Origin: Lachnospiraceae bacterium
GTDB lineage: Bacteria > Bacillota > Clostridia > Lachnospirales > Lachnospiraceae
Direction of reading: 5' to 3'
Assembly (NCBI GenBank): GCA_017482205.1
Contig: JAFUNK010000018.1
Location: forward strand, 1 to 64,000
DNA: 64,000 nt
In this document: piece by piece, positions 1-64,000 of the stretch
Numbering within the stretch: position 1 is the first letter of the stretch
Layout: every line of letters begins with the position of its first letter
The notes under the pieces: model-generated
Told to the model about the DNA's origin: nothing
The model's input: only the letters and a program-made list of their open reading frames with translations
Databases searched by the model: none
Made by a program: the position numbers and the translations under genes

Positions 1-1
1 A

Positions 2-223
2 ATCGATACCGGTATCTGGGGTTCCCTGAGGGATGATGTCATCGAAGCCATCAAGGAAAGAGAAGACTTAACTGTAAAAATTACGCTTACCCATGAAAAA
101 GAGCAGTATCTGCTGGTATTCGGACCGGACCGTGACATGTCTGTACTGGAAGAAGCAGACTGGTACGGTGTACTCTACTTAAACCAGTTCTTTGGAGTAG
201 AGCAGGAAGCAGACGCAGAATAA
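2..223 (+). CDS. C-terminal end of an unrecognised protein (5' truncated by window edge)
   Basis: An open frame enters from the left edge and stops at TAA 221-223, giving 73 visible residues that begin IDTGIWGSLRDD and end in an acidic tail (EQEADAE). I do not recognise the family. The segment looks like a compact alpha/beta tail with no membrane segment or cysteine motif. The frame is the natural owner of the strong terminator at 295-344, which supports its being a real gene read on the plus strand. No function can be given without the upstream part. Confidence 0.7.
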   Translation: MDTGIWGSLRDDVIEAIKEREDLTVKITLTHEKEQYLLVFGPDRDMSVLEEADWYGVLYLNQFFGVEQEADAE

Positions 224-294
224 TGTATAGAGTTTTTCTATACATAGTCAGCTTGCTATAAATTACACAGAGGTAACAGGGGATTGAGATAAAG

Positions 295-344
295 AAACAG
301 ACCCTTAGAACCGGTGGAGAGCCGGGGCTAAGGGTCTGTTTTTT
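295..344 (+). terminator. Rho-independent terminator, copy 1 of a duplicated element
   Basis: A 14-bp stem AAACAGACCCTTAG (295-308) pairs with CTAAGGGTCTGTTT (328-341) and runs into a T tract. An inner CCGG/CCGG pairing extends it. The same element, including the upstream attgagataaag, recurs at 2291-2352 behind abiEii, with a different but still complementary inner stem. Confidence 0.9.
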
Positions 345-353
345 ACAGAAGGA

Positions 354-472
354 ATTGCAGTTTCGGCAAAAATAAACAAAAGTGCCAAAAGTGCAATTGA
401 CATTTGGAAATAAACGCCTTATAATAAAATTGCAGTTTCGGCAAAAATAAACAAAAATGCCAAAAGTGCAAT
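354..472 (+). promoter_or_regulatory. Twin 44-bp inverted-repeat operators around the abiE promoter
   Basis: Two near-identical 44-bp units lie at 354-397 and 429-472 (offset 75 bp). Each is an imperfect inverted repeat: ATTGCAGTTTCGG at the left and CCAAAAGTGCAAT at the right, with a shared AT-rich core. Unit 1 ends at the first base of the -35 box; unit 2 starts just after the -10 box. AbiEi proteins are known to autorepress by binding two inverted repeats at their own promoter, so these are the likely AbiEi operators. The repeat structure is seen directly; the binding protein is inferred. Confidence 0.8.
397..425 (+). promoter_or_regulatory. Consensus sigma-A promoter of the abiE operon
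   Basis: TTGACA at 397-402 and TATAAT at 420-425 are separated by 17 bp, a perfect housekeeping promoter. It lies in the gap between the two operator copies, so occupancy of both repeats would block polymerase. The first codon of abiEi is 66 bp downstream of the -10 box. Confidence 0.88.
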
Positions 473-490
473 GAAGGAAGGTGTATAGCA

Positions 491-1240
491 ATGAAGATTG
501 AAGAAGTAATTGAAAAATTGAAGCCGGATTCTATCATAAGCAGAAAAGAATATGAGGATATTGTACGACAGATAAATCCAAAGTTAAGTGACAGAACTAT
601 TTTTTGGCAACTTGCAAAATTGCAGGATATGGGTATTTTGCAGAAAATAGGTCAGAACTCATTTCATGTAAGAAATAGCGAAAACTCAAAAAGAGAGTAT
701 TTCTATGGATATTCCAAGGAAATGCAAAAAATAGTAGATATGATAAAAGCAGAATATCCATTGGTGGATTTTCAAGTTTGGGAATTTGTACAGCTAAATG
801 AATTTGTTAATCATCAGATAGGAAAAAATGTTTTTTTTATTGAAGTAGAACATAATTTGGAGGAAAGTATTTTTAACAGATTGAGAGAGTATTGTTCCAG
901 AATATTGCTCTGTCCAAAGGAAGATATGTTTTATAATTATTTTGAAGAAAATATGGTGGTTATTCAAAGATTGCTGTCGGAAGCACCAAAGGCAAAATCA
1001 GATATAAAAGGATGCAGTCTGGAAAAACTGTTGGTGGATTTGTTCAGTAATAAGCTTACAGGACAATTAGTAGAAAGGGCGGAATATCCGGAAATTTATG
1101 AGGAAGCTTTTCGCAAGTATTATATAGATGAAAAGAAATTATTCCGTTATGCCAGACGAAGAAATTTGGAAAAGGAAATCAGAGACTTTATAAAGAAAGA
1201 AACAAATATACAGTTATTTACGGAGGAGGGGAATGCTTGA
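491..1240 (+). CDS. abiEi: AbiEi-like antitoxin / transcriptional autorepressor
   Basis: A 249-residue protein with an N-terminal winged-helix region (about residues 15-60, SDRTIFWQLAKLQDMGIL) followed by a larger alpha/beta domain, the layout of AbiEi antitoxins. In the AbiE abortive-infection family this protein represses its operon and counteracts the nucleotidyltransferase encoded next. Start ATG 491 follows the ribosome site GAAGGAAGG. The frame overlaps the next gene by 8 nt, typical of translational coupling. The gene is AT-rich and codon-poor compared with hisS and aspS, suggesting acquisition. Family assignment rests on architecture, the partner gene and the operators; I cannot run a profile search. 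Confidence 0.82.
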   Translation: MKIEEVIEKLKPDSIISRKEYEDIVRQINPKLSDRTIFWQLAKLQDMGILQKIGQNSFHVRNSENSKREYFYGYSKEMQKIVDMIKAEYPLVDFQVWEFVQLNEFVNHQIGKNVFFIEVEHNLEESIFNRLREYCSRILLCPKEDMFYNYFEENMVVIQRLLSEAPKAKSDIKGCSLEKLLVDLFSNKLTGQLVERAEYPEIYEEAFRKYYIDEKKLFRYARRRNLEKEIRDFIKKETNIQLFTEEGNA

Positions 1241-2273
1241 TAAGAGAAATTATGAATTAGAGTATATGAGAGAGTTACAGGAAAAATACAAAAAAGATCC
1301 TGCATTGTTGGAGAGGGTGTTATATGCGTTTGGATTGTTGGAGGCGTTGAAAATATCGGGATTGCCTTTTGTATTTAAAGGTGGTACATGTCTTATGTTG
1401 TTATTAGAGCATCCAATGAGATTGTCAACGGACATTGATATTATTGTTACACCGGGAACCGACGTGGATGAATATATCCGAAAGGCAGGAAATATATTTC
1501 CGTTTGTTACATGTGAAGAGCAAATCAGGGTAGGACATAATTCTATCGAAAAACGTCATTTCAAATTTGTTTATCAGTCACCTTTGCAGAAAAAAGAATT
1601 TTATATACTTTTGGATATTCTGTTTTCAGAAATTCCTTATGTAGAAACTATTGAAAAAGAAGTGAAGAATGAGCTTCTGATAGTTGATGGTACAAAAACA
1701 ATGGTTACGGTTCCAAGTGCAGAATGTATTCTTGGCGACAAACTGACTGCATTTGCACCACATACAACAGGTGTTCCGTTGGGTGTAGGTAAATCTATGG
1801 AAATTGCTAAACAGTTATTTGATGTTGCCACACTGATTGATGCCATGGGAAATCAGGATATAGTAAGGCAGACTTATGATAAAGTAGTGTTAGAAGAATT
1901 AGGTTATAGAGGTCTTTCAATAGGTAAAGAAGACGTGTTACAAGATACGATAAATGCCTGTCTGGGTATTATTAGTCGTGGTACAATGTATAAAGAAGAT
2001 TATGCAGAGTATTTGAAAGGTATTAAGGCTGTAGGGACACATATTTTGTTTTTGAACTATAGTGGCGAGATAGCAGCTCATCAGGCATGTAAAGTAATGT
2101 ATTTGGCTGCTTGCCTGTTAAAAGAAAGAGAATTTGTAAAAATCGAACATTCGGAAGTTTACATAGAACAAAAAATTGATCAGAAAAAATATAAGGGGTT
2201 ATCCAGTATCAAAAAGCAGAAGCTGGAAGCTTATGGATATCTGGTGGAAGCCGTCCGATTGTTAGACAAATGA
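1233..2273 (+). CDS. abiEii: AbiEii-like nucleotidyltransferase toxin
   Basis: This 346-residue protein carries the DNA-polymerase-beta-type nucleotidyltransferase signature: FKGGTCL (K49-G50-G51-T52) followed by RLSTDIDI (R63, S65, D67, D69), with the two aspartates expected to bind metal. Such AbiEii/MenT-like enzymes transfer nucleotides to RNA targets and arrest growth during phage infection; here the substrate is unknown. A second half rich in helices follows, with a GDKLTA segment near residue 168 that is also common in the family. ATG 1233 lies inside the 3' end of abiEi. The operon ends at the duplicated terminator 2303-2350. Confidence 0.88.
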   Translation: MLDKRNYELEYMRELQEKYKKDPALLERVLYAFGLLEALKISGLPFVFKGGTCLMLLLEHPMRLSTDIDIIVTPGTDVDEYIRKAGNIFPFVTCEEQIRVGHNSIEKRHFKFVYQSPLQKKEFYILLDILFSEIPYVETIEKEVKNELLIVDGTKTMVTVPSAECILGDKLTAFAPHTTGVPLGVGKSMEIAKQLFDVATLIDAMGNQDIVRQTYDKVVLEELGYRGLSIGKEDVLQDTINACLGIISRGTMYKEDYAEYLKGIKAVGTHILFLNYSGEIAAHQACKVMYLAACLLKEREFVKIEHSEVYIEQKIDQKKYKGLSSIKKQKLEAYGYLVEAVRLLDK

Positions 2274-2302
2274 TTTTTCACGGAAAAAATATTGAGATAA
2301 AG

Positions 2303-2350
2303 AAACAGACCCTTAGAATTGGTTTAAAGCCAAGTTCTAAGGGTCTGTTT
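2303..2350 (+). terminator. Rho-independent terminator, copy 2 of the duplicated element
   Basis: AAACAGACCCTTAG (2303-2316) pairs with CTAAGGGTCTGTTT (2337-2350), identical in both arms to the terminator at 295-344. The inner stem is TTGG/CCAA here and CCGG/CCGG in copy 1, so pairing is kept while sequence differs. It terminates abiEii and faces the convergent gene ending at 2372. Confidence 0.88.
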
Positions 2351-2371
2351 TAATGTAAAGTAAAAGGATTG

Positions 2372-4123
2372 TTAACGGTTTATACGATATCCAACAAATT
2401 TGCCTACCGTGGCACGAAGACAGAAGACCGCCTCGTCATTATCATGGTAAAGGGGTTCAATTACCTGATTGTTCTCTACATTCATGATACTTGCAGCACC
2501 TTTGATATGTATATGGATATCACTGTCGCGGGTATTGGCATCCACGTAGGGGTAAATCACAAAGGTATCATTATCGTATACAAATAAACTAATCATGGCA
2601 TCACCGGTCAGGTAAATACCGTTTGTACTAAATTCTTTACGCATGCGGTTACGGATAACATTGGGATAATATTTTAAATCGCTGAAGGATTCCGGTATCA
2701 CCAAAGTGTACATCTGACCGTCACCGTAGGTATCCAGTGCAAATATAGTGTAAGCCTCTTCTTCGGCAATACCTTTACACACAGCACCCCAGGTGGAGTT
2801 GTTGCGGAATTCCAATACCGGAATGGTTACCGGTTTTTCACCGTAAGCCCGTTCCCAACGGTTGTAGAAGCGGGAGGCTTCGGCAGCAAATTCTTTAACG
2901 GTTGCCTTACGGCCCCTGTCACGGATAGAAGTGAGTTTTGCCAGCCCCTTGTCCAAAGTGGCTTGTACAAAACCGCCGGTAACGATGGCTTTGTTGCCTG
3001 CTGCGATATATTGTTCCAATTTATTCACAATATCTGTATCATAAGCGGAAGCGGCGGTTAACAGCATAATCGGAGAATCCGCTTTGAAATGGGGCGTGGT
3101 AAGAATGGGGAAACCGTGCATACCCAGAAAATCCTGTACATTGTCTTCGCCCTGTGAAGCATTTGGAATATAACAGGGAATGCCCATGGGCGTACCCAGA
3201 TGACTCAGTAAAGCATCCAATTTATCCAGCATAAAGCCCAGTGCGGGCACATTTACGGAATTTACCAGTGCCTGAAAGCAGAACATCATCATTTCCCTGG
3301 GCTTGGCAAAGGCAGTCAGGTAAGCCTGCTCCAGATAGTAGTCTAACATGCGGCAGTCAAAGGGATCAAACCATCCGCCGCCGTTTCTGCCCGGTGCCAT
3401 ATCTTCCATGTATCCCATGAGAGAATAAGATAAATAGCGTGGCAGATGCTGGTCGGTATTCACCGGATCGCGGGTTTCCGTGCCGGTATAAATATAGTCA
3501 AAGATATCCTTTTGGGACGCCGGGTCATAACCTGTTTCCTGATAAGATTCCATCCAGTTAGGATATTTAATGGTAATTTTACAATCAGGGTTTACTGCCT
3601 TGGCAGGTCCGATAACGTACTTTTGTGAAGCTTCATACATCAGGTGGGTACGGTATGCCTGCCAGCTGCCATCTGAGATACCATGGGCTTTATTGTAGGC
3701 ATCATGTCCTTCGCGGCATGCTGCACAGGTACAATTGGTAAAATAAAAATCATCAATGATAAAGGCATCAAAAACCTTGGCATTTAATTCACATACCTGT
3801 TGCAAAGTGCTCATCATATCGGCATCATTGTAACAAAGGGTATTGAACATGCGCTGCTTTCTTTTATGTCCCTGCATATCGGGCATGGAAGTAGTGATGC
3901 CGCCTTCTGTGCGGATACCGTTGGCTTCAAAAACTTCTTTACACATGCGAAGCTGTTCTTCCGTAGCAAAAACTCCCTCCCGGAAAGGCTCCAGATAAAC
4001 CTTGTCGAGGCGCATATAATGCTTAAAAAAGTCAATATCCTTTTGCAGACCGTCCCTGGTGGCATTTGCCACGCCGTCAGCAACAAAGTACACCACCAAA
4101 TCAAAGTTTTTATAGTTTCCCAT
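2372..4123 (-). CDS. Unassigned 583-residue protein, possibly glycoside-hydrolase-like barrel
   Basis: No signal peptide is present, so the protein should be cytoplasmic. The N-terminal 300 residues look like a (beta/alpha)8 barrel: repeated strand-helix segments, a strand carrying paired acids followed by a cysteine cluster (IIDDFYFTNCTCAACREG, about residues 122-139), and a later KITIKYPNWMESY strand. Such paired-acid strands resemble GH42/GH29-like and related barrels. A middle segment (about 330-400: PIMLLTAASAYD, AIVTGGFV) resembles a trimerisation or Rossmann-type domain, and the C-terminus is beta-rich. The start at 4123 has a good AGGAGGTAAC site. It is a lone gene, with no transporter or sugar genes beside it. 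Enzyme class is a guess; no substrate can be named. Confidence 0.7.
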   Translation of the reverse strand: MGNYKNFDLVVYFVADGVANATRDGLQKDIDFFKHYMRLDKVYLEPFREGVFATEEQLRMCKEVFEANGIRTEGGITTSMPDMQGHKRKQRMFNTLCYNDADMMSTLQQVCELNAKVFDAFIIDDFYFTNCTCAACREGHDAYNKAHGISDGSWQAYRTHLMYEASQKYVIGPAKAVNPDCKITIKYPNWMESYQETGYDPASQKDIFDYIYTGTETRDPVNTDQHLPRYLSYSLMGYMEDMAPGRNGGGWFDPFDCRMLDYYLEQAYLTAFAKPREMMMFCFQALVNSVNVPALGFMLDKLDALLSHLGTPMGIPCYIPNASQGEDNVQDFLGMHGFPILTTPHFKADSPIMLLTAASAYDTDIVNKLEQYIAAGNKAIVTGGFVQATLDKGLAKLTSIRDRGRKATVKEFAAEASRFYNRWERAYGEKPVTIPVLEFRNNSTWGAVCKGIAEEEAYTIFALDTYGDGQMYTLVIPESFSDLKYYPNVIRNRMRKEFSTNGIYLTGDAMISLFVYDNDTFVIYPYVDANTRDSDIHIHIKGAASIMNVENNQVIEPLYHDNDEAVFCLRATVGKFVGYRINR

Positions 4124-4343
4124 AGTTACCTCCTTTGCGAAAATCTTCGTATTTCAGTATACTTCCAGTATAGGGCAGGAGTATTTTGTTCACAATGGAG
4201 TATCTTGTACGAAAGCAGGAGAAAACAAAACAGATTATTTCTTTAAGGGGCTGTGTATGTAATTGGCGGGTATGCCGGCTATCAGCTATCAAGGTTTGTC
4301 ACTTGACCGTTATCAGGCGAGACCGGCGGGTTTGATATGTATG

Positions 4344-4577
4344 TGGGCACTGAGGCAATTTTCTTTTGTTGTAGTGCCCATTTTTTTACAGTTTTGACGA
4401 AAAAAATAGCCATTTTGGGCATATAACAGAAAGAAATGGAATATAATGCCCACACTTTTATAAATTTATGGGCAGAAACAAGGAAAAAAGTGCTGTATAT
4501 GCCCATAATGGCAAAAAAATGCTTAATCTGCAGGAGATTTTGGGCACCAGAGACTTGATTTTTACTTAAAATGCCCA
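4344..4577. repeat. Array A: eight alternating TGGGCA/TGCCCA half-sites, helically phased
   Basis: TGGGCA occurs at 4344, 4416, 4469 and 4541; its reverse complement TGCCCA at 4375, 4447, 4500 and 4572. Start-to-start spacings are 31-41-31-22-31-41-31 bp. Each TGGGCA-N25-TGCCCA pair is a 37-nt potential hairpin in AT-rich sequence; the first extends to 8 bp (TGGGCACT/AGTGCCCA). Spacings are near 3, 4, 3, 2, 3, 4 and 3 helical turns. The same series recurs in array B, with 30 at its last step. Together with the tandem repeat that follows, this fills the 758-bp gap between the flanking genes. No protein-coding gene is supported here. Confidence 0.9.
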
Positions 4578-4830
4578 ATCCGCCCGGGAAACCCCAGCTA
4601 CTTGTGCAACCCAATCCCCCAATGCCCAGTCTGACTGAGGCGCTGAACCACACGGGAAACCATCACACCCCGGTAACCCAATCCGCCCGGAAACCCCAGC
4701 TGCTTGGGCAACCCAATCCCCAAATGCCCAGTCTGACTGAGGCGCTGAACCGCCCGGGAAACTATCACCCCCCGGCAGCCCAATCCGCCCGGGAAACCAT
4801 CACACCCAGACAGCCCAATCAATCTCGCCG
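4574..4830. repeat. GC-rich 102-103-bp tandem repeat
   Basis: Copies start at CCCAATCCGCCCGG at 4574, 4677 and 4779 (periods 103 and 102); the third is partial and a fourth fragment starts at 4814. Each full unit holds CTGACTGAGGCGCTGAACC and a TGCCCA motif (4623, 4725). The block is much richer in C and G than the surrounding sequence and abuts the last half-site of array A. Both strands are open in one frame, but the resulting Pro-rich peptides have no ribosome site, so I read it as non-coding repeat. Confidence 0.85.
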
Positions 4831-4881
4831 ACATCCCCTCAAAGTGTCCCCAAAACCAAATTAGTATTGTGAAGAGAAAAA

Positions 4882-5667
4882 CTAATTGTTTAAGAAGTAA
4901 TGTGAGATGATTTTTTCTATTAGTATTGTGTCTAACGGATGGTCTTTTGTCTCAAATGTAGTGATGAGCTGAATGGATGGGATGATACCGTGTGAAGAAT
5001 AAAACTGTAATTTTGAAAATGCATTTTGGGCATAAACAGGGTTATCCATTAATCCAAAGTGTTCCCAATAATAGAGTTTGCCGGATATAGGGTGACGTAT
5101 TGTAAAATCAGGATAGTAAGTTGTGTTGTTTAAGATTAAGGCAGCTTCATAGCGGAAAGGAATTTGGTTGATGTGCAGAAACATGTCGATAAGGGATTCA
5201 GACTTGGAACGCAAATTGTTTCCGGAAATGCTCTTGTGAATTAGTTGTTCGGGATAGTGGGGATTGCTTTCGTAGGGGGCGTGTGCCCAGTCAGACAATT
5301 CCTGTGAAAGTGGTTTGAAATGATCAGACAAAAGAGTCCGGTATTCCGAGGGATTGGTGAGTAGGGATTGTGCATTGCCAAAGGATGTAGGGTGTTGATT
5401 CAAGTATTGGTCTATGGCTGCTTTTTCAGCGACAAGTTCTTCGTACATCATAGAGAGGTATTTTTTTTCGGCAAGCTGTTCGGCAAGATGACGCTCGTGT
5501 TTGGGAATGTAATTCATATCCCCATCGTTACTTTGATACCACTTGAAGTGTGTTCCGTTGCGCGTACATATAAGCTTTCCTTCCGGCAGGTGCTCCAATT
5601 GTTTTTTTAGAGCATTGATTTGTTGAGTGAGTCTGTCAGACTCGGCTAATGCAATATGATATAACAT
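4882..5667 (-). CDS. PD-(D/E)XK-nuclease-like protein of a lachnospiraceal family
   Basis: The first 90 residues of this 261-residue protein are helical and charged, probably coiled coil (SDRLTQQINALKKQLE). The C-terminal half resembles a restriction-endonuclease-like fold: SKSE with E157, a strand YEAALIL, then YYPDFTI with D187 and YYWEHFG with E202-H203. This matches the E...D...E spacing of PD-(D/E)XK nucleases, although the usual lysine after the last acid is not in the standard place. From memory, similar proteins with the IPFRYE and YWEHFG blocks are common and multicopy in Lachnospiraceae, of unknown role. The start at 5667 has the site AAGGAGG. The gene stands alone between arrays A and B. 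Activity is inferred, not shown. Confidence 0.72.
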   Translation of the reverse strand: MLYHIALAESDRLTQQINALKKQLEHLPEGKLICTRNGTHFKWYQSNDGDMNYIPKHERHLAEQLAEKKYLSMMYEELVAEKAAIDQYLNQHPTSFGNAQSLLTNPSEYRTLLSDHFKPLSQELSDWAHAPYESNPHYPEQLIHKSISGNNLRSKSESLIDMFLHINQIPFRYEAALILNNTTYYPDFTIRHPISGKLYYWEHFGLMDNPVYAQNAFSKLQFYSSHGIIPSIQLITTFETKDHPLDTILIEKIISHYFLNN

Positions 5668-5740
5668 GAAATCCTCCTTTGTTAGTAGTGTATTATGATA
5701 ATAATACCGGATGAAAGAAAATGCAACTGCATTTGACGCA

Positions 5741-5820
5741 AATTGAATAAACTTTTACAAACTGAATAAATTTAGCACAAACTGATAAATTTGGCACAAA
5801 CCGAATGAATTATGGGTGCG
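5741..5820. repeat. Degenerate ~20-bp tandem repeat
   Basis: Four units of consensus actgaataaatttagcacaa start at 5741, 5761, 5781 and 5800 (periods 20, 20 and 19). They lie just upstream of the nuclease-like gene and lead into array B. The last unit merges into TGGGTG at 5813, which sits exactly 31 bp before a TGCCCT at 5844, a possible decayed half-site pair. Confidence 0.75.
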
Positions 5821-5867
5821 GACAAAAAGTTGGACACTGTCTGTGCCCTTCGCATAAACTATATTTA

Positions 5868-6100
5868 TGGGCATAGACAACGCATTTTTTTATGATGCTG
5901 CCCAAAATCAAGAGAATTTTACAGTTGTTTTGGCGGTTTTGGGCATAGAGCGCAAAAAAAGTGCAACCTATGCCCACATTTTGGTGATTTTGTGGGCATC
6001 AGACAGGTTAATTTACTCTGTGATGCCCAAAACGGCCTTTTTAAGCGGGATAAAATACAATTTTTGGGCATTGGAGCAGGAAAAAAGCCATTTATGCCCA
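5868..6100. repeat. Array B: same half-site architecture as array A
   Basis: TGGGCA at 5868, 5940, 5993 and 6065 alternates with TGCCCA at 5899, 5971, 6024 and 6095. Spacings are 31-41-31-22-31-41-30, the array A series with only the last step 1 bp shorter. Two pairs have extended perfect stems with different sequence: TGGGCATAG/CTATGCCCA (5940-5948/5968-5976) and TGGGCATCA/TGATGCCCA (5993-6001/6021-6029). A weaker pair may precede it (5813/5844). Spacer sequences are only loosely similar to array A, so the architecture seems to have outlived the sequence. Frames that are open here are incidental. Confidence 0.92.
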
Positions 6101-6215
6101 TTTTGAATAAAAGTGCTGTTTTCCATATGCACTGCCGTTGATTAAGGACAAGTCCGAACGATTCTTGTTTCCTGATATTATATATTTTCTCTAGTGTAAA
6201 CACAATATCCCAAAA

Positions 6216-6307
6216 AGAGAAACAAAACTTTACCGAGCAGAGAAACAAAACTTCACCAAGCAGAGAAACAAAACTTCACCAAGTAGAGAAACAAAACTTC
6301 ATAAAAG
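6216..6307. repeat. Four copies of a 23-bp direct repeat upstream of hisS
   Basis: Units agagaaacaaaacttcacc(a/g)ag(c/t) start at 6216, 6239, 6262 and 6285, with exact 23-bp period; the fourth diverges after acttca. There are no spacers, so this is not a CRISPR array. The core AACAAAAC recurs in the palindrome at 6365-6381, so the repeats may be iterated binding sites. Confidence 0.88.
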
Positions 6308-6364
6308 AATTTAAATAAAATGGATAACAGTGTATGCCGAGTGGCAGTATCAGAAGTTTAAGAA

Positions 6365-6381
6365 AACAAAACAGTTTTGTT
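6365..6381. promoter_or_regulatory. 17-bp perfect palindrome, putative operator upstream of hisS
   Basis: AACAAAAC-A-GTTTTGTT is a perfect inverted repeat around a single A. A second, imperfect copy (aacaaaacagttcttttc) follows from about 6389. Both carry the AACAAAAC core of the 23-bp repeats and lie about 40 bp upstream of the hisS -35 box. The binding protein is unknown. Confidence 0.6.
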
Positions 6382-6418
6382 CTACAACAACAAAACAGTT
6401 CTTTTCTGCAATACAGAC

Positions 6419-6447
6419 TTGAAATAAGGCGAAAATCAGTGTAAAAT
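6419..6447 (+). promoter_or_regulatory. Likely hisS promoter
   Basis: TTGAAA at 6419-6424 and TAAAAT at 6442-6447 are separated by 17 bp, 52 bp before the hisS start. No T-box leader fits in the remaining space. Confidence 0.6.
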
Positions 6448-6498
6448 CTTGTAAGTATAAAGAGTTTGACTGTACAAGTAAACAGAAAGAGGACAAGT

Positions 6499-7758
6499 AT
6501 GGCATTAAGTAAGAAACCGACTACCGGTATGAAAGATATTTTACCTGCAGAGATGAAAATCCGTGACTATGTCATTAGTGTAATTAAGGATACTTACGGC
6601 AAGTTCGGATTTACCTCCATAGAAACTCCCTGTGTGGAGAATATTGCAAATTTAAGCAATAAGCAGGGCGGCGAGAATGAAAAACTGATTTTCAAGATTT
6701 TGAAAAGAGGCGAAAAGTTAAATTTAGAAACAGCAGAAACAGAGAGCGATTTGGTGGATGGCGGACTGCGTTACGATTTGACCGTACCGCTGGTACGTTT
6801 CTATTCCAACAATGCGGCAAACTTACCCAGCCCTTTTAAGGCATTACAGATGGGTAATGTGTGGCGTGCGGACAGACCCCAGAGAGGCAGATACCGCCAG
6901 TTTATGCAGTGCGATATTGATATTTTAGGCGAAGCCTCCAATCTGGCAGAAATTGAACTGATTTTGGCAACCACTACCACAATCAGCCGTTTGGGATTTT
7001 CAAACTTCCAGATTCGTATCAATGACAGACGTATTTTAAAAGCAATGGCAGCATACGCAGGCTTTGCAGAAGAAAATTTTGACAGTGTATTTATTACCCT
7101 TGATAAAATGGATAAAATCGGTATTGAGGGCGTAAAGGAAGAACTGGTTGCAGACGGTTACGAAGAAGCAGTTTGTGACAAGTATCTGACTTTATTTACC
7201 GAAGTGGAAAAAGCAGAGAATGGTCCGTCTTACCTGGCGGAGACCTTAAAAGAATATTTGGATGAAGAAGTAATGGCTTCCTTTATGGAAATCATCGATA
7301 GTGTAAAGGCAACCAAGGCAGATACCTTCGAACTGGTATTTGACCCTACATTGGTACGTGGTATGAGTTATTACACCGGTACTATTTTTGAAATTGCCAT
7401 GCCTGAATTCGGCGGCAGCTGCGGCGGCGGTGGCCGTTATGACAAGATGGTAGGCAAGTTTACCGGTAATGATGTGCCGGCTTGCGGTTTCTCCATCGGA
7501 TTTGAAAGAATTGTTCTTCTTTTGATGGAAAAAGGATTTACCGTACCGGAAGAGCCTGAAAAAATGGCATTTCTTATCGAAAAGGGTGTATCCGGCGAAG
7601 CACTGTGCAATGTCATTGCAGAAGCACAGGCAGCCCGCAAGGAAGGTTGGCAGGTACTGGTAGCCCGCATGAACAAAAATAAAAAGTTCCAGAAGGAACA
7701 GCTTATGGCAGAGGGCTATAATGAGTTTAAGGAGTTTTACAAAAACCCGTTAAAGTAG
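6499..7758 (+). CDS. hisS: Histidyl-tRNA synthetase
   Basis: Class II aminoacyl-tRNA synthetase that charges tRNA-His in the cytoplasm. Motifs visible: the N-terminal TTGMKDILP segment, motif 2 in NVWRADRPQRGRYRQF, the histidine-binding region (LVRGMSYYTGTIFE) and the GGGGRYD loop, with a C-terminal anticodon-binding domain. I place the start at ATG 6499 (protein 419 residues) behind AGAGGACAAG; an in-frame upstream start at 6466 would add 11 residues without homology-like character. aspS follows after 109 nt with three hairpins between, so the two are probably co-transcribed, as is common for these synthetases in Firmicutes. I see no T-box upstream; control may instead involve the AACAAAAC sites. 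Confidence 0.96.
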   Translation: MALSKKPTTGMKDILPAEMKIRDYVISVIKDTYGKFGFTSIETPCVENIANLSNKQGGENEKLIFKILKRGEKLNLETAETESDLVDGGLRYDLTVPLVRFYSNNAANLPSPFKALQMGNVWRADRPQRGRYRQFMQCDIDILGEASNLAEIELILATTTTISRLGFSNFQIRINDRRILKAMAAYAGFAEENFDSVFITLDKMDKIGIEGVKEELVADGYEEAVCDKYLTLFTEVEKAENGPSYLAETLKEYLDEEVMASFMEIIDSVKATKADTFELVFDPTLVRGMSYYTGTIFEIAMPEFGGSCGGGGRYDKMVGKFTGNDVPACGFSIGFERIVLLLMEKGFTVPEEPEKMAFLIEKGVSGEALCNVIAEAQAARKEGWQVLVARMNKNKKFQKEQLMAEGYNEFKEFYKNPLK

Positions 7759-7770
7759 AAGGAGAAAAGT

Positions 7771-7851
7771 CTGAAAGAAATACAGTTCTTTCAGAACGGA
7801 ATTTGTGCTGACGCACAAAGTTCCTATAAATTTTAAAGCCGCTAAAGCGGC
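7771..7851 (+). other. Three consecutive hairpins between hisS and aspS
   Basis: CTGAAAGAA/TTCTTTCAG (7771-7794, 6-nt loop), GGAATTTGTGC/GCACAAAGTTCC (7798-7824, TGAC loop) and GCCGC/GCGGC (7838-7851, TAAA loop) follow each other closely. None has a strong T tract, so they look like mRNA processing or stability elements, or an attenuator, rather than an intrinsic terminator. Structure is seen; function is inferred. Confidence 0.7.
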
Positions 7852-7867
7852 AGAATGAGAGGAAATT

Positions 7868-9673
7868 ATGGCAGAATCAATGCAGGGATTAAAGCGTACC
7901 CACCGTTGCGGTGAACTTTCCGCAAAGAATATCGGCGAAACCGTTACCGTTATGGGCTGGGTGCAGAAGCAGAGAAATAAAGGTGGTATCATTTTCGTAG
8001 ATATGCGTGACCGCGCAGGAATTTTACAGGTTATTTTCCAGGAAAGTGACTGCGGCGCAGAGAGCTTTGCAAAGGCAGAAAAGCTGCGGAGCGAATTTGT
8101 AATTGCAGTAGTGGGCCGTGTAGAAAAGAGAGAAGCAGCGGCGAATGAAAATCTGGCAACCGGTGAAATTGAAGTACGTGCTAAACAGGTACGTATTCTT
8201 TCCGAAGCAGAGACCCCGCCTTTCCCTATTGAAGCAGAAAGCAAGACCAAAGAAGAATTACGTTTAAAATACCGTTATCTGGATTTGAGAAGACCTGAGT
8301 TACAGCGTAACTTAATGCTTCGCAGTAAGATTACAACAACCATCAGAAGCTTTATGGCAGAGGAAGGTTTCCTTGAAATTGAAACCCCCATGCTTACCAA
8401 ATCCACACCGGAAGGTGCAAGAGACTACTTGGTGCCCAGCCGTGTACATCCCGGCAATTTCTACGCACTGCCGCAGTCTCCCCAGATTTTTAAGCAGCTT
8501 TTGATGTGCTCCGGTTATGACAGATATTTCCAGATTGCAAGATGCTTTAGAGATGAAGACTTACGTGCAGACAGACAGCCCGAATTTACACAGGTTGACT
8601 TGGAAATGTCTTTTGTAGATGTGGATGATGTTATTGACGCAACCGAAAGAATGGTAGCAAGCGTATGTAAAGAAGCTATCGGTCATGAAGTAAGCTTACC
8701 TATTCAGAGAATGACCTGGAAAGAAGCCATGGACCGTTTCGGTTCCGACAAGCCGGATACCCGTTTCGGTATGGAACTGACTGATGTATCCGACGTAGTG
8801 GCAGGTTGTGGTTTCGGCGTATTTACAGGTGCACTGGAAAACGGTGGCTCCGTACGCGGTATCAATGTAAAAGGACAGGCAGAAATGCCCCGTAAAAAGA
8901 TTGATGCACTGGTAGAATTTGCAAAAGGCTATGGTGCAAAGGGATTGGCTTACCTTTCCGTACAGCCCGACGGTACCTACAAGTCTTCTTTCGCAAAATT
9001 TATGACAGAAGAAGAACTGGCTAAACTGGTTGAGGCTATGGGCGGTGAAAAGGGTGACTTACTTCTTTTTGCGGCTGATAAAAACAAAATTGTTTACAGT
9101 GTGCTGGGTGCACTTCGTATTGAAGTAGCAAAGCAGCTTGATATGATTGATAATTCAAAATTCAACTTCCTTTGGGTAACTGAATTCCCTCTTCTTGAGT
9201 GGGATGAGGATGAGAACCGCTTTGTGGCAATGCATCATCCGTTTACCATGCCTATGGAAGAAGATTTGCCTTTACTGGATACAGATCCCGGCAAGGTACG
9301 CGCAAAGGCTTACGACATCGTGTTAAACGGTGTGGAGCTTGGTGGCGGTAGTGTGAGAATCTTCCAGCCCGATGTACAGGAAAAAATGTTTGCGGCATTA
9401 GGTTTCACCAAGGAAAGTGCATATGATCGTTTCGGTTTCTTAATCAATGCATTTAAGTATGGTGTACCCCCTCACGCAGGTCTGGCAATCGGTTTGGACC
9501 GTTTTGTCATGTTACTGGTCAAGGCTGACAATATCAGAGAAGTAATTGCATTCCCCAAGGTAAAGGATGCATCCTGTCTGATGAGTGAAGCACCCAATGT
9601 AGTAGATGATGTACAGTTGACTGATTTACAGATAAAACTGGATTTGCAGGAAGCTGTTTCTGAGGCAGAATAG
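7868..9673 (+). CDS. aspS: Aspartyl-tRNA synthetase
   Basis: At 601 residues this is the long bacterial-type AspRS with an N-terminal OB-fold anticodon domain (about 10-115), a class II catalytic core interrupted by a GAD insertion (about 290-410), and the C-terminal motif 3. Visible motifs: motif 1 region FLEIETPMLTKSTPEGARDY, motif 2 RCFRDEDLRADRQPEFTQ and motif 3 GLAIGLDRFVMLL. It charges tRNA-Asp, and some clostridial forms also mischarge tRNA-Asn; whether gatCAB is present cannot be judged from this window. Start ATG 7868 has GAGAGG upstream. It is probably in one transcript with hisS. Confidence 0.97.
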   Translation: MAESMQGLKRTHRCGELSAKNIGETVTVMGWVQKQRNKGGIIFVDMRDRAGILQVIFQESDCGAESFAKAEKLRSEFVIAVVGRVEKREAAANENLATGEIEVRAKQVRILSEAETPPFPIEAESKTKEELRLKYRYLDLRRPELQRNLMLRSKITTTIRSFMAEEGFLEIETPMLTKSTPEGARDYLVPSRVHPGNFYALPQSPQIFKQLLMCSGYDRYFQIARCFRDEDLRADRQPEFTQVDLEMSFVDVDDVIDATERMVASVCKEAIGHEVSLPIQRMTWKEAMDRFGSDKPDTRFGMELTDVSDVVAGCGFGVFTGALENGGSVRGINVKGQAEMPRKKIDALVEFAKGYGAKGLAYLSVQPDGTYKSSFAKFMTEEELAKLVEAMGGEKGDLLLFAADKNKIVYSVLGALRIEVAKQLDMIDNSKFNFLWVTEFPLLEWDEDENRFVAMHHPFTMPMEEDLPLLDTDPGKVRAKAYDIVLNGVELGGGSVRIFQPDVQEKMFAALGFTKESAYDRFGFLINAFKYGVPPHAGLAIGLDRFVMLLVKADNIREVIAFPKVKDASCLMSEAPNVVDDVQLTDLQIKLDLQEAVSEAE

Positions 9674-9730
9674 TAACGATGCTAAGAAGAAGCATATAGA
9701 GAGTTAAGTTTCAGAAAGCGGAAGAAAGCC

Positions 9731-10441
9731 ATGCAAATTCTTTATTTGATGAATGTAACGCCTTTCTGTGAAGAAAGTGTGTTGCAGGCGGCTCTGCCAC
9801 TGGTAGAACAAAGGCGCAGAGAGCGTATTATGCAAAGTAAAGACAACAAAAACAGGGCACTAAGTCTGGCGGCTGGTGTCCTGCTTTCGTATGCCGTAAA
9901 CAGGTGGAAAATAGATTCTAAAAGGGCCCTGTCGTGTATGATACAGACGGAGGTATCACAGGTATTGGCAGACTTATCGGAAGCGGCAACAAAAAAAACA
10001 CTGTGCATACCGCAGACGATAATAGTTGCAAATGGCAAACCTTATTTAAAGGACTGTCCGGACATATACTTTAACTTGTCCCATTCGGGAGAGTATGCCG
10101 TGTGCGTAATTGCAGATTGTGAAATTGGTGTGGATATCCAGCAGTACCGGAAAAATATAAAAGAGGGGATTTTGAAAAAGGTATTGCATGAGAGCGAAAA
10201 AGCACTTTATGAAGCCTGTGGAGAAGAAAAGGAAGCGTTCTTTTATCATATATGGGCAGCAAAAGAGGCTTATGCTAAGTATACGGGAGAAGGACTGGCA
10301 GTTGATTTCAGATTGTTGTGCACGGATTTAACTAAAAGAGAGATAACAGATACCCGTACAGACCGAAAATATGAATTACAGATTTGGGAAGGAATACCCA
10401 ATTATACGATTACGGTAGTAAAAGCCGTTGAAATAATATAA
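9731..10441 (+). CDS. 4'-phosphopantetheinyl transferase, Sfp-like
   Basis: The 236-residue protein has the Sfp-type signatures: NLSHS (115-119), GVDI with metal ligand D135, and WAAKEAYAK (175-183) with E179. Sfp-type enzymes transfer the phosphopantetheine arm of CoA to carrier-protein domains of fatty-acid, polyketide or non-ribosomal peptide systems. No such system lies in the window, so the substrate may be a primary-metabolism acyl carrier protein or a system elsewhere. Length is usual for the broad-specificity class rather than the short AcpS. It follows aspS by 57 nt and may be read through from it. Confidence 0.93.
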   Translation: MQILYLMNVTPFCEESVLQAALPLVEQRRRERIMQSKDNKNRALSLAAGVLLSYAVNRWKIDSKRALSCMIQTEVSQVLADLSEAATKKTLCIPQTIIVANGKPYLKDCPDIYFNLSHSGEYAVCVIADCEIGVDIQQYRKNIKEGILKKVLHESEKALYEACGEEKEAFFYHIWAAKEAYAKYTGEGLAVDFRLLCTDLTKREITDTRTDRKYELQIWEGIPNYTITVVKAVEII

Positions 10442-10471
10442 AGAATTACTATTTATTAAGATAAAAAATTA

Positions 10472-10480
10472 TGATATAAT
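10472..10480 (+). promoter_or_regulatory. Extended -10 promoter upstream of the phosphatidyltransferase gene
   Basis: TGATATAAT at 10472-10480 combines a TGN extension with a perfect TATAAT. The -35 match (TTTATT near 10452) is weak, as tolerated by extended -10 promoters. It lies 58 bp before the next start codon. Confidence 0.65.
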
Positions 10481-10538
10481 AATTTGAATAAGCTGATTTT
10501 TATAGGACTAAAGTAAGGATTGGAAAGAAGAGAAACAA

Positions 10539-11060
10539 ATGGAGCTGATAGCAAAGAAAAATATTCCTAATTACATAACGGTACTGCGAATAGTAGGAAC
10601 AGTATGCCTGTTATTTTTGGAACCCTTGAGTCTGGAATTTTATATTATATATACCCTTTCCGGTTTCAGTGATGTGGTAGACGGATACATTGCCAGAAAG
10701 TGGAAACTGACCAGTGAGTTTGGTGCAAAATTAGATAGTATAGCGGATTTGTTGTTTTATGCAGTGATGGTTTTAAAAATCTTACCGCTTTTAATCAAAA
10801 AACTGCCTTTGGGAGTATGGATTGCCGTTGGAGTGGTATTGCTTATAAGGGCAGCAGCTTATATTGTAGCTGCTTTTAAATACAAGAGTTTTGCTTCTTT
10901 ACATACTTATATGAATAAAATGACCGGTGCCGGAGTGTTTTTACTGCCGTACATGATTCAGACTGTGGTATTTGTTCCATTTTGTATGGTACTCAGTGTT
11001 GTGGCAGCATCCGCAGCAGGACAGGAATTATTTATTCATATTCGTGGAAATGCCACTTGA
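10539..11060 (+). CDS. CDP-alcohol phosphatidyltransferase (PgsA-like)
   Basis: A 173-residue integral membrane enzyme with several hydrophobic helices and the full family signature: D45-x2-D48-G49-x2-A52-R53-x8-G62-x3-D66-x3-D70 (read as SDVVDGYIARKWKLTSEFG and AKLDSIAD). The family condenses CDP-diacylglycerol with an alcohol such as glycerol 3-phosphate, inositol or serine. Length and sequence style suit phosphatidylglycerophosphate synthase or a cardiolipin-synthase-type member, but the alcohol cannot be settled by eye. It has its own extended -10 promoter. The sensor kinase gene follows after 41 nt. Confidence 0.9.
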   Translation: MELIAKKNIPNYITVLRIVGTVCLLFLEPLSLEFYIIYTLSGFSDVVDGYIARKWKLTSEFGAKLDSIADLLFYAVMVLKILPLLIKKLPLGVWIAVGVVLLIRAAAYIVAAFKYKSFASLHTYMNKMTGAGVFLLPYMIQTVVFVPFCMVLSVVAASAAGQELFIHIRGNAT

Positions 11061-11101
11061 CGGATAAAAGCTGATTGTTGGGGAAAGGAGTGTGGGGAAA
11101 T

Positions 11102-13573
11102 ATGATAAGAATGGAAATGGCTTGTTTTTTTGTAGTTGCATTTATGGCAATTGTTTATTTTTCTGCGAAAAGAGAACGAACCAGATTGCATAAGATTTTT
11201 TCCACATTTCTGTTACTTTCCATGGTACATTTGCTGCTGGATGCAGCCACCATTTATACAGTGAACCGTCTGGAAGAAATACCGGGCTGGGTCAATGATA
11301 TTTTACACAGGTTGTTTATCGGTACTATGGTGATACTATTCTGCCTTGTTTACCGGTATATTATTTTATTAGTAAAAGAGGAAGTAAACCAAACTCAAAG
11401 ACTTTCAGGTTTTAGTTTTGGGATATTAGGCGTTACACTGATAGGTGCAATCTTTTTACCTATAGAGTATCAGGTGACGGAAGGGGGCAATTATGCTACC
11501 GGACCGGTTGCATATATGGCGTATGCTTCTATTGCAGTCTATCTTATCGGGGCTATTATTGTATTATCCATATACTGGAAACAGGTACATCCCAAAAAGA
11601 AGATTGCAATTACGACGGCGCTTGCAATTGAAATAGGTATTTCATTATATCAGGCAGTAAGTCCTTTAGCGTTGTTAAGCGGTATGGGTATTATGCTGAT
11701 TGCATTGTCTTTCTATCTGACGATGGAGAACCCTGATATTGTTCTGGTAGAACAGATACGGGAAGAAAAAAGAAAGGCGGAAGAAGCAAATGATGCAAAG
11801 TCCGTCTTTTTGTCGAATATGTCCCATGAAATCAGAACACCTATGAATGCGATTGTAGGTATGACGGAAATCATGTTGAGAACCGAACTTGATGTGAAGC
11901 AGAAGGAGTATCTGCATAGCATAAAAAGTTCGGGAAATGCATTAATCGCCATTGTCAATGATATTTTGGATATATCAAAGATTGAAGCCGGTAAGATGGA
12001 ATTGATAGATGCCACATATGACATATATGCAATTTTTAACGACCTGCAGAAGATTATTGAAAACCGTATCGGAGAAAAACCCATAGAATTACAATATGAT
12101 ATTGATAAAGAACTGCCCAGATATTTATACGGAGACGGGTTGCGTATTCGACAGGTAATCATTAACCTGTTAAGTAATGCAGTTAAGTTTACCGAAGAAG
12201 GATATGTAAAGCTGACAGTATATGTGGAAGACAGAACAGCAGATAAGTTAATAATGGCGATAGCGGTGGAAGATACCGGACAAGGTATCAAAGAAGAAGA
12301 TATGCCTAAGCTGTTTGATGCCTTTGAACAGGTTGATGTGATGAAAAACCGTGGAAAAGGCGGTACGGGATTGGGACTTTCCATTTCCAGTCAGTTGATT
12401 GTTATGATGGGCGGTAAATTGGAAGTTTGCAGCGTATATGGTGCGGGAAGCAAGTTTTTCTTTAGCATACCACAGGGAATTGTATCCGATGCAGAGGAAA
12501 AAATGGAAGAGGAACAGGAAGAAAATCTGCATTTTATAGCTCCCGAAGCAAAAATATTGATTGCGGATGATAATATTATTAACCGTAAGGTAGCCGTACA
12601 GCTGTTAGAGCCTTTGCAGATGCAGATATCTACCGCGGATAATGGTCAAAAAGCGTTAGAGATGATACAGCAGAATGAATATCATATGGTATTGATGGAC
12701 CATATGATGCCTGTTTTGGATGGTGTGGAAGCAACCAGACGTCTACGTGCTTTAGACGGCGAGTATTATCAAAAACTTCCCGTGATTGCGTTGACGGCAA
12801 ATGCAATGAAGGAAGCTGAAAAACAGTTTTATGAAGTGGGCATGAACGGATTTATTGCAAAACCCATTGATTTACAGCATATGTACAGGCTGATTTATAA
12901 ATGGTTGCCCGAAGAGTTGATTATCAGACAGCAATATAAAGAACCTGTAAAAGTTGCAACAGAAAAGGTTGCAATAGTGTTTGATTTTGAACCGGATGAT
13001 ATAGACATAGCAGAAGGAATTAAAAATACAGGAAGTCCAAAGTTTTTTGAAAGCCTGCTGGGTGATTTTTATCAGATAATTGATTCGAAATCACTTAAAA
13101 TTGAAAAGTGTCTGGCAGATGATATGATTAGAGATTATACAATAGAAGTACATGCATTAAAAAATACTGCCAGAATGATAGGGGCAATGCAGTTGTCACA
13201 AGAATTTCTGCGTTTGGAAGAATTAGGAAATGCAGAGGATAGGGAAGCACTTCTTAAAGAAACACCGGATGTATTGGATCATTATAGAAAGTACAAAGAA
13301 ATCCTGAAACCTTATGGTGATAGTAAGGAAAAAGATAAGAAAGAAGTGTCCAAACAGGAAATTATTTTGTATTTAAAGCGCATCCATGACAAGATAGAAG
13401 GATTTGACTTAGATGCTGCTGATGTTGCAATGGATAAGCTAGAGGAGTGCAAATTGCCGTCATCCTGCCAAAAACATATGGAAGAGTTACGGGTTTATAT
13501 GGCAGATGTTGCAATGGAAGAAATTTTGGATACAACGAAAAAACTGATAGATTTGGTACAGCAGGAATTGTAG
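11102..13573 (+). CDS. Membrane hybrid sensor histidine kinase with receiver and HPt domains
   Basis: About seven N-terminal hydrophobic segments (residues 1-215) form a membrane sensor without a large extracellular loop. A short coiled coil (EEKRKAEEANDAKS) leads to the HisKA domain with phospho-acceptor H242 in SNMSHEIRTPMNAI, then an HATPase domain (GGTGLGLSIS), a receiver with D533 in VLMDHMMP, and an HPt-like domain with H684 in EVHALKNTA. All four phosphorelay sites therefore seem present in one 823-residue chain. I choose ATG 11102 behind AAAGGAG over the upstream TTG at 11075. The output partner may be the receiver protein encoded 21 nt downstream. The signal is unknown. Confidence 0.93.
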   Translation: MIRMEMACFFVVAFMAIVYFSAKRERTRLHKIFSTFLLLSMVHLLLDAATIYTVNRLEEIPGWVNDILHRLFIGTMVILFCLVYRYIILLVKEEVNQTQRLSGFSFGILGVTLIGAIFLPIEYQVTEGGNYATGPVAYMAYASIAVYLIGAIIVLSIYWKQVHPKKKIAITTALAIEIGISLYQAVSPLALLSGMGIMLIALSFYLTMENPDIVLVEQIREEKRKAEEANDAKSVFLSNMSHEIRTPMNAIVGMTEIMLRTELDVKQKEYLHSIKSSGNALIAIVNDILDISKIEAGKMELIDATYDIYAIFNDLQKIIENRIGEKPIELQYDIDKELPRYLYGDGLRIRQVIINLLSNAVKFTEEGYVKLTVYVEDRTADKLIMAIAVEDTGQGIKEEDMPKLFDAFEQVDVMKNRGKGGTGLGLSISSQLIVMMGGKLEVCSVYGAGSKFFFSIPQGIVSDAEEKMEEEQEENLHFIAPEAKILIADDNIINRKVAVQLLEPLQMQISTADNGQKALEMIQQNEYHMVLMDHMMPVLDGVEATRRLRALDGEYYQKLPVIALTANAMKEAEKQFYEVGMNGFIAKPIDLQHMYRLIYKWLPEELIIRQQYKEPVKVATEKVAIVFDFEPDDIDIAEGIKNTGSPKFFESLLGDFYQIIDSKSLKIEKCLADDMIRDYTIEVHALKNTARMIGAMQLSQEFLRLEELGNAEDREALLKETPDVLDHYRKYKEILKPYGDSKEKDKKEVSKQEIILYLKRIHDKIEGFDLDAADVAMDKLEECKLPSSCQKHMEELRVYMADVAMEEILDTTKKLIDLVQQEL

Positions 13574-13594
13574 CAGATAAAGGAGATAGGATAC

Positions 13595-14347
13595 ATGGCA
13601 AATATTTTATTAGTGTCAAATACAAAAAACTTTATTGTATCTTCATTCATATCACAATTAGAGGATATGGAACATAGAGTTATACATGCAAGCAGCAGTA
13701 TGAGTGAAATGGGAAGTATAAATATAGAGATAGACTTGATGCTGATTTTTGCAGAAGAACTGGCAACAGATGGTTTGGTATATTTAAAGGATAAAGCGAT
13801 TGAAGACAGTATCCCTGTTTTTGTGGTGGGTGACGTGAATGAACTGGAAAGTGTACAGGCGGTTATACCCAAGCAGTTTATTAAAAGTGAAGTGTTAAGA
13901 CCGGTTAATGTAAAAGAAGTAGTAGAAAGTATCAATGCATTTATAAAAGAAAATTCGTCAGAATTAAAGAAAAAGATTTTGGTGGTAGACGACTCCGGCA
14001 CCGTACTTCGAAGTGTAAAAGCATGGCTTGAGAACAAGTATCAGGTTATCCTGGCAAATTCCGGTGCAATGGCAATCAAATACCTTGCAATGAACCGCCC
14101 GGATTTGGTTTTGTTAGATTATGAGATGCCCATATGTGACGGAAAGCAGGTTTTGGAGATGATTCGTTCCGAAATAGAATTTTCCAACATACCGGTTATT
14201 TTCCTGACCAGCAAAAATGACAGGGAAAGTGTTATGAGTGTATCAGCCTTGAAGCCCCAGGGATACCTGTTAAAAACAATGGAACCCCAGCAGATTATTC
14301 AGTTTATTGATGACTTCTTTGAAAAAAGCAAAGCGCTGGATATATAA
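13595..14347 (+). CDS. Tandem receiver protein (degenerate plus intact REC)
   Basis: The 250-residue protein holds two receiver-like domains and no DNA-binding domain. The first (about 1-120) lacks the phospho-acceptor aspartate, reading EIDLMLIFAEE at that strand. The second (about 125-248) is intact: KKILVVDDSG with paired acidic residues, LVLLDYEMP with the acceptor Asp, and VIFLTSK with the switch Thr and Lys. Single-output REC proteins of this kind often act by protein contact or phosphotransfer. It starts 21 nt after the hybrid kinase behind GGAGAT, so the HPt domain of that kinase is the obvious phosphodonor (inference). Confidence 0.88.
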   Translation: MANILLVSNTKNFIVSSFISQLEDMEHRVIHASSSMSEMGSINIEIDLMLIFAEELATDGLVYLKDKAIEDSIPVFVVGDVNELESVQAVIPKQFIKSEVLRPVNVKEVVESINAFIKENSSELKKKILVVDDSGTVLRSVKAWLENKYQVILANSGAMAIKYLAMNRPDLVLLDYEMPICDGKQVLEMIRSEIEFSNIPVIFLTSKNDRESVMSVSALKPQGYLLKTMEPQQIIQFIDDFFEKSKALDI

Positions 14348-14405
14348 GGGACAAATGAGCCGCCTGCTGCATAGAATATTCTAAAGAAATCAGTGAGTAG
14401 TATAA

Positions 14406-14933
14406 ATGGCAGTAGTAATGTTGGATGCCGGTCATGGCGGCTGGCATAACGGTGCTTCTTATGAGGGGCGACTGGAAAAGGATGATGTATTGAACTTAAC
14501 ACTTGCAATTGGACAGATATTGGAAGAAAACGGTGTGGATGTACGTTATACCAGAACGGAGGATGTGTATTCCTCGCCCAGGTCACGGGCAGATGTAGCA
14601 AATGCACAGGGGGTGGATTATTTTGTATCCATTCACAGAAATTCCAGTCCTATCCCGGATCAGTATTCGGGGGTGGAAACCTTGGTATACAATCGTTATG
14701 GAAGGGCAGCAGAACTGGCAGAAAATATCAATGAAAATCTGGAGAGTGTAGGATTTATCAATCAGGGGGTCAATGAACGGCCCGGACTGGTGGTTTTAAA
14801 CAGTACATCGATGCCGGCAGTATTGGTAGAGGTAGGTTTTATCAATACACCTGCGGATAATTATCTGTTCGATACCCAGTTTAATGCAATAGCACAGGCA
14901 ATAGCCGATGGTGTTTTGGAAACAGTACAGTGA
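14406..14933 (+). CDS. N-acetylmuramoyl-L-alanine amidase (Amidase_3), no signal peptide
   Basis: The whole 175-residue protein is a zinc amidase domain: DAGHGG with H10, E24, SIHRNS with H77, and the catalytic glutamate in VEVGF (E142). Such enzymes cut the bond between MurNAc and L-alanine of peptidoglycan. There is no signal peptide, membrane segment or wall-binding repeat, as in the CwlC-type amidases of mother-cell lysis, which are released by other means. The ribosome site before ATG 14406 is weak. It is the last gene before the terminator 14953-14998, so it may be co-transcribed with the kinase and receiver genes. Confidence 0.92.
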   Translation: MAVVMLDAGHGGWHNGASYEGRLEKDDVLNLTLAIGQILEENGVDVRYTRTEDVYSSPRSRADVANAQGVDYFVSIHRNSSPIPDQYSGVETLVYNRYGRAAELAENINENLESVGFINQGVNERPGLVVLNSTSMPAVLVEVGFINTPADNYLFDTQFNAIAQAIADGVLETVQ

Positions 14934-14952
14934 AAAATACAGGAATTAAACC

Positions 14953-14998
14953 AAAAAAGAAGTGTTTTACTCTTAGGGGGTAGAAACACTTCTTTTTT
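14953..14998 (+). terminator. Strong intrinsic terminator
   Basis: AAAAAAGAAGTGTTT (14953-14967) pairs with AAACACTTCTTTTTT (14984-14998), a 15-bp perfect stem ending in six T. It closes the amidase transcript and separates it from the Pho promoter region. Confidence 0.92.
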
Positions 14999-15019
14999 GT
15001 GCTATATAGGAAAATGACT

Positions 15020-15068
15020 TTACGTATAACTTACATACTTCTTACTCTACTGTGATATTATCTTACAT
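15020..15068 (+). promoter_or_regulatory. Pho box upstream of pstS
   Basis: TTACGT (15020), TTACAT (15031), TTACTC (15042) and TTACAT (15063) are direct repeats at 11, 11 and 21 bp. Hexamers of the TTACAT/TTAACA type repeated every 11 bp are the known PhoP/PhoB recognition pattern. The cognate PhoP is encoded at 21441. The first gene, pstS, starts 155 bp downstream. Confidence 0.82.
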
Positions 15069-15222
15069 TTTGAAGTGATACATTTTAAGTGTAAGAAAAA
15101 AGCAGATATAAAGAAAATGACAAGAAACAGTGCAAAGCAGAATGTTTCGGAATGAAGACAGCATATGTTAATAAAAGGACGATTTTTGTCCGAAACAGGC
15201 GGCAAATGAGAGGAGAAGAATT

Positions 15223-16107
15223 ATGAAAAAAACGAGTAGTAAATTAGTAGCCATTTTGGGAGCCACCGTTTTGATGGTGGGCATGCTTGCGGGATGCGGC
15301 AGCAGTGAGTCCGGTGATAACGTAAACTCACAGAACAATGAAAATCAGGCGGCAGAAGGAGAGAAAGAACTCTCCGGAACCATTACACTTTCCGGCTCCA
15401 CTTCCATGGAGAAGTTAGCAAATGCATTGTGTGAAGGGTTTATGGAAAAATATCCTGATGTAACGGCAACTACTGAATTTACCGGTTCCGGCGCAGGTAT
15501 CGAGGCAGTAATTGCAGGAACCGTAGATATCGGTAACTCTTCCAGAAACTTAAAAGAAGAGGAGAAGACAAACGGTGCAGTAGAAAATATTGTGGCAATC
15601 GATGGTATAGCAGTAGTAACAGATCCGGCTAATACAGTAAAAGGTCTCACAAAGGAACAGTTAATCAGTATTTATACCGGCGCAGTAACCAACTGGAGTG
15701 AGGTTGGCGGTGCGGATGCTCCCATCGTAGTTATCGGTCGAGAAGCCGGTTCCGGTACGAGAGGAGCTTTTGAAGAAATTCTTGGTGTAGAAGATGCGTG
15801 TGCGTATGCAAACGAACTGGATTCTACCGGTGCAGTAATGGCAAAGGTAGCAAGTACACCCGGTGCTATCGGATATGTATCCTTAGATGTAGTGGATGAC
15901 AGCGTAGTGGCTCTGGCTTTAGACGGTGTAGAAGCAACGCCTGAAAATATTAAGGCAGGAAATTACTTCTTAAGCAGACCTTTTGTAATGGCGACCAAGG
16001 GTGAAATTTCCGCACAGAGTGAACTGGTGCAGGCATGGTTTGAATATGTGTACAGCGAAGAAGGACAGGCAATTGCAGCACAGGTAGGTCTTATTACAGT
16101 AGAATAA
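15223..16107 (+). CDS. pstS: Phosphate ABC transporter substrate-binding lipoprotein
   Basis: A 294-residue lipoprotein: positively charged start, hydrophobic core and lipobox LAGC with lipidated C25. The mature part has the phosphate-binding pattern of PstS, including SGSTSMEKL near the start and the loop GREAGSGTRGAFEE that contacts phosphate in homologues. It sits on the outer face of the membrane and delivers phosphate to PstCA. Start ATG 15223 follows GAGAGGAG. It leads the pst operon; a hairpin between pstS and pstC suggests more PstS than permease is made. Confidence 0.97.
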   Translation: MKKTSSKLVAILGATVLMVGMLAGCGSSESGDNVNSQNNENQAAEGEKELSGTITLSGSTSMEKLANALCEGFMEKYPDVTATTEFTGSGAGIEAVIAGTVDIGNSSRNLKEEEKTNGAVENIVAIDGIAVVTDPANTVKGLTKEQLISIYTGAVTNWSEVGGADAPIVVIGREAGSGTRGAFEEILGVEDACAYANELDSTGAVMAKVASTPGAIGYVSLDVVDDSVVALALDGVEATPENIKAGNYFLSRPFVMATKGEISAQSELVQAWFEYVYSEEGQAIAAQVGLITVE

Positions 16108-16128
16108 GTTGGAAAATAGGTAAGGAGC

Positions 16129-16156
16129 CTTCCCGGGGCGTTTGCGGCTCGGGAAG
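16129..16156 (+). other. pstS-pstC intergenic hairpin
   Basis: CTTCCCG (16129-16135) pairs with CGGGAAG (16150-16156) and there is no T tract. In this position such a stem usually protects the 3' end of pstS mRNA or reduces read-through to pstC (inference). Confidence 0.65.
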
Positions 16157-16180
16157 AGCTTCTATCATTCGGAGAAAAGG

Positions 16181-17116
16181 ATGCAGAATCAAAGAAATTA
16201 TACGATTATCAGTAATAAAAAGCATAGAACCGTCGCAGAGCAGGCAGCACATATCATTTTTACGATATGCGCTTTCTTTGCCATTCTTGCAGTTGTTTCC
16301 ATTACGGCATACATGATTATAAATGGTGTGCCGGCACTTGTTACCGTAGGGATTAAGGAAATTTTGTTTTCCAGCGTATGGGCACCTTCGGCAGCAGAAC
16401 CGCAGTACGGTATTCTAAATGTTATATTGACTTCCGTAGTGGGTACGGGGCTGGCAGTTTTAATAGGAGTCCCTATTGGGGTGTTTACAGCCATATTCCT
16501 TGCGGAGGTAGCACCTAAGAAGGTAGCAGTTATTATGCAGTCGGCAGTGGAACTTTTAGCAGGAATCCCTTCGGTGGTATATGGTCTTTTGGGAATCTAC
16601 CTTTTGGGTCCTCTTATGTACAAACTGGAACTGGCAGTTTTTAAAGGCAGTACCACGCATCAGTTTACGGGCGGAGCCAATCTGCTGGCAGCGGTTGTGG
16701 TACTGGCGATTATGATACTGCCCACGGTCATCAATATCAGTACCTCTGCATTAAAAGCAGTTCCGGTACATATAAAGTCAGCATCTCTGGCAGTGGGAGC
16801 AACCCATATACAGACAATTTTTAAGGTCATGCTTCCGGCAGCTAAATCAGGTGTGATTTCAGCAGTGATATTGGGTGTAGGAAGAGCCATCGGAGAAGCA
16901 ATGGCAATTACCTTGGTATCCGGCAGTAGTGTGAACCTGCCACTGCCTTTTAATTCCGTTCGTTTCCTGACTACCGCTATTGTAGCAGAAATGGGCTATG
17001 CAGGTGGTGTTCACAGGCAGGTACTTTTTACAATCGGACTTGTGTTGTTTGCTTTTGTTATGTTGATTAACGTTACTATGACAAAACTCCTGAAAAACAA
17101 GGAGGTGGCAGACTGA
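16181..17116 (+). CDS. pstC: Phosphate ABC transporter permease PstC
   Basis: Integral membrane permease of 311 residues with six main hydrophobic segments. It carries the EAA-type loop for ATPase contact (SLAVGATHIQTIFKVMLPAA) and the conserved AVELLAGIPSVVYGLLG block of PstC/PstA. I start it at ATG 16181 (MQNQRNY) behind GGAGAAAAGG; the longer open frame from 16142 runs through the upstream hairpin and is unlikely. Its stop overlaps the pstA start by 1 nt (TGATG), so the two are translationally coupled, consistent with an obligate heterodimer. Confidence 0.96.
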   Translation: MQNQRNYTIISNKKHRTVAEQAAHIIFTICAFFAILAVVSITAYMIINGVPALVTVGIKEILFSSVWAPSAAEPQYGILNVILTSVVGTGLAVLIGVPIGVFTAIFLAEVAPKKVAVIMQSAVELLAGIPSVVYGLLGIYLLGPLMYKLELAVFKGSTTHQFTGGANLLAAVVVLAIMILPTVINISTSALKAVPVHIKSASLAVGATHIQTIFKVMLPAAKSGVISAVILGVGRAIGEAMAITLVSGSSVNLPLPFNSVRFLTTAIVAEMGYAGGVHRQVLFTIGLVLFAFVMLINVTMTKLLKNKEVAD

Positions 17117-17988
17117 TGCATACGCTGATACGAAAAAAAAGAAGAGTAAGTGATGTGATACTGACAGGCTTTATTTATCTGTCAGCCGGACTGGCAATCG
17201 CTTTACTGGTAGGAATTATTACTTATGTTTTTTATAAAGGCATAAGAACCATAAACTGGACCTTTTTAACCTCTGTAACCAGTGTGTTAAAAGGTACGGT
17301 GGGTATTGCCGGAAATATTGTAAATACCTTGTATTTAATAGGACTTACCCTGCTGATTGCCACACCTATCGGAGTGGGGAGTGCGATTTACTTAAATGAG
17401 TATGCCAAGCCGGGCAAATTGGTTTCGGCAATAGAATTTACCACAGAGACGCTTGCGGGGATTCCGTCCATTATATTTGGTCTGTTCGGTATGGTATTTT
17501 TCGGTACTACATTGGGCTTAAAAACCTCTATCCTGACAGGTGCATTTACTTTAACCATTATGATTCTGCCTCTAATTACCAGAAATACCCAGGAAGCATT
17601 AAAAACAGTACCCGACAGTTATAGAAGCGGAGCGTTGGGAATGGGGGCAACCAAGTGGTACATGATAAGAACTGTGTTGTTACCATCAGCGTTACCGGGG
17701 ATTCTTACCGGTATCCTTTTGGCAATCGGACGTATTGTAGGTGAGTCTGCGGCATTGTTATTCACGGCAGGAAGTGGCAGAGGGCTGCCGAAAGCAGGTC
17801 TGGAAGGCTTCTTTAGAAAGTTTACGGAATCCAGCGGTACGTTGACTATTGAGTTGTATTTGCAGATGCAGAATGGTAAATATGAGACGGCGTTCGGTAT
17901 CGCCTGTGTATTGTTAATCATCGTATTGGTAATCAATCTGCTGGCAAAGTGGATTACTAAGAGATTGGAGAAAAAGTATGGCAGATAA
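17116..17988 (+). CDS. pstA: Phosphate ABC transporter permease PstA
   Basis: The 290-residue second permease subunit has six hydrophobic segments and the family blocks [15 protein letters not shown] and the EAA loop ([20 protein letters not shown]). With PstC it forms the channel for high-affinity phosphate import. The pstB start lies 11 nt inside its 3' end, so pstCAB are one coupled unit. Confidence 0.96.
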
Positions 17989-18733
17989 AATCATTGTAGA
18001 GCATTTGAACCTGCATTACGGAGATAATCATGCATTAAAAGATGTAAATATGAAGATAAGGGAAAAAGCGATAACTGCTTTTATAGGACCGTCAGGGTGT
18101 GGTAAATCCACATTTTTAAAATGTATCAACCGCATGAATGATTTGGTGGACTGTGCACGGATAGAAGGGGCAATTTATCTGGATGGCGAAAATATTTATG
18201 AACCCAAGGTAGACCCTACCCTGTTGCGTAAAAAGGTAGGCATGGTATTCCAGCAGCCCAATCCGTTCCCCATGAGTATTTATGATAATATTGCTTACGG
18301 TCCCAGAATTCACGGCATCAAAAATAAGGCTGTATTGGATGAAATCGTAGAAAATTCTTTAAGAGATGCGGCAATTTTTGATGAAGTAAAAGACAGGTTA
18401 AAAAAATCAGCACTAGGCTTGTCCGGCGGACAGCAGCAAAGACTCTGTATAGCAAGAGCACTGGCAGTAGAGCCTCAGGTGCTTTTAATGGATGAACCAA
18501 CTTCTGCACTGGACCCGATCTCTACGTTAAAGGTAGAAGAACTGATGGAAGAACTGAAAAAGAAATATACAGTTGTAGTAGTTACCCACAATATGCAGCA
18601 GGCAGCCAGAGTGTCCGATGATACGGCTTTCTTTTTAGTGGGGGAAGTGGTGGAAATGAATTCTACCGCAAATATCTTTTCCAGACCTGCGGATAAGCGG
18701 ACGGAGGACTATATTACGGGACGTTTTGGTTGA
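17978..18733 (+). CDS. pstB: Phosphate ABC transporter ATPase PstB
   Basis: The 251-residue ATPase carries Walker A (GPSGCGKST), the Q loop in VFQQPNPFP, the signature LSGGQQQRL, Walker B ([12 protein letters not shown]) and the H switch ([10 protein letters not shown]). [10 protein letters not shown] is typical of PstB. It powers phosphate import and, with PhoU and PhoR, is part of the phosphate-signalling complex known from other bacteria. It starts inside pstA and ends 78 nt before phoU. Confidence 0.97.
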
Positions 18734-18811
18734 TGTTTTATACATTGGTAAAGAACATCAGCCGGCATGTTGCCAAACAGGAGTAAAAAGCATAAAAAGG
18801 AGAAAAATAAA

Positions 18812-19474
18812 ATGGCACCCAGAGTTTCTTTTGAACATGAACTGGAAGAACTGAAAAATAATGTGTCCCATATGGGGGAACAGATAGAACTTTTATATTG
18901 TAAGCTTTTTATGGAACTGAAAGAAAAAGATATGGCAGGCATGGAAGCTATTATTGAAAATGACAGGCAAATCAATGATATGCAGCACAGCATTGAAGCT
19001 AAATGCCTGACACTTTTAACCAGACAGCAGCCGGTAGCAAGAGATTTGAGAGTGGTATCTGCCGCACTGAAAGTAGTAACGGATATAGAACGTATCGGCG
19101 ACCATATATCCGACATTGCGGAACTGCTTCTTAGAATGAACCTGCCAATGCTTGAGGAATTTTCCGAAAGTCTGCCGGAAATGATAGAAGCGGCCAGAAA
19201 GATTGTATGTGAAGCGGTAGTGGCTTTTGTGGAAGGTAATCTGGAGGAAGCAAAAAAAGTCATAGCTTATGATGATGTGATTGACGATTATTTTAATAAA
19301 GTAAAGGAAGATTTGATTGCAGATTTGAAGTCGGGAAAGAAACATCCCGATGATTGTATCGATGTACTGATGATTGCAAAATATCTGGAAAGAGTGGGAG
19401 ACCATGCGGTCAATATCGGTGAATGGGCTATTTTCAGGCAGACAGGGGATATTGATGACGTAAGGCTTTTGTAA
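18812..19474 (+). CDS. phoU: Phosphate-signalling regulator PhoU
   Basis: A helical 220-residue protein built of two PhoU three-helix repeats, each with the metal-binding E/DxxxD pattern (DIERIGDHISDIAE and LERVGDHAVNIGEW). PhoU relays the state of the Pst transporter to PhoR and keeps the regulon off when phosphate is ample. I choose ATG 18812 behind AAAGGAG; the frame is open from 18767 but that extension is Lys-rich and lacks a ribosome site. Confidence 0.96.
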   Translation: MAPRVSFEHELEELKNNVSHMGEQIELLYCKLFMELKEKDMAGMEAIIENDRQINDMQHSIEAKCLTLLTRQQPVARDLRVVSAALKVVTDIERIGDHISDIAELLLRMNLPMLEEFSESLPEMIEAARKIVCEAVVAFVEGNLEEAKKVIAYDDVIDDYFNKVKEDLIADLKSGKKHPDDCIDVLMIAKYLERVGDHAVNIGEWAIFRQTGDIDDVRLL

Positions 19475-19536
19475 TAGCAGATTGTCAAAGAAAAAGATGA
19501 AAAAAGTGTCATAACAGTACAAATTCCCGTAAAATT

Positions 19537-19579
19537 TTACATAGATTTTACATATAACATTGCTATTTTTTACTTACAT
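19537..19579 (+). promoter_or_regulatory. Second Pho box, upstream of the Na/Pi symporter gene
   Basis: TTACAT at 19537 and 19548 (11 bp apart) and TTACTT at 19570 (22 bp further), plus an overlapping TTACAT at 19574, repeat the phased pattern seen before pstS. It lies 74-116 bp before the symporter start, implying direct PhoP control. Confidence 0.72.
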
Positions 19580-19652
19580 GTAGTAAAATGCTATTTGCGA
19601 GAAAATTTATTTAAGAAGTAGATTACTATGTAAAGTAAGTGAGGATGAAACA

Positions 19653-21422
19653 ATGACTATTTTTAATGTACTTAGCATGATTGGCGGACTGGCACTCTTT
19701 TTGTATGGTATGCATATGTTGGGTGACGGTTTGGCTAAGGCATCCGGTGGACGTCTGGAAAGCATTTTGGAAAAGCTGACAAGCAATCCAATAAAAGCGG
19801 TACTGGTAGGTGCCGGTGTGACGGCGATTATCCAGTCGTCTTCAGCCACAACGGTTATGGTGGTTGGTTTTGTAAACTCTGCCATTATGAAGCTGGAGCA
19901 GGCGGTTAATGTTATTATTGGTGCCAATGTGGGTACAACAATTACGGCATGGATTTTGAGTCTGGATGGTATTGAAAGTACCAGTTTTGTTTTGAAACTG
20001 TTTAAGCCGTCTTCCTTTGCCCCTGTTTTAGCAATTATCGGTGTATGTCTGATTTCCTTTTCCAAGAGGGAGAAGAAAAAGGATATTGGTACTATTTTAG
20101 CAGGTTTTGCAATCTTAATGATTGGTATGGATACCATGAGTGGTGCAGTAAAGCCTTTGGCGGACGTACCAGAGTTTGGACAGATTCTGACCATGTTCTC
20201 TAATCCTATTTTAGGTATGCTGGCAGGTCTGATTATTACTGCGGTTATTCAAAGTTCTTCAGCATCCGTAGGTATTTTGCAGGCACTTTGTAAGACCGGT
20301 GCGGTAAGCTATGCGACTGCAATTCCCGTTATTATGGGACAGAATATCGGTACATGCGTAACCGCTTTGATTTCCAGTATCGGTGCAAGTAAAGATGCCA
20401 GAAGAGCAGCACTTTTGCATTTGTACTATAATATTTTAAAAACTTCTTCCTTTATGATTATCTTTTATGCGATTGATCATTTTGTGGATTTTTCCTTTAT
20501 GGAAAGTTCTGTTTCCGCATTAGGCGTAGCAGTAGTACACTCCCTGTTTAATATTGCAGCATGTATTGTATTGCTGCCGTTTTCAAAGTTACTTGTAAAG
20601 ATGGTATACATTACTGTACCGGATAAGGAACTGGAAACAGAACTGAGTCCTGAGGAACAGGAATTACGTGCACTGGATGCCCGTTTCTTAGATACCCCTG
20701 GTCTTGCTATTGAACAGAGTAAGAATGTGGCGGTTACCATGGCATATTATGCACAGAAGTCCATTGAAATGGCGATGGATTTATTAAAGAATTATGATAA
20801 AGAAAAAGCGGAAGCCGTTGTAAAACTGGAAAGCCGGGTGGATAAATTTGAAGACGAATTGGGAACCTATCTGGTAAAGCTCAGCAGTCGTGATTTGTCT
20901 GAAAAAGAAAGCCGTATGTTATCCCTGCTGTTACATTGTATCGGTGATTTTGAAAGAATTTCCGATCATGCGTTGAATATTAAAGAAGCAGCAGATGAAA
21001 TGGCAGATAAGGGAGCGGTATTCTCTGATAAGGCAACAGAAGAATTACAAATTTTCTCGGAGGCAGTAAGAGAGATTTTAAATCTTGCGATTGTTTCCTT
21101 TGAAACGGAGGATTTGGAGAAGGCAGAGCTGGTAGAGCCTTTGGAAGAAGTTATTGACCAGTTAAATATTGAAGTGAAGAAGAGACATATCAAACGTTTG
21201 CGTAAAGGAAAATGTACCATTGAACTGGGCTTTGTATTATCTGATATCACAACCAACTTTGAAAGGGTTTCCGACCATTGTTCCAATATTGCCGTAAGTC
21301 TGTTGCAGTTACAGGATGACAATCTGGAATCACATGAGTATCTGGATACCTTAAAGGTAAGTGATAATCTGAACTTTAAAGGCAAAGTTTTAGCCTATAG
21401 AGAGAAATACACTTTGCCCTAA
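19653..21422 (+). CDS. Na+/phosphate symporter with C-terminal PhoU-like domain
   Basis: The 589-residue protein has an N-terminal membrane part (about 1-330) holding two inverted repeats, each with the diagnostic QSSSA motif (TAIIQSSSATT, TAVIQSSSASVG), as in NptA/PNaS transporters. The C-terminal part (about 350-560) is helical and PhoU-like, including DFERISDHALNIKEAADE and FERVSDHCSNIAVS. The family moves phosphate with sodium and is common in Firmicutes. The added PhoU-like domain suggests feedback control by phosphate or metal. It has its own Pho box and precedes phoPR by 18 nt, so symporter and two-component genes probably share a transcript. Confidence 0.94.
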   Translation: MTIFNVLSMIGGLALFLYGMHMLGDGLAKASGGRLESILEKLTSNPIKAVLVGAGVTAIIQSSSATTVMVVGFVNSAIMKLEQAVNVIIGANVGTTITAWILSLDGIESTSFVLKLFKPSSFAPVLAIIGVCLISFSKREKKKDIGTILAGFAILMIGMDTMSGAVKPLADVPEFGQILTMFSNPILGMLAGLIITAVIQSSSASVGILQALCKTGAVSYATAIPVIMGQNIGTCVTALISSIGASKDARRAALLHLYYNILKTSSFMIIFYAIDHFVDFSFMESSVSALGVAVVHSLFNIAACIVLLPFSKLLVKMVYITVPDKELETELSPEEQELRALDARFLDTPGLAIEQSKNVAVTMAYYAQKSIEMAMDLLKNYDKEKAEAVVKLESRVDKFEDELGTYLVKLSSRDLSEKESRMLSLLLHCIGDFERISDHALNIKEAADEMADKGAVFSDKATEELQIFSEAVREILNLAIVSFETEDLEKAELVEPLEEVIDQLNIEVKKRHIKRLRKGKCTIELGFVLSDITTNFERVSDHCSNIAVSLLQLQDDNLESHEYLDTLKVSDNLNFKGKVLAYREKYTLP

Positions 21423-21440
21423 GGCTGGAAAGGATGAAAA

Positions 21441-22127
21441 ATGCCGACGATCTATGTTGTAGAGGATGATAAGAATATCAGGGAAATAGAAACCTTTGCA
21501 TTGAGTAATGTGGGATATCAGGTAGAGGATTTTGAATGTGCCGGAAATTTTTATGCACGCATTACAGAGAAATGTCCTGATTTAGTGTTATTAGATGTAA
21601 TGTTACCGGATGAAGATGGTTTGGAAATCGTAAAGAAGCTGCGTTCCAAGCCGGATACCAGACAGATTCCCATTATTCTGGTGACAGCCAAGACCACAGA
21701 ATTGGATAAGGTTAAAGGCCTGGATATCGGGGCAGATGATTATATGACGAAGCCTTTTGGTATCATGGAACTGATTTCCAGAGTAAAAGCATTGTTGCGA
21801 AGAACCGGTACACAGGGAAATGAAGACAAAATTCTGCGCATAGGGAAGGTGGAACTGGACAGAGAAAGACATACAGTGTCTGTAGACGGTGTTCCTTGTG
21901 AACTGACTTACAAGGAATATGAACTGTTAAAGCTTTTGATGAAACATGCAGGAATTGTCACTACCCGTGAGGTGATTTTGGAAAGAGTCTGGGGTACCGA
22001 TTTTGAAGGTGAATCCAGAACTCTGGATATGCATATCAAGACATTGCGGCAAAAACTGAAAGAATCCGGCGGCCTGATAAAAACCGTGCGTAATGTAGGA
22101 TATATTATGTCTGATTCGGAGGCGTAA
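21441..22127 (+). CDS. phoP: Response regulator PhoP
   Basis: OmpR/PhoB-type regulator of 228 residues: receiver domain with acceptor D52 (LVLLDVMLPDEDG) and switch T/K (ILVTAKT, MTKPF), then a winged-helix output domain (about 130-225, LTYKEYELLKLLM, WGTDFEGESRTLDMHI). By position and by the two Pho boxes it is the phosphate-starvation regulator. Ribosome site AAAGGATG; phoR starts directly after the stop. Confidence 0.95.
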   Translation: MPTIYVVEDDKNIREIETFALSNVGYQVEDFECAGNFYARITEKCPDLVLLDVMLPDEDGLEIVKKLRSKPDTRQIPIILVTAKTTELDKVKGLDIGADDYMTKPFGIMELISRVKALLRRTGTQGNEDKILRIGKVELDRERHTVSVDGVPCELTYKEYELLKLLMKHAGIVTTREVILERVWGTDFEGESRTLDMHIKTLRQKLKESGGLIKTVRNVGYIMSDSEA

Positions 22128-23456
22128 ATGAAAAAAAGAATAAACCTTCAGCTAATGGCCATTGCAACAGTGGCCATTTTTGCAACTATGTTATTGATAA
22201 GTTGTGTTTTTTATGAGTTGTATAAAAGCCAGATTATTGAAGATTTAAAGACATATAGTGAATTGGTGGTAGAAGCGGAACTTTTAGAGGAAGTAGTGAA
22301 TCACGAGTATCATTTTTCTGATGAGTATATCCGTATGACTGTTATCAGAACTGACGGAACTGTAGAATATGATAATGCAGCAGATGAGTTGGTGATGGAT
22401 AACCATGGCAGCAGACCGGAGGTTATCGCGGCACTTACAAATGGTGAGGGTACTGCGGTAAGAAAGTCTGAAACGATGGAAAGAAGTACCTTTTACTATG
22501 CCAGAAGACTGGCTGATGGAAGAGTATTACGACTAGCGAGAGAAGCCAGCAGTATTTGGAATCTGCTCTACAGTGCACTGCCTGTAATCGGTGGTATGGT
22601 ACTGTTACTTTTGGGTATTAGTGCAGTAGTATCCCATTATTTGACAAAACGCTTAGTGGAGCCCATAGAGCAACTGGCAGAAAATCTGGACCATGCGGAA
22701 GAAGTTTCTTCATACGAAGAGTTGCAGCCTTTTATCAGCATGATTCAGACACAGCATGAAAACATTTTGAAAAATGCCATGATACGACAAGAGTTTACTG
22801 CGAATGTTTCCCATGAATTAAAGACGCCGCTAACGTCTATTTCGGGATATGCGGAGTTAATCGAAAACGGTATGGCTTCTGAAGAGGATGTGGTACATTT
22901 TGCCAGAGGAATCCATAAAAACTCTAATCGTCTGTTGACTTTAATCAATGATATTATCCGGCTTTCGGAATTGGATGGTACGGAAAAAGAAGTAGAGTTT
23001 GAAAAAGTGAATTTGTATATGATTGCCCAGACCAGTCTGGATATGTTACAGTTTATGGCACAAAAGCATGAAGTGAATTTATTCTTGGAGGGTGAGGAGT
23101 GTACTGTTTGGGGAAACCGCCAGATGTTGGAGGAACTGGTATACAACCTTTGTGACAATGCTATCCGTTACAATAATGAAGGTGGAAAAGTAATGGTACA
23201 GATTACAGATAACGGAGATAGTACAGTTATGACCATTTCCGATACCGGAATCGGTATTCCCAAAGAAGCACAGGAAAGAGTCTTTGAGCGTTTTTACAGA
23301 GTGGATAAAAGCCGTTCCAAATCAACCGGCGGTACAGGATTGGGGCTTGCCATTGTAAAGCATATTATAGCGAAACTTCAGGCAGAGATTAGTGTGGAGA
23401 GCGAAGTGGGAAAAGGTACCAAAATCAGCGTTGTCTTTAAAAAAGACATAGCATAA
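22128..23456 (+). CDS. phoR: Phosphate sensor histidine kinase PhoR
   Basis: Membrane kinase of 442 residues. A first transmembrane helix (about 10-30), an extracytoplasmic domain of about 115 residues, a second helix (about 150-170), HAMP-like linker, HisKA with H229 (NVSHELKTPLTS) and HATPase (N box NLCDNAIRYN, GGTGLGLAIV). It phosphorylates PhoP when phosphate is scarce. ATG 22128 follows the phoP stop with no gap. The transcript ends at the hairpin 23495-23557. Confidence 0.94.
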   Translation: MKKRINLQLMAIATVAIFATMLLISCVFYELYKSQIIEDLKTYSELVVEAELLEEVVNHEYHFSDEYIRMTVIRTDGTVEYDNAADELVMDNHGSRPEVIAALTNGEGTAVRKSETMERSTFYYARRLADGRVLRLAREASSIWNLLYSALPVIGGMVLLLLGISAVVSHYLTKRLVEPIEQLAENLDHAEEVSSYEELQPFISMIQTQHENILKNAMIRQEFTANVSHELKTPLTSISGYAELIENGMASEEDVVHFARGIHKNSNRLLTLINDIIRLSELDGTEKEVEFEKVNLYMIAQTSLDMLQFMAQKHEVNLFLEGEECTVWGNRQMLEELVYNLCDNAIRYNNEGGKVMVQITDNGDSTVMTISDTGIGIPKEAQERVFERFYRVDKSRSKSTGGTGLGLAIVKHIIAKLQAEISVESEVGKGTKISVVFKKDIA

Positions 23457-23494
23457 AACGTGGGGTAAAACGAATTGTACAATGGATAAAAGAA

Positions 23495-23557
23495 GGGGCT
23501 GTTGCAAAATAGAAGTTTCCAAACGGTTCGGAAACCAGCCTGTTTTGCAATAGCCCC
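23495..23557. terminator. Bidirectional terminator between phoR and the convergent CorC-type gene
   Basis: GGGGCTGTTGCAAAA (23495-23509) pairs with TTTTGCAATAGCCCC with one wobble, and an inner GTTTCC/GGAAAC stem closes a short loop. T tract follows on the plus strand, and an A-rich flank gives one on the minus strand. It lies between two convergent genes. Confidence 0.85.
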
Positions 23558-23614
23558 TTTTGTCGTAGAAAGGTTTTGTGATTTGAAATCAAAGCATTGA
23601 AAAGGTACTTAAAG

Positions 23615-24928
23615 TCAGTCCGCTTCTTCCACAGCCGCAGGATTGTCTTCCTCAGATTTTTCTTCGGGTAAAATTAACTGAACCTGTACAATACGGTTTT
23701 GGTCGATTTCCTTGACCTGTAAGGTAGTACCGTCTTCTAAGGAAACGGTTTCTTCATTTTCGGGCAAACGGTCTAACTGACCGATAATGATACCGCCGAT
23801 AGAGTCGTAATCCTCGGAATCCAGTTTGGTGCCGATGGCATCATTGATATCAGAAAGGCTCATACTTCCCTCAATCAGATAAGTGCGTTCGTTGATTTTC
23901 TGAATCAGTTCTTTTTCGTCTTCATCATATTCATCGCGGATTTCACCAACCAGTTCTTCCAGTAAGTCTTCCAAAGTAATCATACCCACGGTAGAACCGT
24001 ATTCATTTAATACAAAAGCAACGTTCATGGACTTTTCGCGCATTTCAAAAAGCAGGTCTGCCGTCTTTTTGTATTCGTAGGTGTAGTAGGCCTCTCTGAT
24101 AAGAGAATCCAGAGTGAAGTTTTCAGCAGAAAGAGAGCCGTTGCTTTCTGCAAGGAAGAAGTCTTTAATATTGATAAAGCCCACCATACTGTCCTTGTCT
24201 TCATTGTAAACAGGGATACGGGTGTACATATATTCGCTAAAGATTTCAACTAGTTCCTCATAAGTACCGTTGGTACTGATGGTTATCATATTGACACGGG
24301 GAATCATAATATCCCTTGCACTGGTATCGGAAAACTCAAATATATTATATATCATTTCACGTTCTTCAGATTCAATTTCGCCGTCTTCATGGCTGACATC
24401 GACATAAGTTTTCAATTCACTTTCGGTAATGGTATCGTTCTTTTTGTCAGGGTCAATATGTAACAGGCGTAAGATACCGTTGGAAATCTTGTCAATGATA
24501 AAGATAACCGGAGTCAGAATCTTAATAAGCCCATAGATCATGGGAGCATAAGCCAGAGATATTTTCTCTGAGTTGAAGTTAGCCCATGTCTTAGGAACGA
24601 TTTCGCCTGCTAACAGGACTACAATAGTCAGAATACCGGTGGCTACACCTACATATGCACTGTAGCCAAGGCGGATTACAAACGTAGTAGCAAGTGAAGA
24701 AGCACTTAAGTTTACAATGTTGTTACCTATCAGGATGGCAGATAACATTTTACTGTAATGTTCCAGAATCTTGTTAACGGTTTTGGCACGTTTGCTGCCT
24801 TCTTCTTCCAAAGCACGCATTTTTACACGGTTCACGGTAGAAAGTGCTGTTTCTGCGGAAGAGAAGAATGCAGATAAAATAATAAGAATAACTAAAACAA
24901 CAAGTTGTATGACACCAGAGGTATCCAA
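23615..24928 (-). CDS. CNNM/CorC-type membrane protein with CBS pair
   Basis: Read on the minus strand, the 437-residue protein starts with a DUF21/CNNM membrane domain (about 1-180; AFFSSAETALSTVNR is typical), followed by paired CBS domains (about 205-330; ARDIMIPRVNMITI) and a C-terminal CorC/HlyC transporter-associated domain (about 340-425). Members are often called hemolysin C; current evidence favours a role in magnesium or cobalt efflux and homeostasis. The acidic tail is usual. It is a single gene, divergent from the TIGR04086-like gene. Confidence 0.92.
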   Translation of the reverse strand: MDTSGVIQLVVLVILIILSAFFSSAETALSTVNRVKMRALEEEGSKRAKTVNKILEHYSKMLSAILIGNNIVNLSASSLATTFVIRLGYSAYVGVATGILTIVVLLAGEIVPKTWANFNSEKISLAYAPMIYGLIKILTPVIFIIDKISNGILRLLHIDPDKKNDTITESELKTYVDVSHEDGEIESEEREMIYNIFEFSDTSARDIMIPRVNMITISTNGTYEELVEIFSEYMYTRIPVYNEDKDSMVGFINIKDFFLAESNGSLSAENFTLDSLIREAYYTYEYKKTADLLFEMREKSMNVAFVLNEYGSTVGMITLEDLLEELVGEIRDEYDEDEKELIQKINERTYLIEGSMSLSDINDAIGTKLDSEDYDSIGGIIIGQLDRLPENEETVSLEDGTTLQVKEIDQNRIVQVQLILPEEKSEEDNPAAVEEAD

Positions 24929-25112
24929 AAAAAACCACTCCTTTGTATTTAAAATATAGTTATAGCAAATATTACAATAAGTATCAGTATATTGTCAAGT
25001 TAAGGAGCAGAGAAACATATAATTTCACAGGAACGTAATATTTTATGGAACAAAGAGTCTGTCGCGGACTATCTTGCCTGCAGCAAACTGAAAATTTGAA
25101 AGGAGACTAAAT

Positions 25113-25505
25113 ATGGAAAGAGGAAGAAGTGCAATAAAGGATACGGAGGGTGGACTGCCCATATTGTTTTTACTAAAGTGTCTGTTGTTTTCATACATAC
25201 TGACAGGAGCGTTACTGTTATTGTTGGCGTTACTTGTCTACCGATTTAGCTTTTCGGAAAAAGTAGTATCCATCATCATTATAGGCATATACATAGGAGC
25301 TACCTTTTTTGCAGGCTTTGTCACCGGCAAAAAACTGAAGACGAAAAAGTTTTTGTGGGGACTAATTATAGGAGCAGCATATTTTATTATACTTGTAATA
25401 TTATCACTGGCAGTAAACCACTCCTTCAAAGATGTAGCAACAAACTTTTTCTCTGTATTAGTCATGTGCGCCGGTAGTGGCATGCTGGGCGGTATGGTGA
25501 GTTAG
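25113..25505 (+). CDS. Four-helix membrane protein, TIGR04086-like
   Basis: A small 130-residue hydrophobic protein with four predicted membrane helices and a conserved-looking Gly-rich end (CAGSGMLGGM). The pattern GFVTGKKLKTKKFLWGL between helices two and three fits the TIGR04086 family as I remember it, which in clostridia lies beside the SCIFF genes. Function is unknown; neighbours suggest a link to ranthipeptide or Sec biology, but this is only context. Ribosome site AAAGGAG before ATG 25113. Confidence 0.75.
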   Translation: MERGRSAIKDTEGGLPILFLLKCLLFSYILTGALLLLLALLVYRFSFSEKVVSIIIIGIYIGATFFAGFVTGKKLKTKKFLWGLIIGAAYFIILVILSLAVNHSFKDVATNFFSVLVMCAGSGMLGGMVS

Positions 25506-25521
25506 GAAAAGTGGGAACTTT

Positions 25522-25657
25522 GCCTCGTACAGAACAATTTCCTAACCGGACCGTGATAAAACGCCGGTACTTAGATACCGTATTTGGGTATCTTATGTAC
25601 CGCTGCGTTTTATGTCGAGCGAGAGCGCGTCCGGGTGGAAATCGTTCTGTACGAGGC
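25522..25657. ncRNA. 136-nt rod-like structured element (unassigned RNA or hairpin repeat)
   Basis: A 21-bp outer stem (25522-25542 with 25637-25657, one mismatch; ends GCCTCGTACAG / CTGTACGAGGC) encloses ACCGGAC/GTCCGGGT (25545-25551/25629-25636), ATAAAACGC/GCGTTTTAT (25556-25564/25605-25613), CGGTAC/GTACCG (25565-25570/25597-25602) and AGATACC/GGTATCT (25573-25579/25587-25593). A small GAGCGAGAGCGC side element sits on the 3' side. There is no T tract. It fills the gap between the TIGR04086-like gene and scfA. It could be a regulatory RNA, a processing hairpin, or a palindromic repeat that exists elsewhere in the genome. Confidence 0.6.
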
Positions 25658-25696
25658 TGTGGAGCACACTTTTTGAACGAATTTTGAAAAAAGCCT

Positions 25697-25724
25697 TTTA
25701 CAAATAGGAAATTTATGTTATACT
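25697..25724 (+). promoter_or_regulatory. Promoter of scfA
   Basis: TTTACA (25697-25702) and TATACT (25719-25724) are 16 bp apart, 50 bp before the scfA start. It lies downstream of the rod-like element, so that element is not in this transcript. Confidence 0.72.
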
Positions 25725-25774
25725 ACACAAGAATTAGTATTAAGGTTCTTATAACTTAAGGAGGCTACTGTATT

Positions 25775-25918
25775 ATGAAGCATATTAAGACACTGAATAC
25801 CAGAGATTTTAAGGAATCTATGAAGAAGGGCGGCTGTGGTGAATGCCAGACATCTTGCCAGTCAGCTTGCAAGACATCCTGTACCGTAGGCAACCAGAGT
25901 TGCGAAAAGATTAAATAA
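25775..25918 (+). CDS. scfA: SCIFF ranthipeptide precursor (six Cys in forty-five residues)
   Basis: A 47-residue peptide starting MKHIKTLNTRDFKESMKK and ending in QSCEKIK, with six cysteines at positions 21, 24, 28, 32, 36 and 43. This matches the near-invariant SCIFF precursor of Clostridia (TIGR03973). The N-terminal 18-20 residues act as leader; the Cys-rich part is the substrate in which the maturase makes thioether links to non-alpha carbons of other residues (ranthipeptide class). Start ATG 25775 has AAGGAGG. A hairpin follows before scfB. The final biological role is still debated, with proposals including quorum-like signalling. Confidence 0.96.
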   Translation: MKHIKTLNTRDFKESMKKGGCGECQTSCQSACKTSCTVGNQSCEKIK

Positions 25919-25948
25919 TCTTTTACAAACAAGATGTAATAACCCCAA

Positions 25949-25972
25949 AAGCAGCGATTTGCATCGCTGCTT
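25949..25972 (+). terminator. Partial terminator/attenuator between scfA and scfB
   Basis: AAGCAGCGAT (25949-25958) pairs with ATCGCTGCTT (25963-25972) over a TTGC loop. The following TTCATTTATG is only moderately T-rich, so some read-through into scfB is expected, giving more precursor than enzyme (inference). Confidence 0.72.
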
Positions 25973-26049
25973 CATTTATGTATATGAAAATGTAAAATGC
26001 GTGTACAGTATAAACGGGCAGAACGCCCTAAAATAAGGAGAGAAGAAAA

Positions 26050-27444
26050 GTGATACACCAGTATAAAAACAATGGTTATAATATTGTATTGGACGTAAAC
26101 AGCGGTTCCGTGCATGTTGTGGATGATATGGTTTATGATATGATATCCCTGATTGAGCCGTTGGTAGAAGAAGGCATTACCGATTTGGACTTAATTAAGG
26201 CAGCGGTGATTAACTGCGTAAACCAGTCCTATCCCCAGGAAGAAGTGGCAGAAGCGGTAGAGGAAGTAATGGAACTGCACAAACAGGGACAGTTATTTGC
26301 ACCGGATATCTATGAAAATTATATTTTTGATTTCAAGAACAGACAGACCGTAGTAAAAGCTCTTTGTTTACATATTGCCCATGACTGCAATCTGGCATGT
26401 CAGTACTGCTTTGCAGAAGAAGGCGAATACCATGGCAGACGTGCCCTAATGAGTTTTGAAGTGGGTAAAAAGGCACTGGATTTCTTAGTAGCCAATTCCG
26501 GCAACAGAATCAATCTGGAAGTAGATTTCTTTGGCGGTGAGCCTACTATGAACTGGCAGGTGGTAAAAGACCTTGTAGAGTACGGCAGAAGCTTGGAAGA
26601 GCCTCACAATAAGAAGTTTCGTTTTACCCTGACCACCAACGGTGTATTATTAAATGATGATATCTTAGAATTTGCAAATAAAGAGATGTCCAATATTGTT
26701 TTAAGTATTGACGGCCGTAAGGAGGTCAATGACAAGATGCGTCCTTTCCGTGGCGGACAGGGCAGCTACGATATGATTGTACCCAAATTCCAGAAGGTGG
26801 CAGAGAGCAGAGACCAGATGAATTATTATGTACGTGGCACCTTTACCCACAACAATCTGGATTTTGCAGAAGATGTACTGCATCTGGCTGATTTAGGCTT
26901 TAAGCAGATTTCCGTAGAGCCGGTTGTGGCAAAGCCGGAAGACTGGTATTCCATTAAGGAAGAGGACTTACCTGTATTAAAAGAAGAATACGATAAGCTG
27001 GCGGCTGAGATGATTAAACGTAGAAAAGAAGGCAACGGCTTTAATTTCTTCCACTTTATGATTGATTTGGAGGGTGGTCCCTGTGTAGCAAAACGCCTTT
27101 CCGGTTGTGGTTCAGGTACGGAGTATCTGGCAGTGACTCCTTGGGGAGATTTGTATCCCTGCCATCAGTTCGTAGGTCAGGAAGATTTCCTGATGGGTAA
27201 TGTGGATGATGGTATTGTAAAAACAGAACTCAGAGATGAGTTCAAGTGTTGTAATGTTTATGCAAAAGAAAAGTGTAAAAAATGTTTTGCAAAATTCTAT
27301 TGTAGCGGCGGTTGTGCGGCAAATTCCTACAACTTCCACGGAAATATCAATGATGCCTATGATGTGGGATGTGAATTACAGCGTAAACGTATTGAATGTG
27401 CCATTATGATGAAGGCGGCTTTGGCTGAGGCGGAGGAAGCATAA
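26050..27444 (+). CDS. scfB: SCIFF radical SAM maturase
   Basis: The 464-residue enzyme has an N-terminal peptide-recognition-like region (1-95), a radical SAM core with C113-x3-C117-x2-C120 (CNLACQYC), and a C-terminal SPASM/twitch region rich in cysteine (YPCHQF, CKKCFAKFYCSGGC, then CELQRK) for auxiliary Fe-S clusters. This is the TIGR03974 type that installs thioether links in SCIFF. GTG 26050 is used as start behind AAGGAG at 26034. Only 2 nt separate it from secDF, so maturase and Sec motor subunit are made from one message. Confidence 0.96.
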   Translation: MIHQYKNNGYNIVLDVNSGSVHVVDDMVYDMISLIEPLVEEGITDLDLIKAAVINCVNQSYPQEEVAEAVEEVMELHKQGQLFAPDIYENYIFDFKNRQTVVKALCLHIAHDCNLACQYCFAEEGEYHGRRALMSFEVGKKALDFLVANSGNRINLEVDFFGGEPTMNWQVVKDLVEYGRSLEEPHNKKFRFTLTTNGVLLNDDILEFANKEMSNIVLSIDGRKEVNDKMRPFRGGQGSYDMIVPKFQKVAESRDQMNYYVRGTFTHNNLDFAEDVLHLADLGFKQISVEPVVAKPEDWYSIKEEDLPVLKEEYDKLAAEMIKRRKEGNGFNFFHFMIDLEGGPCVAKRLSGCGSGTEYLAVTPWGDLYPCHQFVGQEDFLMGNVDDGIVKTELRDEFKCCNVYAKEKCKKCFAKFYCSGGCAANSYNFHGNINDAYDVGCELQRKRIECAIMMKAALAEAEEA

Positions 27445-27446
27445 GA

Positions 27447-29777
27447 ATGAGTAAAAGCAAGGCAATTGCAGTTCTGTTGGCATTTTTCGTTCTGCTGGCA
27501 GGAACTACCTTTGTAGATATTAAAGGTATTGACGGAAAAGGAGCTGTATCGGCTTCGGATATTACGCTGGGACTGGATTTGGCAGGCGGTGTGAGCATTA
27601 CCTATGAGGTAGTGGGCGAGGAAACACCGGATGCTACGGATATGGCGGATACCATCAGCAAATTGCAGCAGAGAGTTTATAATTACAGCGATGAAGCACT
27701 GGTGTATCAGGAAGGTGAAAACCGTATCAATGTTGAAATTCCGGGTGTAAATGATGCCAATACCATTCTGGAAGAACTGGGCAGACCGGGTACTCTGTAT
27801 TTTATTTACGAAATGGGTGCTGATGGTACGCCAAACTATTCCCAGAATTACGGAATGGATGCAGAAGGTAATTATTACGTTTATTATACGTTAAACAAAT
27901 CCATCGAAGAGCTGGAAACCGATGGTTCCATTGCACTGTACGGTACGGATATTCTGGATGCTAATCCGGGTACTTTTCCGGACGCCATGAGTAACAGTGT
28001 GTATGGTGTAGAACTGCGTATGACACCGGAAGGTACGGAAAAGTTTGCTACGGCTACCACCAGAGCGGCACAGACAAGGGAGACCATAGCTATTTATTAT
28101 GACGGTACTTTTTTAAGTGTGCCGAGTGTAGAGAATCCGTTAACCGAGGGCATAGCCCAGATTACCGGCAACTTTACCTATGAGTCGGCAGACAAGCTGG
28201 CTTCCCAGATTCGTATCGGTGGATTGAAGCTGGAACTGCATGAATTACATTCTAAAGTAGTAGGGGCACAGTTGGGCTCCGAAGCAATAAAAACCAGTCT
28301 GACAGCGGGTGCAATCGGACTGGCAGTGATTGCAGTATTTATGATTGTCGTGTACCTGATACCCGGTCTTGCAGCCAGTCTGGCGCTGCTTTTATATACG
28401 GCACTGACTGTACTTTTGTTAAACGGTTTCGGGATGACGCTGACCCTGCCGGGTATTGCAGGTATTATTTTGTCCATTGGTATGGCAGTAGATGCCAATG
28501 TAATTATTTTTGCCCGTATCAGAGAAGAACTGGCAACCGGTAAAACGGTGGCATCAGCCATAAAAATAGGGTTTGATAAAGCTCTTTCTGCCATTGTAGA
28601 CGGCAATGTGACGACCCTGATTGCAGCAATTGTACTGTGGTGGCTGGGTTCAGGTTCCGTAAGAGGCTTTGCACAGACTTTGGTATTGGGAATTGCACTT
28701 TCCATGTTTACAGCACTTTTTGTAACCAGATGGTTATTGCAGGCATTTTATGCACTGGGATTTCAGAACGAAAAGTGCTATGGCGTGGCAAAAGAGGCAA
28801 AAGCCTTTGATTATATCGGAAAGAAGCATGTATTTGCGGCAGTTTCCGCGATACTTATTCTGGTTGGTGTAGTATTTATGGGTATCAATAAAGCTAATAC
28901 CGGCACCACACTGAATTACAGTCTGGATTTTGTAGGAGGCACATCTACTTCCGTTGTATTTAATGAAGAGATGAGTCTGGCAGATATTGAGTCCGTGGTA
29001 ATTCCCGAACTGGAAGCAATCAGCGGCAGTGCGGTGCAGCCACAGCCTGTAAAAGGCATAAATGAGAACCTCTTTACAGAGGTTGTATTCAAGAGCAATG
29101 CACTGGAACAGGAACAGAGAGAGGCCATAGAAACAATGCTTCTTAATAAGTTTGGTGTACCAAAAGAACAGATAACCATGGAAACCATCAGTTCTACCAT
29201 TTCCGGTGAAATGAAGAGAGATACTATTTTGGCAGTTTGCGTGGCTATTGTGGGTATGTTAATCTACATCCGTGTTCGCTTTAAGGATATCCGCTTCGGA
29301 GCGGGCGGTGTACTTGCCCTTTTACATGACGTATTGGTAGTTGTGGCATTTTATGCAGTGGCAAAGGTATCCGTGGGAAGCACCTTTATTGCATGTATGT
29401 TAACGATTGTGGGCTATTCCATCAATGCGACCATCGTTATCTTTGACCGTATCAGAGAGAATATTAATCCGCCGGCGGGAAAGGATGAAACCGATAAAGA
29501 GCGGATAGAAAGACTTAAGAAAGCGAAAGAGGCAAAGGCAAATCTGAAGGGAGTTATTAACCTCAGTATTTCTCAGACACTTTCCAGAAGTATTTTTACT
29601 TCTCTTACCACCTTTATTATGGTAGCAGCATTATATGTGCTGGGTGTAACCGCAATCAGAGAATTTGCACTGCCCTTGATGGTAGGTATTGCATGCGGTA
29701 CTTACTCCTCCGTTTTCCTTGCAGGAAGCATTTATTATATGCTGAGTAAGAAATTTCCCCCGAAAGAGGAAGAATAG
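27447..29777 (+). CDS. secDF: Fused SecDF preprotein translocase subunit
   Basis: At 776 residues, this is SecD and SecF fused in one chain with twelve predicted membrane helices. The SecD half shows DLAGGVSITYEV and GMAVDANVIIFARIREE; the SecF half shows SLDFVGGTS and GYSINATIVIFDRIREN. SecDF uses the proton or sodium gradient to pull exported proteins across the membrane after SecA has acted. Start ATG 27447 uses the GGAGG inside the scfB end. The tight link to scfB may reflect export of the mature peptide, although no transporter for it is proven. Confidence 0.96.
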   Translation: MSKSKAIAVLLAFFVLLAGTTFVDIKGIDGKGAVSASDITLGLDLAGGVSITYEVVGEETPDATDMADTISKLQQRVYNYSDEALVYQEGENRINVEIPGVNDANTILEELGRPGTLYFIYEMGADGTPNYSQNYGMDAEGNYYVYYTLNKSIEELETDGSIALYGTDILDANPGTFPDAMSNSVYGVELRMTPEGTEKFATATTRAAQTRETIAIYYDGTFLSVPSVENPLTEGIAQITGNFTYESADKLASQIRIGGLKLELHELHSKVVGAQLGSEAIKTSLTAGAIGLAVIAVFMIVVYLIPGLAASLALLLYTALTVLLLNGFGMTLTLPGIAGIILSIGMAVDANVIIFARIREELATGKTVASAIKIGFDKALSAIVDGNVTTLIAAIVLWWLGSGSVRGFAQTLVLGIALSMFTALFVTRWLLQAFYALGFQNEKCYGVAKEAKAFDYIGKKHVFAAVSAILILVGVVFMGINKANTGTTLNYSLDFVGGTSTSVVFNEEMSLADIESVVIPELEAISGSAVQPQPVKGINENLFTEVVFKSNALEQEQREAIETMLLNKFGVPKEQITMETISSTISGEMKRDTILAVCVAIVGMLIYIRVRFKDIRFGAGGVLALLHDVLVVVAFYAVAKVSVGSTFIACMLTIVGYSINATIVIFDRIRENINPPAGKDETDKERIERLKKAKEAKANLKGVINLSISQTLSRSIFTSLTTFIMVAALYVLGVTAIREFALPLMVGIACGTYSSVFLAGSIYYMLSKKFPPKEEE

Positions 29778-29852
29778 TGTGAAAATAAATTTTTACACGA
29801 GACTTTGTCCCTTTGGATCAAAGTTTGCATGTTGAAGAAAGGCTATCATAAG

Positions 29853-31625
29853 ATGGAAAAATGGTTTGTTGCGGCGAAAAAGGCAGACTTTGACGCATGG
29901 AGCAAAAAATTTAATATTACCCCTGTTACGGCAAGAATTATCCGTAACAGGGATATTTTTTCCGAAGAAGACGTGGAAAAATATTTAAACGGTACATTCC
30001 TTGACATGTATCCTCCGGAAGTGATGCTTGATATGGAGGATGCGGCGGCGATTATCGAAGAACAACTTCGTAGTGGCAAAAAAATGCGTGTTATCGGCGA
30101 CTATGATGTGGACGGTATTACCGCCTCTCACATCTTAACAAAGGGCTTGCGTGCCCTGTCAGCAGATGTGGATACGGTCATTCCTCACCGCATGCAGGAC
30201 GGTTACGGCTTAAATGACCGATTGATAGAACAGGCATACGAGGACGGCATCCGTACTATTGTGACCTGCGACAATGGCATTGCGGCCGCACCCCAGATTG
30301 CACTTGCGGCAGAGAAAAAAATCACGGTGGTGGTAACGGACCACCACGAGGTGCCCTACACGGAAGAAGACGGTGTGCGTACGGAAATCTTACCCCCTGC
30401 GGCGGCAGTGGTGGATCCCAAAAGGGCAGACTGCACCTATCCCTTTAAAAATATCTGTGGAGCAGTGGTGGCATATAAGCTGATAGAACTGCTTTTGCGA
30501 CGTTCAGAGTTGGAACCGGCAGAAAAGCAGGGATTATTGGATGAGTTTTTACAACTGGCGGCAGTGGCAACGGTATGTGATGTTATGGATTTACTGGACG
30601 AAAACCGTATCATCGTAAAAGAAGGATTAAAGAGGATTCATACAAAGCCCTGTATGGGCTTAAAAGCATTGATAGAGGTAAACGGTATCGAACCGGGTAA
30701 ATTGTCGGCGTATCATCTGGGATTTGTAATAGGACCCTGTTTAAACGCCACAGGCAGACTGGATACCGCAACCCGTGCCCTGGAGCTTTTAGCGGCGCAT
30801 GATACCCGAACCGCAGTCACCATTGCAGGCGAGTTAAAGGAAATGAATGACAGCCGTAAGACCATGACCCTCATGGGACTGGAACAGGCTTCTAAATATG
30901 TGGAAGAAAACCATATGGCTGATGATAAGGTATTGGTGATTTATCTGCCTGACTGCCACGAGAGCCTGGCAGGCATCATCGCCGGACGTATCCGTGAAAA
31001 ATACGGCAAGCCTGCATTCGTGCTTACCAAAGGCGAAGAAGGTGTCAAAGGCAGCGGACGCTCCATCGAAAGCTACCATATGTATGAAGCCATGACAGCC
31101 TGCAAGGAGCTCTTTACCAAATACGGCGGTCACAAAATGGCTGCGGGACTTTCCATGGAAGAGGAAAATGTTCCCATTTTACGTCGCAGGCTGAATGATG
31201 AATGCAGCCTGACCGAAGAAGACTTTATCCCTAAGATACACATTGATGTGCCCATGCCTCTTGCGTATGCTGACAGGAGACTGGCAGAAGAACTGAGTAT
31301 TTTGGAGCCTTTCGGTACGGCAAACCCGAAACCCTTATTTGCCTGTAAAAATGTAAGCCTTTTGTCCGGTAAGAAGTTGGGAGCAAAAGGCAATTTCGCC
31401 AAGTACCGCGTGTTACATGAGGGTAGGGAATACGAAGTAGTGTATTTCGGCGGCGTGGATAAATTCCATGCATTTCTGGAAGAGAAGTTTGGTGTGGGAG
31501 CGGCTGAGAAGCTGTATCAGTACGGAAGCAGATGTGGGTATGAATTGTCTATTACTTACCAGTTGGGAATGAATAGCTATATGGGCAGGACCGAGGTGCA
31601 GGTTGTGATGCAGAATTATTGTTAG
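29853..31625 (+). CDS. recJ: Single-stranded-DNA exonuclease RecJ
   Basis: The 590-residue protein has the DHH phosphoesterase motifs (GDYDVDGITA, TCDNGIAA, VTDHHE) in residues 60-330, the DHHA1 motif KYGGHKMAAG at about 425, and a C-terminal OB-like domain. RecJ degrades single strands 5' to 3' in recombination and mismatch repair. I start it at ATG 29853 (MEKWFVA) behind AGAAAGG, not at the ATG at 29805, whose extension lacks family character. It follows secDF by 75 nt, an order common in clostridia. Confidence 0.94.
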   Translation: MEKWFVAAKKADFDAWSKKFNITPVTARIIRNRDIFSEEDVEKYLNGTFLDMYPPEVMLDMEDAAAIIEEQLRSGKKMRVIGDYDVDGITASHILTKGLRALSADVDTVIPHRMQDGYGLNDRLIEQAYEDGIRTIVTCDNGIAAAPQIALAAEKKITVVVTDHHEVPYTEEDGVRTEILPPAAAVVDPKRADCTYPFKNICGAVVAYKLIELLLRRSELEPAEKQGLLDEFLQLAAVATVCDVMDLLDENRIIVKEGLKRIHTKPCMGLKALIEVNGIEPGKLSAYHLGFVIGPCLNATGRLDTATRALELLAAHDTRTAVTIAGELKEMNDSRKTMTLMGLEQASKYVEENHMADDKVLVIYLPDCHESLAGIIAGRIREKYGKPAFVLTKGEEGVKGSGRSIESYHMYEAMTACKELFTKYGGHKMAAGLSMEEENVPILRRRLNDECSLTEEDFIPKIHIDVPMPLAYADRRLAEELSILEPFGTANPKPLFACKNVSLLSGKKLGAKGNFAKYRVLHEGREYEVVYFGGVDKFHAFLEEKFGVGAAEKLYQYGSRCGYELSITYQLGMNSYMGRTEVQVVMQNYC

Positions 31626-32108
31626 CAGTACTTCTCAAATCTTTCATTTTCATTTTATAGTTTTCTCATAATTTGGACACAGAATGAACACAATTTCTTT
31701 GTAATATAAATTCAGATAGTTGATGAACTCACTATCTCCCCCCCCTCATAAGAAAATTCAGGAAAGTCCGGCGTAAAAACCGGGCTTTTCTGATGTGTAA
31801 GTATAGGCATTTTGAAGGTGATAAATTCTTAAATCATAGAAGTTAAAAGCAGATTAATAAAAATAACCAAGATGGAGGAATTAGTTATTTTTGCGAAAAA
31901 TATAAAAATCAACAGCGAGGGAACAGCAGAGGTAGTCTATAATGTAACGGAGATATTTAGAAAAATAAATTTTTATGGTGCACTAAAGTATACTATACTA
32001 ATGATATAGTGCGATTATTGATATTTATTATATTGGGAAAGTGTTATATAATTAAAACGTAACAACTAAATAAGGCAAAGTATTAAAAGGGCAAAGGAGG
32101 AATTTAGT
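31626..32108 (+). other. AT-rich intergenic stretch with two hairpins and an 8-C run
   Basis: GATAGT/ACTATC (31715-31720/31731-31736) is followed directly by eight C (31738-31745), then by a hairpin with fully paired 13-nt arms allowing two G-U pairs (31759-31771/31780-31792). The second may end recJ mRNA, although no T tract follows. A 45-codon frame at 31872-32009 lacks a ribosome site and is not called. TATAAT at 32047-32052 is a possible -10 for the next gene. Nothing else is evident. Confidence 0.5.
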
Positions 32109-32360
32109 ATGGCAAGAATTAACGATTCATTAAGTTGGACAATTCAGGGGCATGCACGAAATTATAACGGCTCGGAGCATGAACCGCATGTTCATATTTC
32201 TTGTAGCGATGGCTCATCTATGAGCGTTGCTATTGGTAGTGGACATATTTTGGCGGGTGGATTGTATAACAGAAAGAAACAAGAAGAGGCATTGGAATGG
32301 GTGAGTTGTAATTATAGTATGTTAATGGACGTGTGGAATAACAGTGTTGTAGACAATTAA
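32109..32360 (+). CDS. Small DUF4160-like protein
   Basis: An 83-residue protein with the EHEPHVHI block near residue 22, followed by DGSSMSVAIGSG and a helical end (KKQEEALEWVSCN), the pattern of DUF4160 proteins. These often pair with DUF2442 proteins in presumed toxin-antitoxin or mobile-element settings, but no DUF2442 partner is visible here. The ribosome site AAAGGAGG before ATG 32109 is strong. A 17-bp perfect hairpin follows. AT content is higher than in recJ or murE, which suggests transfer. Confidence 0.72.
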   Translation: MARINDSLSWTIQGHARNYNGSEHEPHVHISCSDGSSMSVAIGSGHILAGGLYNRKKQEEALEWVSCNYSMLMDVWNNSVVDN

Positions 32361-32370
32361 GAGGAGTATT

Positions 32371-32410
32371 TTAGTGTGAGAGGCATCTGTAAGGATGCCT
32401 CTCACACTAA
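32371..32410. other. 17-bp perfect hairpin after the DUF4160-like gene
   Basis: TTAGTGTGAGAGGCATC (32371-32387) and GATGCCTCTCACACTAA (32394-32410) pair perfectly around a 6-nt loop. No T tract follows, so it may be a processing stem or a palindromic repeat rather than a classic terminator. Confidence 0.8.
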
Positions 32411-32437
32411 TTATACAAGCTGCGAAAGGAGAACATA

Positions 32438-32986
32438 ATGAAAAATGTAATGGAAAATGAATTTGATATACTAAATCGAAGAATGGAAAAGAATCACGAG
32501 ATGCGTCGTACATATTTAATGTTTGCTTTTACGACTTCTATAGCAGCAATTGCAGCATTGTTTATTGTTGATTTTAGTAATGTTGTTTCATGGGGATGTA
32601 TTGTACCATTTGCTATTATTATTCCGTTTCAAGCAAGAATAAGTTATGCACGGTTGTCACATGCGAAAATGGAAGCATATATATGTGTTTTTTATCCTAA
32701 AAAGTTTAAATTCTTAAAAAGACAGGTAAGTGATTTAAGAGGAAAAATAGGAAAATTTATATCTATAATAGTGAATTATGAACTGTTTTTGTTATCTGTT
32801 GTAATAAATTTATTGTATATAATAATTAATAGTAAAATAGAATTGTGCATACTTGTTTTTAAATTGGAAAGTATTATTATAATTATTGCAACATTAATTG
32901 TTTTTAGTCTTGCCACATATTCATTCCCGTATGTTAAATTTCTGGAAAAGTATATGAATGAATATAAAATTCTTCGAAAAGGATAG
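32438..32986 (+). CDS. Unrecognised small membrane protein, four predicted helices
   Basis: The 182-residue protein has a charged N-terminal helix (about 1-22) and four hydrophobic segments in two pairs (about 27-45, 52-65, 108-130 and 142-165). The cytoplasmic loop between pairs is basic (PKKFKFLKRQVSDLRGK). I do not recognise the family; the paired-helix layout resembles small membrane effector or SMODS-associated proteins, but that is only a likeness. GAAAGGAG precedes ATG 32438. The gene is very AT-rich, unlike its housekeeping neighbours, and lies with the DUF4160-like gene in one accessory patch. Confidence 0.65.
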   Translation: MKNVMENEFDILNRRMEKNHEMRRTYLMFAFTTSIAAIAALFIVDFSNVVSWGCIVPFAIIIPFQARISYARLSHAKMEAYICVFYPKKFKFLKRQVSDLRGKIGKFISIIVNYELFLLSVVINLLYIIINSKIELCILVFKLESIIIIIATLIVFSLATYSFPYVKFLEKYMNEYKILRKG

Positions 32987-33099
32987 TATTTTGCGTTAAA
33001 TTTTGTATGACTAAATAACAAAAACAATAGGATTTATCACTGTTAGGAGAAATACAAAGCTATTTCATGTGATGAGACTGTGAAAGTTTCTGCGTAAAT

Positions 33100-33132
33100 A
33101 AGTTCTTCTATGCTAAAAGCATAGGAGAACTT
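33100..33132 (+). terminator. Intrinsic terminator of the accessory patch
   Basis: AAGTTCTTCTATGC (33100-33113) pairs with GCATAGGAGAACTT (33119-33132) with one mismatch, followed by TTATTATA. It lies in the 314-bp gap before murE; the rest of the gap is AT-rich with no other clear feature. Confidence 0.8.
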
Positions 33133-33300
33133 TTATTATAGGAAGAGAAAAGATATTGTTGAAAAATATGTCAAATTACTATTTTTTTCAGTGCCTTTTT
33201 CAATAATTAAGGGGTGGCAAATATCCTTAAAATAGAGTAAAATAAAAATAATATGTTAATATAGCCGTATTATGAGAAACGGCTGGAAAAGAGGCATGCT

Positions 33301-34767
33301 ATGGAATTACGGTCATTGCTTGAAAAGTTAGAATATACGGTAGAAAACGGCACTTTGGATAAAGAAGTAAGTGCAGTAGTATACGATTCCAGAAAAGTAG
33401 AAAAGAACTGCCTGTTTATCTGTATTAAGGGCATGAACTTTGACGGACATGATTATGTAACAGAAGTGATAAATAAAGGTGCAGCGGTTTTGGTGGTAGA
33501 ACAGGAAATTGTGTTACCCCAGACAACGGACGTGACCGTGATTAAGGTGGCAGATACCCGCTATGCTATGGCGTTTATTTCCGCAGCGTGGTTTGGCAAC
33601 CCCGCAGAAAAATTAAAAGTCATCGGTATTACCGGCACCAAAGGCAAAACCACCACCACATACTTAGTGAAATCCATGCTGGAAAATGCAGGCAGGAAAG
33701 TGGGGCTTGTGGGCACTATTGAAACTATAATAGGTGACACCCATATTCATGCCAACAATACCACGCCTGAGTCTTATTTATTGCAGGAATATTTTAAGCA
33801 GATGGTGGATGCAGGCTGTGATACCGTTGTAATGGAAGTATCCTCACAGGGCTTAAAACTCCACCGCACACAGGGCTTTGTCTTTGATTACGGTATCTTT
33901 ACCAATTTGGAGCCCGACCATATCGGCGTGGGCGAGCATGCGGATTTTGAGGAATATCTGGCATGTAAGGGACTCTTGTTTAAGCAGTGTAAGGTGGGAC
34001 TGGTAAACGGCGATGATGCTCATTGCGACGCAGTGATTGCAGGTCACACCTGTACCATAGAGAAATTCGGTTTAAACAGTGGCAATGATTTAGTGGCAAC
34101 CAATTTGCAGTTAGTGAAAAAGCCCGGTGAACTGGGTGTATCTTTTACTACAAACGGCTTGCTTTCCATGGACGTGGAAGTTACTACACCGGGACGTTTC
34201 AGTGTATACAATGCACTGACCGCCATTGCCATTTGCAGACATTTTGGCGTATCAGAAGAGGACATTAAAAAAGCGTTACTGGCAGCAAAGGTAAAGGGCA
34301 GAATTGAAATGGTAAAGGTATCTGACGATTTTACCTTACTGATTGACTATGCCCACAACGCTATGAGTTTGGAGAGCCTGTTAAAATCCTTAAAGGAATA
34401 CGAGCCCAACAGACTGGTTTGCTTATTCGGCTGCGGAGGAAACCGCTCTAAGATACGCAGATACGAGATGGGAGAGGTTAGTGGCAACCTTGCGGATTTG
34501 ACCATCATTACTTCCGACAATCCCCGTTTTGAAGAACCGCAGGACATTATCGACGATATTAAAACCGGTATCGCTAAGACCAACGGCAAATACGTAGAAA
34601 TCTGTGACCGAAAAGAAGCCATCGCCTACGCTATCGACCACGGCGAGCCCGGAGACATCATCGTCCTTGCAGGCAAAGGTCACGAAGACTATCAGGAAAT
34701 CAAAGGTATCAAATATCCCATGGACGAGAGGAATTTGATAGCCGACATTTTAACAGAAAGAAATTAG
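33301..34767 (+). CDS. murE: UDP-MurNAc-tripeptide synthetase MurE (meso-DAP type)
   Basis: Mur ligase of 488 residues: N-terminal UDP-binding domain, ATP-binding motif GITGTKGKTTTTYL (about 110), central domain with FTNLEPDHIGVGEH, and the C-terminal specificity motif SDNPRFEEP. DNPR is typical of enzymes that add meso-diaminopimelate, in contrast to lysine-adding forms, so this organism probably has DAP-type peptidoglycan. It works in the cytoplasm on UDP-MurNAc-L-Ala-D-Glu. Unusually it stands apart from the mur genes at 54942-58799. Array C follows its stop. Confidence 0.96.
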   Translation: MELRSLLEKLEYTVENGTLDKEVSAVVYDSRKVEKNCLFICIKGMNFDGHDYVTEVINKGAAVLVVEQEIVLPQTTDVTVIKVADTRYAMAFISAAWFGNPAEKLKVIGITGTKGKTTTTYLVKSMLENAGRKVGLVGTIETIIGDTHIHANNTTPESYLLQEYFKQMVDAGCDTVVMEVSSQGLKLHRTQGFVFDYGIFTNLEPDHIGVGEHADFEEYLACKGLLFKQCKVGLVNGDDAHCDAVIAGHTCTIEKFGLNSGNDLVATNLQLVKKPGELGVSFTTNGLLSMDVEVTTPGRFSVYNALTAIAICRHFGVSEEDIKKALLAAKVKGRIEMVKVSDDFTLLIDYAHNAMSLESLLKSLKEYEPNRLVCLFGCGGNRSKIRRYEMGEVSGNLADLTIITSDNPRFEEPQDIIDDIKTGIAKTNGKYVEICDRKEAIAYAIDHGEPGDIIVLAGKGHEDYQEIKGIKYPMDERNLIADILTERN

Positions 34768-34805
34768 CCCAAGTACATCATTATAAAACGAAAAAGAGTT
34801 TTTTC

Positions 34806-35085
34806 TACCCACGAATACATTTTAAATGCTATATGGGTAGAAATATTTATGCAGAATACTGGCTTTTTCTACCCATGGACGATGTTATAGTACTGTTTGG
34901 GGAGAAGCTGAATGCATGTTTTCTGCCCATAATAGTCATAAAAGTATTGTTTGGGTAGAAAAGGCGGCAACAAATGGAAGAATTGTCTACCCATATGTGC
35001 CAAATGTATGGCTAATGGGTAGAAAGGAGACCAAAGATTAGGGGGATTTTCTGCCCACAAGCTATAAAAGTATGCTTTATGGGTA
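34806..35085. repeat. Array C: alternating TGGGTA/TACCCA half-sites, 64-bp period
   Basis: Minus-oriented sites (TACCCA or TGCCCA) start at 34806, 34870, 34924, 34988 and 35052; plus-oriented sites (TGGGTA, once TGGGGA) at 34834, 34898, 34952, 35016 and 35080. Spacings are 28-36-28-26-28-36-28-36-28. The 26 is the usual 36 shortened by exactly 10 bp. The plus-to-minus pair 34833-34843/34866-34876 is an 11-bp perfect stem (ATGGGTAGAAA). Two minus sites read TCTGCCC, which still pairs with GGGTAGA by G-U in RNA. It fills the 394-bp gap between murE and priA, where no gene is supported. Confidence 0.9.
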
Positions 35086-35161
35086 GAGGGATTGAGCAAT
35101 TTTTTGGGGGCAGACAGACTTATTGTTGCATTAAACATGGATTTTTGAAAGGAGGTCCCAC

Positions 35162-37411
35162 ATGGAAAAAATATACGCCGACGTGATAGTGGATATCGCC
35201 CATGAAAAAGTGGACCGTCCTTTTCAGTATCGTATCCCCGTAGACATGCGGGCAATCATCACCGAGGGTATGTGCGTACATGTACCTTTTGGCGCAGGAA
35301 ACAAGTTGTTAAAAGGCTATGTGACCGCCATTAAAGATACCCCGGATTTTGACCCGGAGCGTATCAAGGAAATAAAAGAGATAATTACCGGTGGTGTATC
35401 CGTGGAAGAAAAACAGATGCATCTGGCGGCGTTTTTAAAGCGCAATTACGGCTCCACCATGATACAGGCATTAAAGACCGTCTTACCGGCAAAGCAATCT
35501 GTAAAAGCCTTGGAAAAAAAGACGGTGAAGCTTTTAGTATCGGACAAAAGGGCAGAAGAATTTTTGTGGTTCTTTGAAAAGAAGCACCAGACTGCCAGAG
35601 CGAGACTACTAAAGGAACTGATGCAAAATAAAGAGTTACCCTATCTGTTGGTGACCGGCAAATTAAATATCAGCACACCTACCATCAAGGCATTGGAAGA
35701 GCAGGGTATTCTTTCCATAGAAGTGGAAAACATGTTTCGCAACCCGGTTCGCATCAATGACAGTACGGATGAGAGGAAACAATTAAGCACCTCTCAACAG
35801 GCAATCGTGGACGAAGTACTTACGGATTTTGATAATGATAAGAAAGGCACTTACCTGATACACGGCATTACCGGCAGCGGTAAAACCGAAGTGTATATGA
35901 ACCTGATTGAGGGCATACTGTTACGGGGCAGACAGGCGATTGTACTGATACCGGAAATTGCCCTGACATATCAGACTCTGATGCGGTTTTACAAGAGGTT
36001 CGGCAATCGGGTTTCCGTGATGAATTCTACGTTGTCTGCCGGAGAAAAGTTTGACCAGTGTGAAAGGGCAAAGAGGGGCGAAATTGATGTGATTATCGGT
36101 CCCCGTTCCGCACTTTTTACGCCTTTTCCCAATATCGGACTTATCATTATGGATGAGGAACACGAACCCAGCTACAAAAGCGAGGGTACGCCCAAATACC
36201 ATGCCAGGGAGACCGCCGAAGAGGTGGCACGCATGCATGGTGCAAGTTTAGTGTTGGGTTCGGCAACCCCTTCCCTGGAGGCCTATTATCGGGCAAAGAA
36301 GGGCGAATACAAGCTGTTTACTTTAACGGAACGTTTAACAGGCGGTAGCCTCCCTTTGGTACATACCGTGGATTTGCGGGAGGAATTAAAATCAGGTAAC
36401 CGTTCCATTTTCAGTATAAAGTTACAGGAACTGATGACTGACCGCCTTAATAAGAAACAGCAGATTATGTTGTTTTTAAACCGAAGAGGATATGCGGGAT
36501 TTATTTCCTGCCGTTCCTGCGGGCATGTAATGAAATGTCCCCACTGCGATGTATCTTTATCGGAGCATTGGGGCGGCAGACTGGTATGTCATTACTGTGG
36601 GTACGAAGAACCTGCCGTGAAGCTATGTCCTTCCTGTGGTTCCAAATATATTTCAGGTTTTAAGGCAGGTACACAGCAGATTGAGGAAAAGGTAAAGGCG
36701 TTGTATCCACAGGCCCGTGTCCTTCGTATGGATGCGGACACTACCAGACAGAAAGAGAGCTATGAAAAGATTTTAGCGGCTTTTGCAAATAGGGAAGCCG
36801 ATATTCTGATTGGTACACAGATGATTGTAAAAGGACACGATTTTCCCAATGTCACACTGGTAGGTGTACTGGCGGCAGATTTGTCCTTATCCGTAGGGGA
36901 TTACAGGGCAGGAGAGAGAACCTTCCAGTTATTGACCCAGGCAGCCGGCAGAGCAGGCAGAGGCGAATTGCCCGGAGAGGTAGTCATTCAGACCTATCAG
37001 CCGGAAAATCCCTGCGTGGTACATGCGGCAAATCAGGCATATGAAGATTTTTATGAGGAAGAAATTCTTTACAGGGAGCTGCTTCGGTATCCGCCGGTAT
37101 GCAATATGATGGCGGTACAGATTTTTGCAAAGGATGAGGAAAGCGGAGCAAGGCTTTCGGAAGAACTGGCGGAACTGGCTAAATCCTTTAAAGACCCCAC
37201 CGAGAGAGCTGACAAGGGACTTTTGGTTATCGGACCTGCACCGGCGGCAATCGGAAAGGTTAATGATATTTTTAGATTTGTATTCTATGTAAAATACGAA
37301 AAATATGATACACTGGTTGAGGTGAAGGATAAGCTGGAAGAGAAAGCAAGTTTCTTGCAATTAAAAAATGAAATCGTGCAGATTGATTTCAACCCGGTAA
37401 ATCTGTTTTAA
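35162..37411 (+). CDS. priA: Primosomal helicase PriA
   Basis: The 749-residue protein has an N-terminal DNA-binding part (1-200), Walker A GITGSGKTE, the DEEH box (IIMDEEHEPSYKSEG), a zinc-binding insertion of eight cysteines (CRSCGHVMKCPHCD, CHYCGYEEPAVKLCPSCG) and C-terminal helicase motifs (QAAGRAGRG). PriA reloads the replicative helicase at stalled forks. ATG 35162 follows AAAGGAGG. It heads a likely operon with def, fmt and following genes. Confidence 0.96.
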   Translation: MEKIYADVIVDIAHEKVDRPFQYRIPVDMRAIITEGMCVHVPFGAGNKLLKGYVTAIKDTPDFDPERIKEIKEIITGGVSVEEKQMHLAAFLKRNYGSTMIQALKTVLPAKQSVKALEKKTVKLLVSDKRAEEFLWFFEKKHQTARARLLKELMQNKELPYLLVTGKLNISTPTIKALEEQGILSIEVENMFRNPVRINDSTDERKQLSTSQQAIVDEVLTDFDNDKKGTYLIHGITGSGKTEVYMNLIEGILLRGRQAIVLIPEIALTYQTLMRFYKRFGNRVSVMNSTLSAGEKFDQCERAKRGEIDVIIGPRSALFTPFPNIGLIIMDEEHEPSYKSEGTPKYHARETAEEVARMHGASLVLGSATPSLEAYYRAKKGEYKLFTLTERLTGGSLPLVHTVDLREELKSGNRSIFSIKLQELMTDRLNKKQQIMLFLNRRGYAGFISCRSCGHVMKCPHCDVSLSEHWGGRLVCHYCGYEEPAVKLCPSCGSKYISGFKAGTQQIEEKVKALYPQARVLRMDADTTRQKESYEKILAAFANREADILIGTQMIVKGHDFPNVTLVGVLAADLSLSVGDYRAGERTFQLLTQAAGRAGRGELPGEVVIQTYQPENPCVVHAANQAYEDFYEEEILYRELLRYPPVCNMMAVQIFAKDEESGARLSEELAELAKSFKDPTERADKGLLVIGPAPAAIGKVNDIFRFVFYVKYEKYDTLVEVKDKLEEKASFLQLKNEIVQIDFNPVNLF

Positions 37412-37502
37412 CAGACAGGATGTATAAGCAGTAGAAACTATACAGCTACATTAAAAAGAATATTCGTATAAATAAATTTGCAGAGAAGAGAGGATAAAAA
37501 TT

Positions 37503-37991
37503 ATGGCACTGAGAAATATCAGAGAAATGGGAGATGAGGTTTTAAACAAGCCTTGTAAAGAAATAAAGGAGATGACCCCCAGACTGCGTGAGCTGATTGA
37601 AGACATGATAGATACCATGTATGAAGCAAACGGCGTAGGTTTGGCAGCACCGCAGGTAGGTGTTTTAAAAAGAGTGGTGGTTATTGACGTAACCGGCGAA
37701 GACCTTTTTGTAATGATTAACCCTGAGATTTTAGAAACCGATGGTGAACAGACCGGACATGAGGGTTGCCTTAGTGTACCCGGCAAATCAGGTATTGTAA
37801 CCAGACCTAACTATGTAAAGGCAAGAGCATTGGATATCGATATGCAGCCCTATGAGGTGGAAGCAGAAGAACTCTTTGCACGTGCCATCTGCCATGAATT
37901 GGATCACTTGGACGGTCATTTATATGTAGAAAAAGTAGAAGGCAGTCTGGTAGATGTAACTGCTGATGAAGAAGAGGATGAAGAAGAATGA
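37503..37991 (+). CDS. def: Peptide deformylase
   Basis: Metalloprotease of 162 residues that removes formyl from nascent proteins. The three family motifs are present: GVGLAAPQVG, EGCLSVPG (metal-ligand Cys) and ICHELDHLDG (HExxH). The acidic tail (EEEDEEE) is extra. It overlaps fmt by 4 nt (ATGA), which couples formyl removal and formyl addition genes. Confidence 0.97.
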   Translation: MALRNIREMGDEVLNKPCKEIKEMTPRLRELIEDMIDTMYEANGVGLAAPQVGVLKRVVVIDVTGEDLFVMINPEILETDGEQTGHEGCLSVPGKSGIVTRPNYVKARALDIDMQPYEVEAEELFARAICHELDHLDGHLYVEKVEGSLVDVTADEEEDEEE

Positions 37992-38953
37992 GTTTAAAAA
38001 TTGTTTTTATGGGAACGCCCGATTTTGCAGTAGGAGCACTTCAGGCGTTGATAGAAGCGGGACATGAAATTGTGGCTGTAGTTACCCAGCCCGATAAGGC
38101 AAAGGGCAGAAGCGGTAAGCTTTCTTTTTCACCGGTAAAAGAATGTGCACTGGAAAACGGTCTTCCTGTTTTTCAACCGGAGCGCATTAAAAGACCGGAA
38201 GCAGTGGCTGAACTTAAAAAGTATGAAGCAGATATTTTTGTGGTAGCTGCATTTGGACAGATTTTATCCAAAGAGATTTTAGATATGCCTCGTTTAGGCT
38301 GTATCAATATTCATGCCTCCCTGTTGCCCAAGTACCGTGGTTCCAGTCCTATTCAGTGGTCGGTAATTAACGGAGAGGAAAAGACCGGCGTTACCATTCA
38401 GCAGATGAATGAGGGCGTAGATACGGGAGATATTTTATATCAGAAAGAAATTGTATTGGATAAAAAAGAAACCGGAGAGTCCTTGTTTGACAGACTTGCA
38501 GTGTTAGGTGCAGAGGCAGTGGTGGAAGTGCTTCCTCTTATAGAAGAAGGAAAAGTAACACCTGTGCCTCAAAATCACGAAGAAGCTACCCATACCGTTA
38601 TGCTGGATAAGGCGATGGGACATATGGATTTTACAAAAAATGCCATCGAACTGGAACGTCTTGTAAGAGGATTAAATTCTTGGCCCAGTGCGTATACTTA
38701 TTTTGATGGCAAACAGTTAAAAATCTGGGAAAGTGATTTGTGTGAGGAAGAGGAACTTTCAGACGAGGAACAGGTATATGTGAAGAATGCCAAGCCCGGC
38801 GAGGTGGTAAAGGTAGAAAAGAACCGTTTTGCTGTAGCCTGCGGAAACGGTGCACTCTGGATTACTTCTTTGCAGTTAGAAGGCAAAAAACGTATGTCCA
38901 CCCATGATTTTTTACTGGGTAATGCCATGGAAAAAGGCATGGTTTTAGGCTAA
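37988..38953 (+). CDS. fmt: Methionyl-tRNA formyltransferase
   Basis: The 321-residue enzyme formylates initiator Met-tRNA with 10-formyl-tetrahydrofolate. It shows the formyltransferase core with VVTQPDKAKGR, the catalytic HASLLPKYRGSSPI loop and VTIQQMNEGVDTGDIL, plus a C-terminal OB domain. Start ATG 37988 overlaps the def stop. YugP-like gene follows after 13 nt with AAAGGAGG. Confidence 0.97.
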   Translation: MSLKIVFMGTPDFAVGALQALIEAGHEIVAVVTQPDKAKGRSGKLSFSPVKECALENGLPVFQPERIKRPEAVAELKKYEADIFVVAAFGQILSKEILDMPRLGCINIHASLLPKYRGSSPIQWSVINGEEKTGVTIQQMNEGVDTGDILYQKEIVLDKKETGESLFDRLAVLGAEAVVEVLPLIEEGKVTPVPQNHEEATHTVMLDKAMGHMDFTKNAIELERLVRGLNSWPSAYTYFDGKQLKIWESDLCEEEELSDEEQVYVKNAKPGEVVKVEKNRFAVACGNGALWITSLQLEGKKRMSTHDFLLGNAMEKGMVLG

Positions 38954-38966
38954 AAGGAGGAATTTT

Positions 38967-39671
38967 ATGCCCTATTATTACTATTATTATGACCCAACAT
39001 ATATATTGGTACTTATAGGTGCCATTCTTTGTATTCTTGCAAGTGTGTGGGTAAACAGCTCCATGAAAAAATATCACGGAGTACGAAACAGCAGAGGCAT
39101 TACCGGTGCACAGGCTGCGGAGCGTATTTTGCAGCAGGCAGGTATTTATGATGTAAGAATAGAGTGTCTGGGCAAGGGAAGCGGTGACCATTATGACCCC
39201 AGAAGTAAGACTGTCAGACTTTCCTATGAAAACTTTAATTATGCTACGGTAACGGCAGTGGCGGTGGCAGCCCATGAATGCGGACATGCAAAGCAACACA
39301 ATGAAGGCTATGCATTTCTCAAGTTTCGTTCCACACTGGTGCCGGTGGTAAATATTGCCAGTAAATTAGGTATTCCGCTGGTTTTGCTGGGAATTCTTTT
39401 AAGTTTTAATCAGGTGCTGATTCAGATTGGTATATGGGCGTTTGCCTTGGCGGTATTGTTTCAGTTGATTACTTTACCGGTAGAATTTAATGCATCAAGC
39501 AGAGCATTGCAGTCTGCAGAAAGCCTGGGACTTTTGGGAGAAACCGAACATGCGGGAGCAAAGAAGGTGCTGACAGCAGCGGCAATGACTTATGTGGCAG
39601 CAGCGGCTTCTTCGATTTTGCAGCTTTTACGTATTGTATTGTTATCCGGTGGAAACAGAAGGCGGGATTAG
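38967..39671 (+). CDS. YugP-type membrane zinc metallopeptidase
   Basis: A 234-residue membrane protein: Tyr-rich start, first membrane helix (10-30), a domain with AAHECGHAKQ (HExxH-type zinc site, about residues 97-105), then helices at about 125-175. The family (DUF2268-unrelated neutral zinc peptidase, B. subtilis YugP) is conserved in Firmicutes and of unknown substrate. Its place between fmt and rsmB is typical in clostridia. Confidence 0.92.
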   Translation: MPYYYYYYDPTYILVLIGAILCILASVWVNSSMKKYHGVRNSRGITGAQAAERILQQAGIYDVRIECLGKGSGDHYDPRSKTVRLSYENFNYATVTAVAVAAHECGHAKQHNEGYAFLKFRSTLVPVVNIASKLGIPLVLLGILLSFNQVLIQIGIWAFALAVLFQLITLPVEFNASSRALQSAESLGLLGETEHAGAKKVLTAAAMTYVAAAASSILQLLRIVLLSGGNRRRD

Positions 39672-39674
39672 GAT

Positions 39675-41018
39675 ATGGAAAATACCAGAGAAATTGTACT
39701 GGACATGCTTTTGGCAGTGGACAGGGAGGAAGCCTATTCCCATCAGATTATCAGGGATGTGCTTTTAAAATATGATTATTTGTCGGGTCAGGAAAAGGCC
39801 TTTATGAAAAGACTTTTTGAAGGCACCATCGAGAGAAGAATGGAACTGGATTATGTGTTAAACGCTATATCCAGTGTGCCTGTAAAGAAAATGAAGCCAC
39901 TTATCCGTAATCTTTTGCGTATGAGTGCGTATCAGATTTTATACATGGACAGCGTACCCAATGCGGCAGCAGTCAGTGAAGCGGTAAAACTGGCGGCAAA
40001 GAGAAAATTTATCAATTTAAAAGGCTTTGTAAACGGTATATTACGTCGTCTGGCAGCAGGGACGGAGATACCCATGCCTTCGGAGGAAAAAGAACCAATA
40101 AACTTTTTATCAGTTACTTATTCCATGCCGGAATGGATTGTAGAGCATTTTTTAGAAAGCTATTCTTATGAAGACACTAAAAAATTATTGGGCAAAATGC
40201 TGGCAGTCAGACCGGTAACCATCCGGTTTACAGCCGTGTCCGATGTAGAAAAAGAAGCCTTGATAAAAGAGATGGAAGCAACGGATGTGGAAGTAGTGGC
40301 ACATCCCTACATCCCACAGGCATATTACCTGCATAATTGTGAAAACATTGCAGATTTGCCGGGCTTTTTGCAGGGAAAGTTTACCGTACAGGATGCCAGC
40401 TCCATGTTGGCAGTGGCAGCGGCGGGAATTAAGCAGGGGGACAAAGTGCTGGATATGTGTGCAGCTCCCGGCGGTAAAACCATGCTGGCAGCAGAGTATG
40501 CAGGAGCAGGCGGTTTCGTGGAAGCCAGGGATGTTTCTGATTACAAGGTAGAATTGATTGAAGAAAATCTGCAAAGAATGGGACTTACCAATATAAATGT
40601 GAGAGTACAGGATGCTACGCTGGCAGATAAGACTATGACGGAATGGGCTGATGTGGTATTGGCAGATGTGCCCTGTTCCGGATTAGGCGTTATGGGTAAA
40701 AAGCGTGACATTAAGTACCGCCAGAAAGAAGAGGCACTTACGGAAATTGTAACGCTTCAAAAGGAGATTCTTAAAAATGCAGTTTCTTATATAAAGCTGG
40801 GAGGGGTATTGTTGTACAGCACATGTACCATTAACCCTGCGGAAAATGAAGAGATGGTTGCTTTTGCCAAAAAGGAACTGGGGCTTACCTGTGAGTCCGT
40901 AGAAGAATATGTAAAGGGGCTGCCGGGCATAGAAACCGCATCGGAAGGTTACATACAGCTTTTGCCCCATGTGCACGATACGGACGGTTTCTTTTTTGCG
41001 AGGTTTAGAAAGGTATAA
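39675..41018 (+). CDS. rsmB: 16S rRNA m5C967 methyltransferase RsmB
   Basis: The 447-residue protein has an N-terminal NusB-like RNA-binding domain (1-140) and a C-terminal SAM-dependent methyltransferase with DMCAAPGGKT, ADVPCSGLGVMGKKRDI (catalytic Pro-Cys) and STCTINPAEN (second Cys). It methylates cytosine 967 of 16S rRNA. It starts 3 nt after the YugP-like stop and ends 5 nt before rlmN, within one operon. Confidence 0.96.
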   Translation: MENTREIVLDMLLAVDREEAYSHQIIRDVLLKYDYLSGQEKAFMKRLFEGTIERRMELDYVLNAISSVPVKKMKPLIRNLLRMSAYQILYMDSVPNAAAVSEAVKLAAKRKFINLKGFVNGILRRLAAGTEIPMPSEEKEPINFLSVTYSMPEWIVEHFLESYSYEDTKKLLGKMLAVRPVTIRFTAVSDVEKEALIKEMEATDVEVVAHPYIPQAYYLHNCENIADLPGFLQGKFTVQDASSMLAVAAAGIKQGDKVLDMCAAPGGKTMLAAEYAGAGGFVEARDVSDYKVELIEENLQRMGLTNINVRVQDATLADKTMTEWADVVLADVPCSGLGVMGKKRDIKYRQKEEALTEIVTLQKEILKNAVSYIKLGGVLLYSTCTINPAENEEMVAFAKKELGLTCESVEEYVKGLPGIETASEGYIQLLPHVHDTDGFFFARFRKV

Positions 41019-41023
41019 TAACC

Positions 41024-42097
41024 ATGACAAAAAAAGATATAAAATCCATGACACTGGATGAGCTGATTTTAGAAATGGAAACTTTGGGTGAAAAAAAGTT
41101 CCGTGCAAAGCAGTGTTATGAATGGATGCATAAAAGACAAGCCCGCAGTTTTTCTGAGATGAGCAATCTTTCAAAGGATTTCAGGGAAAAATGTGGGAAT
41201 ACTTATGAGTATACGGCTTTGGAAGCCGTTGACGTACAGGAATCCAAACTGGATGGCACCAAGAAGTTTTTGTTCAGACTTTCTGATGACAATGTGGTGG
41301 AAAGCGTATTTATGCGGTACAAGCATGGCAACTCCGTGTGTATTTCTTCTCAGGTGGGCTGCAGGATGGGATGTAAGTTCTGTGCCTCCACATTGGACGG
41401 TCTGGAGAGAAATTTAACGGCAGCAGAAATGCTGGACCAAATTTATGCCATTACCTTGTTGACCGGTGAGAGAGTTTCCAATGTAGTGGTGATGGGAACG
41501 GGAGAGCCCCTTGATAATTATGACAATCTGCTTCGTTTTATCCGTATTCTGACGGATGAAAACGGACTCAATATCAGCCAGCGTAATGTGACAGTATCTA
41601 CTTGCGGACTGGTGCCCAAAATGTATGAATTGGCAGAAGAAAATTTACAGATTACCTTAGCTTTATCCCTGCATGCATCTACGGACGAAAAGCGTAAGGA
41701 ACTGATGCCCATAGCCAATAAGTACAGTATTGCAGAGCTGATGGCTGCATGTAAAAACTATTTTGAAAAAACAGGCCGCCGTATTACCTTTGAATACAGT
41801 CTGGTTGGCGGAGTGAATGATACGGACGAGGATGCAAGGCGTTTGGTGCAGTTGGCGTCACCGCTTTGCTGCCATATCAATCTGATTCCGGTGAATCCCA
41901 TAAAAGAGAGGGATTTTGTTCAGTCAGAGACACGAAGAATAGAAGCATTTAAAAATAAACTTGAAAAAAACAAAATAAACGTTACAATAAGAAGAGAAAT
42001 GGGGCGGGACATTGACGGTGCCTGCGGCCAGCTTCGAAGAAGACATATACTTGCAAATAAGGAGACCGACGGTGTTAAAGACGTTTTCCATAACTGA
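41024..42097 (+). CDS. rlmN: Dual-specificity 23S rRNA/tRNA methyltransferase RlmN
   Basis: Radical SAM methyltransferase of 357 residues for position C2 of adenosine 2503 in 23S rRNA and A37 in tRNA. Visible: an N-terminal HhH-like domain, the cluster motif CRMGCKFC (CxxxCxxC), GTGEPLDNYDN, and the resolving cysteine in DIDGACGQL near the C-terminus. Its 3' end overlaps the start of prpC by 26 nt. Confidence 0.97.
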   Translation: MTKKDIKSMTLDELILEMETLGEKKFRAKQCYEWMHKRQARSFSEMSNLSKDFREKCGNTYEYTALEAVDVQESKLDGTKKFLFRLSDDNVVESVFMRYKHGNSVCISSQVGCRMGCKFCASTLDGLERNLTAAEMLDQIYAITLLTGERVSNVVVMGTGEPLDNYDNLLRFIRILTDENGLNISQRNVTVSTCGLVPKMYELAEENLQITLALSLHASTDEKRKELMPIANKYSIAELMAACKNYFEKTGRRITFEYSLVGGVNDTDEDARRLVQLASPLCCHINLIPVNPIKERDFVQSETRRIEAFKNKLEKNKINVTIRREMGRDIDGACGQLRRRHILANKETDGVKDVFHN

Positions 42098-42803
42098 CAT
42101 AGGAAAGAGACGAAAACTGAATCAGGATTATGTTTATACTTCTGAAAGACCTGTAGGAAATCTGCCCAATGTATTTATTGTGGCAGATGGCATGGGTGGA
42201 CATAATGCGGGGGATTATGCTTCCAAATATACAGTAGAGACAATAGTCAGGGAGATTGCAGCTTCCTTTGAGGTAAATCCGGAGAAGATACTTGCAAAGG
42301 CAATAGAGGTTGCCAATGAAGATATTATCCGGCTAGCCAGAGAGAATGTAGAAATGGAAGGTATGGGTACTACCGTGGTGGCTGCCACCTGCATGGGTAA
42401 GTATTTAAGAGTTGCCAATGTAGGAGATTCCAGACTATATGTCGTAGGGGAGAAAATTACACAGATAACCAGGGATCATTCCCTTGTAGAGGAAATGGTC
42501 AGGATGGGAGGAATTGACAGGGAAACAGCTCGCAATCATCCTGATAAAAATATCATTACAAGGGCCATCGGTGCTACTGAAAAAGTAGAGGTTGACTTTT
42601 TTGATGTGGAATTAAAACCGGGGGAAATTGTTTTAATGTGTTCTGACGGTTTGACCAATATGCTGGAAGATGAAGAAATCCGTATGATTTTAAACGGACA
42701 GAGAGATATTGTGGAAAAAGCAGAAGAACTGGTCAAAGCCGCAAACAACAACGGCGGTAAGGATAATATTGCAGTTGTATTGATTGAGCCGTTTGCAGAA
42801 TAG
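42072..42803 (+). CDS. prpC: PP2C-type Ser/Thr phosphatase
   Basis: A phosphatase of 243 residues with the PPM/PP2C metal motifs: RKLNQDYVY, VADGMGGHNAG, GMGTTVVAA, GDSRLYV, DHSLVEEMV and CSDGLTNML, ending in NGGKDNIAVVLIE. It reverses phosphorylation by the kinase encoded next. I choose GTG 42072, 7-8 nt after AAGGAG (42059), giving VLKTFSITDIG; the ATG at 42012 would put 20 unrelated residues in front and lies deep inside rlmN. Translational coupling to rlmN is likely. Confidence 0.93.
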   Translation: MLKTFSITDIGKRRKLNQDYVYTSERPVGNLPNVFIVADGMGGHNAGDYASKYTVETIVREIAASFEVNPEKILAKAIEVANEDIIRLARENVEMEGMGTTVVAATCMGKYLRVANVGDSRLYVVGEKITQITRDHSLVEEMVRMGGIDRETARNHPDKNIITRAIGATEKVEVDFFDVELKPGEIVLMCSDGLTNMLEDEEIRMILNGQRDIVEKAEELVKAANNNGGKDNIAVVLIEPFAE

Positions 42804-42817
42804 TTAAGGAGTTTGTA

Positions 42818-44917
42818 ATGATTAAAATCGGAATGATGCTAGGAGACCGCTACGAGATTTTGGAAAAAATCGGAACCGGCGGTATGTCAGATGTATATAA
42901 AGCCAGATGTCATAAATTAAACAGATTTGTGGCAGTAAAAGTATTAAAACAGGAATTTTCGGAGAATGCCAATTTTGTGTCCAAGTTTCGTGTAGAGGCA
43001 CAGGCAGCAGCCGGCCTTATGCATCCCAACATTGTAAATGTATATGATGTAGGAGAGGAAAACGGTATTCATTATATCGTAATGGAACTGGTAGAAGGCA
43101 TTACCTTAAAGAAATATATCGAGAAAAAGGCAAGACTTTCATATAAAGAAGCCGTCAGCATTGCCATTCAGGTTTCTTTAGGTATCGAAGCAGCACACAA
43201 TAACCATATTATTCACAGGGATATCAAACCCCAGAATATTATTATTTCTAAAGAAGGTAAAGTAAAGGTAACAGACTTTGGTATTGCCAAGGCTGCGACC
43301 AGTAATACCATTACCTCCAATGTGATGGGTTCGGTGCATTATACTTCACCGGAACAGGCACGTGGGGGGTATAGTGATGAAAAGAGTGATATCTATTCCT
43401 TAGGTATTACCATGTTTGAAATGCTTACAGGCAGGTTGCCTTTTAATGGGGAAACCACGGTTGCCATTGCCATTAAGCATATTCAGGAGGAAATGCCTTC
43501 ACCCCAGGAATTTGTACCGGAAATTCCTTATGGTGTGGAGCAGATAGTATTAAAGTGTTGTCAAAAGAGTCCTGACAGAAGATATCAGTCCATGGCCGTG
43601 TTGATTGATGATTTGAAGCAGTCTCTTTTAAATCCGGAAGAGGCCTTTGTGGTAATGAGCGACCCGGAGGAGGAGGGAGCTACCAAGTTTATTACCGATA
43701 CGGAAATGGCACAGATAAAAAAGCAGTCCGAGCGCAGGGACCATATGGAGGATACGCTCAGACTGAAAACAGAAACCGAGCCTGTTATGCAGGAGCAGGA
43801 ACAGGATGACGAATATGAAGAGGACTATGACCCCAAGGTGGAAAGAATTACCACCATACTCACAATTGTGGCAGGTCTGATTATTTGTGGTGTTATTATT
43901 TTCTTTGTAGGAAAGATAACAGGTATGTTCGGTTTTGGTGGCGGCAATACGGAAAGCACTGTGGAGAGCACTGTTACGGAAAGTACCACCGATATGTTTT
44001 CTATGATTTCCGTGGAAGGAATGTCCATGGCAGAAGCACAAAAGAAACTAACAGACATGGGGCTGTTGGTAGCTATTGTATATGAAGAGTCGGATGTTTA
44101 TGAGAAAAATGAGGTTATCCGTGCAGACATTGAGGAAGGCACCCAAATTTCCGCAGGAACTACGGTTACGTTGACGGTAAGCGGAAAAGAGGGAAGAGAA
44201 GTGCCGGATGTAGAAGGATATTCCTATACAGAAGCAGTAAATTTGTTGACGGAAAGAGGATTTAAGTACAAAAAAATAGAGAGTTATTCTGCTACGGTGG
44301 AAAGTGGTCTGGTTATTTCGCAGAGTCCGGCCGGCGGACAAAATGCTTCTATAGAGTCAGAAGTGATTTTAGAGGTTAGTCTTGGACCGGAAGAGGATAA
44401 AGTACGTGTACCCAATCTGATTGGTATACCGGAAGATGAGGCAATAGCCAAAATTATAGAAGCGGGACTGCAGGTGGGTCTGGTAGGTGAGATGAATTCC
44501 GAAGAATATGAGGAAGGCGTAGTATGCTACCAGAGTTATACAGAGGGCTCTTTTGTAGCACAGAACACGGAGGTGGACTTTAAGGTAAGTCTGGGTTCTG
44601 AAACGGCAACCTACAAATATAATGCAAGTATTGAAGGCCCTACCATTGAAGAAGCCCCTGATTATGTGGCAGGTACATCCGTCAGTGTAACGGTTGTGGC
44701 AGATAACGGTAAGATTTTGATGGATACCACCACTACCACATTCCCTTTGGCAGGTAATTTTTACGGAATTGCTTCACCCAGAGGTACGATTACCTTTACC
44801 TATACGGTAACAACAGAGAGTACGACTACCACCAATGAAGCGGGAGAAGTGATTACCATTCCGGGTGGTACGGAGACAAAGTCCTTTATTCGTACAGTTG
44901 AGTTTGTAGAGGAATAG
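42818..44917 (+). CDS. prkC: PASTA-domain Ser/Thr protein kinase
   Basis: The 699-residue membrane kinase has an N-terminal Hanks kinase domain (catalytic K41 in VAVKVL, HRD at 133-135, DFG at 153-155), an acidic juxtamembrane region, one membrane helix (about 345-368) and three extracellular PASTA repeats (about 395-460, 460-525, 528-592) that in homologues bind muropeptides or lipid II. A Thr-rich extracellular tail of about 100 residues follows, longer than in B. subtilis PrkC. The kinase controls wall synthesis, dormancy exit and division. It is paired with prpC. Confidence 0.96.
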   Translation: MIKIGMMLGDRYEILEKIGTGGMSDVYKARCHKLNRFVAVKVLKQEFSENANFVSKFRVEAQAAAGLMHPNIVNVYDVGEENGIHYIVMELVEGITLKKYIEKKARLSYKEAVSIAIQVSLGIEAAHNNHIIHRDIKPQNIIISKEGKVKVTDFGIAKAATSNTITSNVMGSVHYTSPEQARGGYSDEKSDIYSLGITMFEMLTGRLPFNGETTVAIAIKHIQEEMPSPQEFVPEIPYGVEQIVLKCCQKSPDRRYQSMAVLIDDLKQSLLNPEEAFVVMSDPEEEGATKFITDTEMAQIKKQSERRDHMEDTLRLKTETEPVMQEQEQDDEYEEDYDPKVERITTILTIVAGLIICGVIIFFVGKITGMFGFGGGNTESTVESTVTESTTDMFSMISVEGMSMAEAQKKLTDMGLLVAIVYEESDVYEKNEVIRADIEEGTQISAGTTVTLTVSGKEGREVPDVEGYSYTEAVNLLTERGFKYKKIESYSATVESGLVISQSPAGGQNASIESEVILEVSLGPEEDKVRVPNLIGIPEDEAIAKIIEAGLQVGLVGEMNSEEYEEGVVCYQSYTEGSFVAQNTEVDFKVSLGSETATYKYNASIEGPTIEEAPDYVAGTSVSVTVVADNGKILMDTTTTTFPLAGNFYGIASPRGTITFTYTVTTESTTTTNEAGEVITIPGGTETKSFIRTVEFVEE

Positions 44918-44975
44918 GCGCAGAGTGTGCAGATGATGATTTTGCATATAAGTAACAGATGTTGGAAGGATAAAT

Positions 44976-45854
44976 ATGCAGGGAAAGATAGTAAAAGGCA
45001 TAGCAGGATTTTATTATGTGCATATAGAAAACGCCGGCATTTATGAGTGTAAGGCCAGAGGCGTATTCCGAAAAGACAATCGCAAACCGTTGGTGGGCGA
45101 TGATGTAGAGATGGAAGTTCTGGAGGAAACGGAAAAGAAAGGCAATATTACAGAACTGCTTACAAGAAAAAGCGAATTGATACGTCCGGCAGTAGCCAAT
45201 GTAGATCAGGCACTGATTATTTTCTCCATTACCAAGCCGGCACCCAGTTTAAATTTACTGGACCGTTTTCTGGTAATGATGCAACGTCAGGAACTTCCCT
45301 GTGTGGTCTGCTTTAACAAGCAGGATATTGCTACCGAAGAAGAAAAGGCAGAACTGAGGGATACTTATGAAAAGTGCGGCTGCAAAGTATTGTTTGTAAG
45401 TGCACGTAGAAAAGAGGGGCTGGAGGATTTATGGGAAGTGTTGCACGGAAAGACCACTACCGTAGCCGGACCAAGCGGCGTGGGTAAATCTTCCCTCATA
45501 AATGAATTGCAGGGCGGTACTGTGATGGAAACAGGCAGTATCAGCGAAAAGATAGAGCGTGGTAAACATACCACCAGACATTCCGAACTTCTCTTTTTGG
45601 GAGAGGGTACGTATATTATGGATACCCCCGGGTTCAGCTCCCTGTCTTTATTTGACATGGAAAAAGAAGACCTTTCGGAGTGTTATCCTGAATTTGCAGA
45701 ATATATTGATAATTGCCGTTTCAGAGGTTGTGCCCACATCAGCGAACCGGTATGCGGCGTAAAACAGGCTTTGGAAGCCGGCAAAATCAGTAAAATAAGA
45801 TATGAAAACTATACGCTTTTGTATGAAGAGTTAAAGAGTAAAAAGAAGTGGTAA
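44976..45854 (+). CDS. rsgA: Ribosome-assembly GTPase RsgA
   Basis: Circularly permuted GTPase of 292 residues: N-terminal OB domain, G4 motif FNKQDI before the P-loop GPSGVGKSS, switch segment KHTTRHSEL, DTPGF, and a C-terminal zinc site (CRFRGCAHISEPVCGVKQAL). It helps mature the 30S subunit. Location after prpC-prkC is standard in Firmicutes; rpe, often next, is absent here. Confidence 0.96.
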   Translation: MQGKIVKGIAGFYYVHIENAGIYECKARGVFRKDNRKPLVGDDVEMEVLEETEKKGNITELLTRKSELIRPAVANVDQALIIFSITKPAPSLNLLDRFLVMMQRQELPCVVCFNKQDIATEEEKAELRDTYEKCGCKVLFVSARRKEGLEDLWEVLHGKTTTVAGPSGVGKSSLINELQGGTVMETGSISEKIERGKHTTRHSELLFLGEGTYIMDTPGFSSLSLFDMEKEDLSECYPEFAEYIDNCRFRGCAHISEPVCGVKQALEAGKISKIRYENYTLLYEELKSKKKW

Positions 45855-45870
45855 AGGAGATATACATACT

Positions 45871-46968
45871 ATGAAATTAGGAATCGTGGGATTACCCAAC
45901 GTAGGAAAAAGTACATTGTTCAATTCACTGACAAAGGCAGGAGCGGAATCTGCAAACTATCCGTTCTGTACCATTGACCCCAATGTGGGTATTGTGGCAG
46001 TGCCGGATGAGAGATTAAAGCTTTTGGGAGATATGTATCACTCAAAAAAAGTGACTCCCGCAGTGATTGAATTCGTAGATATCGCAGGTCTGGTAAAGGG
46101 TGCTTCCAAGGGTGAAGGATTGGGAAACCAGTTCTTAAGCAATATCCGTGAAGTAGATGCCATTGTACACGTAGTACGTTGCTTTGAAGACCCTAATGTT
46201 GTACATGTAGACGGTAGTGTAAATCCTTTGCGTGACATTGAAACTATTAATTTAGAATTGATTTTTTCTGATTTGGAAATTTTGGAAAGAAGACTTTCCA
46301 AAGTGGCAAAGGCTGCCAGAATGGACAAGACCCTTGCAAAAGAATTGGATTTATTAGAGCGTATCAAAGCACACTTAGAGGCAGGCAAGATGGCTAAGAG
46401 CCTAGAAGTGGATGATGAGGACGAAATCGAACTGTTCAAGTCCTACAACCTTTTGACCTACAAGCCGGTTATCTACGCTGCAAACGTGGCAGAAGACGAT
46501 TTGGCTAATGATGGTGCGGACAATGCAGGTGTAGCCACTGTCAGAGAATTTGCAAAAGGTGAAGGTAGTGAAGTATTTGTTATTTGTGCCCAGATTGAGC
46601 AGGAAATTGCAGAACTGGAAGATGATGAAAAAGCAATGTTCTTGGAAGACTTGGGGATTTCCGAATCCGGTCTGGAAAAACTGATTAAAGCAAGCTATCA
46701 GCTTCTTGGGCTTATGAGTTATCTGACTGCAGGGGAAGATGAAACCAGAGCATGGACCATCAAGATTGGAACAAAAGCACCTCAGGCGGCAGGAAAGATT
46801 CACTCTGATTTTGAGAGAGGCTTTATCAAAGCAGAAGTTGTCAACTACAAAGACCTGTTGGAAAACGGCTCCCTTGCGGCTGCCAGAGAAAAAGGTCTGG
46901 TAGGCATGGAAGGCAAGGACTATGTAGTCAAAGACGGCGACGTTATTTTATTCCGCTTTAACGTTTAG
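45871..46968 (+). CDS. ychF: YchF/Ola1-type redox-linked ATPase
   Basis: This 365-residue Obg-family protein shows GLPNVGKSTLFNSLT, the switch with FVDIAGLVKGASKGEGLGNQFL, and a C-terminal TGS domain (about 280-363; ending EGKDYVVKDGDVILFRFNV). The G4 motif is altered (YAANVAE in place of NKxD), consistent with the ATP preference known for YchF. It associates with ribosomes and stress responses. It starts 17 nt after rsgA. Confidence 0.96.
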   Translation: MKLGIVGLPNVGKSTLFNSLTKAGAESANYPFCTIDPNVGIVAVPDERLKLLGDMYHSKKVTPAVIEFVDIAGLVKGASKGEGLGNQFLSNIREVDAIVHVVRCFEDPNVVHVDGSVNPLRDIETINLELIFSDLEILERRLSKVAKAARMDKTLAKELDLLERIKAHLEAGKMAKSLEVDDEDEIELFKSYNLLTYKPVIYAANVAEDDLANDGADNAGVATVREFAKGEGSEVFVICAQIEQEIAELEDDEKAMFLEDLGISESGLEKLIKASYQLLGLMSYLTAGEDETRAWTIKIGTKAPQAAGKIHSDFERGFIKAEVVNYKDLLENGSLAAAREKGLVGMEGKDYVVKDGDVILFRFNV

Positions 46969-47051
46969 ATAATGTAATGGAAAGATGCATATTGTGAAAG
47001 AAACAATAAAGCAGTTGAAAAATATGATGAAAAAAGAAGGACGGATTACTT

Positions 47052-48689
47052 ATGGATGAAACAAAAAAGAAAGCTTCACTCCTGCTGTGGATAGGACTTG
47101 GAATTGGAGCGGTAATTTTTGTGGCAGTTATTGTGCTGGTATTTATGCTGGTTGGTAGCAAGGAGGAAACTGCGCAGGGAAATATAGCAGACGGAGAGGA
47201 TTCAGTATCAGGCAGACTGGCAGAGATTGCAGATATGGATTATGAAGATGCCAAGTGGTATGTGGGCAATAGTGACGAGGAATTTTTAGAACTGATAATG
47301 CCGGAAACTACATTGAATGCACAGGAGTTATATGACAGTATAACTTATATACCGGAAATGTTCTACGGAAGATATGTGCTGGAGTACGAAGAGGAAAATC
47401 TGGATGCATACAGACAGGAAATGGATTATTGGGGAGAAGCAAATTTTGGATTGAAAGGATATAATGCAGAGTTTTCTTACACCAAAATTCCTTATGCAAT
47501 ATATGCAGGACCTGCCAATATGTATTGGCAGGCAACCGGTTTCTGGTCGATGCAAAACAGAATGACTTTGTATGTGCAGAGTGAAGAGGGAAATCTTAAG
47601 TATGTAGAAGGTGTTTACTCTGTATCGGGTAATACGCTTTCTTTCCGTCCTTTTGTAAATTACAGATATGAAAATGGCGGATATACATATGATGGTCTTA
47701 TGGATACCACTATTGACTATGAATTTTCTTTTAACGGACCTTATATGACGCTTTCCCTTGACGGAAAGAGTGTAACACTGTGTTCTCAAAATATGACAGA
47801 AGACTATGAATACTGTAGTTTTGAAACATATTGTGCAACCGGAACCGAAATGCTGGATGGCATTGAGTATATCAATGTTTATCAGAACGACGGCTATGAG
47901 AGATTTATGGTGCAGTTAGAGGGCGAAAGTAATGTTTATTATGCTACGGGCGTTTTTGGAGAAGACGGTTTGTTTACGTTCTCATGGACTGACAAAGAAG
48001 GAAACGTGCATGCATATCAGTATCTGTATTTCAGTTGTGATAAAGACGGTATTATTCTGACAGATGGTGAAAATACGTATCTTTATACTGAAGACTGGTT
48101 TGTAAGGCAAAGCGGACGTTTTGGCAGTAATATCAGTGAAGAAGATGCCGGTAAGGTGGAAACCATGACTGATGAGGAAGTTAAAGAAATAGCAGAAAAA
48201 CGTCAGGATTTATTAACAGAACTTACAGAAGCTTTTGCACAGGCAGGGATTGCTGTAGAGGTCGATGCAGAAACCGGCGAAATGGTGTTAGATTCAGCAA
48301 TTTTGTTTGGCTTTGATGAAGCAGCATTGTCAGAAGAAGGTGATGAACTGCTGAAACAGTTCTGGGAAATCTTTGTTACTATCGTTTGTGATGAAAAATA
48401 TGATAACTTTATTTCTCAGATAGCAATAGAAGGTTATACGGACAGTCAGGGAACTTATGCGTACAATCTGGAGCTTTCACAGGCCAGAGCACAGTCTGTA
48501 ATGGATAGGTGTGCAGAAATGCTGAATGATGGTACAGGCGGCGAAAAAGGAAGTCAGTTGCAAAATATAATGATAGCATCCGGTCATTCCTTTGAAGCTC
48601 TTATTTATGATGAAGAAGGAAATGAAGACGCAGAAGCATCTAGACGAGTAGTATTTAAATTCATGGTGAATATTGATTACGCAGAATAA
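47052..48689 (+). CDS. Membrane-anchored protein with C-terminal OmpA/MotB-like domain
   Basis: A 545-residue protein with one N-terminal membrane helix (about 10-34) and then an extracytoplasmic part. Residues 60-370 are beta-rich and I do not recognise them (repeated strand pairs such as GNTLSFRPFVNYRYENGGYTYDG). A helical linker (about 375-400) leads to an OmpA-like peptidoglycan-binding domain (about 415-540): ILFGFDEAALSEEGDELL, IAIEGYTDSQGTYAYNLELS and ARAQSV. Such domains hold proteins to the wall. In a single-membrane organism it may link membrane and wall. The start has GAAGGA upstream; the terminator at 48741 closes the gene. Confidence 0.85.
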   Translation: MDETKKKASLLLWIGLGIGAVIFVAVIVLVFMLVGSKEETAQGNIADGEDSVSGRLAEIADMDYEDAKWYVGNSDEEFLELIMPETTLNAQELYDSITYIPEMFYGRYVLEYEEENLDAYRQEMDYWGEANFGLKGYNAEFSYTKIPYAIYAGPANMYWQATGFWSMQNRMTLYVQSEEGNLKYVEGVYSVSGNTLSFRPFVNYRYENGGYTYDGLMDTTIDYEFSFNGPYMTLSLDGKSVTLCSQNMTEDYEYCSFETYCATGTEMLDGIEYINVYQNDGYERFMVQLEGESNVYYATGVFGEDGLFTFSWTDKEGNVHAYQYLYFSCDKDGIILTDGENTYLYTEDWFVRQSGRFGSNISEEDAGKVETMTDEEVKEIAEKRQDLLTELTEAFAQAGIAVEVDAETGEMVLDSAILFGFDEAALSEEGDELLKQFWEIFVTIVCDEKYDNFISQIAIEGYTDSQGTYAYNLELSQARAQSVMDRCAEMLNDGTGGEKGSQLQNIMIASGHSFEALIYDEEGNEDAEASRRVVFKFMVNIDYAE

Positions 48690-48740
48690 TTATAAAAATA
48701 GTCAAAGGATGTTTGTGAGAAATCCATATAATGTGGCTTA

Positions 48741-48776
48741 AAAAAAGCCGGTACAACATATTGTACCGGCTTTTTT
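48741..48776 (+). terminator. Strong intrinsic terminator before the mraZ cluster
   Basis: AAAAAAGCCGGTACAA (48741-48756) and TTGTACCGGCTTTTTT (48761-48776) are perfectly complementary around CATA. The symmetry gives T tracts on both strands. Confidence 0.95.
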
Positions 48777-48820
48777 GGTGTGCAAAATTTCTTAAGAAAT
48801 ATTAAAGTTTTTTATTGATT

Positions 48821-48900
48821 TTGCTTGCTAAATGGGCTATTTTATTATAAAATCATAGTAAAAGTGGTGAAAAGTGGTGCTAAGTGGCACAAAGTGGTAG
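48821..48900 (+). promoter_or_regulatory. mraZ promoter with four MraZ boxes
   Basis: TTGCTT (48821-48826) and TATTAT (48843-48848) are 16 bp apart. Directly downstream, AAAGTGGTGA, AAAGTGGTGC, TAAGTGGCAC and AAAGTGGTAG run as four exact 10-bp direct repeats (48861-48900). Repeats of the (A)AGTGG/TGGG type in the mraZ leader are the known binding sites of MraZ, so the cluster should be autorepressed. Confidence 0.88.
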
Positions 48901-48958
48901 ATTTTTGAGAAGAAAACACTTTTCGTGGCAGACCACTTTCGAAGGCGGTGATTGATTT

Positions 48959-49393
48959 ATGTTCATGGGTGAATACAATCATACGATAGACGCAAAAAGC
49001 AGGTTGATTATTCCTTCAAAGTTTCGCGAGATTCTGGGAGATGAATTCGTAGTTACAAAAGGATTGGATGGCTGCTTATTTGTATTTGATAACACCGAAT
49101 GGACCGCTTTTGAAGAAAAGTTAAAACAATTACCTTCTTTGACAAATCCCAATGTTCGTAAATTTATCCGTTTTTTCATGGCAGGTGCTTCCACTGTGGA
49201 AGTGGACAAGCAGGGACGAATTTTAATTCCTGCCAGCTTAAAAGACCATGCGGCATTGGAAAAAGATGTAGTACTTATCGGTGTAGGAAGCCGAATGGAA
49301 ATCTGGAGTAAAGAAAGATACGAAGGAACCGTTACTTACGACGATATGGAAGAAATTGCAATGCATATGTCCGAATTGGGACTGGGTATTTAA
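48959..49393 (+). CDS. mraZ: Transcriptional repressor MraZ
   Basis: The 144-residue protein is made of two AbrB/SpoVT-like swapped-hairpin repeats (about 1-50, GEYNHTIDAKSRLIIPSKFRE; and about 75-125, VEVDKQGRILIPASLK). MraZ forms a ring that binds the direct repeats in its own leader and controls the division and wall cluster. The start is ATG 48959, or ATG 48965 two codons later. rsmH follows after 15 nt. Confidence 0.96.
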   Translation: MFMGEYNHTIDAKSRLIIPSKFREILGDEFVVTKGLDGCLFVFDNTEWTAFEEKLKQLPSLTNPNVRKFIRFFMAGASTVEVDKQGRILIPASLKDHAALEKDVVLIGVGSRMEIWSKERYEGTVTYDDMEEIAMHMSELGLGI

Positions 49394-49408
49394 TGGAGTG
49401 TAAACAAA

Positions 49409-50341
49409 ATGTCATTCAATCATTATTCGGTACTCCTTGAGGAGACCATTGAAAATCTGAATATCAGACCGGATGGCATCTATGTGGACGGTACATTAGG
49501 CGGTGGCGGACATGCATTAGAGGTTGTAAAGAAACTTGCCGATAAAGGCAGGTTTTATGGCATCGACCAGGATGATGCAGCGATTTCAGCGGCAGGTGAG
49601 AGACTTGCAGCCTATCAGGACAAAATTACTCTTATCCGCAGCAATTATTGCCATATGCAGGCAGTGCTTAAAGAACGTAGCGTAGAAAAGGTAGACGGTA
49701 TTGTTTTAGATTTGGGCGTATCTTCTTATCAGTTAGACACAGAAGAAAGAGGTTTTTCTTATCGTTTTGACACAGAACTGGACATGCGTATGGACAGAAG
49801 ACAGAGCCTGACTGCAAAAGATATTGTAAACGGATATGCAGAAATGGAACTGTTTCGGATTATCAGAGATTACGGCGAAGACCAGTTTGCAAAGAATATA
49901 GCCAAGCATATTGTAAAGGCAAGAGAAGAAAAAGCAATAGAAACCACAGGGGAGTTGAATGAAATCATAAAGGCGGCTATTCCCGCAAAAATGAGACAGA
50001 ACGGACACCCTTCCAAAAAGACCTTTCAGGCAATCAGAATTGAATGCAACAGAGAACTGGAAGTGCTTAGGGATTCATTAGATACCATGATGGAGATGTT
50101 AAATCCGGGTGGACGGCTTTGTATCATTACCTTTCATTCATTAGAAGACAGAATAGTAAAATCCGCATTTAAAAAGCAGGAAAATCCCTGTACATGTCCA
50201 CCGGAGTTTCCGGTATGTGTATGCGGCAAGCAACCGTTAGGAAAAGTAATCACCAAAAAGCCGATATTGCCTTCGGCGGAAGAACTGGAAGAAAACAGTC
50301 GTTCCAAAAGTGCAAAATTAAGGGTATTTGAAAAGAAATGA
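49409..50341 (+). CDS. rsmH: 16S rRNA m4C1402 methyltransferase RsmH (MraW)
   Basis: The 310-residue SAM-dependent enzyme has [14 protein letters not shown] for cofactor binding, [16 protein letters not shown], and [19 protein letters not shown] near the C-terminal half, all diagnostic. It methylates N4 of C1402 in 16S rRNA. It is the standard second gene of the cluster. Confidence 0.97.
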
Positions 50342-50351
50342 GGAAGTTATT

Positions 50352-50807
50352 ATGGCAGTTCAGGGAAGAAGAACATCATACTATATAGAGGGCAACACAG
50401 CAAGGAAGCTGGACGTAAGACGTGCCATCGAAGAGCAGCCTAAGAAAAAGTTAAGCAACGAAACCAGAAAGAACAGAGATAAGGCATATCACATGAATTT
50501 GGGATATGTAGTATTTTTAATGGCGGCATTACTGGTTGCAGGATATGTATTAATTGGTTATATTCAAATGCAGGCAGATATTACGACGCAGATGAAAGAA
50601 ATTGCAAAATTGGAGAGTCAGTTGTATAATTTAGAATTGGCAAATGATGAAGAACTGACCCGCATCAATAGTAGCATCGATTTAGAAGAGATTAAGAGAA
50701 TTGCAATCGGTGAGCTGGGAATGGTATATGCAACTGAAGGACAGATTGTGCATTATACCAATGAGGGAAGTGATTACGTCAGACAGTTGTGTGATATTCC
50801 CGAATAA
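50352..50807 (+). CDS. ftsL: FtsL-like division protein
   Basis: A 151-residue bitopic protein: basic cytoplasmic tail, one membrane helix (about residues 48-70), then an extracytoplasmic leucine-zipper-like coiled coil (QADITTQMKEIAKLESQ). Length, topology and place between rsmH and a class B PBP identify it as FtsL, which links FtsQ/DivIB and FtsB/DivIC to septal PBPs. I start it at ATG 50352 behind GAGGAAG instead of the upstream start at 50328 that overlaps rsmH. Confidence 0.82.
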   Translation: MAVQGRRTSYYIEGNTARKLDVRRAIEEQPKKKLSNETRKNRDKAYHMNLGYVVFLMAALLVAGYVLIGYIQMQADITTQMKEIAKLESQLYNLELANDEELTRINSSIDLEEIKRIAIGELGMVYATEGQIVHYTNEGSDYVRQLCDIPE

Positions 50808-50822
50808 GGAAAGGTGTTAAGG

Positions 50823-52994
50823 ATGCAAAACAATAAAAAACGTCCGGCAGAGGATACAAAAGGCCAGAAAACGGCAAAAAAGTTTACCATATTCATGCAG
50901 AAGAAATTACTGGTACTTTTTGGCTTGGTTTTGCTGGCTTTTGTCGGGTTAAGCGTCAGGTTAATGTGGATAAACAATGAAAAGGGAGAAAAATACAGTA
51001 AACAGGTACTGGAACAACAGGCATATGACAGTATTACGCTTCCCTTCCGCAGAGGGGATATTGTGGACTGTAACGGCACCAGTCTGGCAGTCAGTGAAAA
51101 GGTTTACAATCTGGTAATTGATTCTTATCAGATATTGGATAAGGAAAGTTATTTGGAGCCCACATTACAGGCCCTGGGAGATTGTTTCCCGCAGTTGGAT
51201 ATGGCAGCAATCAGAGAATATATTACCACACATCCCGAGAGCCGGTACTATGTACCGTTAAAAAAGCTTACCTATGCGGAAATTAGTGCTTTCGTGGAAA
51301 GACAGAACGATACCGGTGAGGATGAAAACGGAGAATTAAAGCCGGGCAATTATATCAAAGGTATCTGGTTTGAAGAAGAGTATAGGAGAACTTATCCAAA
51401 TGGCAGTCTGGCCTGTGATGTTATCGGTTTTACAACCTCTGACGGTATGGGCATGTACGGATTGGAAGAGTATTATGATGATATTTTAAGAGGGACTACC
51501 GGCAGGGAGTTTGGTTATCTGAATGATGATTCCAATCTGGAACGTACCACAAAGCCGGCTGTAGACGGATATACACTGGTAAGTACATTAGATGTAAATA
51601 TTCAGAGTATTGTAGAAAGATACATAAAAGAATTCAGTGATGAATATGCGAATAACTATACGGAAGGACCGGCAGCCAATAATGTAGGTTGTATCATTAT
51701 GGAAGTGGATACCGGCAATATTCTGGCTATGGCAAGCTATCCCGTATATGATTTGAATTCTCCTTATGATTTAAGTGCGTATTATACAGAAGAAGAAATA
51801 GCGGCAATGAAGGAAAATGACACCTATTATTCTACATTGAATGAATTGTGGCGTAATTTCTGCATTTCCGATACTTATGAGCCCGGCTCTACCTTTAAGC
51901 CCTTTACTGTGGCAATGGGACTGGAAACCGGCGTTTTAACCGGTAATGAGACCTATGAGTGTGACGGCGGATTGGTAGTGGTTGAAGGAGAAAGCCCCAT
52001 TCGATGCCACAACCGCTGGGGTGATGGTACGGTTTCTGTGAAACATGCCATTGCAAGTTCCTGTAATGTGGCATTGATGAAGATGTCTTTTGCTATCGGT
52101 ACAGATACCTTTTTAGAATATCAGAAGAATTTTAACTTTGGTTTAAAGACCAATATTGATTTGGCAGGTGAGTCCAGAACGGCAGAATTGGTACATAATG
52201 CGGATACCATGCGCAGAGTGGAATTGGCAACAGGTTCTTTCGGACAGGGCTTTAATGTCAGCATGATTCAGATGATTACCGGTTATTCTGCGTTGATTAA
52301 TGGTGGCTATTATTATGAGCCCCATATGGTACAGCAGATTCAGACCACCAACGGTGCAGTGGTGGAAAATATTGAACCCCGTGTGTTGAAGCAGGTTATT
52401 TCGGAATCTACTTCCGCACAAATCAGGGAGTATTGTATTGCAGTGTGTGACCCCAATTACACAGGAAACACCGGTAAGACGGCAAGACCGGCAGGTTATA
52501 TGATTGGCGGTAAGACCGGTACGGCACAGACCCTTCCCAGAGGAAACGGGGAGTATGTGGTGTCCTTTATCGGTTTTGCACCGGCAGATGATCCGCAGAT
52601 TGCGATTTATGTAGTAATAGACCGTCCTAACATGGAAGACCAGACAAGTGGAACTAGATGTGCTACAGGCATTGCAAGGAATGTATTGACGGAAGTGCTT
52701 CCCTATATGGGCATTTATATGACCGAAGAACTTTCAGAAGCGGAAAGGGAAGAACTGGAAGCAAAGAAGTTGGAAGAAACCATAAAATATGCACCCACCG
52801 TAAGCGGAGGGGATGCAGGAGGAGAGGATACCCCGTCGGATAATGGAAACGGTACTAATGGTAACCGGCCTGTATGGATGGATTTTGAAAAAGATCCGGT
52901 GACTGGATATTTGATTGACCCTGAAACAGGAGCCTTTTTAGACCCTGAGACCGGGGATGCCATAGAAGGGGATTATCCTGCTATTATCGAATAG
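50823..52994 (+). CDS. ftsI: Class B penicillin-binding protein, FtsI/PBP2B-like
   Basis: This 723-residue septal transpeptidase has a short cytoplasmic tail, one membrane helix (about 24-45), a pedestal domain (GDIVDCNGTSLAVSE) and the transpeptidase domain with S356 (STFKPF), SSCN and K564 (KTGTAQ). It crosslinks peptidoglycan at the septum. The C-terminus carries a low-complexity extension with a repeated DPETG motif (about 690-720) in place of PASTA domains. Start ATG 50823 with AAGGAAAGG is preferred over GTG 50814. Confidence 0.94.
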   Translation: MQNNKKRPAEDTKGQKTAKKFTIFMQKKLLVLFGLVLLAFVGLSVRLMWINNEKGEKYSKQVLEQQAYDSITLPFRRGDIVDCNGTSLAVSEKVYNLVIDSYQILDKESYLEPTLQALGDCFPQLDMAAIREYITTHPESRYYVPLKKLTYAEISAFVERQNDTGEDENGELKPGNYIKGIWFEEEYRRTYPNGSLACDVIGFTTSDGMGMYGLEEYYDDILRGTTGREFGYLNDDSNLERTTKPAVDGYTLVSTLDVNIQSIVERYIKEFSDEYANNYTEGPAANNVGCIIMEVDTGNILAMASYPVYDLNSPYDLSAYYTEEEIAAMKENDTYYSTLNELWRNFCISDTYEPGSTFKPFTVAMGLETGVLTGNETYECDGGLVVVEGESPIRCHNRWGDGTVSVKHAIASSCNVALMKMSFAIGTDTFLEYQKNFNFGLKTNIDLAGESRTAELVHNADTMRRVELATGSFGQGFNVSMIQMITGYSALINGGYYYEPHMVQQIQTTNGAVVENIEPRVLKQVISESTSAQIREYCIAVCDPNYTGNTGKTARPAGYMIGGKTGTAQTLPRGNGEYVVSFIGFAPADDPQIAIYVVIDRPNMEDQTSGTRCATGIARNVLTEVLPYMGIYMTEELSEAEREELEAKKLEETIKYAPTVSGGDAGGEDTPSDNGNGTNGNRPVWMDFEKDPVTGYLIDPETGAFLDPETGDAIEGDYPAIIE

Positions 52995-53011
52995 ATACCA
53001 CAGATAAAATC

Positions 53012-53065
53012 ATAACCTCATAAAAAAGGGAATAGAGTATATCAACACCTTTTTTATGAGGTTAT
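53012..53065 (+). promoter_or_regulatory. 18-bp hairpin burying the ribosome site of the next PBP gene
   Basis: ATAACCTCATAAAAAAGG (53012-53029) is perfectly complementary to CCTTTTTTATGAGGTTAT (53048-53065), with an 18-nt loop. The right arm contains GAGGT (53058-53062), the only Shine-Dalgarno-like sequence for the ATG at 53067. Folding would therefore hide the initiation site; on the DNA level the stem also has a T-run that could end transcription from ftsI. Confidence 0.82.
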
Positions 53066-53066
53066 C

Positions 53067-54881
53067 ATGTTAGAAAGAGGAAACAGAACTTTTCATAGAA
53101 AGAAGATAACCATCAGTTTCTTTTTGTGCACATTAGTGCTGGTGCTTTTGTTCTTCAGGCTGGTTTATCTGATGGTGGCAAAAGCAGATTACTATGCAGC
53201 AAAGGCAATAGAACTTCACGAAAGAGAGAGAAGCATCAAGGCAGCCAGAGGACGGATATTGGATTGTAACGGAACCGTTATTGCAGATAATAAGACAGTT
53301 TGTACGATTTCCGTGATATATAACCAGATTGAGGATAAAGAAGCTGTTATTGATATGCTTTGTCGGGAATTGGGGCTTTCAGAGGAATATGTGCGGGCAA
53401 GAGTGGAGAAGTATTCCGCCATAGAGCGCATTAAAAGTAATGTGGATAAAGAAACCGGAGACCGTATCAGGGAGTACGATATGGCAGGGGTCAAGGTAGA
53501 TGAGGACTATAAAAGGTATTACCCCTACGGCAGCCTTGCCTCCAAGGTACTCGGATTTACCGGTAGCGACAATCAGGGTATTATAGGATTGGAAGTTATT
53601 TATGATGAGTATCTGGAGGGAGAAGCCGGTACGATACTGACGGTCACGGATGCAAGAGGTATTGAAGTGGAGGCGGCAGGTGAGAGCAGAATTGAGCCCA
53701 TAAATGGCAATGACCTACATATCAGTATCGATATGAATATCCAGAGTTATGCCACACAGCTTGCTAATCAGGCCATGGAAACCAAACAGGCGGACAGTGT
53801 ATCCATTATTGTGATGGACCCTAACGACGGAGAACTCCTGGCCATGGTAAATGTGCCGGAATTTGACTTGAATAATCCCTATGAAATTTCCGAAGAAATG
53901 CTTTTGGCGGCGGATATTTCCGGTGGGGACGCTGAAAATTTGAGTACGGAGCAGACGCAGAATTTATTAAATGCCATGTGGAGAAACGGCTGTATCAATG
54001 ATACCTATGAGCCGGGGTCCACTTTCAAGATTATTACGGCAGCTGCAGGACTGGAATCCGGTGTGGTTACACCTCAGTCACAGTTTTCCTGTCCCGGTTA
54101 TATAGTGGTGGAGGATAGAAAAATACGTTGCCACAAGGTTGGCGGACATGGTGCAGAGGATTTTGTGCATGCCACCATGAACTCCTGTAACCCGGTATTT
54201 ATCAGTGTGGGACTGCGTATGGGAGCAGAGACCTTTTATAATTACTTTGAGCAGTTTGGGCTTTTGCAAAAAACCGGTGTAGATTTACCGGGGGAAGCCG
54301 GAACCATTATGCACAAGGTAGAAAACATGGGAGAAGTGGAGCTGGCAACGGTTTCCTTCGGACAGTCTTTTCAGATTACACCCATACAGCTTTTAACCAC
54401 GGCAGCGTCTATAGTCAATGGCGGAAACCGTGTGACACCGCATTTTGGTGTGGAAATCACCGATTCCGACGGTAATGTGGTGGAAACACTGGAGTATCCC
54501 ATTGAAGAAGGCATTGTATCCAAAGAAACCTCTGAGACCATGAGAGAAATGCTGGAAATGGTAGTATCAGAAGGCGGCGGAAAAAATGCATACATTGAAG
54601 GGGTCAGAATTGGCGGTAAAACAGCTACCAGCCAGACTCTTCCCAGAGGCAGCGGACGTTACATTGCATCATTTGTAGGCTTTGCACCGGCAGATGACCC
54701 GCAGGTAATTGCCATAGCCATCATCAATAATCCCCAGGGACAGTATTACGGAGGTATGATAGCAGCGCCTGTTGTCAGACAGCTTTTTGAAAATATTCTT
54801 CCTTATTTGGGAATTATGGATTATAATGAAGAAGATATTGCAGGAATATCCCTTTCAGGAGAGACCGGCAATGAAGAATGA
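53067..54881 (+). CDS. Second class B penicillin-binding protein, SpoVD/PBP2B-like
   Basis: The 604-residue paralogue has a membrane helix (about 15-37), pedestal (GRILDCNGTVIADN), and transpeptidase domain with S318 (STFKII) and NSCN. The third motif reads K518-T519-A520 (GGKTATSQT) where class B PBPs usually have KTG. It lacks PASTA repeats. Tandem ftsI-like genes in clostridia usually comprise a vegetative division enzyme and the sporulation enzyme SpoVD; which copy does which cannot be told by eye. The preceding hairpin suggests separate control of this gene. Confidence 0.9.
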   Translation: MLERGNRTFHRKKITISFFLCTLVLVLLFFRLVYLMVAKADYYAAKAIELHERERSIKAARGRILDCNGTVIADNKTVCTISVIYNQIEDKEAVIDMLCRELGLSEEYVRARVEKYSAIERIKSNVDKETGDRIREYDMAGVKVDEDYKRYYPYGSLASKVLGFTGSDNQGIIGLEVIYDEYLEGEAGTILTVTDARGIEVEAAGESRIEPINGNDLHISIDMNIQSYATQLANQAMETKQADSVSIIVMDPNDGELLAMVNVPEFDLNNPYEISEEMLLAADISGGDAENLSTEQTQNLLNAMWRNGCINDTYEPGSTFKIITAAAGLESGVVTPQSQFSCPGYIVVEDRKIRCHKVGGHGAEDFVHATMNSCNPVFISVGLRMGAETFYNYFEQFGLLQKTGVDLPGEAGTIMHKVENMGEVELATVSFGQSFQITPIQLLTTAASIVNGGNRVTPHFGVEITDSDGNVVETLEYPIEEGIVSKETSETMREMLEMVVSEGGGKNAYIEGVRIGGKTATSQTLPRGSGRYIASFVGFAPADDPQVIAIAIINNPQGQYYGGMIAAPVVRQLFENILPYLGIMDYNEEDIAGISLSGETGNEE

Positions 54882-54941
54882 GACAGTGTGAAAGAGGCCG
54901 GTTTAATGCCGGATTTGAATTAGAAAACGAGGGTGAAAGAT

Positions 54942-56303
54942 ATGGAATTACAAAACAAAAAGGTTTTGATAGTAGGTTCCGGGAAAAGCGGTATAGCAGC
55001 GGCAGGCTTGTTGGTAAAAGCCGGTGCATTGCCGGTATTGTTTGACAGTAATGAAAAGCTGACTATAAAAGAAATGGAAGAAAAATTGGGAAACATTCAA
55101 ATTCCCTGTTATGCAGGAGACTTGCCTGAAGACATAAAAAAGGAAACAGAGGTTTTGGTGTTAAGTCCCGGTGTGCCTGTGGATTTGCCCTTTGTAGAAG
55201 CGTTTAAGGCATTGGGTGTGCCTGTTATCGGAGAAATCGAACTGGCATACCTTTTGGAAAAAGGGCGTGTGATTGCCATTACAGGTACAAACGGTAAGAC
55301 TACCACCACCACCTTGGTGGGAGATATTATGAAAGCCCACTTTGCAGATGTATTCGTGGTAGGCAATATTGGAAATCCCTATACCCTTGAGGTAACAAAA
55401 ACAGATGAAAATTCCGTGACGGTAGCAGAAATCAGTAGTTTCCAGTTAGAAACAACGGATACCTTTCATCCGGTAGTTTCTGCAATTTTAAATATTACGC
55501 CGGATCATTTAAACCGTCATCATACCATGGAAAATTATGTGGCAGCCAAAGAAGCGGTAGCTGTTAAACAGACAGGAGATGAGGTCTGTGTGTTAAATTA
55601 TGAGGACGCTTACCTTCTTGATTTTGCAAAACGTTGTCCTGCAAGGGTTATATTCTTCTCTTCCAAGCACAAACTGGAGGACGGTTACTTCTATAAAGAG
55701 GGATACATTTACAGAGCCCAAGGCGGCAGTAGTGAACAGATTTTAAATGTTCATACGGATATGAATCTGGTAGGTATCTGTAATGTGGAAAATGTTATGG
55801 CGGCACTTGCCATCGCAGAAAGCATGAATGTACCCAAAGAAACGGTTCTGCGGGTAATTAAAGAGTTTAAGGCAGTAGAACACCGTATTGAATATGTGGC
55901 AGAAAAAGGCGGTGTTTTGTATTACAATGATTCTAAGGGAACTAATCCTGATGCAGCCATTCAAGGAATTCGTGCCATGGATAGACCCACCGTACTCATT
56001 GGCGGCGGATATGACAAGGGCAGTACCTATGATGAGTGGATAGAGGCCTTTGATGGTAAAGTAAAGTGTCTGGTGTTGTTGGGACAGACGAAAGAGAAGA
56101 TTGCAGAATGTGCAAGGGCACATGGATTTTCAGATATTAAAATGGCAGAAACTTTTAAAGAAGCTTTTGATATCTGTGTGGAGGCTGCAGAGAGCGGAGA
56201 TGCGGTATTGCTTTCCCCTGCCTGTGCAAGCTGGGGAATGTTTCCCAATTATGAAGAACGGGGCAGAATATTCAAGGAATATGTAAATGCCTTAAAGGAG
56301 TAG
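54942..56303 (+). CDS. murD: UDP-MurNAc-L-alanine:D-glutamate ligase MurD
   Basis: Mur ligase of 453 residues with Rossmann start (VLIVGSGKSGIAAA), ATP motif ITGTNGKTTTTTLV, NITPDHLNRH and the late YNDSKGTNPDAA motif. It adds D-glutamate to UDP-MurNAc-L-Ala in the cytoplasm. I prefer ATG 54942 (MELQNKK) over GTG 54933; GAGGGTGA lies at usable distance from 54942. In most Firmicutes mraY and murF precede murD; here they do not. Confidence 0.96.
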   Translation: MELQNKKVLIVGSGKSGIAAAGLLVKAGALPVLFDSNEKLTIKEMEEKLGNIQIPCYAGDLPEDIKKETEVLVLSPGVPVDLPFVEAFKALGVPVIGEIELAYLLEKGRVIAITGTNGKTTTTTLVGDIMKAHFADVFVVGNIGNPYTLEVTKTDENSVTVAEISSFQLETTDTFHPVVSAILNITPDHLNRHHTMENYVAAKEAVAVKQTGDEVCVLNYEDAYLLDFAKRCPARVIFFSSKHKLEDGYFYKEGYIYRAQGGSSEQILNVHTDMNLVGICNVENVMAALAIAESMNVPKETVLRVIKEFKAVEHRIEYVAEKGGVLYYNDSKGTNPDAAIQGIRAMDRPTVLIGGGYDKGSTYDEWIEAFDGKVKCLVLLGQTKEKIAECARAHGFSDIKMAETFKEAFDICVEAAESGDAVLLSPACASWGMFPNYEERGRIFKEYVNALKE

Positions 56304-56310
56304 TGACAAG

Positions 56311-57462
56311 GTGACGAGAAAAAAGAAAAAGCAAGGACAATCCGAATATTTCTTTGATTACAGCCTGTTGTTTATTGTGTTATTTTTACTGGGCTTTGGT
56401 CTGGTAATGCTGTATTCTACCAGTTCTTATGAAGCGGCACAGAAGTACGGCAGTTCCACCTATTATCTGGAAAAACAGATAAAGGCAACTATTTTGGGAC
56501 TGATTGGTATGATTGCAATTGCCAATATTCCCTATCATTTCTGGGAAAAGTTTTATGCACTGGGGTATGCAGTGTCAGCACTTTTGCTTTTGCTGATTAT
56601 TCCCTTCGGGCATGAGTCCGGTGGTGCAAAGAGATGGTTCCGTATCGGCGGTTTGTCCATACAGCCTTCGGAAATAGCCAAAATCTGTATGATTTTGTTT
56701 TTGGCGGTGATGATTTGCAAAATGGGTAAGAGCATACGAACGTGGAAGGGATTTATTGCACTGGTATTGATGCCCGTACCTATTGTGCTTATGGTATGGA
56801 AGATTACCTCAAACTTAAGTACGGCGATTATTATTATGGGTATTGCGGTACTTATGGTATTTGTAGCCAGCCCTGACTACAAGAAATTTATTGTGATGGG
56901 ACTTGGCGGTGTGGCGGCTGTGGCGTTAGTGGTCTTTTACATAGTAAATGCTGCAAGTGCAGACAGTCTGGACTATCGTGGTAACCGTGTACTTGCATGG
57001 TTAAATCCCGAAGCCTATGTCAGTGATACCGGATATCAGACCTTACAGGCGTTGTATGCCATTGGTTCCGGCGGTGTCTGGGGAAAAGGTCTGGGGCAGA
57101 GTATGCAGAAGCTGGGCTTTATTCCCGAAGCACAGAACGATATGATTTTTTCCATTATTTGTGAAGAGTTGGGCTTGTTTGGTGCGATTGCCATTATTCT
57201 GATGTTTATTATGTTAATATGGAGACTGATGGTAATTGCCAATAATGCACCGGATTTGTTTGGTGCACTGTTGGTAGTGGGCGTTATGGGACATATGGCC
57301 ATTCAGGTTATTTTAAATATTGCCGTTGTAACAAACACCATTCCCAACACTGGTATTTCCCTGCCGTTTATCAGCTACGGTGGTACGGCGGTATTGTTCC
57401 AGCTTGCTGAAATCGGGCTGGTATTAAACGTAGCAAAACGGATTCAGTTAAAAGAAGGATAA
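56311..57462 (+). CDS. ftsW: SEDS glycosyltransferase FtsW
   Basis: The 383-residue protein with about ten membrane helices has SEDS signatures: LVMLYSTSSYEA at helix 1, GAKRWFRIGGLSIQPSEIAK, and the late NTIPNTGISLPFISYGGTA. FtsW polymerises lipid II into glycan at the septum with a class B PBP. GTG 56311 is used with AAAGGAG overlapping the murD end. Position between murD and the next genes supports FtsW over RodA. Confidence 0.92.
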   Translation: MTRKKKKQGQSEYFFDYSLLFIVLFLLGFGLVMLYSTSSYEAAQKYGSSTYYLEKQIKATILGLIGMIAIANIPYHFWEKFYALGYAVSALLLLLIIPFGHESGGAKRWFRIGGLSIQPSEIAKICMILFLAVMICKMGKSIRTWKGFIALVLMPVPIVLMVWKITSNLSTAIIIMGIAVLMVFVASPDYKKFIVMGLGGVAAVALVVFYIVNAASADSLDYRGNRVLAWLNPEAYVSDTGYQTLQALYAIGSGGVWGKGLGQSMQKLGFIPEAQNDMIFSIICEELGLFGAIAIILMFIMLIWRLMVIANNAPDLFGALLVVGVMGHMAIQVILNIAVVTNTIPNTGISLPFISYGGTAVLFQLAEIGLVLNVAKRIQLKEG

Positions 57463-57533
57463 TCAGCCCGTGAACCCTTTTCGGGGCATATGAATATGAT
57501 AACATATATCGGTCTTATCAGTGGAGGAGCAGA

Positions 57534-58799
57534 GTGGAGTCTATTTATATCCATGGCGGAGTTGCACTGCAGGGACAGGTCAGAATACAGGGCTCCAAGA
57601 ACGCAGTGTTACCGGTTCTGGCAGCAACTGTACTGATAGAAGGGACCAGTATTATTGAAAATTGTCCCAGACTTCTGGATGTGTATCATATGCAGGCTTT
57701 GTTAAAAAGTCTGGGGTGTGTATGCCTTTGGGACGGTGAAAAACTAAAGGTTAATGCGGCGGGCGTGGATCTTGTGCATGCATTGGGCGGTATGCCGCAG
57801 GATGCTGCGAAAGGGATGCGGTCCTCCATTATTTTGTTAGGAGCATTGCTTGGCAGAACGGGAGAAGTGAGGATAGAGTACCCCGGCGGGTGCGTGATTG
57901 GGGAACGCCCTGTGGATATACACATAGAGGCTTTGAAAAAGCTGAATGTACAATTTGAAGAAACAATACAGGGGTTGTATGCCTATACGGATAGACTTAG
58001 AGGGGCAGAGATTGACCTGCCGGTTCCCAGTGTGGGAGCCACGGAAAACAGTATTCTGGCGGCGGTACTGGCAGAAGGAATCACGATAATCAGAGGGGCA
58101 GCCAGAGAGCCGGAGGTGGTAACGCTTTGCGAGTTCCTTTCTGCCTGCGGAGCAGATATTACAGGCGGTGGCAGCTCTACGATTATTATCAAAGGGGTAG
58201 AGAAACTGAGTGGTGCACAGTTTAGGATACCCGGTGACCGAATTGTGGCAGGAACCTATTTGTGTGCCTGTATGGCGGCAGGTGGGGAAGTTCTTTTAAA
58301 AGAAGCACCGGTAGAACAAATGCAGGCTGTATTGCATGTGGCAGAACAGATGGGAGCATGCTGCCAGCAGGCAAAGGAAGGGCTTTATGTGCAGATGCAC
58401 GAAAGACCATTGACATTAGAAAAGCTGGTTACACAACCCTATCCGGGATTTCCCACGGATATGCAGTCACCATTTTTATCGGTACTGACGTTGGCAAAGG
58501 GAACCTGTATCATTGAAGAAAATATATTTGAAAACAGATTTCATACCGTGCCTTATTTACAGGCTATGGGGGCAGCGGTTCAACAGACAGATGCCCATCA
58601 TGTTAAGGTAAGCGGTGTAGAGGAACTGCATGGATTTACGGTATCCGCAAAGGAACTTAGAGGCGGAGCTGCACTGGTAATAGCAGGAACGGCGGCGAAA
58701 GGAGAAACCGTAGTGGACGGCTGCAGATTTATAGAGCGCGGCTATGAGAATATATGCAGGGATTTAAGAGAGTTAGGAGTGCGTATTTACGGTGTATAA
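57534..58799 (+). CDS. murA: UDP-GlcNAc 1-carboxyvinyltransferase MurA
   Basis: The 421-residue enzyme transfers enolpyruvate to UDP-GlcNAc, the first committed step of peptidoglycan. It shows GSKNAVLP, the active-site cysteine loop GGCVIGERPVDIH, and the fosfomycin-relevant Cys therein, plus PGFPTDMQSP. GTG 57534 is the start behind GGAGGAG. murA in the place where murG is usually found is unusual. divIB starts 8 nt before its end. Confidence 0.95.
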   Translation: MESIYIHGGVALQGQVRIQGSKNAVLPVLAATVLIEGTSIIENCPRLLDVYHMQALLKSLGCVCLWDGEKLKVNAAGVDLVHALGGMPQDAAKGMRSSIILLGALLGRTGEVRIEYPGGCVIGERPVDIHIEALKKLNVQFEETIQGLYAYTDRLRGAEIDLPVPSVGATENSILAAVLAEGITIIRGAAREPEVVTLCEFLSACGADITGGGSSTIIIKGVEKLSGAQFRIPGDRIVAGTYLCACMAAGGEVLLKEAPVEQMQAVLHVAEQMGACCQQAKEGLYVQMHERPLTLEKLVTQPYPGFPTDMQSPFLSVLTLAKGTCIIEENIFENRFHTVPYLQAMGAAVQQTDAHHVKVSGVEELHGFTVSAKELRGGAALVIAGTAAKGETVVDGCRFIERGYENICRDLRELGVRIYGV

Positions 58800-59538
58800 A
58801 AGCAGAAAAACCAAAAGGAGAAAAAGAACAGGTATCAAAATACTGGTAATGCTGGCAGTAGTGGCATTGCTTCTGGGTGGTCTTTATTATTTTCTGCTGA
58901 CGCGGACTGTAAAAACCGTCTATGTAGAGGGCAATGTCCACTACACTAAAGAAGAAATAGAGGCAATGGTAATGAAAGGACCGCTGGGAAACAATTCCCT
59001 GTATCTCTCGTTGGAATATGCCAATAAAGAGATAACGGATATCCCGTTCATTGCGTCCCTCAAAGTAGAAGTATTGGCACCGGATACCATAAGAATTAAA
59101 GTACTTGAAAAAACACTGGCAGGCTATGTCTGTTATTTGGACAGGTATCTGTACTTTGATAATGACGGCATCGTGGTAGAAATATCCAAGGTTAAAACAG
59201 AAGGTGTTCCGGAGATAACCGGTCTGGATTTTGAATTTGCGGTGTTGGGAGAACCCTTACCTGTGGCGGACAAAGATATTTTCTACAAAATATTATCCAT
59301 GACAAAGACCTTAACAAAATATGAGTTGTCATCCGACAGGATTTATTTTGGTTCATTAGATAACATGGTATTGTATTTCGGTGATATCAAGGTAGAATTC
59401 GGCGCAGAAGATTTATTGGATGAAAAAATCATGGTACTGCAAAGTCTGCTTCCCCAATTAGCCGGAAAGAAAGGTACGCTGAACTTGCAGAATTATGATG
59501 AAAATACCCAGTCAATCCCCTTTATGCCGGAGGAATAA
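58792..59538 (+). CDS. divIB: Division protein DivIB/FtsQ
   Basis: A 248-residue bitopic protein: very basic cytoplasmic tail (KSRKTKRRKRTG), membrane helix (about 17-38), then a POTRA domain (TVKTVYVEGNVHYTKEEIE) and beta domain (IRIKVLEKTLAGYV). It bridges FtsL/DivIC and the septal machinery. GTG 58792 overlaps the murA end. Its last codons (FMPEE-stop) are the first unit of the tandem repeat at 59521. Confidence 0.93.
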   Translation: MYKSRKTKRRKRTGIKILVMLAVVALLLGGLYYFLLTRTVKTVYVEGNVHYTKEEIEAMVMKGPLGNNSLYLSLEYANKEITDIPFIASLKVEVLAPDTIRIKVLEKTLAGYVCYLDRYLYFDNDGIVVEISKVKTEGVPEITGLDFEFAVLGEPLPVADKDIFYKILSMTKTLTKYELSSDRIYFGSLDNMVLYFGDIKVEFGAEDLLDEKIMVLQSLLPQLAGKKGTLNLQNYDENTQSIPFMPEE

Positions 59539-59592
59539 AGATTTTATGCCGGAGGAATAAAGATTTTATGCCAAAGGAATGGAAGACTTTAT
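59521..59592 (+). repeat. 22-bp tandem repeat with micro-ORFs at the divIB 3' end
   Basis: tttatgccggaggaataaag(at) occurs at 59521-59542 and 59543-59564 exactly, then diverged at 59565-59587 and truncated at 59588. Each exact unit contains ATG CCG GAG GAA TAA, duplicating the last codons and stop of divIB, and carries a GGAGG that could serve the next ATG. Confidence 0.88.
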
Positions 59593-59667
59593 GTTAGTGG
59601 ATGAAAGTTTCACTTGTCTGAAAAAAGTGAAAAAGTGAAAAAACCTTTGAATTATTAAAAAAAGATG

Positions 59668-59696
59668 TTGCTAATTTGTAAAAATAATTATATGAT
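59668..59696 (+). promoter_or_regulatory. ftsZ-proximal promoter
   Basis: TTGCTA (59668-59673) and TATGAT (59691-59696) are 17 bp apart, 42 bp before the ftsZ start. Upstream AAAAAGTGA direct repeats (about 59621-59638) recall MraZ boxes but lack the GG. Confidence 0.68.
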
Positions 59697-59737
59697 AAAA
59701 TATATGGACTTTATTAGGGAATAAGGAGGATGCACCC

Positions 59738-60925
59738 TTGTTAGAGATTAAGACGAATGACGCTGAATCTGCTGCAAAAATCATCGTAGTCGGTGTAGGT
59801 GGAGCAGGTAACAACGCTGTAAATAGAATGGTTGATGAAAATATTGACGGAGTGGAATTTATCGGTGTCAATACCGATAAGCAGGCTTTACAGCTCTGTA
59901 AAGCGCCCAAACTGTTGCAGATTGGTGAGAAACTTACCAAAGGACTGGGTGCAGGTGCAAAGCCTGAAATCGGTGAAAAAGCAGCAGAAGAAAGCACTGA
60001 AGAAATCGAAGCAGCATTAAAAGGTGCGGATATGGTATTTGTTACCTGTGGTATGGGTGGCGGTACCGGTACAGGTGCGGCACCGGTAGTTGCAAAGATT
60101 GCAAAAGATATGGGTATTCTGACCGTAGGTGTTGTCACAAAGCCTTTCCGCTTTGAAGCAAAGGCACGTATGACCAATGCACTTATGGGTATTGAAAATA
60201 TTAAGGGTAATGTAGATACTTTGATTGTCATTCCCAATGACAAACTGCTTGAAATTGTGGACAAGCGTACTACTATGCCTGAAGCACTTAAGAAAGCTGA
60301 CGAAGTATTACAGCAGGCAGTACAGGGTATCACTGACCTGATTAATGTACCTGCAGTTATCAACTTAGACTTTGCGGATGTACAGACTGTTATGAAGGAC
60401 AAGGGTGTGGCACATATCGGTATCGGTGTGGGCAAGGGTGACGACAAGGCACTTGACGCAGTTAAGATGGCAGTAGAAAGCCCTCTGTTAGAGACCACCA
60501 TTACAGGTGCAAGCCATGTTATTATTAACGTATCCGGTGACATTACTTTAAATGATGCTTCCGAAGCATCCGATTATGTAAGAGAACTGACCGGAGATGA
60601 TGTAAATGTTATCTTTGGTGCGATGTATGATGCATCCCAGCCTGATATCTGTACCATTACAGTTATTGCAACAGGATTGGAAGCACCTGCAGCAAAGGGT
60701 GTAAAGCCCGGTGCATTTGGTACATATCCCGGTGCAAACAGATTTATCCAGCCTACTTCTTACCAGAGTACGATGACGGAAAGTCCCTTAAAGCGCAATC
60801 CGGAAGATGTACAGAAGCCTTTTGTAAAACCTGTGTTAAACGGTATCAGCAAGCCGGCTGATCTTCGTTCTTCCGTAGAAGAGAAATCCTTAAAAATTCC
60901 TGATTTCTTACAACGCAACAAATAA
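59738..60925 (+). CDS. ftsZ: Division GTPase FtsZ
   Basis: The 395-residue tubulin homologue has [13 protein letters not shown], the tubulin signature [12 protein letters not shown], and the synergy-loop region [11 protein letters not shown]. The C-terminal tail ends in IPDFLQRNK, the conserved peptide that binds FtsA, SepF or ZipA-type partners. It polymerises into the Z ring. TTG 59738 is the start: AAGGAGG (59722) is well placed, and the ATG at 59730 is out of frame and stops after four codons. Confidence 0.97.
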
Positions 60926-60943
60926 GCATATACTATATAAATG

Positions 60944-60984
60944 CACAAAAAAAGAAACCGATACATTCGGTTTCTTTTTTTGTG
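60944..60984 (+). terminator. Strong terminator after ftsZ
   Basis: CACAAAAAAAGAAACCG (60944-60960) pairs with CGGTTTCTTTTTTTGTG (60968-60984) with a 7-nt loop and a long T run. It closes the division cluster. Confidence 0.94.
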
Positions 60985-61172
60985 GTGCGGAATGTACCGT
61001 GGCACATTCTTTTTACTGTATAGGAAAGTTCTCCTGTATTTTTTTGCCTGTCGAAATCCGTAGGAAAAAACAGACAGTCCATAGAAGAAATGCGACAAAT
61101 TCTTTAAGGAAGTCCTTTTATAATGATTATCAGGTGTTACATAATCCCTGCAAGCGGGAAGGAGAGGAGGAT

Positions 61173-61979
61173 ATGTATTATGAAATTTATGCAGACAGCC
61201 TGTTTTTGCTTAATTTCACATTGAATCTCTATCTGTTGTTGCTGGTGAACAAGAGTCTGCACCGCACTGCCACGCGGTTTAGGCTTTTCTTGGGAGCAGT
61301 ATGGGGGGGAGCCGGATATTGTCTGGTGTTTTTTCTGCCCATGCCAATGCTTGTAAAGATTATATTTGCAGCCATATGTGTAAACGTCGGGAGTCTTGTG
61401 TTTGTGTTTCGACCGCCCTCTCTTAAAGGGGTTATGAAGCTGGCGGAAAGTATGTTTTTATATGCATTTCTGTTGGGCGGTGCGTTTCTGATGTTGATGA
61501 ATCATGTGAAGGTGTTCAGAAACAATATGATGTCCTTCATAACGGTTATTGCCTGCGGAGGTATTTTTGTACTTATATTTTACGGCAGAATAGGAAAAGC
61601 CGAAGAGCAGAAACTGAAGCCCTGTATGGTGGAATTGTGTAAAGGGGAGGAAAAAATACAGATACATGGTCTGATTGATACCGGAAATTCCCTAATAGAG
61701 CCTATTAGCGGCAAACCGGTATCAGTGGTAGACAAAGAAATTTTTGAAAAACTCGTGAAAGAGCAGGAAAAGGTGGATTTGGGGTTCAGAGTGATACCAT
61801 ATCGCAGTGTAGGCTGTGAGAGGGGAATTATGAAAGGCTATGAAATACCTGAGATTATAATTGAACAGGATGGCATGAAAAAAACGTGTTACAACATTTA
61901 TGTTGGAGTCAGTGAGGGAAAGGTTTCTTCCAAAGGAAGCTACCAGATATTAGTACATCCCAAACTGTTACAGGGATAG
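61173..61979 (+). CDS. spoIIGA: Sporulation sigma-E processing protease SpoIIGA
   Basis: Membrane aspartic protease of 268 residues: five hydrophobic helices in the first 150 residues, then a soluble domain with the active-site motif [12 protein letters not shown]. SpoIIGA cleaves pro-sigma-E in the mother cell after a signal from the forespore. ATG 61173 follows GGAGAGGAGG; the frame is open further upstream to 60999 but without a ribosome site. sigE follows after 40 nt. Confidence 0.95.
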
Positions 61980-62019
61980 ACATGATAAAAGAAGAAATAC
62001 GAAAACGGAGGGATATATT

Positions 62020-62796
62020 ATGATAGTAAAGGTCGCATTGCCGGGAAACACATTTCCCAAAAGAATACAATTTAAAGTATTAAAAAAAGAAAATGCATGG
62101 GTTCGGATTTGTCAGAGTATTACCAACAGACAGGAGAGTGGTGATATTCATTACATAGGCGGCGCAGAAGTGCTGCCACCGCCATTAGAGGCTGAAAAAG
62201 AAAGTGAAATTATAAATGATTTGGGAACGGAATATGAGGAGGAAGCAAAATCCATTCTGATAGAGCATAATTTGCGTTTGGTAGTATACATTGCCAAGAA
62301 ATTTGACAATACGGGGGTTGGTGTGGAGGATTTGATTTCTATTGGTACTATTGGTCTGATAAAATCCATCAATACCTTTAACCCACAAAAAAATATAAAA
62401 CTGGCAACTTACGCATCCAGATGTATAGAAAACGAAATTTTGATGTATTTAAGAAGAAATAACAAGACCCGTTTAGAGGTGTCCATAGATGAACCTTTAA
62501 ATGTGGATTGGGACGGCAATGAACTGCTTTTGTCGGATATTCTGGGAACGGATGAAGACATCATTTATCGTGATATAGAGTCGGAAGTAGAAAAGAAACT
62601 GCTTATGAAAGCAATCGGTAAGCTGTCGGAACGTGAGAGGACAATTATCAATCTGCGTTTCGGGCTGAATACACCGGATGGAGAAGAAATGACCCAGAAG
62701 GAGGTTGCCTCCCTGTTAGGTATATCCCAGTCCTATATTTCCAGACTGGAAAAAAAGATTATGAAACAGTTAAAAAAGGAAATTGAAAGGCAGTAG
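62020..62796 (+). CDS. sigE: Mother-cell sporulation sigma factor E (pro-form)
   Basis: The 258-residue sigma-70 family factor has an N-terminal pro-sequence, with the [12 protein letters not shown] segment around the expected cleavage zone, region 2 ([25 protein letters not shown]) and region 4 helix-turn-helix ([22 protein letters not shown]). It directs early mother-cell genes. The operon with spoIIGA behind ftsZ matches B. subtilis. Confidence 0.96.
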
Positions 62797-62849
62797 GCGG
62801 TGTGCTATACTTTTCTTGAAATATAGTGAGATACAGGCAGGTAGGACAT

Positions 62850-63113
62850 ATGATAAAGCGAGATGATGTTTTATATCTGGAATATTTAAAAAAGTCTGAA
62901 TATACAGGCAGTCATCAAGGCATGCGTTATCGGCTGGAGGGCGTGATGGTCGGAGAAGAAAAGAAGCTCAGGGCGATTGTATGGCCGGAGCCTCTTAATT
63001 TCTTTAAGACCAAAGAAGAACTGAAACAAAGTGAGGACTTTTCTTTTTCGGAAGACGGCATCACCGATGCAGTCGCATGGATGAATGACAGGTTATTCGA
63101 TATGCGGAAATAG
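62850..63113 (+). CDS. Small conserved-looking protein of unknown function
   Basis: An 87-residue acidic/basic protein (MIKRDDVLYLEYLKKSEY start) with no membrane segment, signal or cysteine. Predicted mixed alpha/beta, with a helix near the end (DAVAWMNDRLFDMRK). I do not recognise a family. I choose ATG 62850; the open frame runs from 62826 but the upstream part lacks a ribosome site, and even the chosen start has only a weak GTAGGA. It lies between sigE and the convergent sigG, so a sporulation role is possible by context only. Confidence 0.65.
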   Translation: MIKRDDVLYLEYLKKSEYTGSHQGMRYRLEGVMVGEEKKLRAIVWPEPLNFFKTKEELKQSEDFSFSEDGITDAVAWMNDRLFDMRK

Positions 63114-63152
63114 CCGTGCCGGAGGTTACCGCCTCAGGTCATAGCGATGAGG

Positions 63153-63932
63153 TCAGGCGGTCAGGTAGCTGCGCATACACTTCAAGGCATTTTTTTCCAA
63201 CCGGGAAACCTGTGCCTGGGAAATACCAATCATATCGGCAACCTCCATTTGGGTTTTGCCGCAAAAGAAGCGGAGAGAGATGATTTCATGCTCACGCTCG
63301 TTTAAATGCTTCATGGCTTCGCTAAGGGAGAGATGTTCCACCCACGTCTCTTCCTTATTTTTTTTGTCACTAATCTGATCCATGACATAAAGTGTATCTC
63401 CACCGTCCGTAAAAATTGGTTCATAGAGACTCATGGGATTCTGGATAGCATCCAATGCGTAGGTGATATCCTCTGCGGAAATACCGATTTCTGTTGCAAT
63501 TTCTTCTAAAGAAGGTTCCTTTAAGTTCTTTCTGGTAAGGTTTTCCTTGGCATAAATTGCTTTATAAGCAGTGTCCTTTAGGGAACGGGATACACGAATG
63601 GAATTGTTGTCCCTAAGGAAACGGCGGATTTCTCCGATAATCATGGGAACCGCATAGGTGGAAAATTTCACGTTTAAAGAAGTATCGAAATTATCAATGG
63701 CTTTAATCAGCCCGATACAGCCGATTTGAAAAAGGTCGTCCACATTTTCATTGCTGGAAGAAAAACGTTTGATAACGCTTAAAACCAGACGTAGATTTCC
63801 TTCAATATATTTTTCACGTGCTTCCATGTCACCCTCGGCGATTTTTGAGAAAAGTGCTTCCTTTTCAGCCTGTTTTAACAGCGGGAGTCTGGATGTATTG
63901 ACGCCGCAGATTTCTACCTTACCTTGTGCCAT
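63153..63932 (-). CDS. sigG: Forespore sporulation sigma factor G
   Basis: On the minus strand, 259 residues starting MAQGKVEICGVNTSRLPLL, a start region near-invariant in SigG. Region 2 (LVLSVIKRFSSSNENVDDLFQIG), region 3 (EPSLEEIATEIGISAEDI) and region 4 (KTQMEVADMIGISQAQVSRLE) are all present. It runs late forespore transcription. Start at 63932 follows GGAGGC; the open frame from 63977 would add 15 residues. In B. subtilis sigG lies in line behind sigE; here it is inverted. Confidence 0.96.
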   Translation of the reverse strand: MAQGKVEICGVNTSRLPLLKQAEKEALFSKIAEGDMEAREKYIEGNLRLVLSVIKRFSSSNENVDDLFQIGCIGLIKAIDNFDTSLNVKFSTYAVPMIIGEIRRFLRDNNSIRVSRSLKDTAYKAIYAKENLTRKNLKEPSLEEIATEIGISAEDITYALDAIQNPMSLYEPIFTDGGDTLYVMDQISDKKNKEETWVEHLSLSEAMKHLNEREHEIISLRFFCGKTQMEVADMIGISQAQVSRLEKNALKCMRSYLTA

Positions 63933-64000
63933 AAATAAGATGCCTCCGTTTACTAAGATTGTTCTGCGTTTAGCCACGGAAAAGTAAATCCGTTTTCTCT

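Follow-up and report, generated by a model that had tools for sequence, protein, structure and literature searches.

Phased arrays of inverted half-sites adjoin a nuclease-like gene that appears to recognise them in gut Lachnospiraceae

A nuclease-like gene that has not been described before is present in many gut Lachnospiraceae; its product appears to recognise the phased arrays adjoining it, and gene and arrays together look like a new kind of bacterial protein-repeat partnership. In the window, i.e. the whole stretch of DNA analysed (64,000 nucleotides of contig JAFUNK010000018.1 of a Lachnospiraceae bacterium), two arrays, A (4344–4577) and B (5868–6100), lie on either side of an ORF for a protein of 261 amino acids (4882–5667, minus strand). 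They are probably the binding arrays of that protein, and may form with its gene a dispersing unit that resembles RAYT/REP. A preliminary description of the arrays had dealt with their sites and spacing; the partner gene between them and the family-wide recognition code were no part of it.

Results

Both arrays are octads in which TGGGCA and TGCCCA alternate strictly, and all 16 hexamers and every gap are as described before. Array A has gaps of 31-41-31-22-31-41-31 and consists of four inward pairs (4344–4380, 4416–4452, 4469–4505 and 4541–4577); 304 bp separate it from the 3' end of the partner ORF. Array B, which is of the dispersed type, has gaps of 31-41-31-22-31-41-30 and inward pairs at 5868–5904, 5940–5976, 5993–6029 and 6065–6100, and is located 200 bp upstream of the start of the ORF. 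The pattern TGGGCA-N(20–40)-TGCCCA is present eight times in the window, every time inside A or B, while 100 dinucleotide shuffles of the window give a mean of 0.12 and a maximum of 2. Chance origin of the pairs is thereby rejected. An Rfam search of window positions 1–12000 gave no family match, the one sub-threshold match (2289–2356) being outside the arrays.

Other repeats are found close by. A 102-bp tandem repeat in 2.2 copies (4573–4798) abuts array A and contains extra half-sites off the octad spacing (4623 on the minus strand, 4705 on the plus, 4725 on the minus); it is uncertain whether it is part of the array system. A comparable feature is seen at the paralogue on contig C2 described below, where five direct TGGGTA sites 39–40 bp apart stand ahead of its hexad. 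Short tandem repeats flank array B at 5739–5811 (19 bp, 3.8 copies) and 6216–6301 (23 bp, 3.7 copies), that is upstream of the partner ORF and of a histidyl-tRNA-synthetase-like gene. Elsewhere in the window (491–2273, plus strand) an ORF with a DUF6577 match (E 5.6e-54) adjoins one matching an AbiEii-type nucleotidyltransferase toxin (E 2.6e-17), and the two are likely a type IV toxin-antitoxin pair.

Searching this genome and its relatives for convergent pairs, as had been suggested earlier, gave 73 occurrences of TGGGCA-N(20–40)-TGCCCA in the genome, where the control pattern, with the order reversed, occurs 2 times. There are 18 octads in the genome, with a centre gap of 22 in 17 of them and of 32 (+10 bp) in one. 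The octad centre is found without mismatch at 17 places. If up to three mismatches are allowed, each of these is a complete octad; a single mismatch in one half-site is seen in three of the 17. In the 18th (L063, G000:C24:79634–79890) all eight sites are intact and the gaps are 31-41-31-32-31-41-30; the extra helical turn at the centre makes this copy a natural experiment for phasing. The TGGGNA octad pattern turned up in none of the other genomes searched (1 of 299, and 1 of 101).

Sites and spacing had been supposed to be under selection, and the dispersed copies agree with this. Half-sites of the 16 copies other than A are 99.3% identical and their spacers 76%. Array A matches these copies at 99.6% in the half-sites and at 41% in the spacers (36 ± 4% with shuffled spacers), so that the spacers of A and B are indeed only loosely alike; all 48 half-site bases of A are intact, although its spacers hardly align to the dispersed family. 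Free drift of the spacing was looked for and was not seen, as spacer length in the 17 octads is always within 1 bp of the commonest value. Sequence shared between copies amounts in most of them to the octad and a few flanking bases and is longer in some; the copy on contig C1 (L064) has only the octad and 1–3 bases in common with most others. A second family in the same genome uses TGGGTA. Its eight copies examined have six sites each, spaced 29-22-29-41-29 within 2 bp, with 48 of 48 half-sites intact and a spacer identity of 55% (37% when shuffled). In a second genome, G398, five distinct octads follow one code (30-52-29-23-29-52-30, ± 1–2 bp) with spacers at most 59% identical over a baseline of 33 ± 5%. 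In array A and in the octads of G398 the spacers have diverged almost to saturation, yet sites and gaps are preserved; inert descent of recent copies alone is therefore rejected.

Copy number of the arrays differs greatly between genomes. G206 has 66 convergent pairs, among which at least eight groups contain two or more pairs, and two of these groups flank the ORF; G398 has 25 convergent pairs; in G213 the only array, with eight pairs, adjoins the ORF and there is no dispersal. Dispersal together with sequence similarity points to copying of arrays. Neither an empty site nor a target duplication nor a product of excision was seen, and the case for mobility therefore rests on copy number and similarity. 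In the region upstream of hisS in 29 relatives a single 41-bp match is all that recalls the cassette; since some loci end early and the junction is variable, this region does not qualify as a clean empty site.

The surroundings of the dispersed octads bear on the possibility that the arrays are operators. Among 15 octads classed with a crude ORF caller (two further ones are unclassed), seven lie between tandem, five between convergent and three between divergent genes. The protein could be mainly a transcription regulator of itself and of a regulon, its nuclease-like domain having another or no catalytic role; this would suit arrays that adjoin the gene and occupy other intergenic regions, and phased inverted sites are suited to cooperative repressors. 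We regard such a role as unlikely, because no promoter is expected at the five convergent positions, the putative catalytic residues do not vary (see below) and the number of arrays is so different from genome to genome.

The partner protein can be divided into two parts. The sequence pattern suggests an N-terminal coil and a DNA-binding domain of three strands and one helix (putative beta-beta-beta-alpha, residues 28–75, 5443–5586, minus strand), in which the covariation described below is located. The C-terminal nuclease-like domain (residues 141–261, 4885–5247, minus strand) contains the motifs RSKSE (Glu157), PD (Asp187) and WEH (Glu202), invariant in 72 aligned rows. The residue after WEH is Phe or Leu and not Lys, and from these motifs the C-terminal half would be a PD-(D/E)XK nuclease whose usual lysine is not at the usual place. 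The PADLOC PD-DEXK profile matches the domain weakly in the window ORF (E 0.017) and clearly (E 1.4e-7) in L051, a third homologue in this genome (contig C8, 30% identity) with no detectable array nearby; the TPD family of Pfam matches 8 of the 72 members (best E 0.048). Pfam finds no family in the window ORF itself, and the Y1 family is absent among 25 of the 64 Pfam families matched by the 72 members. NCBIfam and PHROGs searches of the ORF gave nothing informative, and the best match in a PDB sequence search was an unrelated enzyme (E 0.14). Origin as a phage gene was considered and judged improbable, the eight viral_contigs matches all being limited to the nuclease part (residues 107–260); of three matches among phage records one, in a 4.2-kb faecal record, extends over 88% with 25% identity, and a phage link is weak.

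In PADLOC, the C-terminal half matches end portions of the PDC-S68 proteins (E 1.7e-29). Plasmid relatives of the nuclease domain are annotated in eight of nine records as AAA ATPases (6), RecQ (1) or RecD-like (1). A role in defence or self-marking, in which arrays restrain the nuclease or label the host chromosome as self while incoming DNA is cleaved, draws on this domain being common to the candidate defence proteins PDC-S68 and PDC-S69 and to the plasmid ATPases and helicases. A shared domain by itself says little on role, however, and the arrays are dispersed rather than single, so we hold a defensive function to be quite improbable.

At E ≤ 0.001, 103 of 299 genomes in the family have relatives of the ORF, as do 51 of 138 in the genus; matches of the nuclease part alone in larger proteins are counted in both figures. 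In this genome, a paralogue on contig C2 is 58% identical and lies directly beside a TGGGTA array. An alternating array is present within 1.3 kb of the ORF at 46 of 79 named loci, nearly all from Lachnospiraceae or genera of that family (0 of 60 shuffles as good), while a control region 4.6–5.9 kb from the ORF has a significant array in 2 of 75. At the other 33 of the 79 loci a significant array was not detected by the method used, which counts exact 6-mers, compares them with 60 shuffles and sets a minimum score, so that degenerate arrays escape it. A further set of 71 identifiers was reduced to 45 loci by removing 12 near-duplicates and 14 in which the motif filter left no ORF; 32 of the 45 passed, about seven of them at the weakest scores. 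The distant-region control relates to the 79 named loci.

Half-sites vary by locus and include TGGGCA, TGGGTA, TGGGCG, CGGGGTA, AGGGTA, TTTGGACA and others. Some more distant relatives (about 30% identity) have long arrays of quite different sites, for instance with 21 sites at L211, 16 at L230 and 13 each at L221 and L228. At L079 (G026, 2438 onward) at least 19 direct units (TGGAAT...ATTTGC) stand ahead of a normal alternating array. The ORF has in-frame stops in 6 of the 79 copies (L125, L127, L132, L153, L157 and L189); L125 and L127 keep a significant core-type array beside such an ORF, and arrays can thus outlast the gene.

For analysis of the spacing, the 46 significant loci were narrowed to 44 with at least four sites, 41 with a recognisable core and, after removal of two duplicates, 39; distances were measured with half-sites aligned on the GG core. 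Adjacent inward distances are 32–34 bp in 115 of 125 cases. Outward distances fall within 1 bp of 19, 29, 39, 49 or 60 bp for 53 of 58 distinct values, where 30% would be expected from a uniform distribution. The best outward period is 10.1 bp (R 0.82), and none of 5000 uniform null sets reached as high a value, the largest being 0.42. Same-orientation distances, a looser test that does not depend on the choice of alignment, give 10.25 bp (R 0.735). The sites are thus spaced as if on one face of the helix, as had been proposed from A and B alone. AT content of the inward spacers peaks at the dyad (0.80–0.90), dips at 6–7 bp and rises at 10 bp, a pattern that would be expected for bent DNA.

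This ladder is also relevant to folding of the arrays as RNA or single-stranded hairpins. Convergent half-sites are complementary and could pair, and REP elements work by folding according to two papers (PMC2817692, PMC8266576); the spacing would then be incidental. The consensus fold of 16 octads has a covariation term of 0, with two-sided change in 3 of 49 predicted pairs, and hairpins leave the 10-bp steps of the outward distances unexplained. RNA structure as the basis of the arrays is rejected on the lack of covariation, and hairpin formation in the manner of REP/BIME is disfavoured as very improbable. What we prefer, a helix-phased complex on double-stranded DNA, is highly likely.

Helix-phased sites, bendable dyads and dispersed copies would also fit a domesticated DNA-wrapping protein that folds or partitions the chromosome. 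Such an architectural role is improbable in our estimate, if a little less so than defence, because relatives occur patchily (the genome counts above), the site sequence differs from species to species and G213 has one array only.

Half-site sequence follows the protein. Among 37 proteins, the strongest associations between protein and site are those of residue 35 with half-site position 6 (z 13.3) and of residue 40 with position 2 (z 12.4); in the window ORF these are Thr35 (codon 5563–5565, minus strand; C at position 6) and His40 (codon 5548–5550, minus strand; T at position 2). Proteins alike in residues 39–47 have similar half-sites even when likeness over the remainder of the protein is allowed for (0 of 500 permutations); the nuclease domain has only weak predictive value in this respect (50 of 500). 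A table of residues and bases was drawn up for 52 proteins, with residue classes set after seeing the data, with 16 added half-sites entered by hand and L091 aligned manually, and leaving out distant loci (L092, L094–L098 and others). In this table Arg40 is accompanied by G at position 2 in 19 of 19 cases and Tyr, His, Asn or Phe40 by T in 25 of 26. Ala35 goes with T at position 6 (20 of 20) and Thr or Val35 with C (17 of 18); Ser35 fits poorly (C in 8 of 11). The same rule is visible inside this genome, where the Thr35/His40 ORF lies beside TGGGCA arrays and the Ala35/His40 paralogue on C2 beside TGGGTA arrays.

In independent pairs, picked on a tree from which the DNA-binding domain was left out, residue 40 is concordant in 24 of 24 scoreable pairs and residue 35 in 22 of 26; the L184/L091 pair, one of the 22, carries little weight because of the manual alignment of L091. 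The same tree requires a minimum of 17 changes at position 2, almost as many as with shuffled labels, and shared ancestry therefore does not explain the match of protein and site. At loci outside the derivation set with at least 40% identity the code gives position 2 correctly in 13 of 13 scoreable cases and position 6 in 12 of 14, both misses being Ser35; for four of the held-out loci (L074, L075, L079 and L087) some half-site words had been seen before the code was derived. The code cannot be scored at L089 and L288, where position 2 is not fixed, at L289 and L291, which have Cys40 and no rule, or at L205, where there is only a weak four-site chain and the GG core is absent. L091 agrees by hand alignment. 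At less than 40% identity results are mixed: L097 follows the rule, L092 breaks it at position 2 and L098 does not fit. From these sequence comparisons we conclude that cognate binding of the protein to its half-sites is very probable.

Discussion

Our results can be put together as follows. A dimer of the protein would read two convergent half-sites about three turns apart on double-stranded DNA, which corresponds to the fixed inward distance of 32–34 bp, and the AT-rich dyad would let the DNA bend between them. Further dimers would stack on the same helix face, as outward distances come only in one-turn steps, and the resulting wrapped nucleoprotein complex may position the nuclease. Gene and arrays would most likely be a coevolving and dispersing unit with a RAYT-like role, in which the nuclease could help to copy or maintain the arrays, probably via cut-and-repair. 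That mobilisation or maintenance of arrays is the main role we put forward with some hesitation, at slightly under even chances. Still more tentative is the full picture, in which residues 35 and 40 set two half-site bases in a readable code, nuclease dimers are brought together along the ladder in a wrapped array reminiscent of a nucleosome, and gene and arrays spread together as a unit, either selfish or domesticated, which would be a nuclease-based equivalent of RAYT/REP with an independent origin.

If this is true, systems of a gene and its cognate repeat have arisen at least twice in bacteria, with different enzymes and different forms of DNA. It would also mean that a recognition code has been derived from sequence that is testable by exchange of single residues, that there is a natural library of phased arrays for the study of DNA wrapping by protein complexes, and that a class of dispersed repeats in gut Lachnospiraceae is explained. 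No published description of a gene and array system of this kind was found in open-licence full texts, which include few subscription papers.

The preliminary description had seen no match with REP/BIME, CRISPR, ParB or DnaA arrays, and this view held in the comparisons made here. CRISPR arrays have direct, near-identical repeats of about 23–50 bp and unique spacers, whereas sites of six to eight bases, strict alternation and three spacer lengths are found here. ParR/parC, ParB/parS and similar phased centromere arrays resemble those studied here in having sites on one helical face and a likely wrapped complex; the differences are that the partner here is nuclease-like, the arrays are dispersed and the half-sites diversify with the protein. 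Tn7-type ends have arrays of several inverted binding sites for TnsB, and TnsA is a PD-(D/E)XK nuclease. A PD-(D/E)XK-like motif and several inverted sites are seen here too, but the neighbourhood of the ORF yielded neither a transposase nor any other gene for transposition, a single protein of 261 residues combines the DNA-binding and nuclease parts, and the dispersed unit is the array itself. The PADLOC candidates PDC-S68, PDC-S69 and HEAT_CxxC_PDDEXK have a related C-terminal nuclease domain; the match starts only at about residue 133 and the N-terminal half is not shared, and PDC-S68 profiles are about 1200 residues long compared with 261 in the partner protein.

REP/BIME with RAYT (TnpA-REP) and REPINs are the closest in organisation. 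REPs lie on both sides of RAYT genes, which coevolve with these repeats and may mobilise them (PMC2817692), and the RAYT enzyme is a HuH protein that acts on single-stranded REP (PMC8266576). As is described for REP, the gene studied here has its own repeats next to it (A on one side and B on the other in the window; at least one side at 46 of the 79 loci), protein and repeat coevolve, and dispersed intergenic copies alternate in orientation. The enzyme differs, a PD-(D/E)XK-like motif taking the place of a Y1/HUH transposase of IS200/IS605 type. A folded single-strand palindrome is suggested neither by the octad fold nor by the 10-bp ladder; instead of REP hairpins there would be 8-bp half-sites in duplex, at inward distances of 32–34 bp and outward steps of one turn, and in the genomes counted the sites number tens and not hundreds per genome. 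The array and its gene would work like a RAYT/REP system and are not a member of it, because enzyme class and DNA form are different. If a gene with its cognate dispersed repeat counts as one kind, the system is a variant of the RAYT/REP kind.
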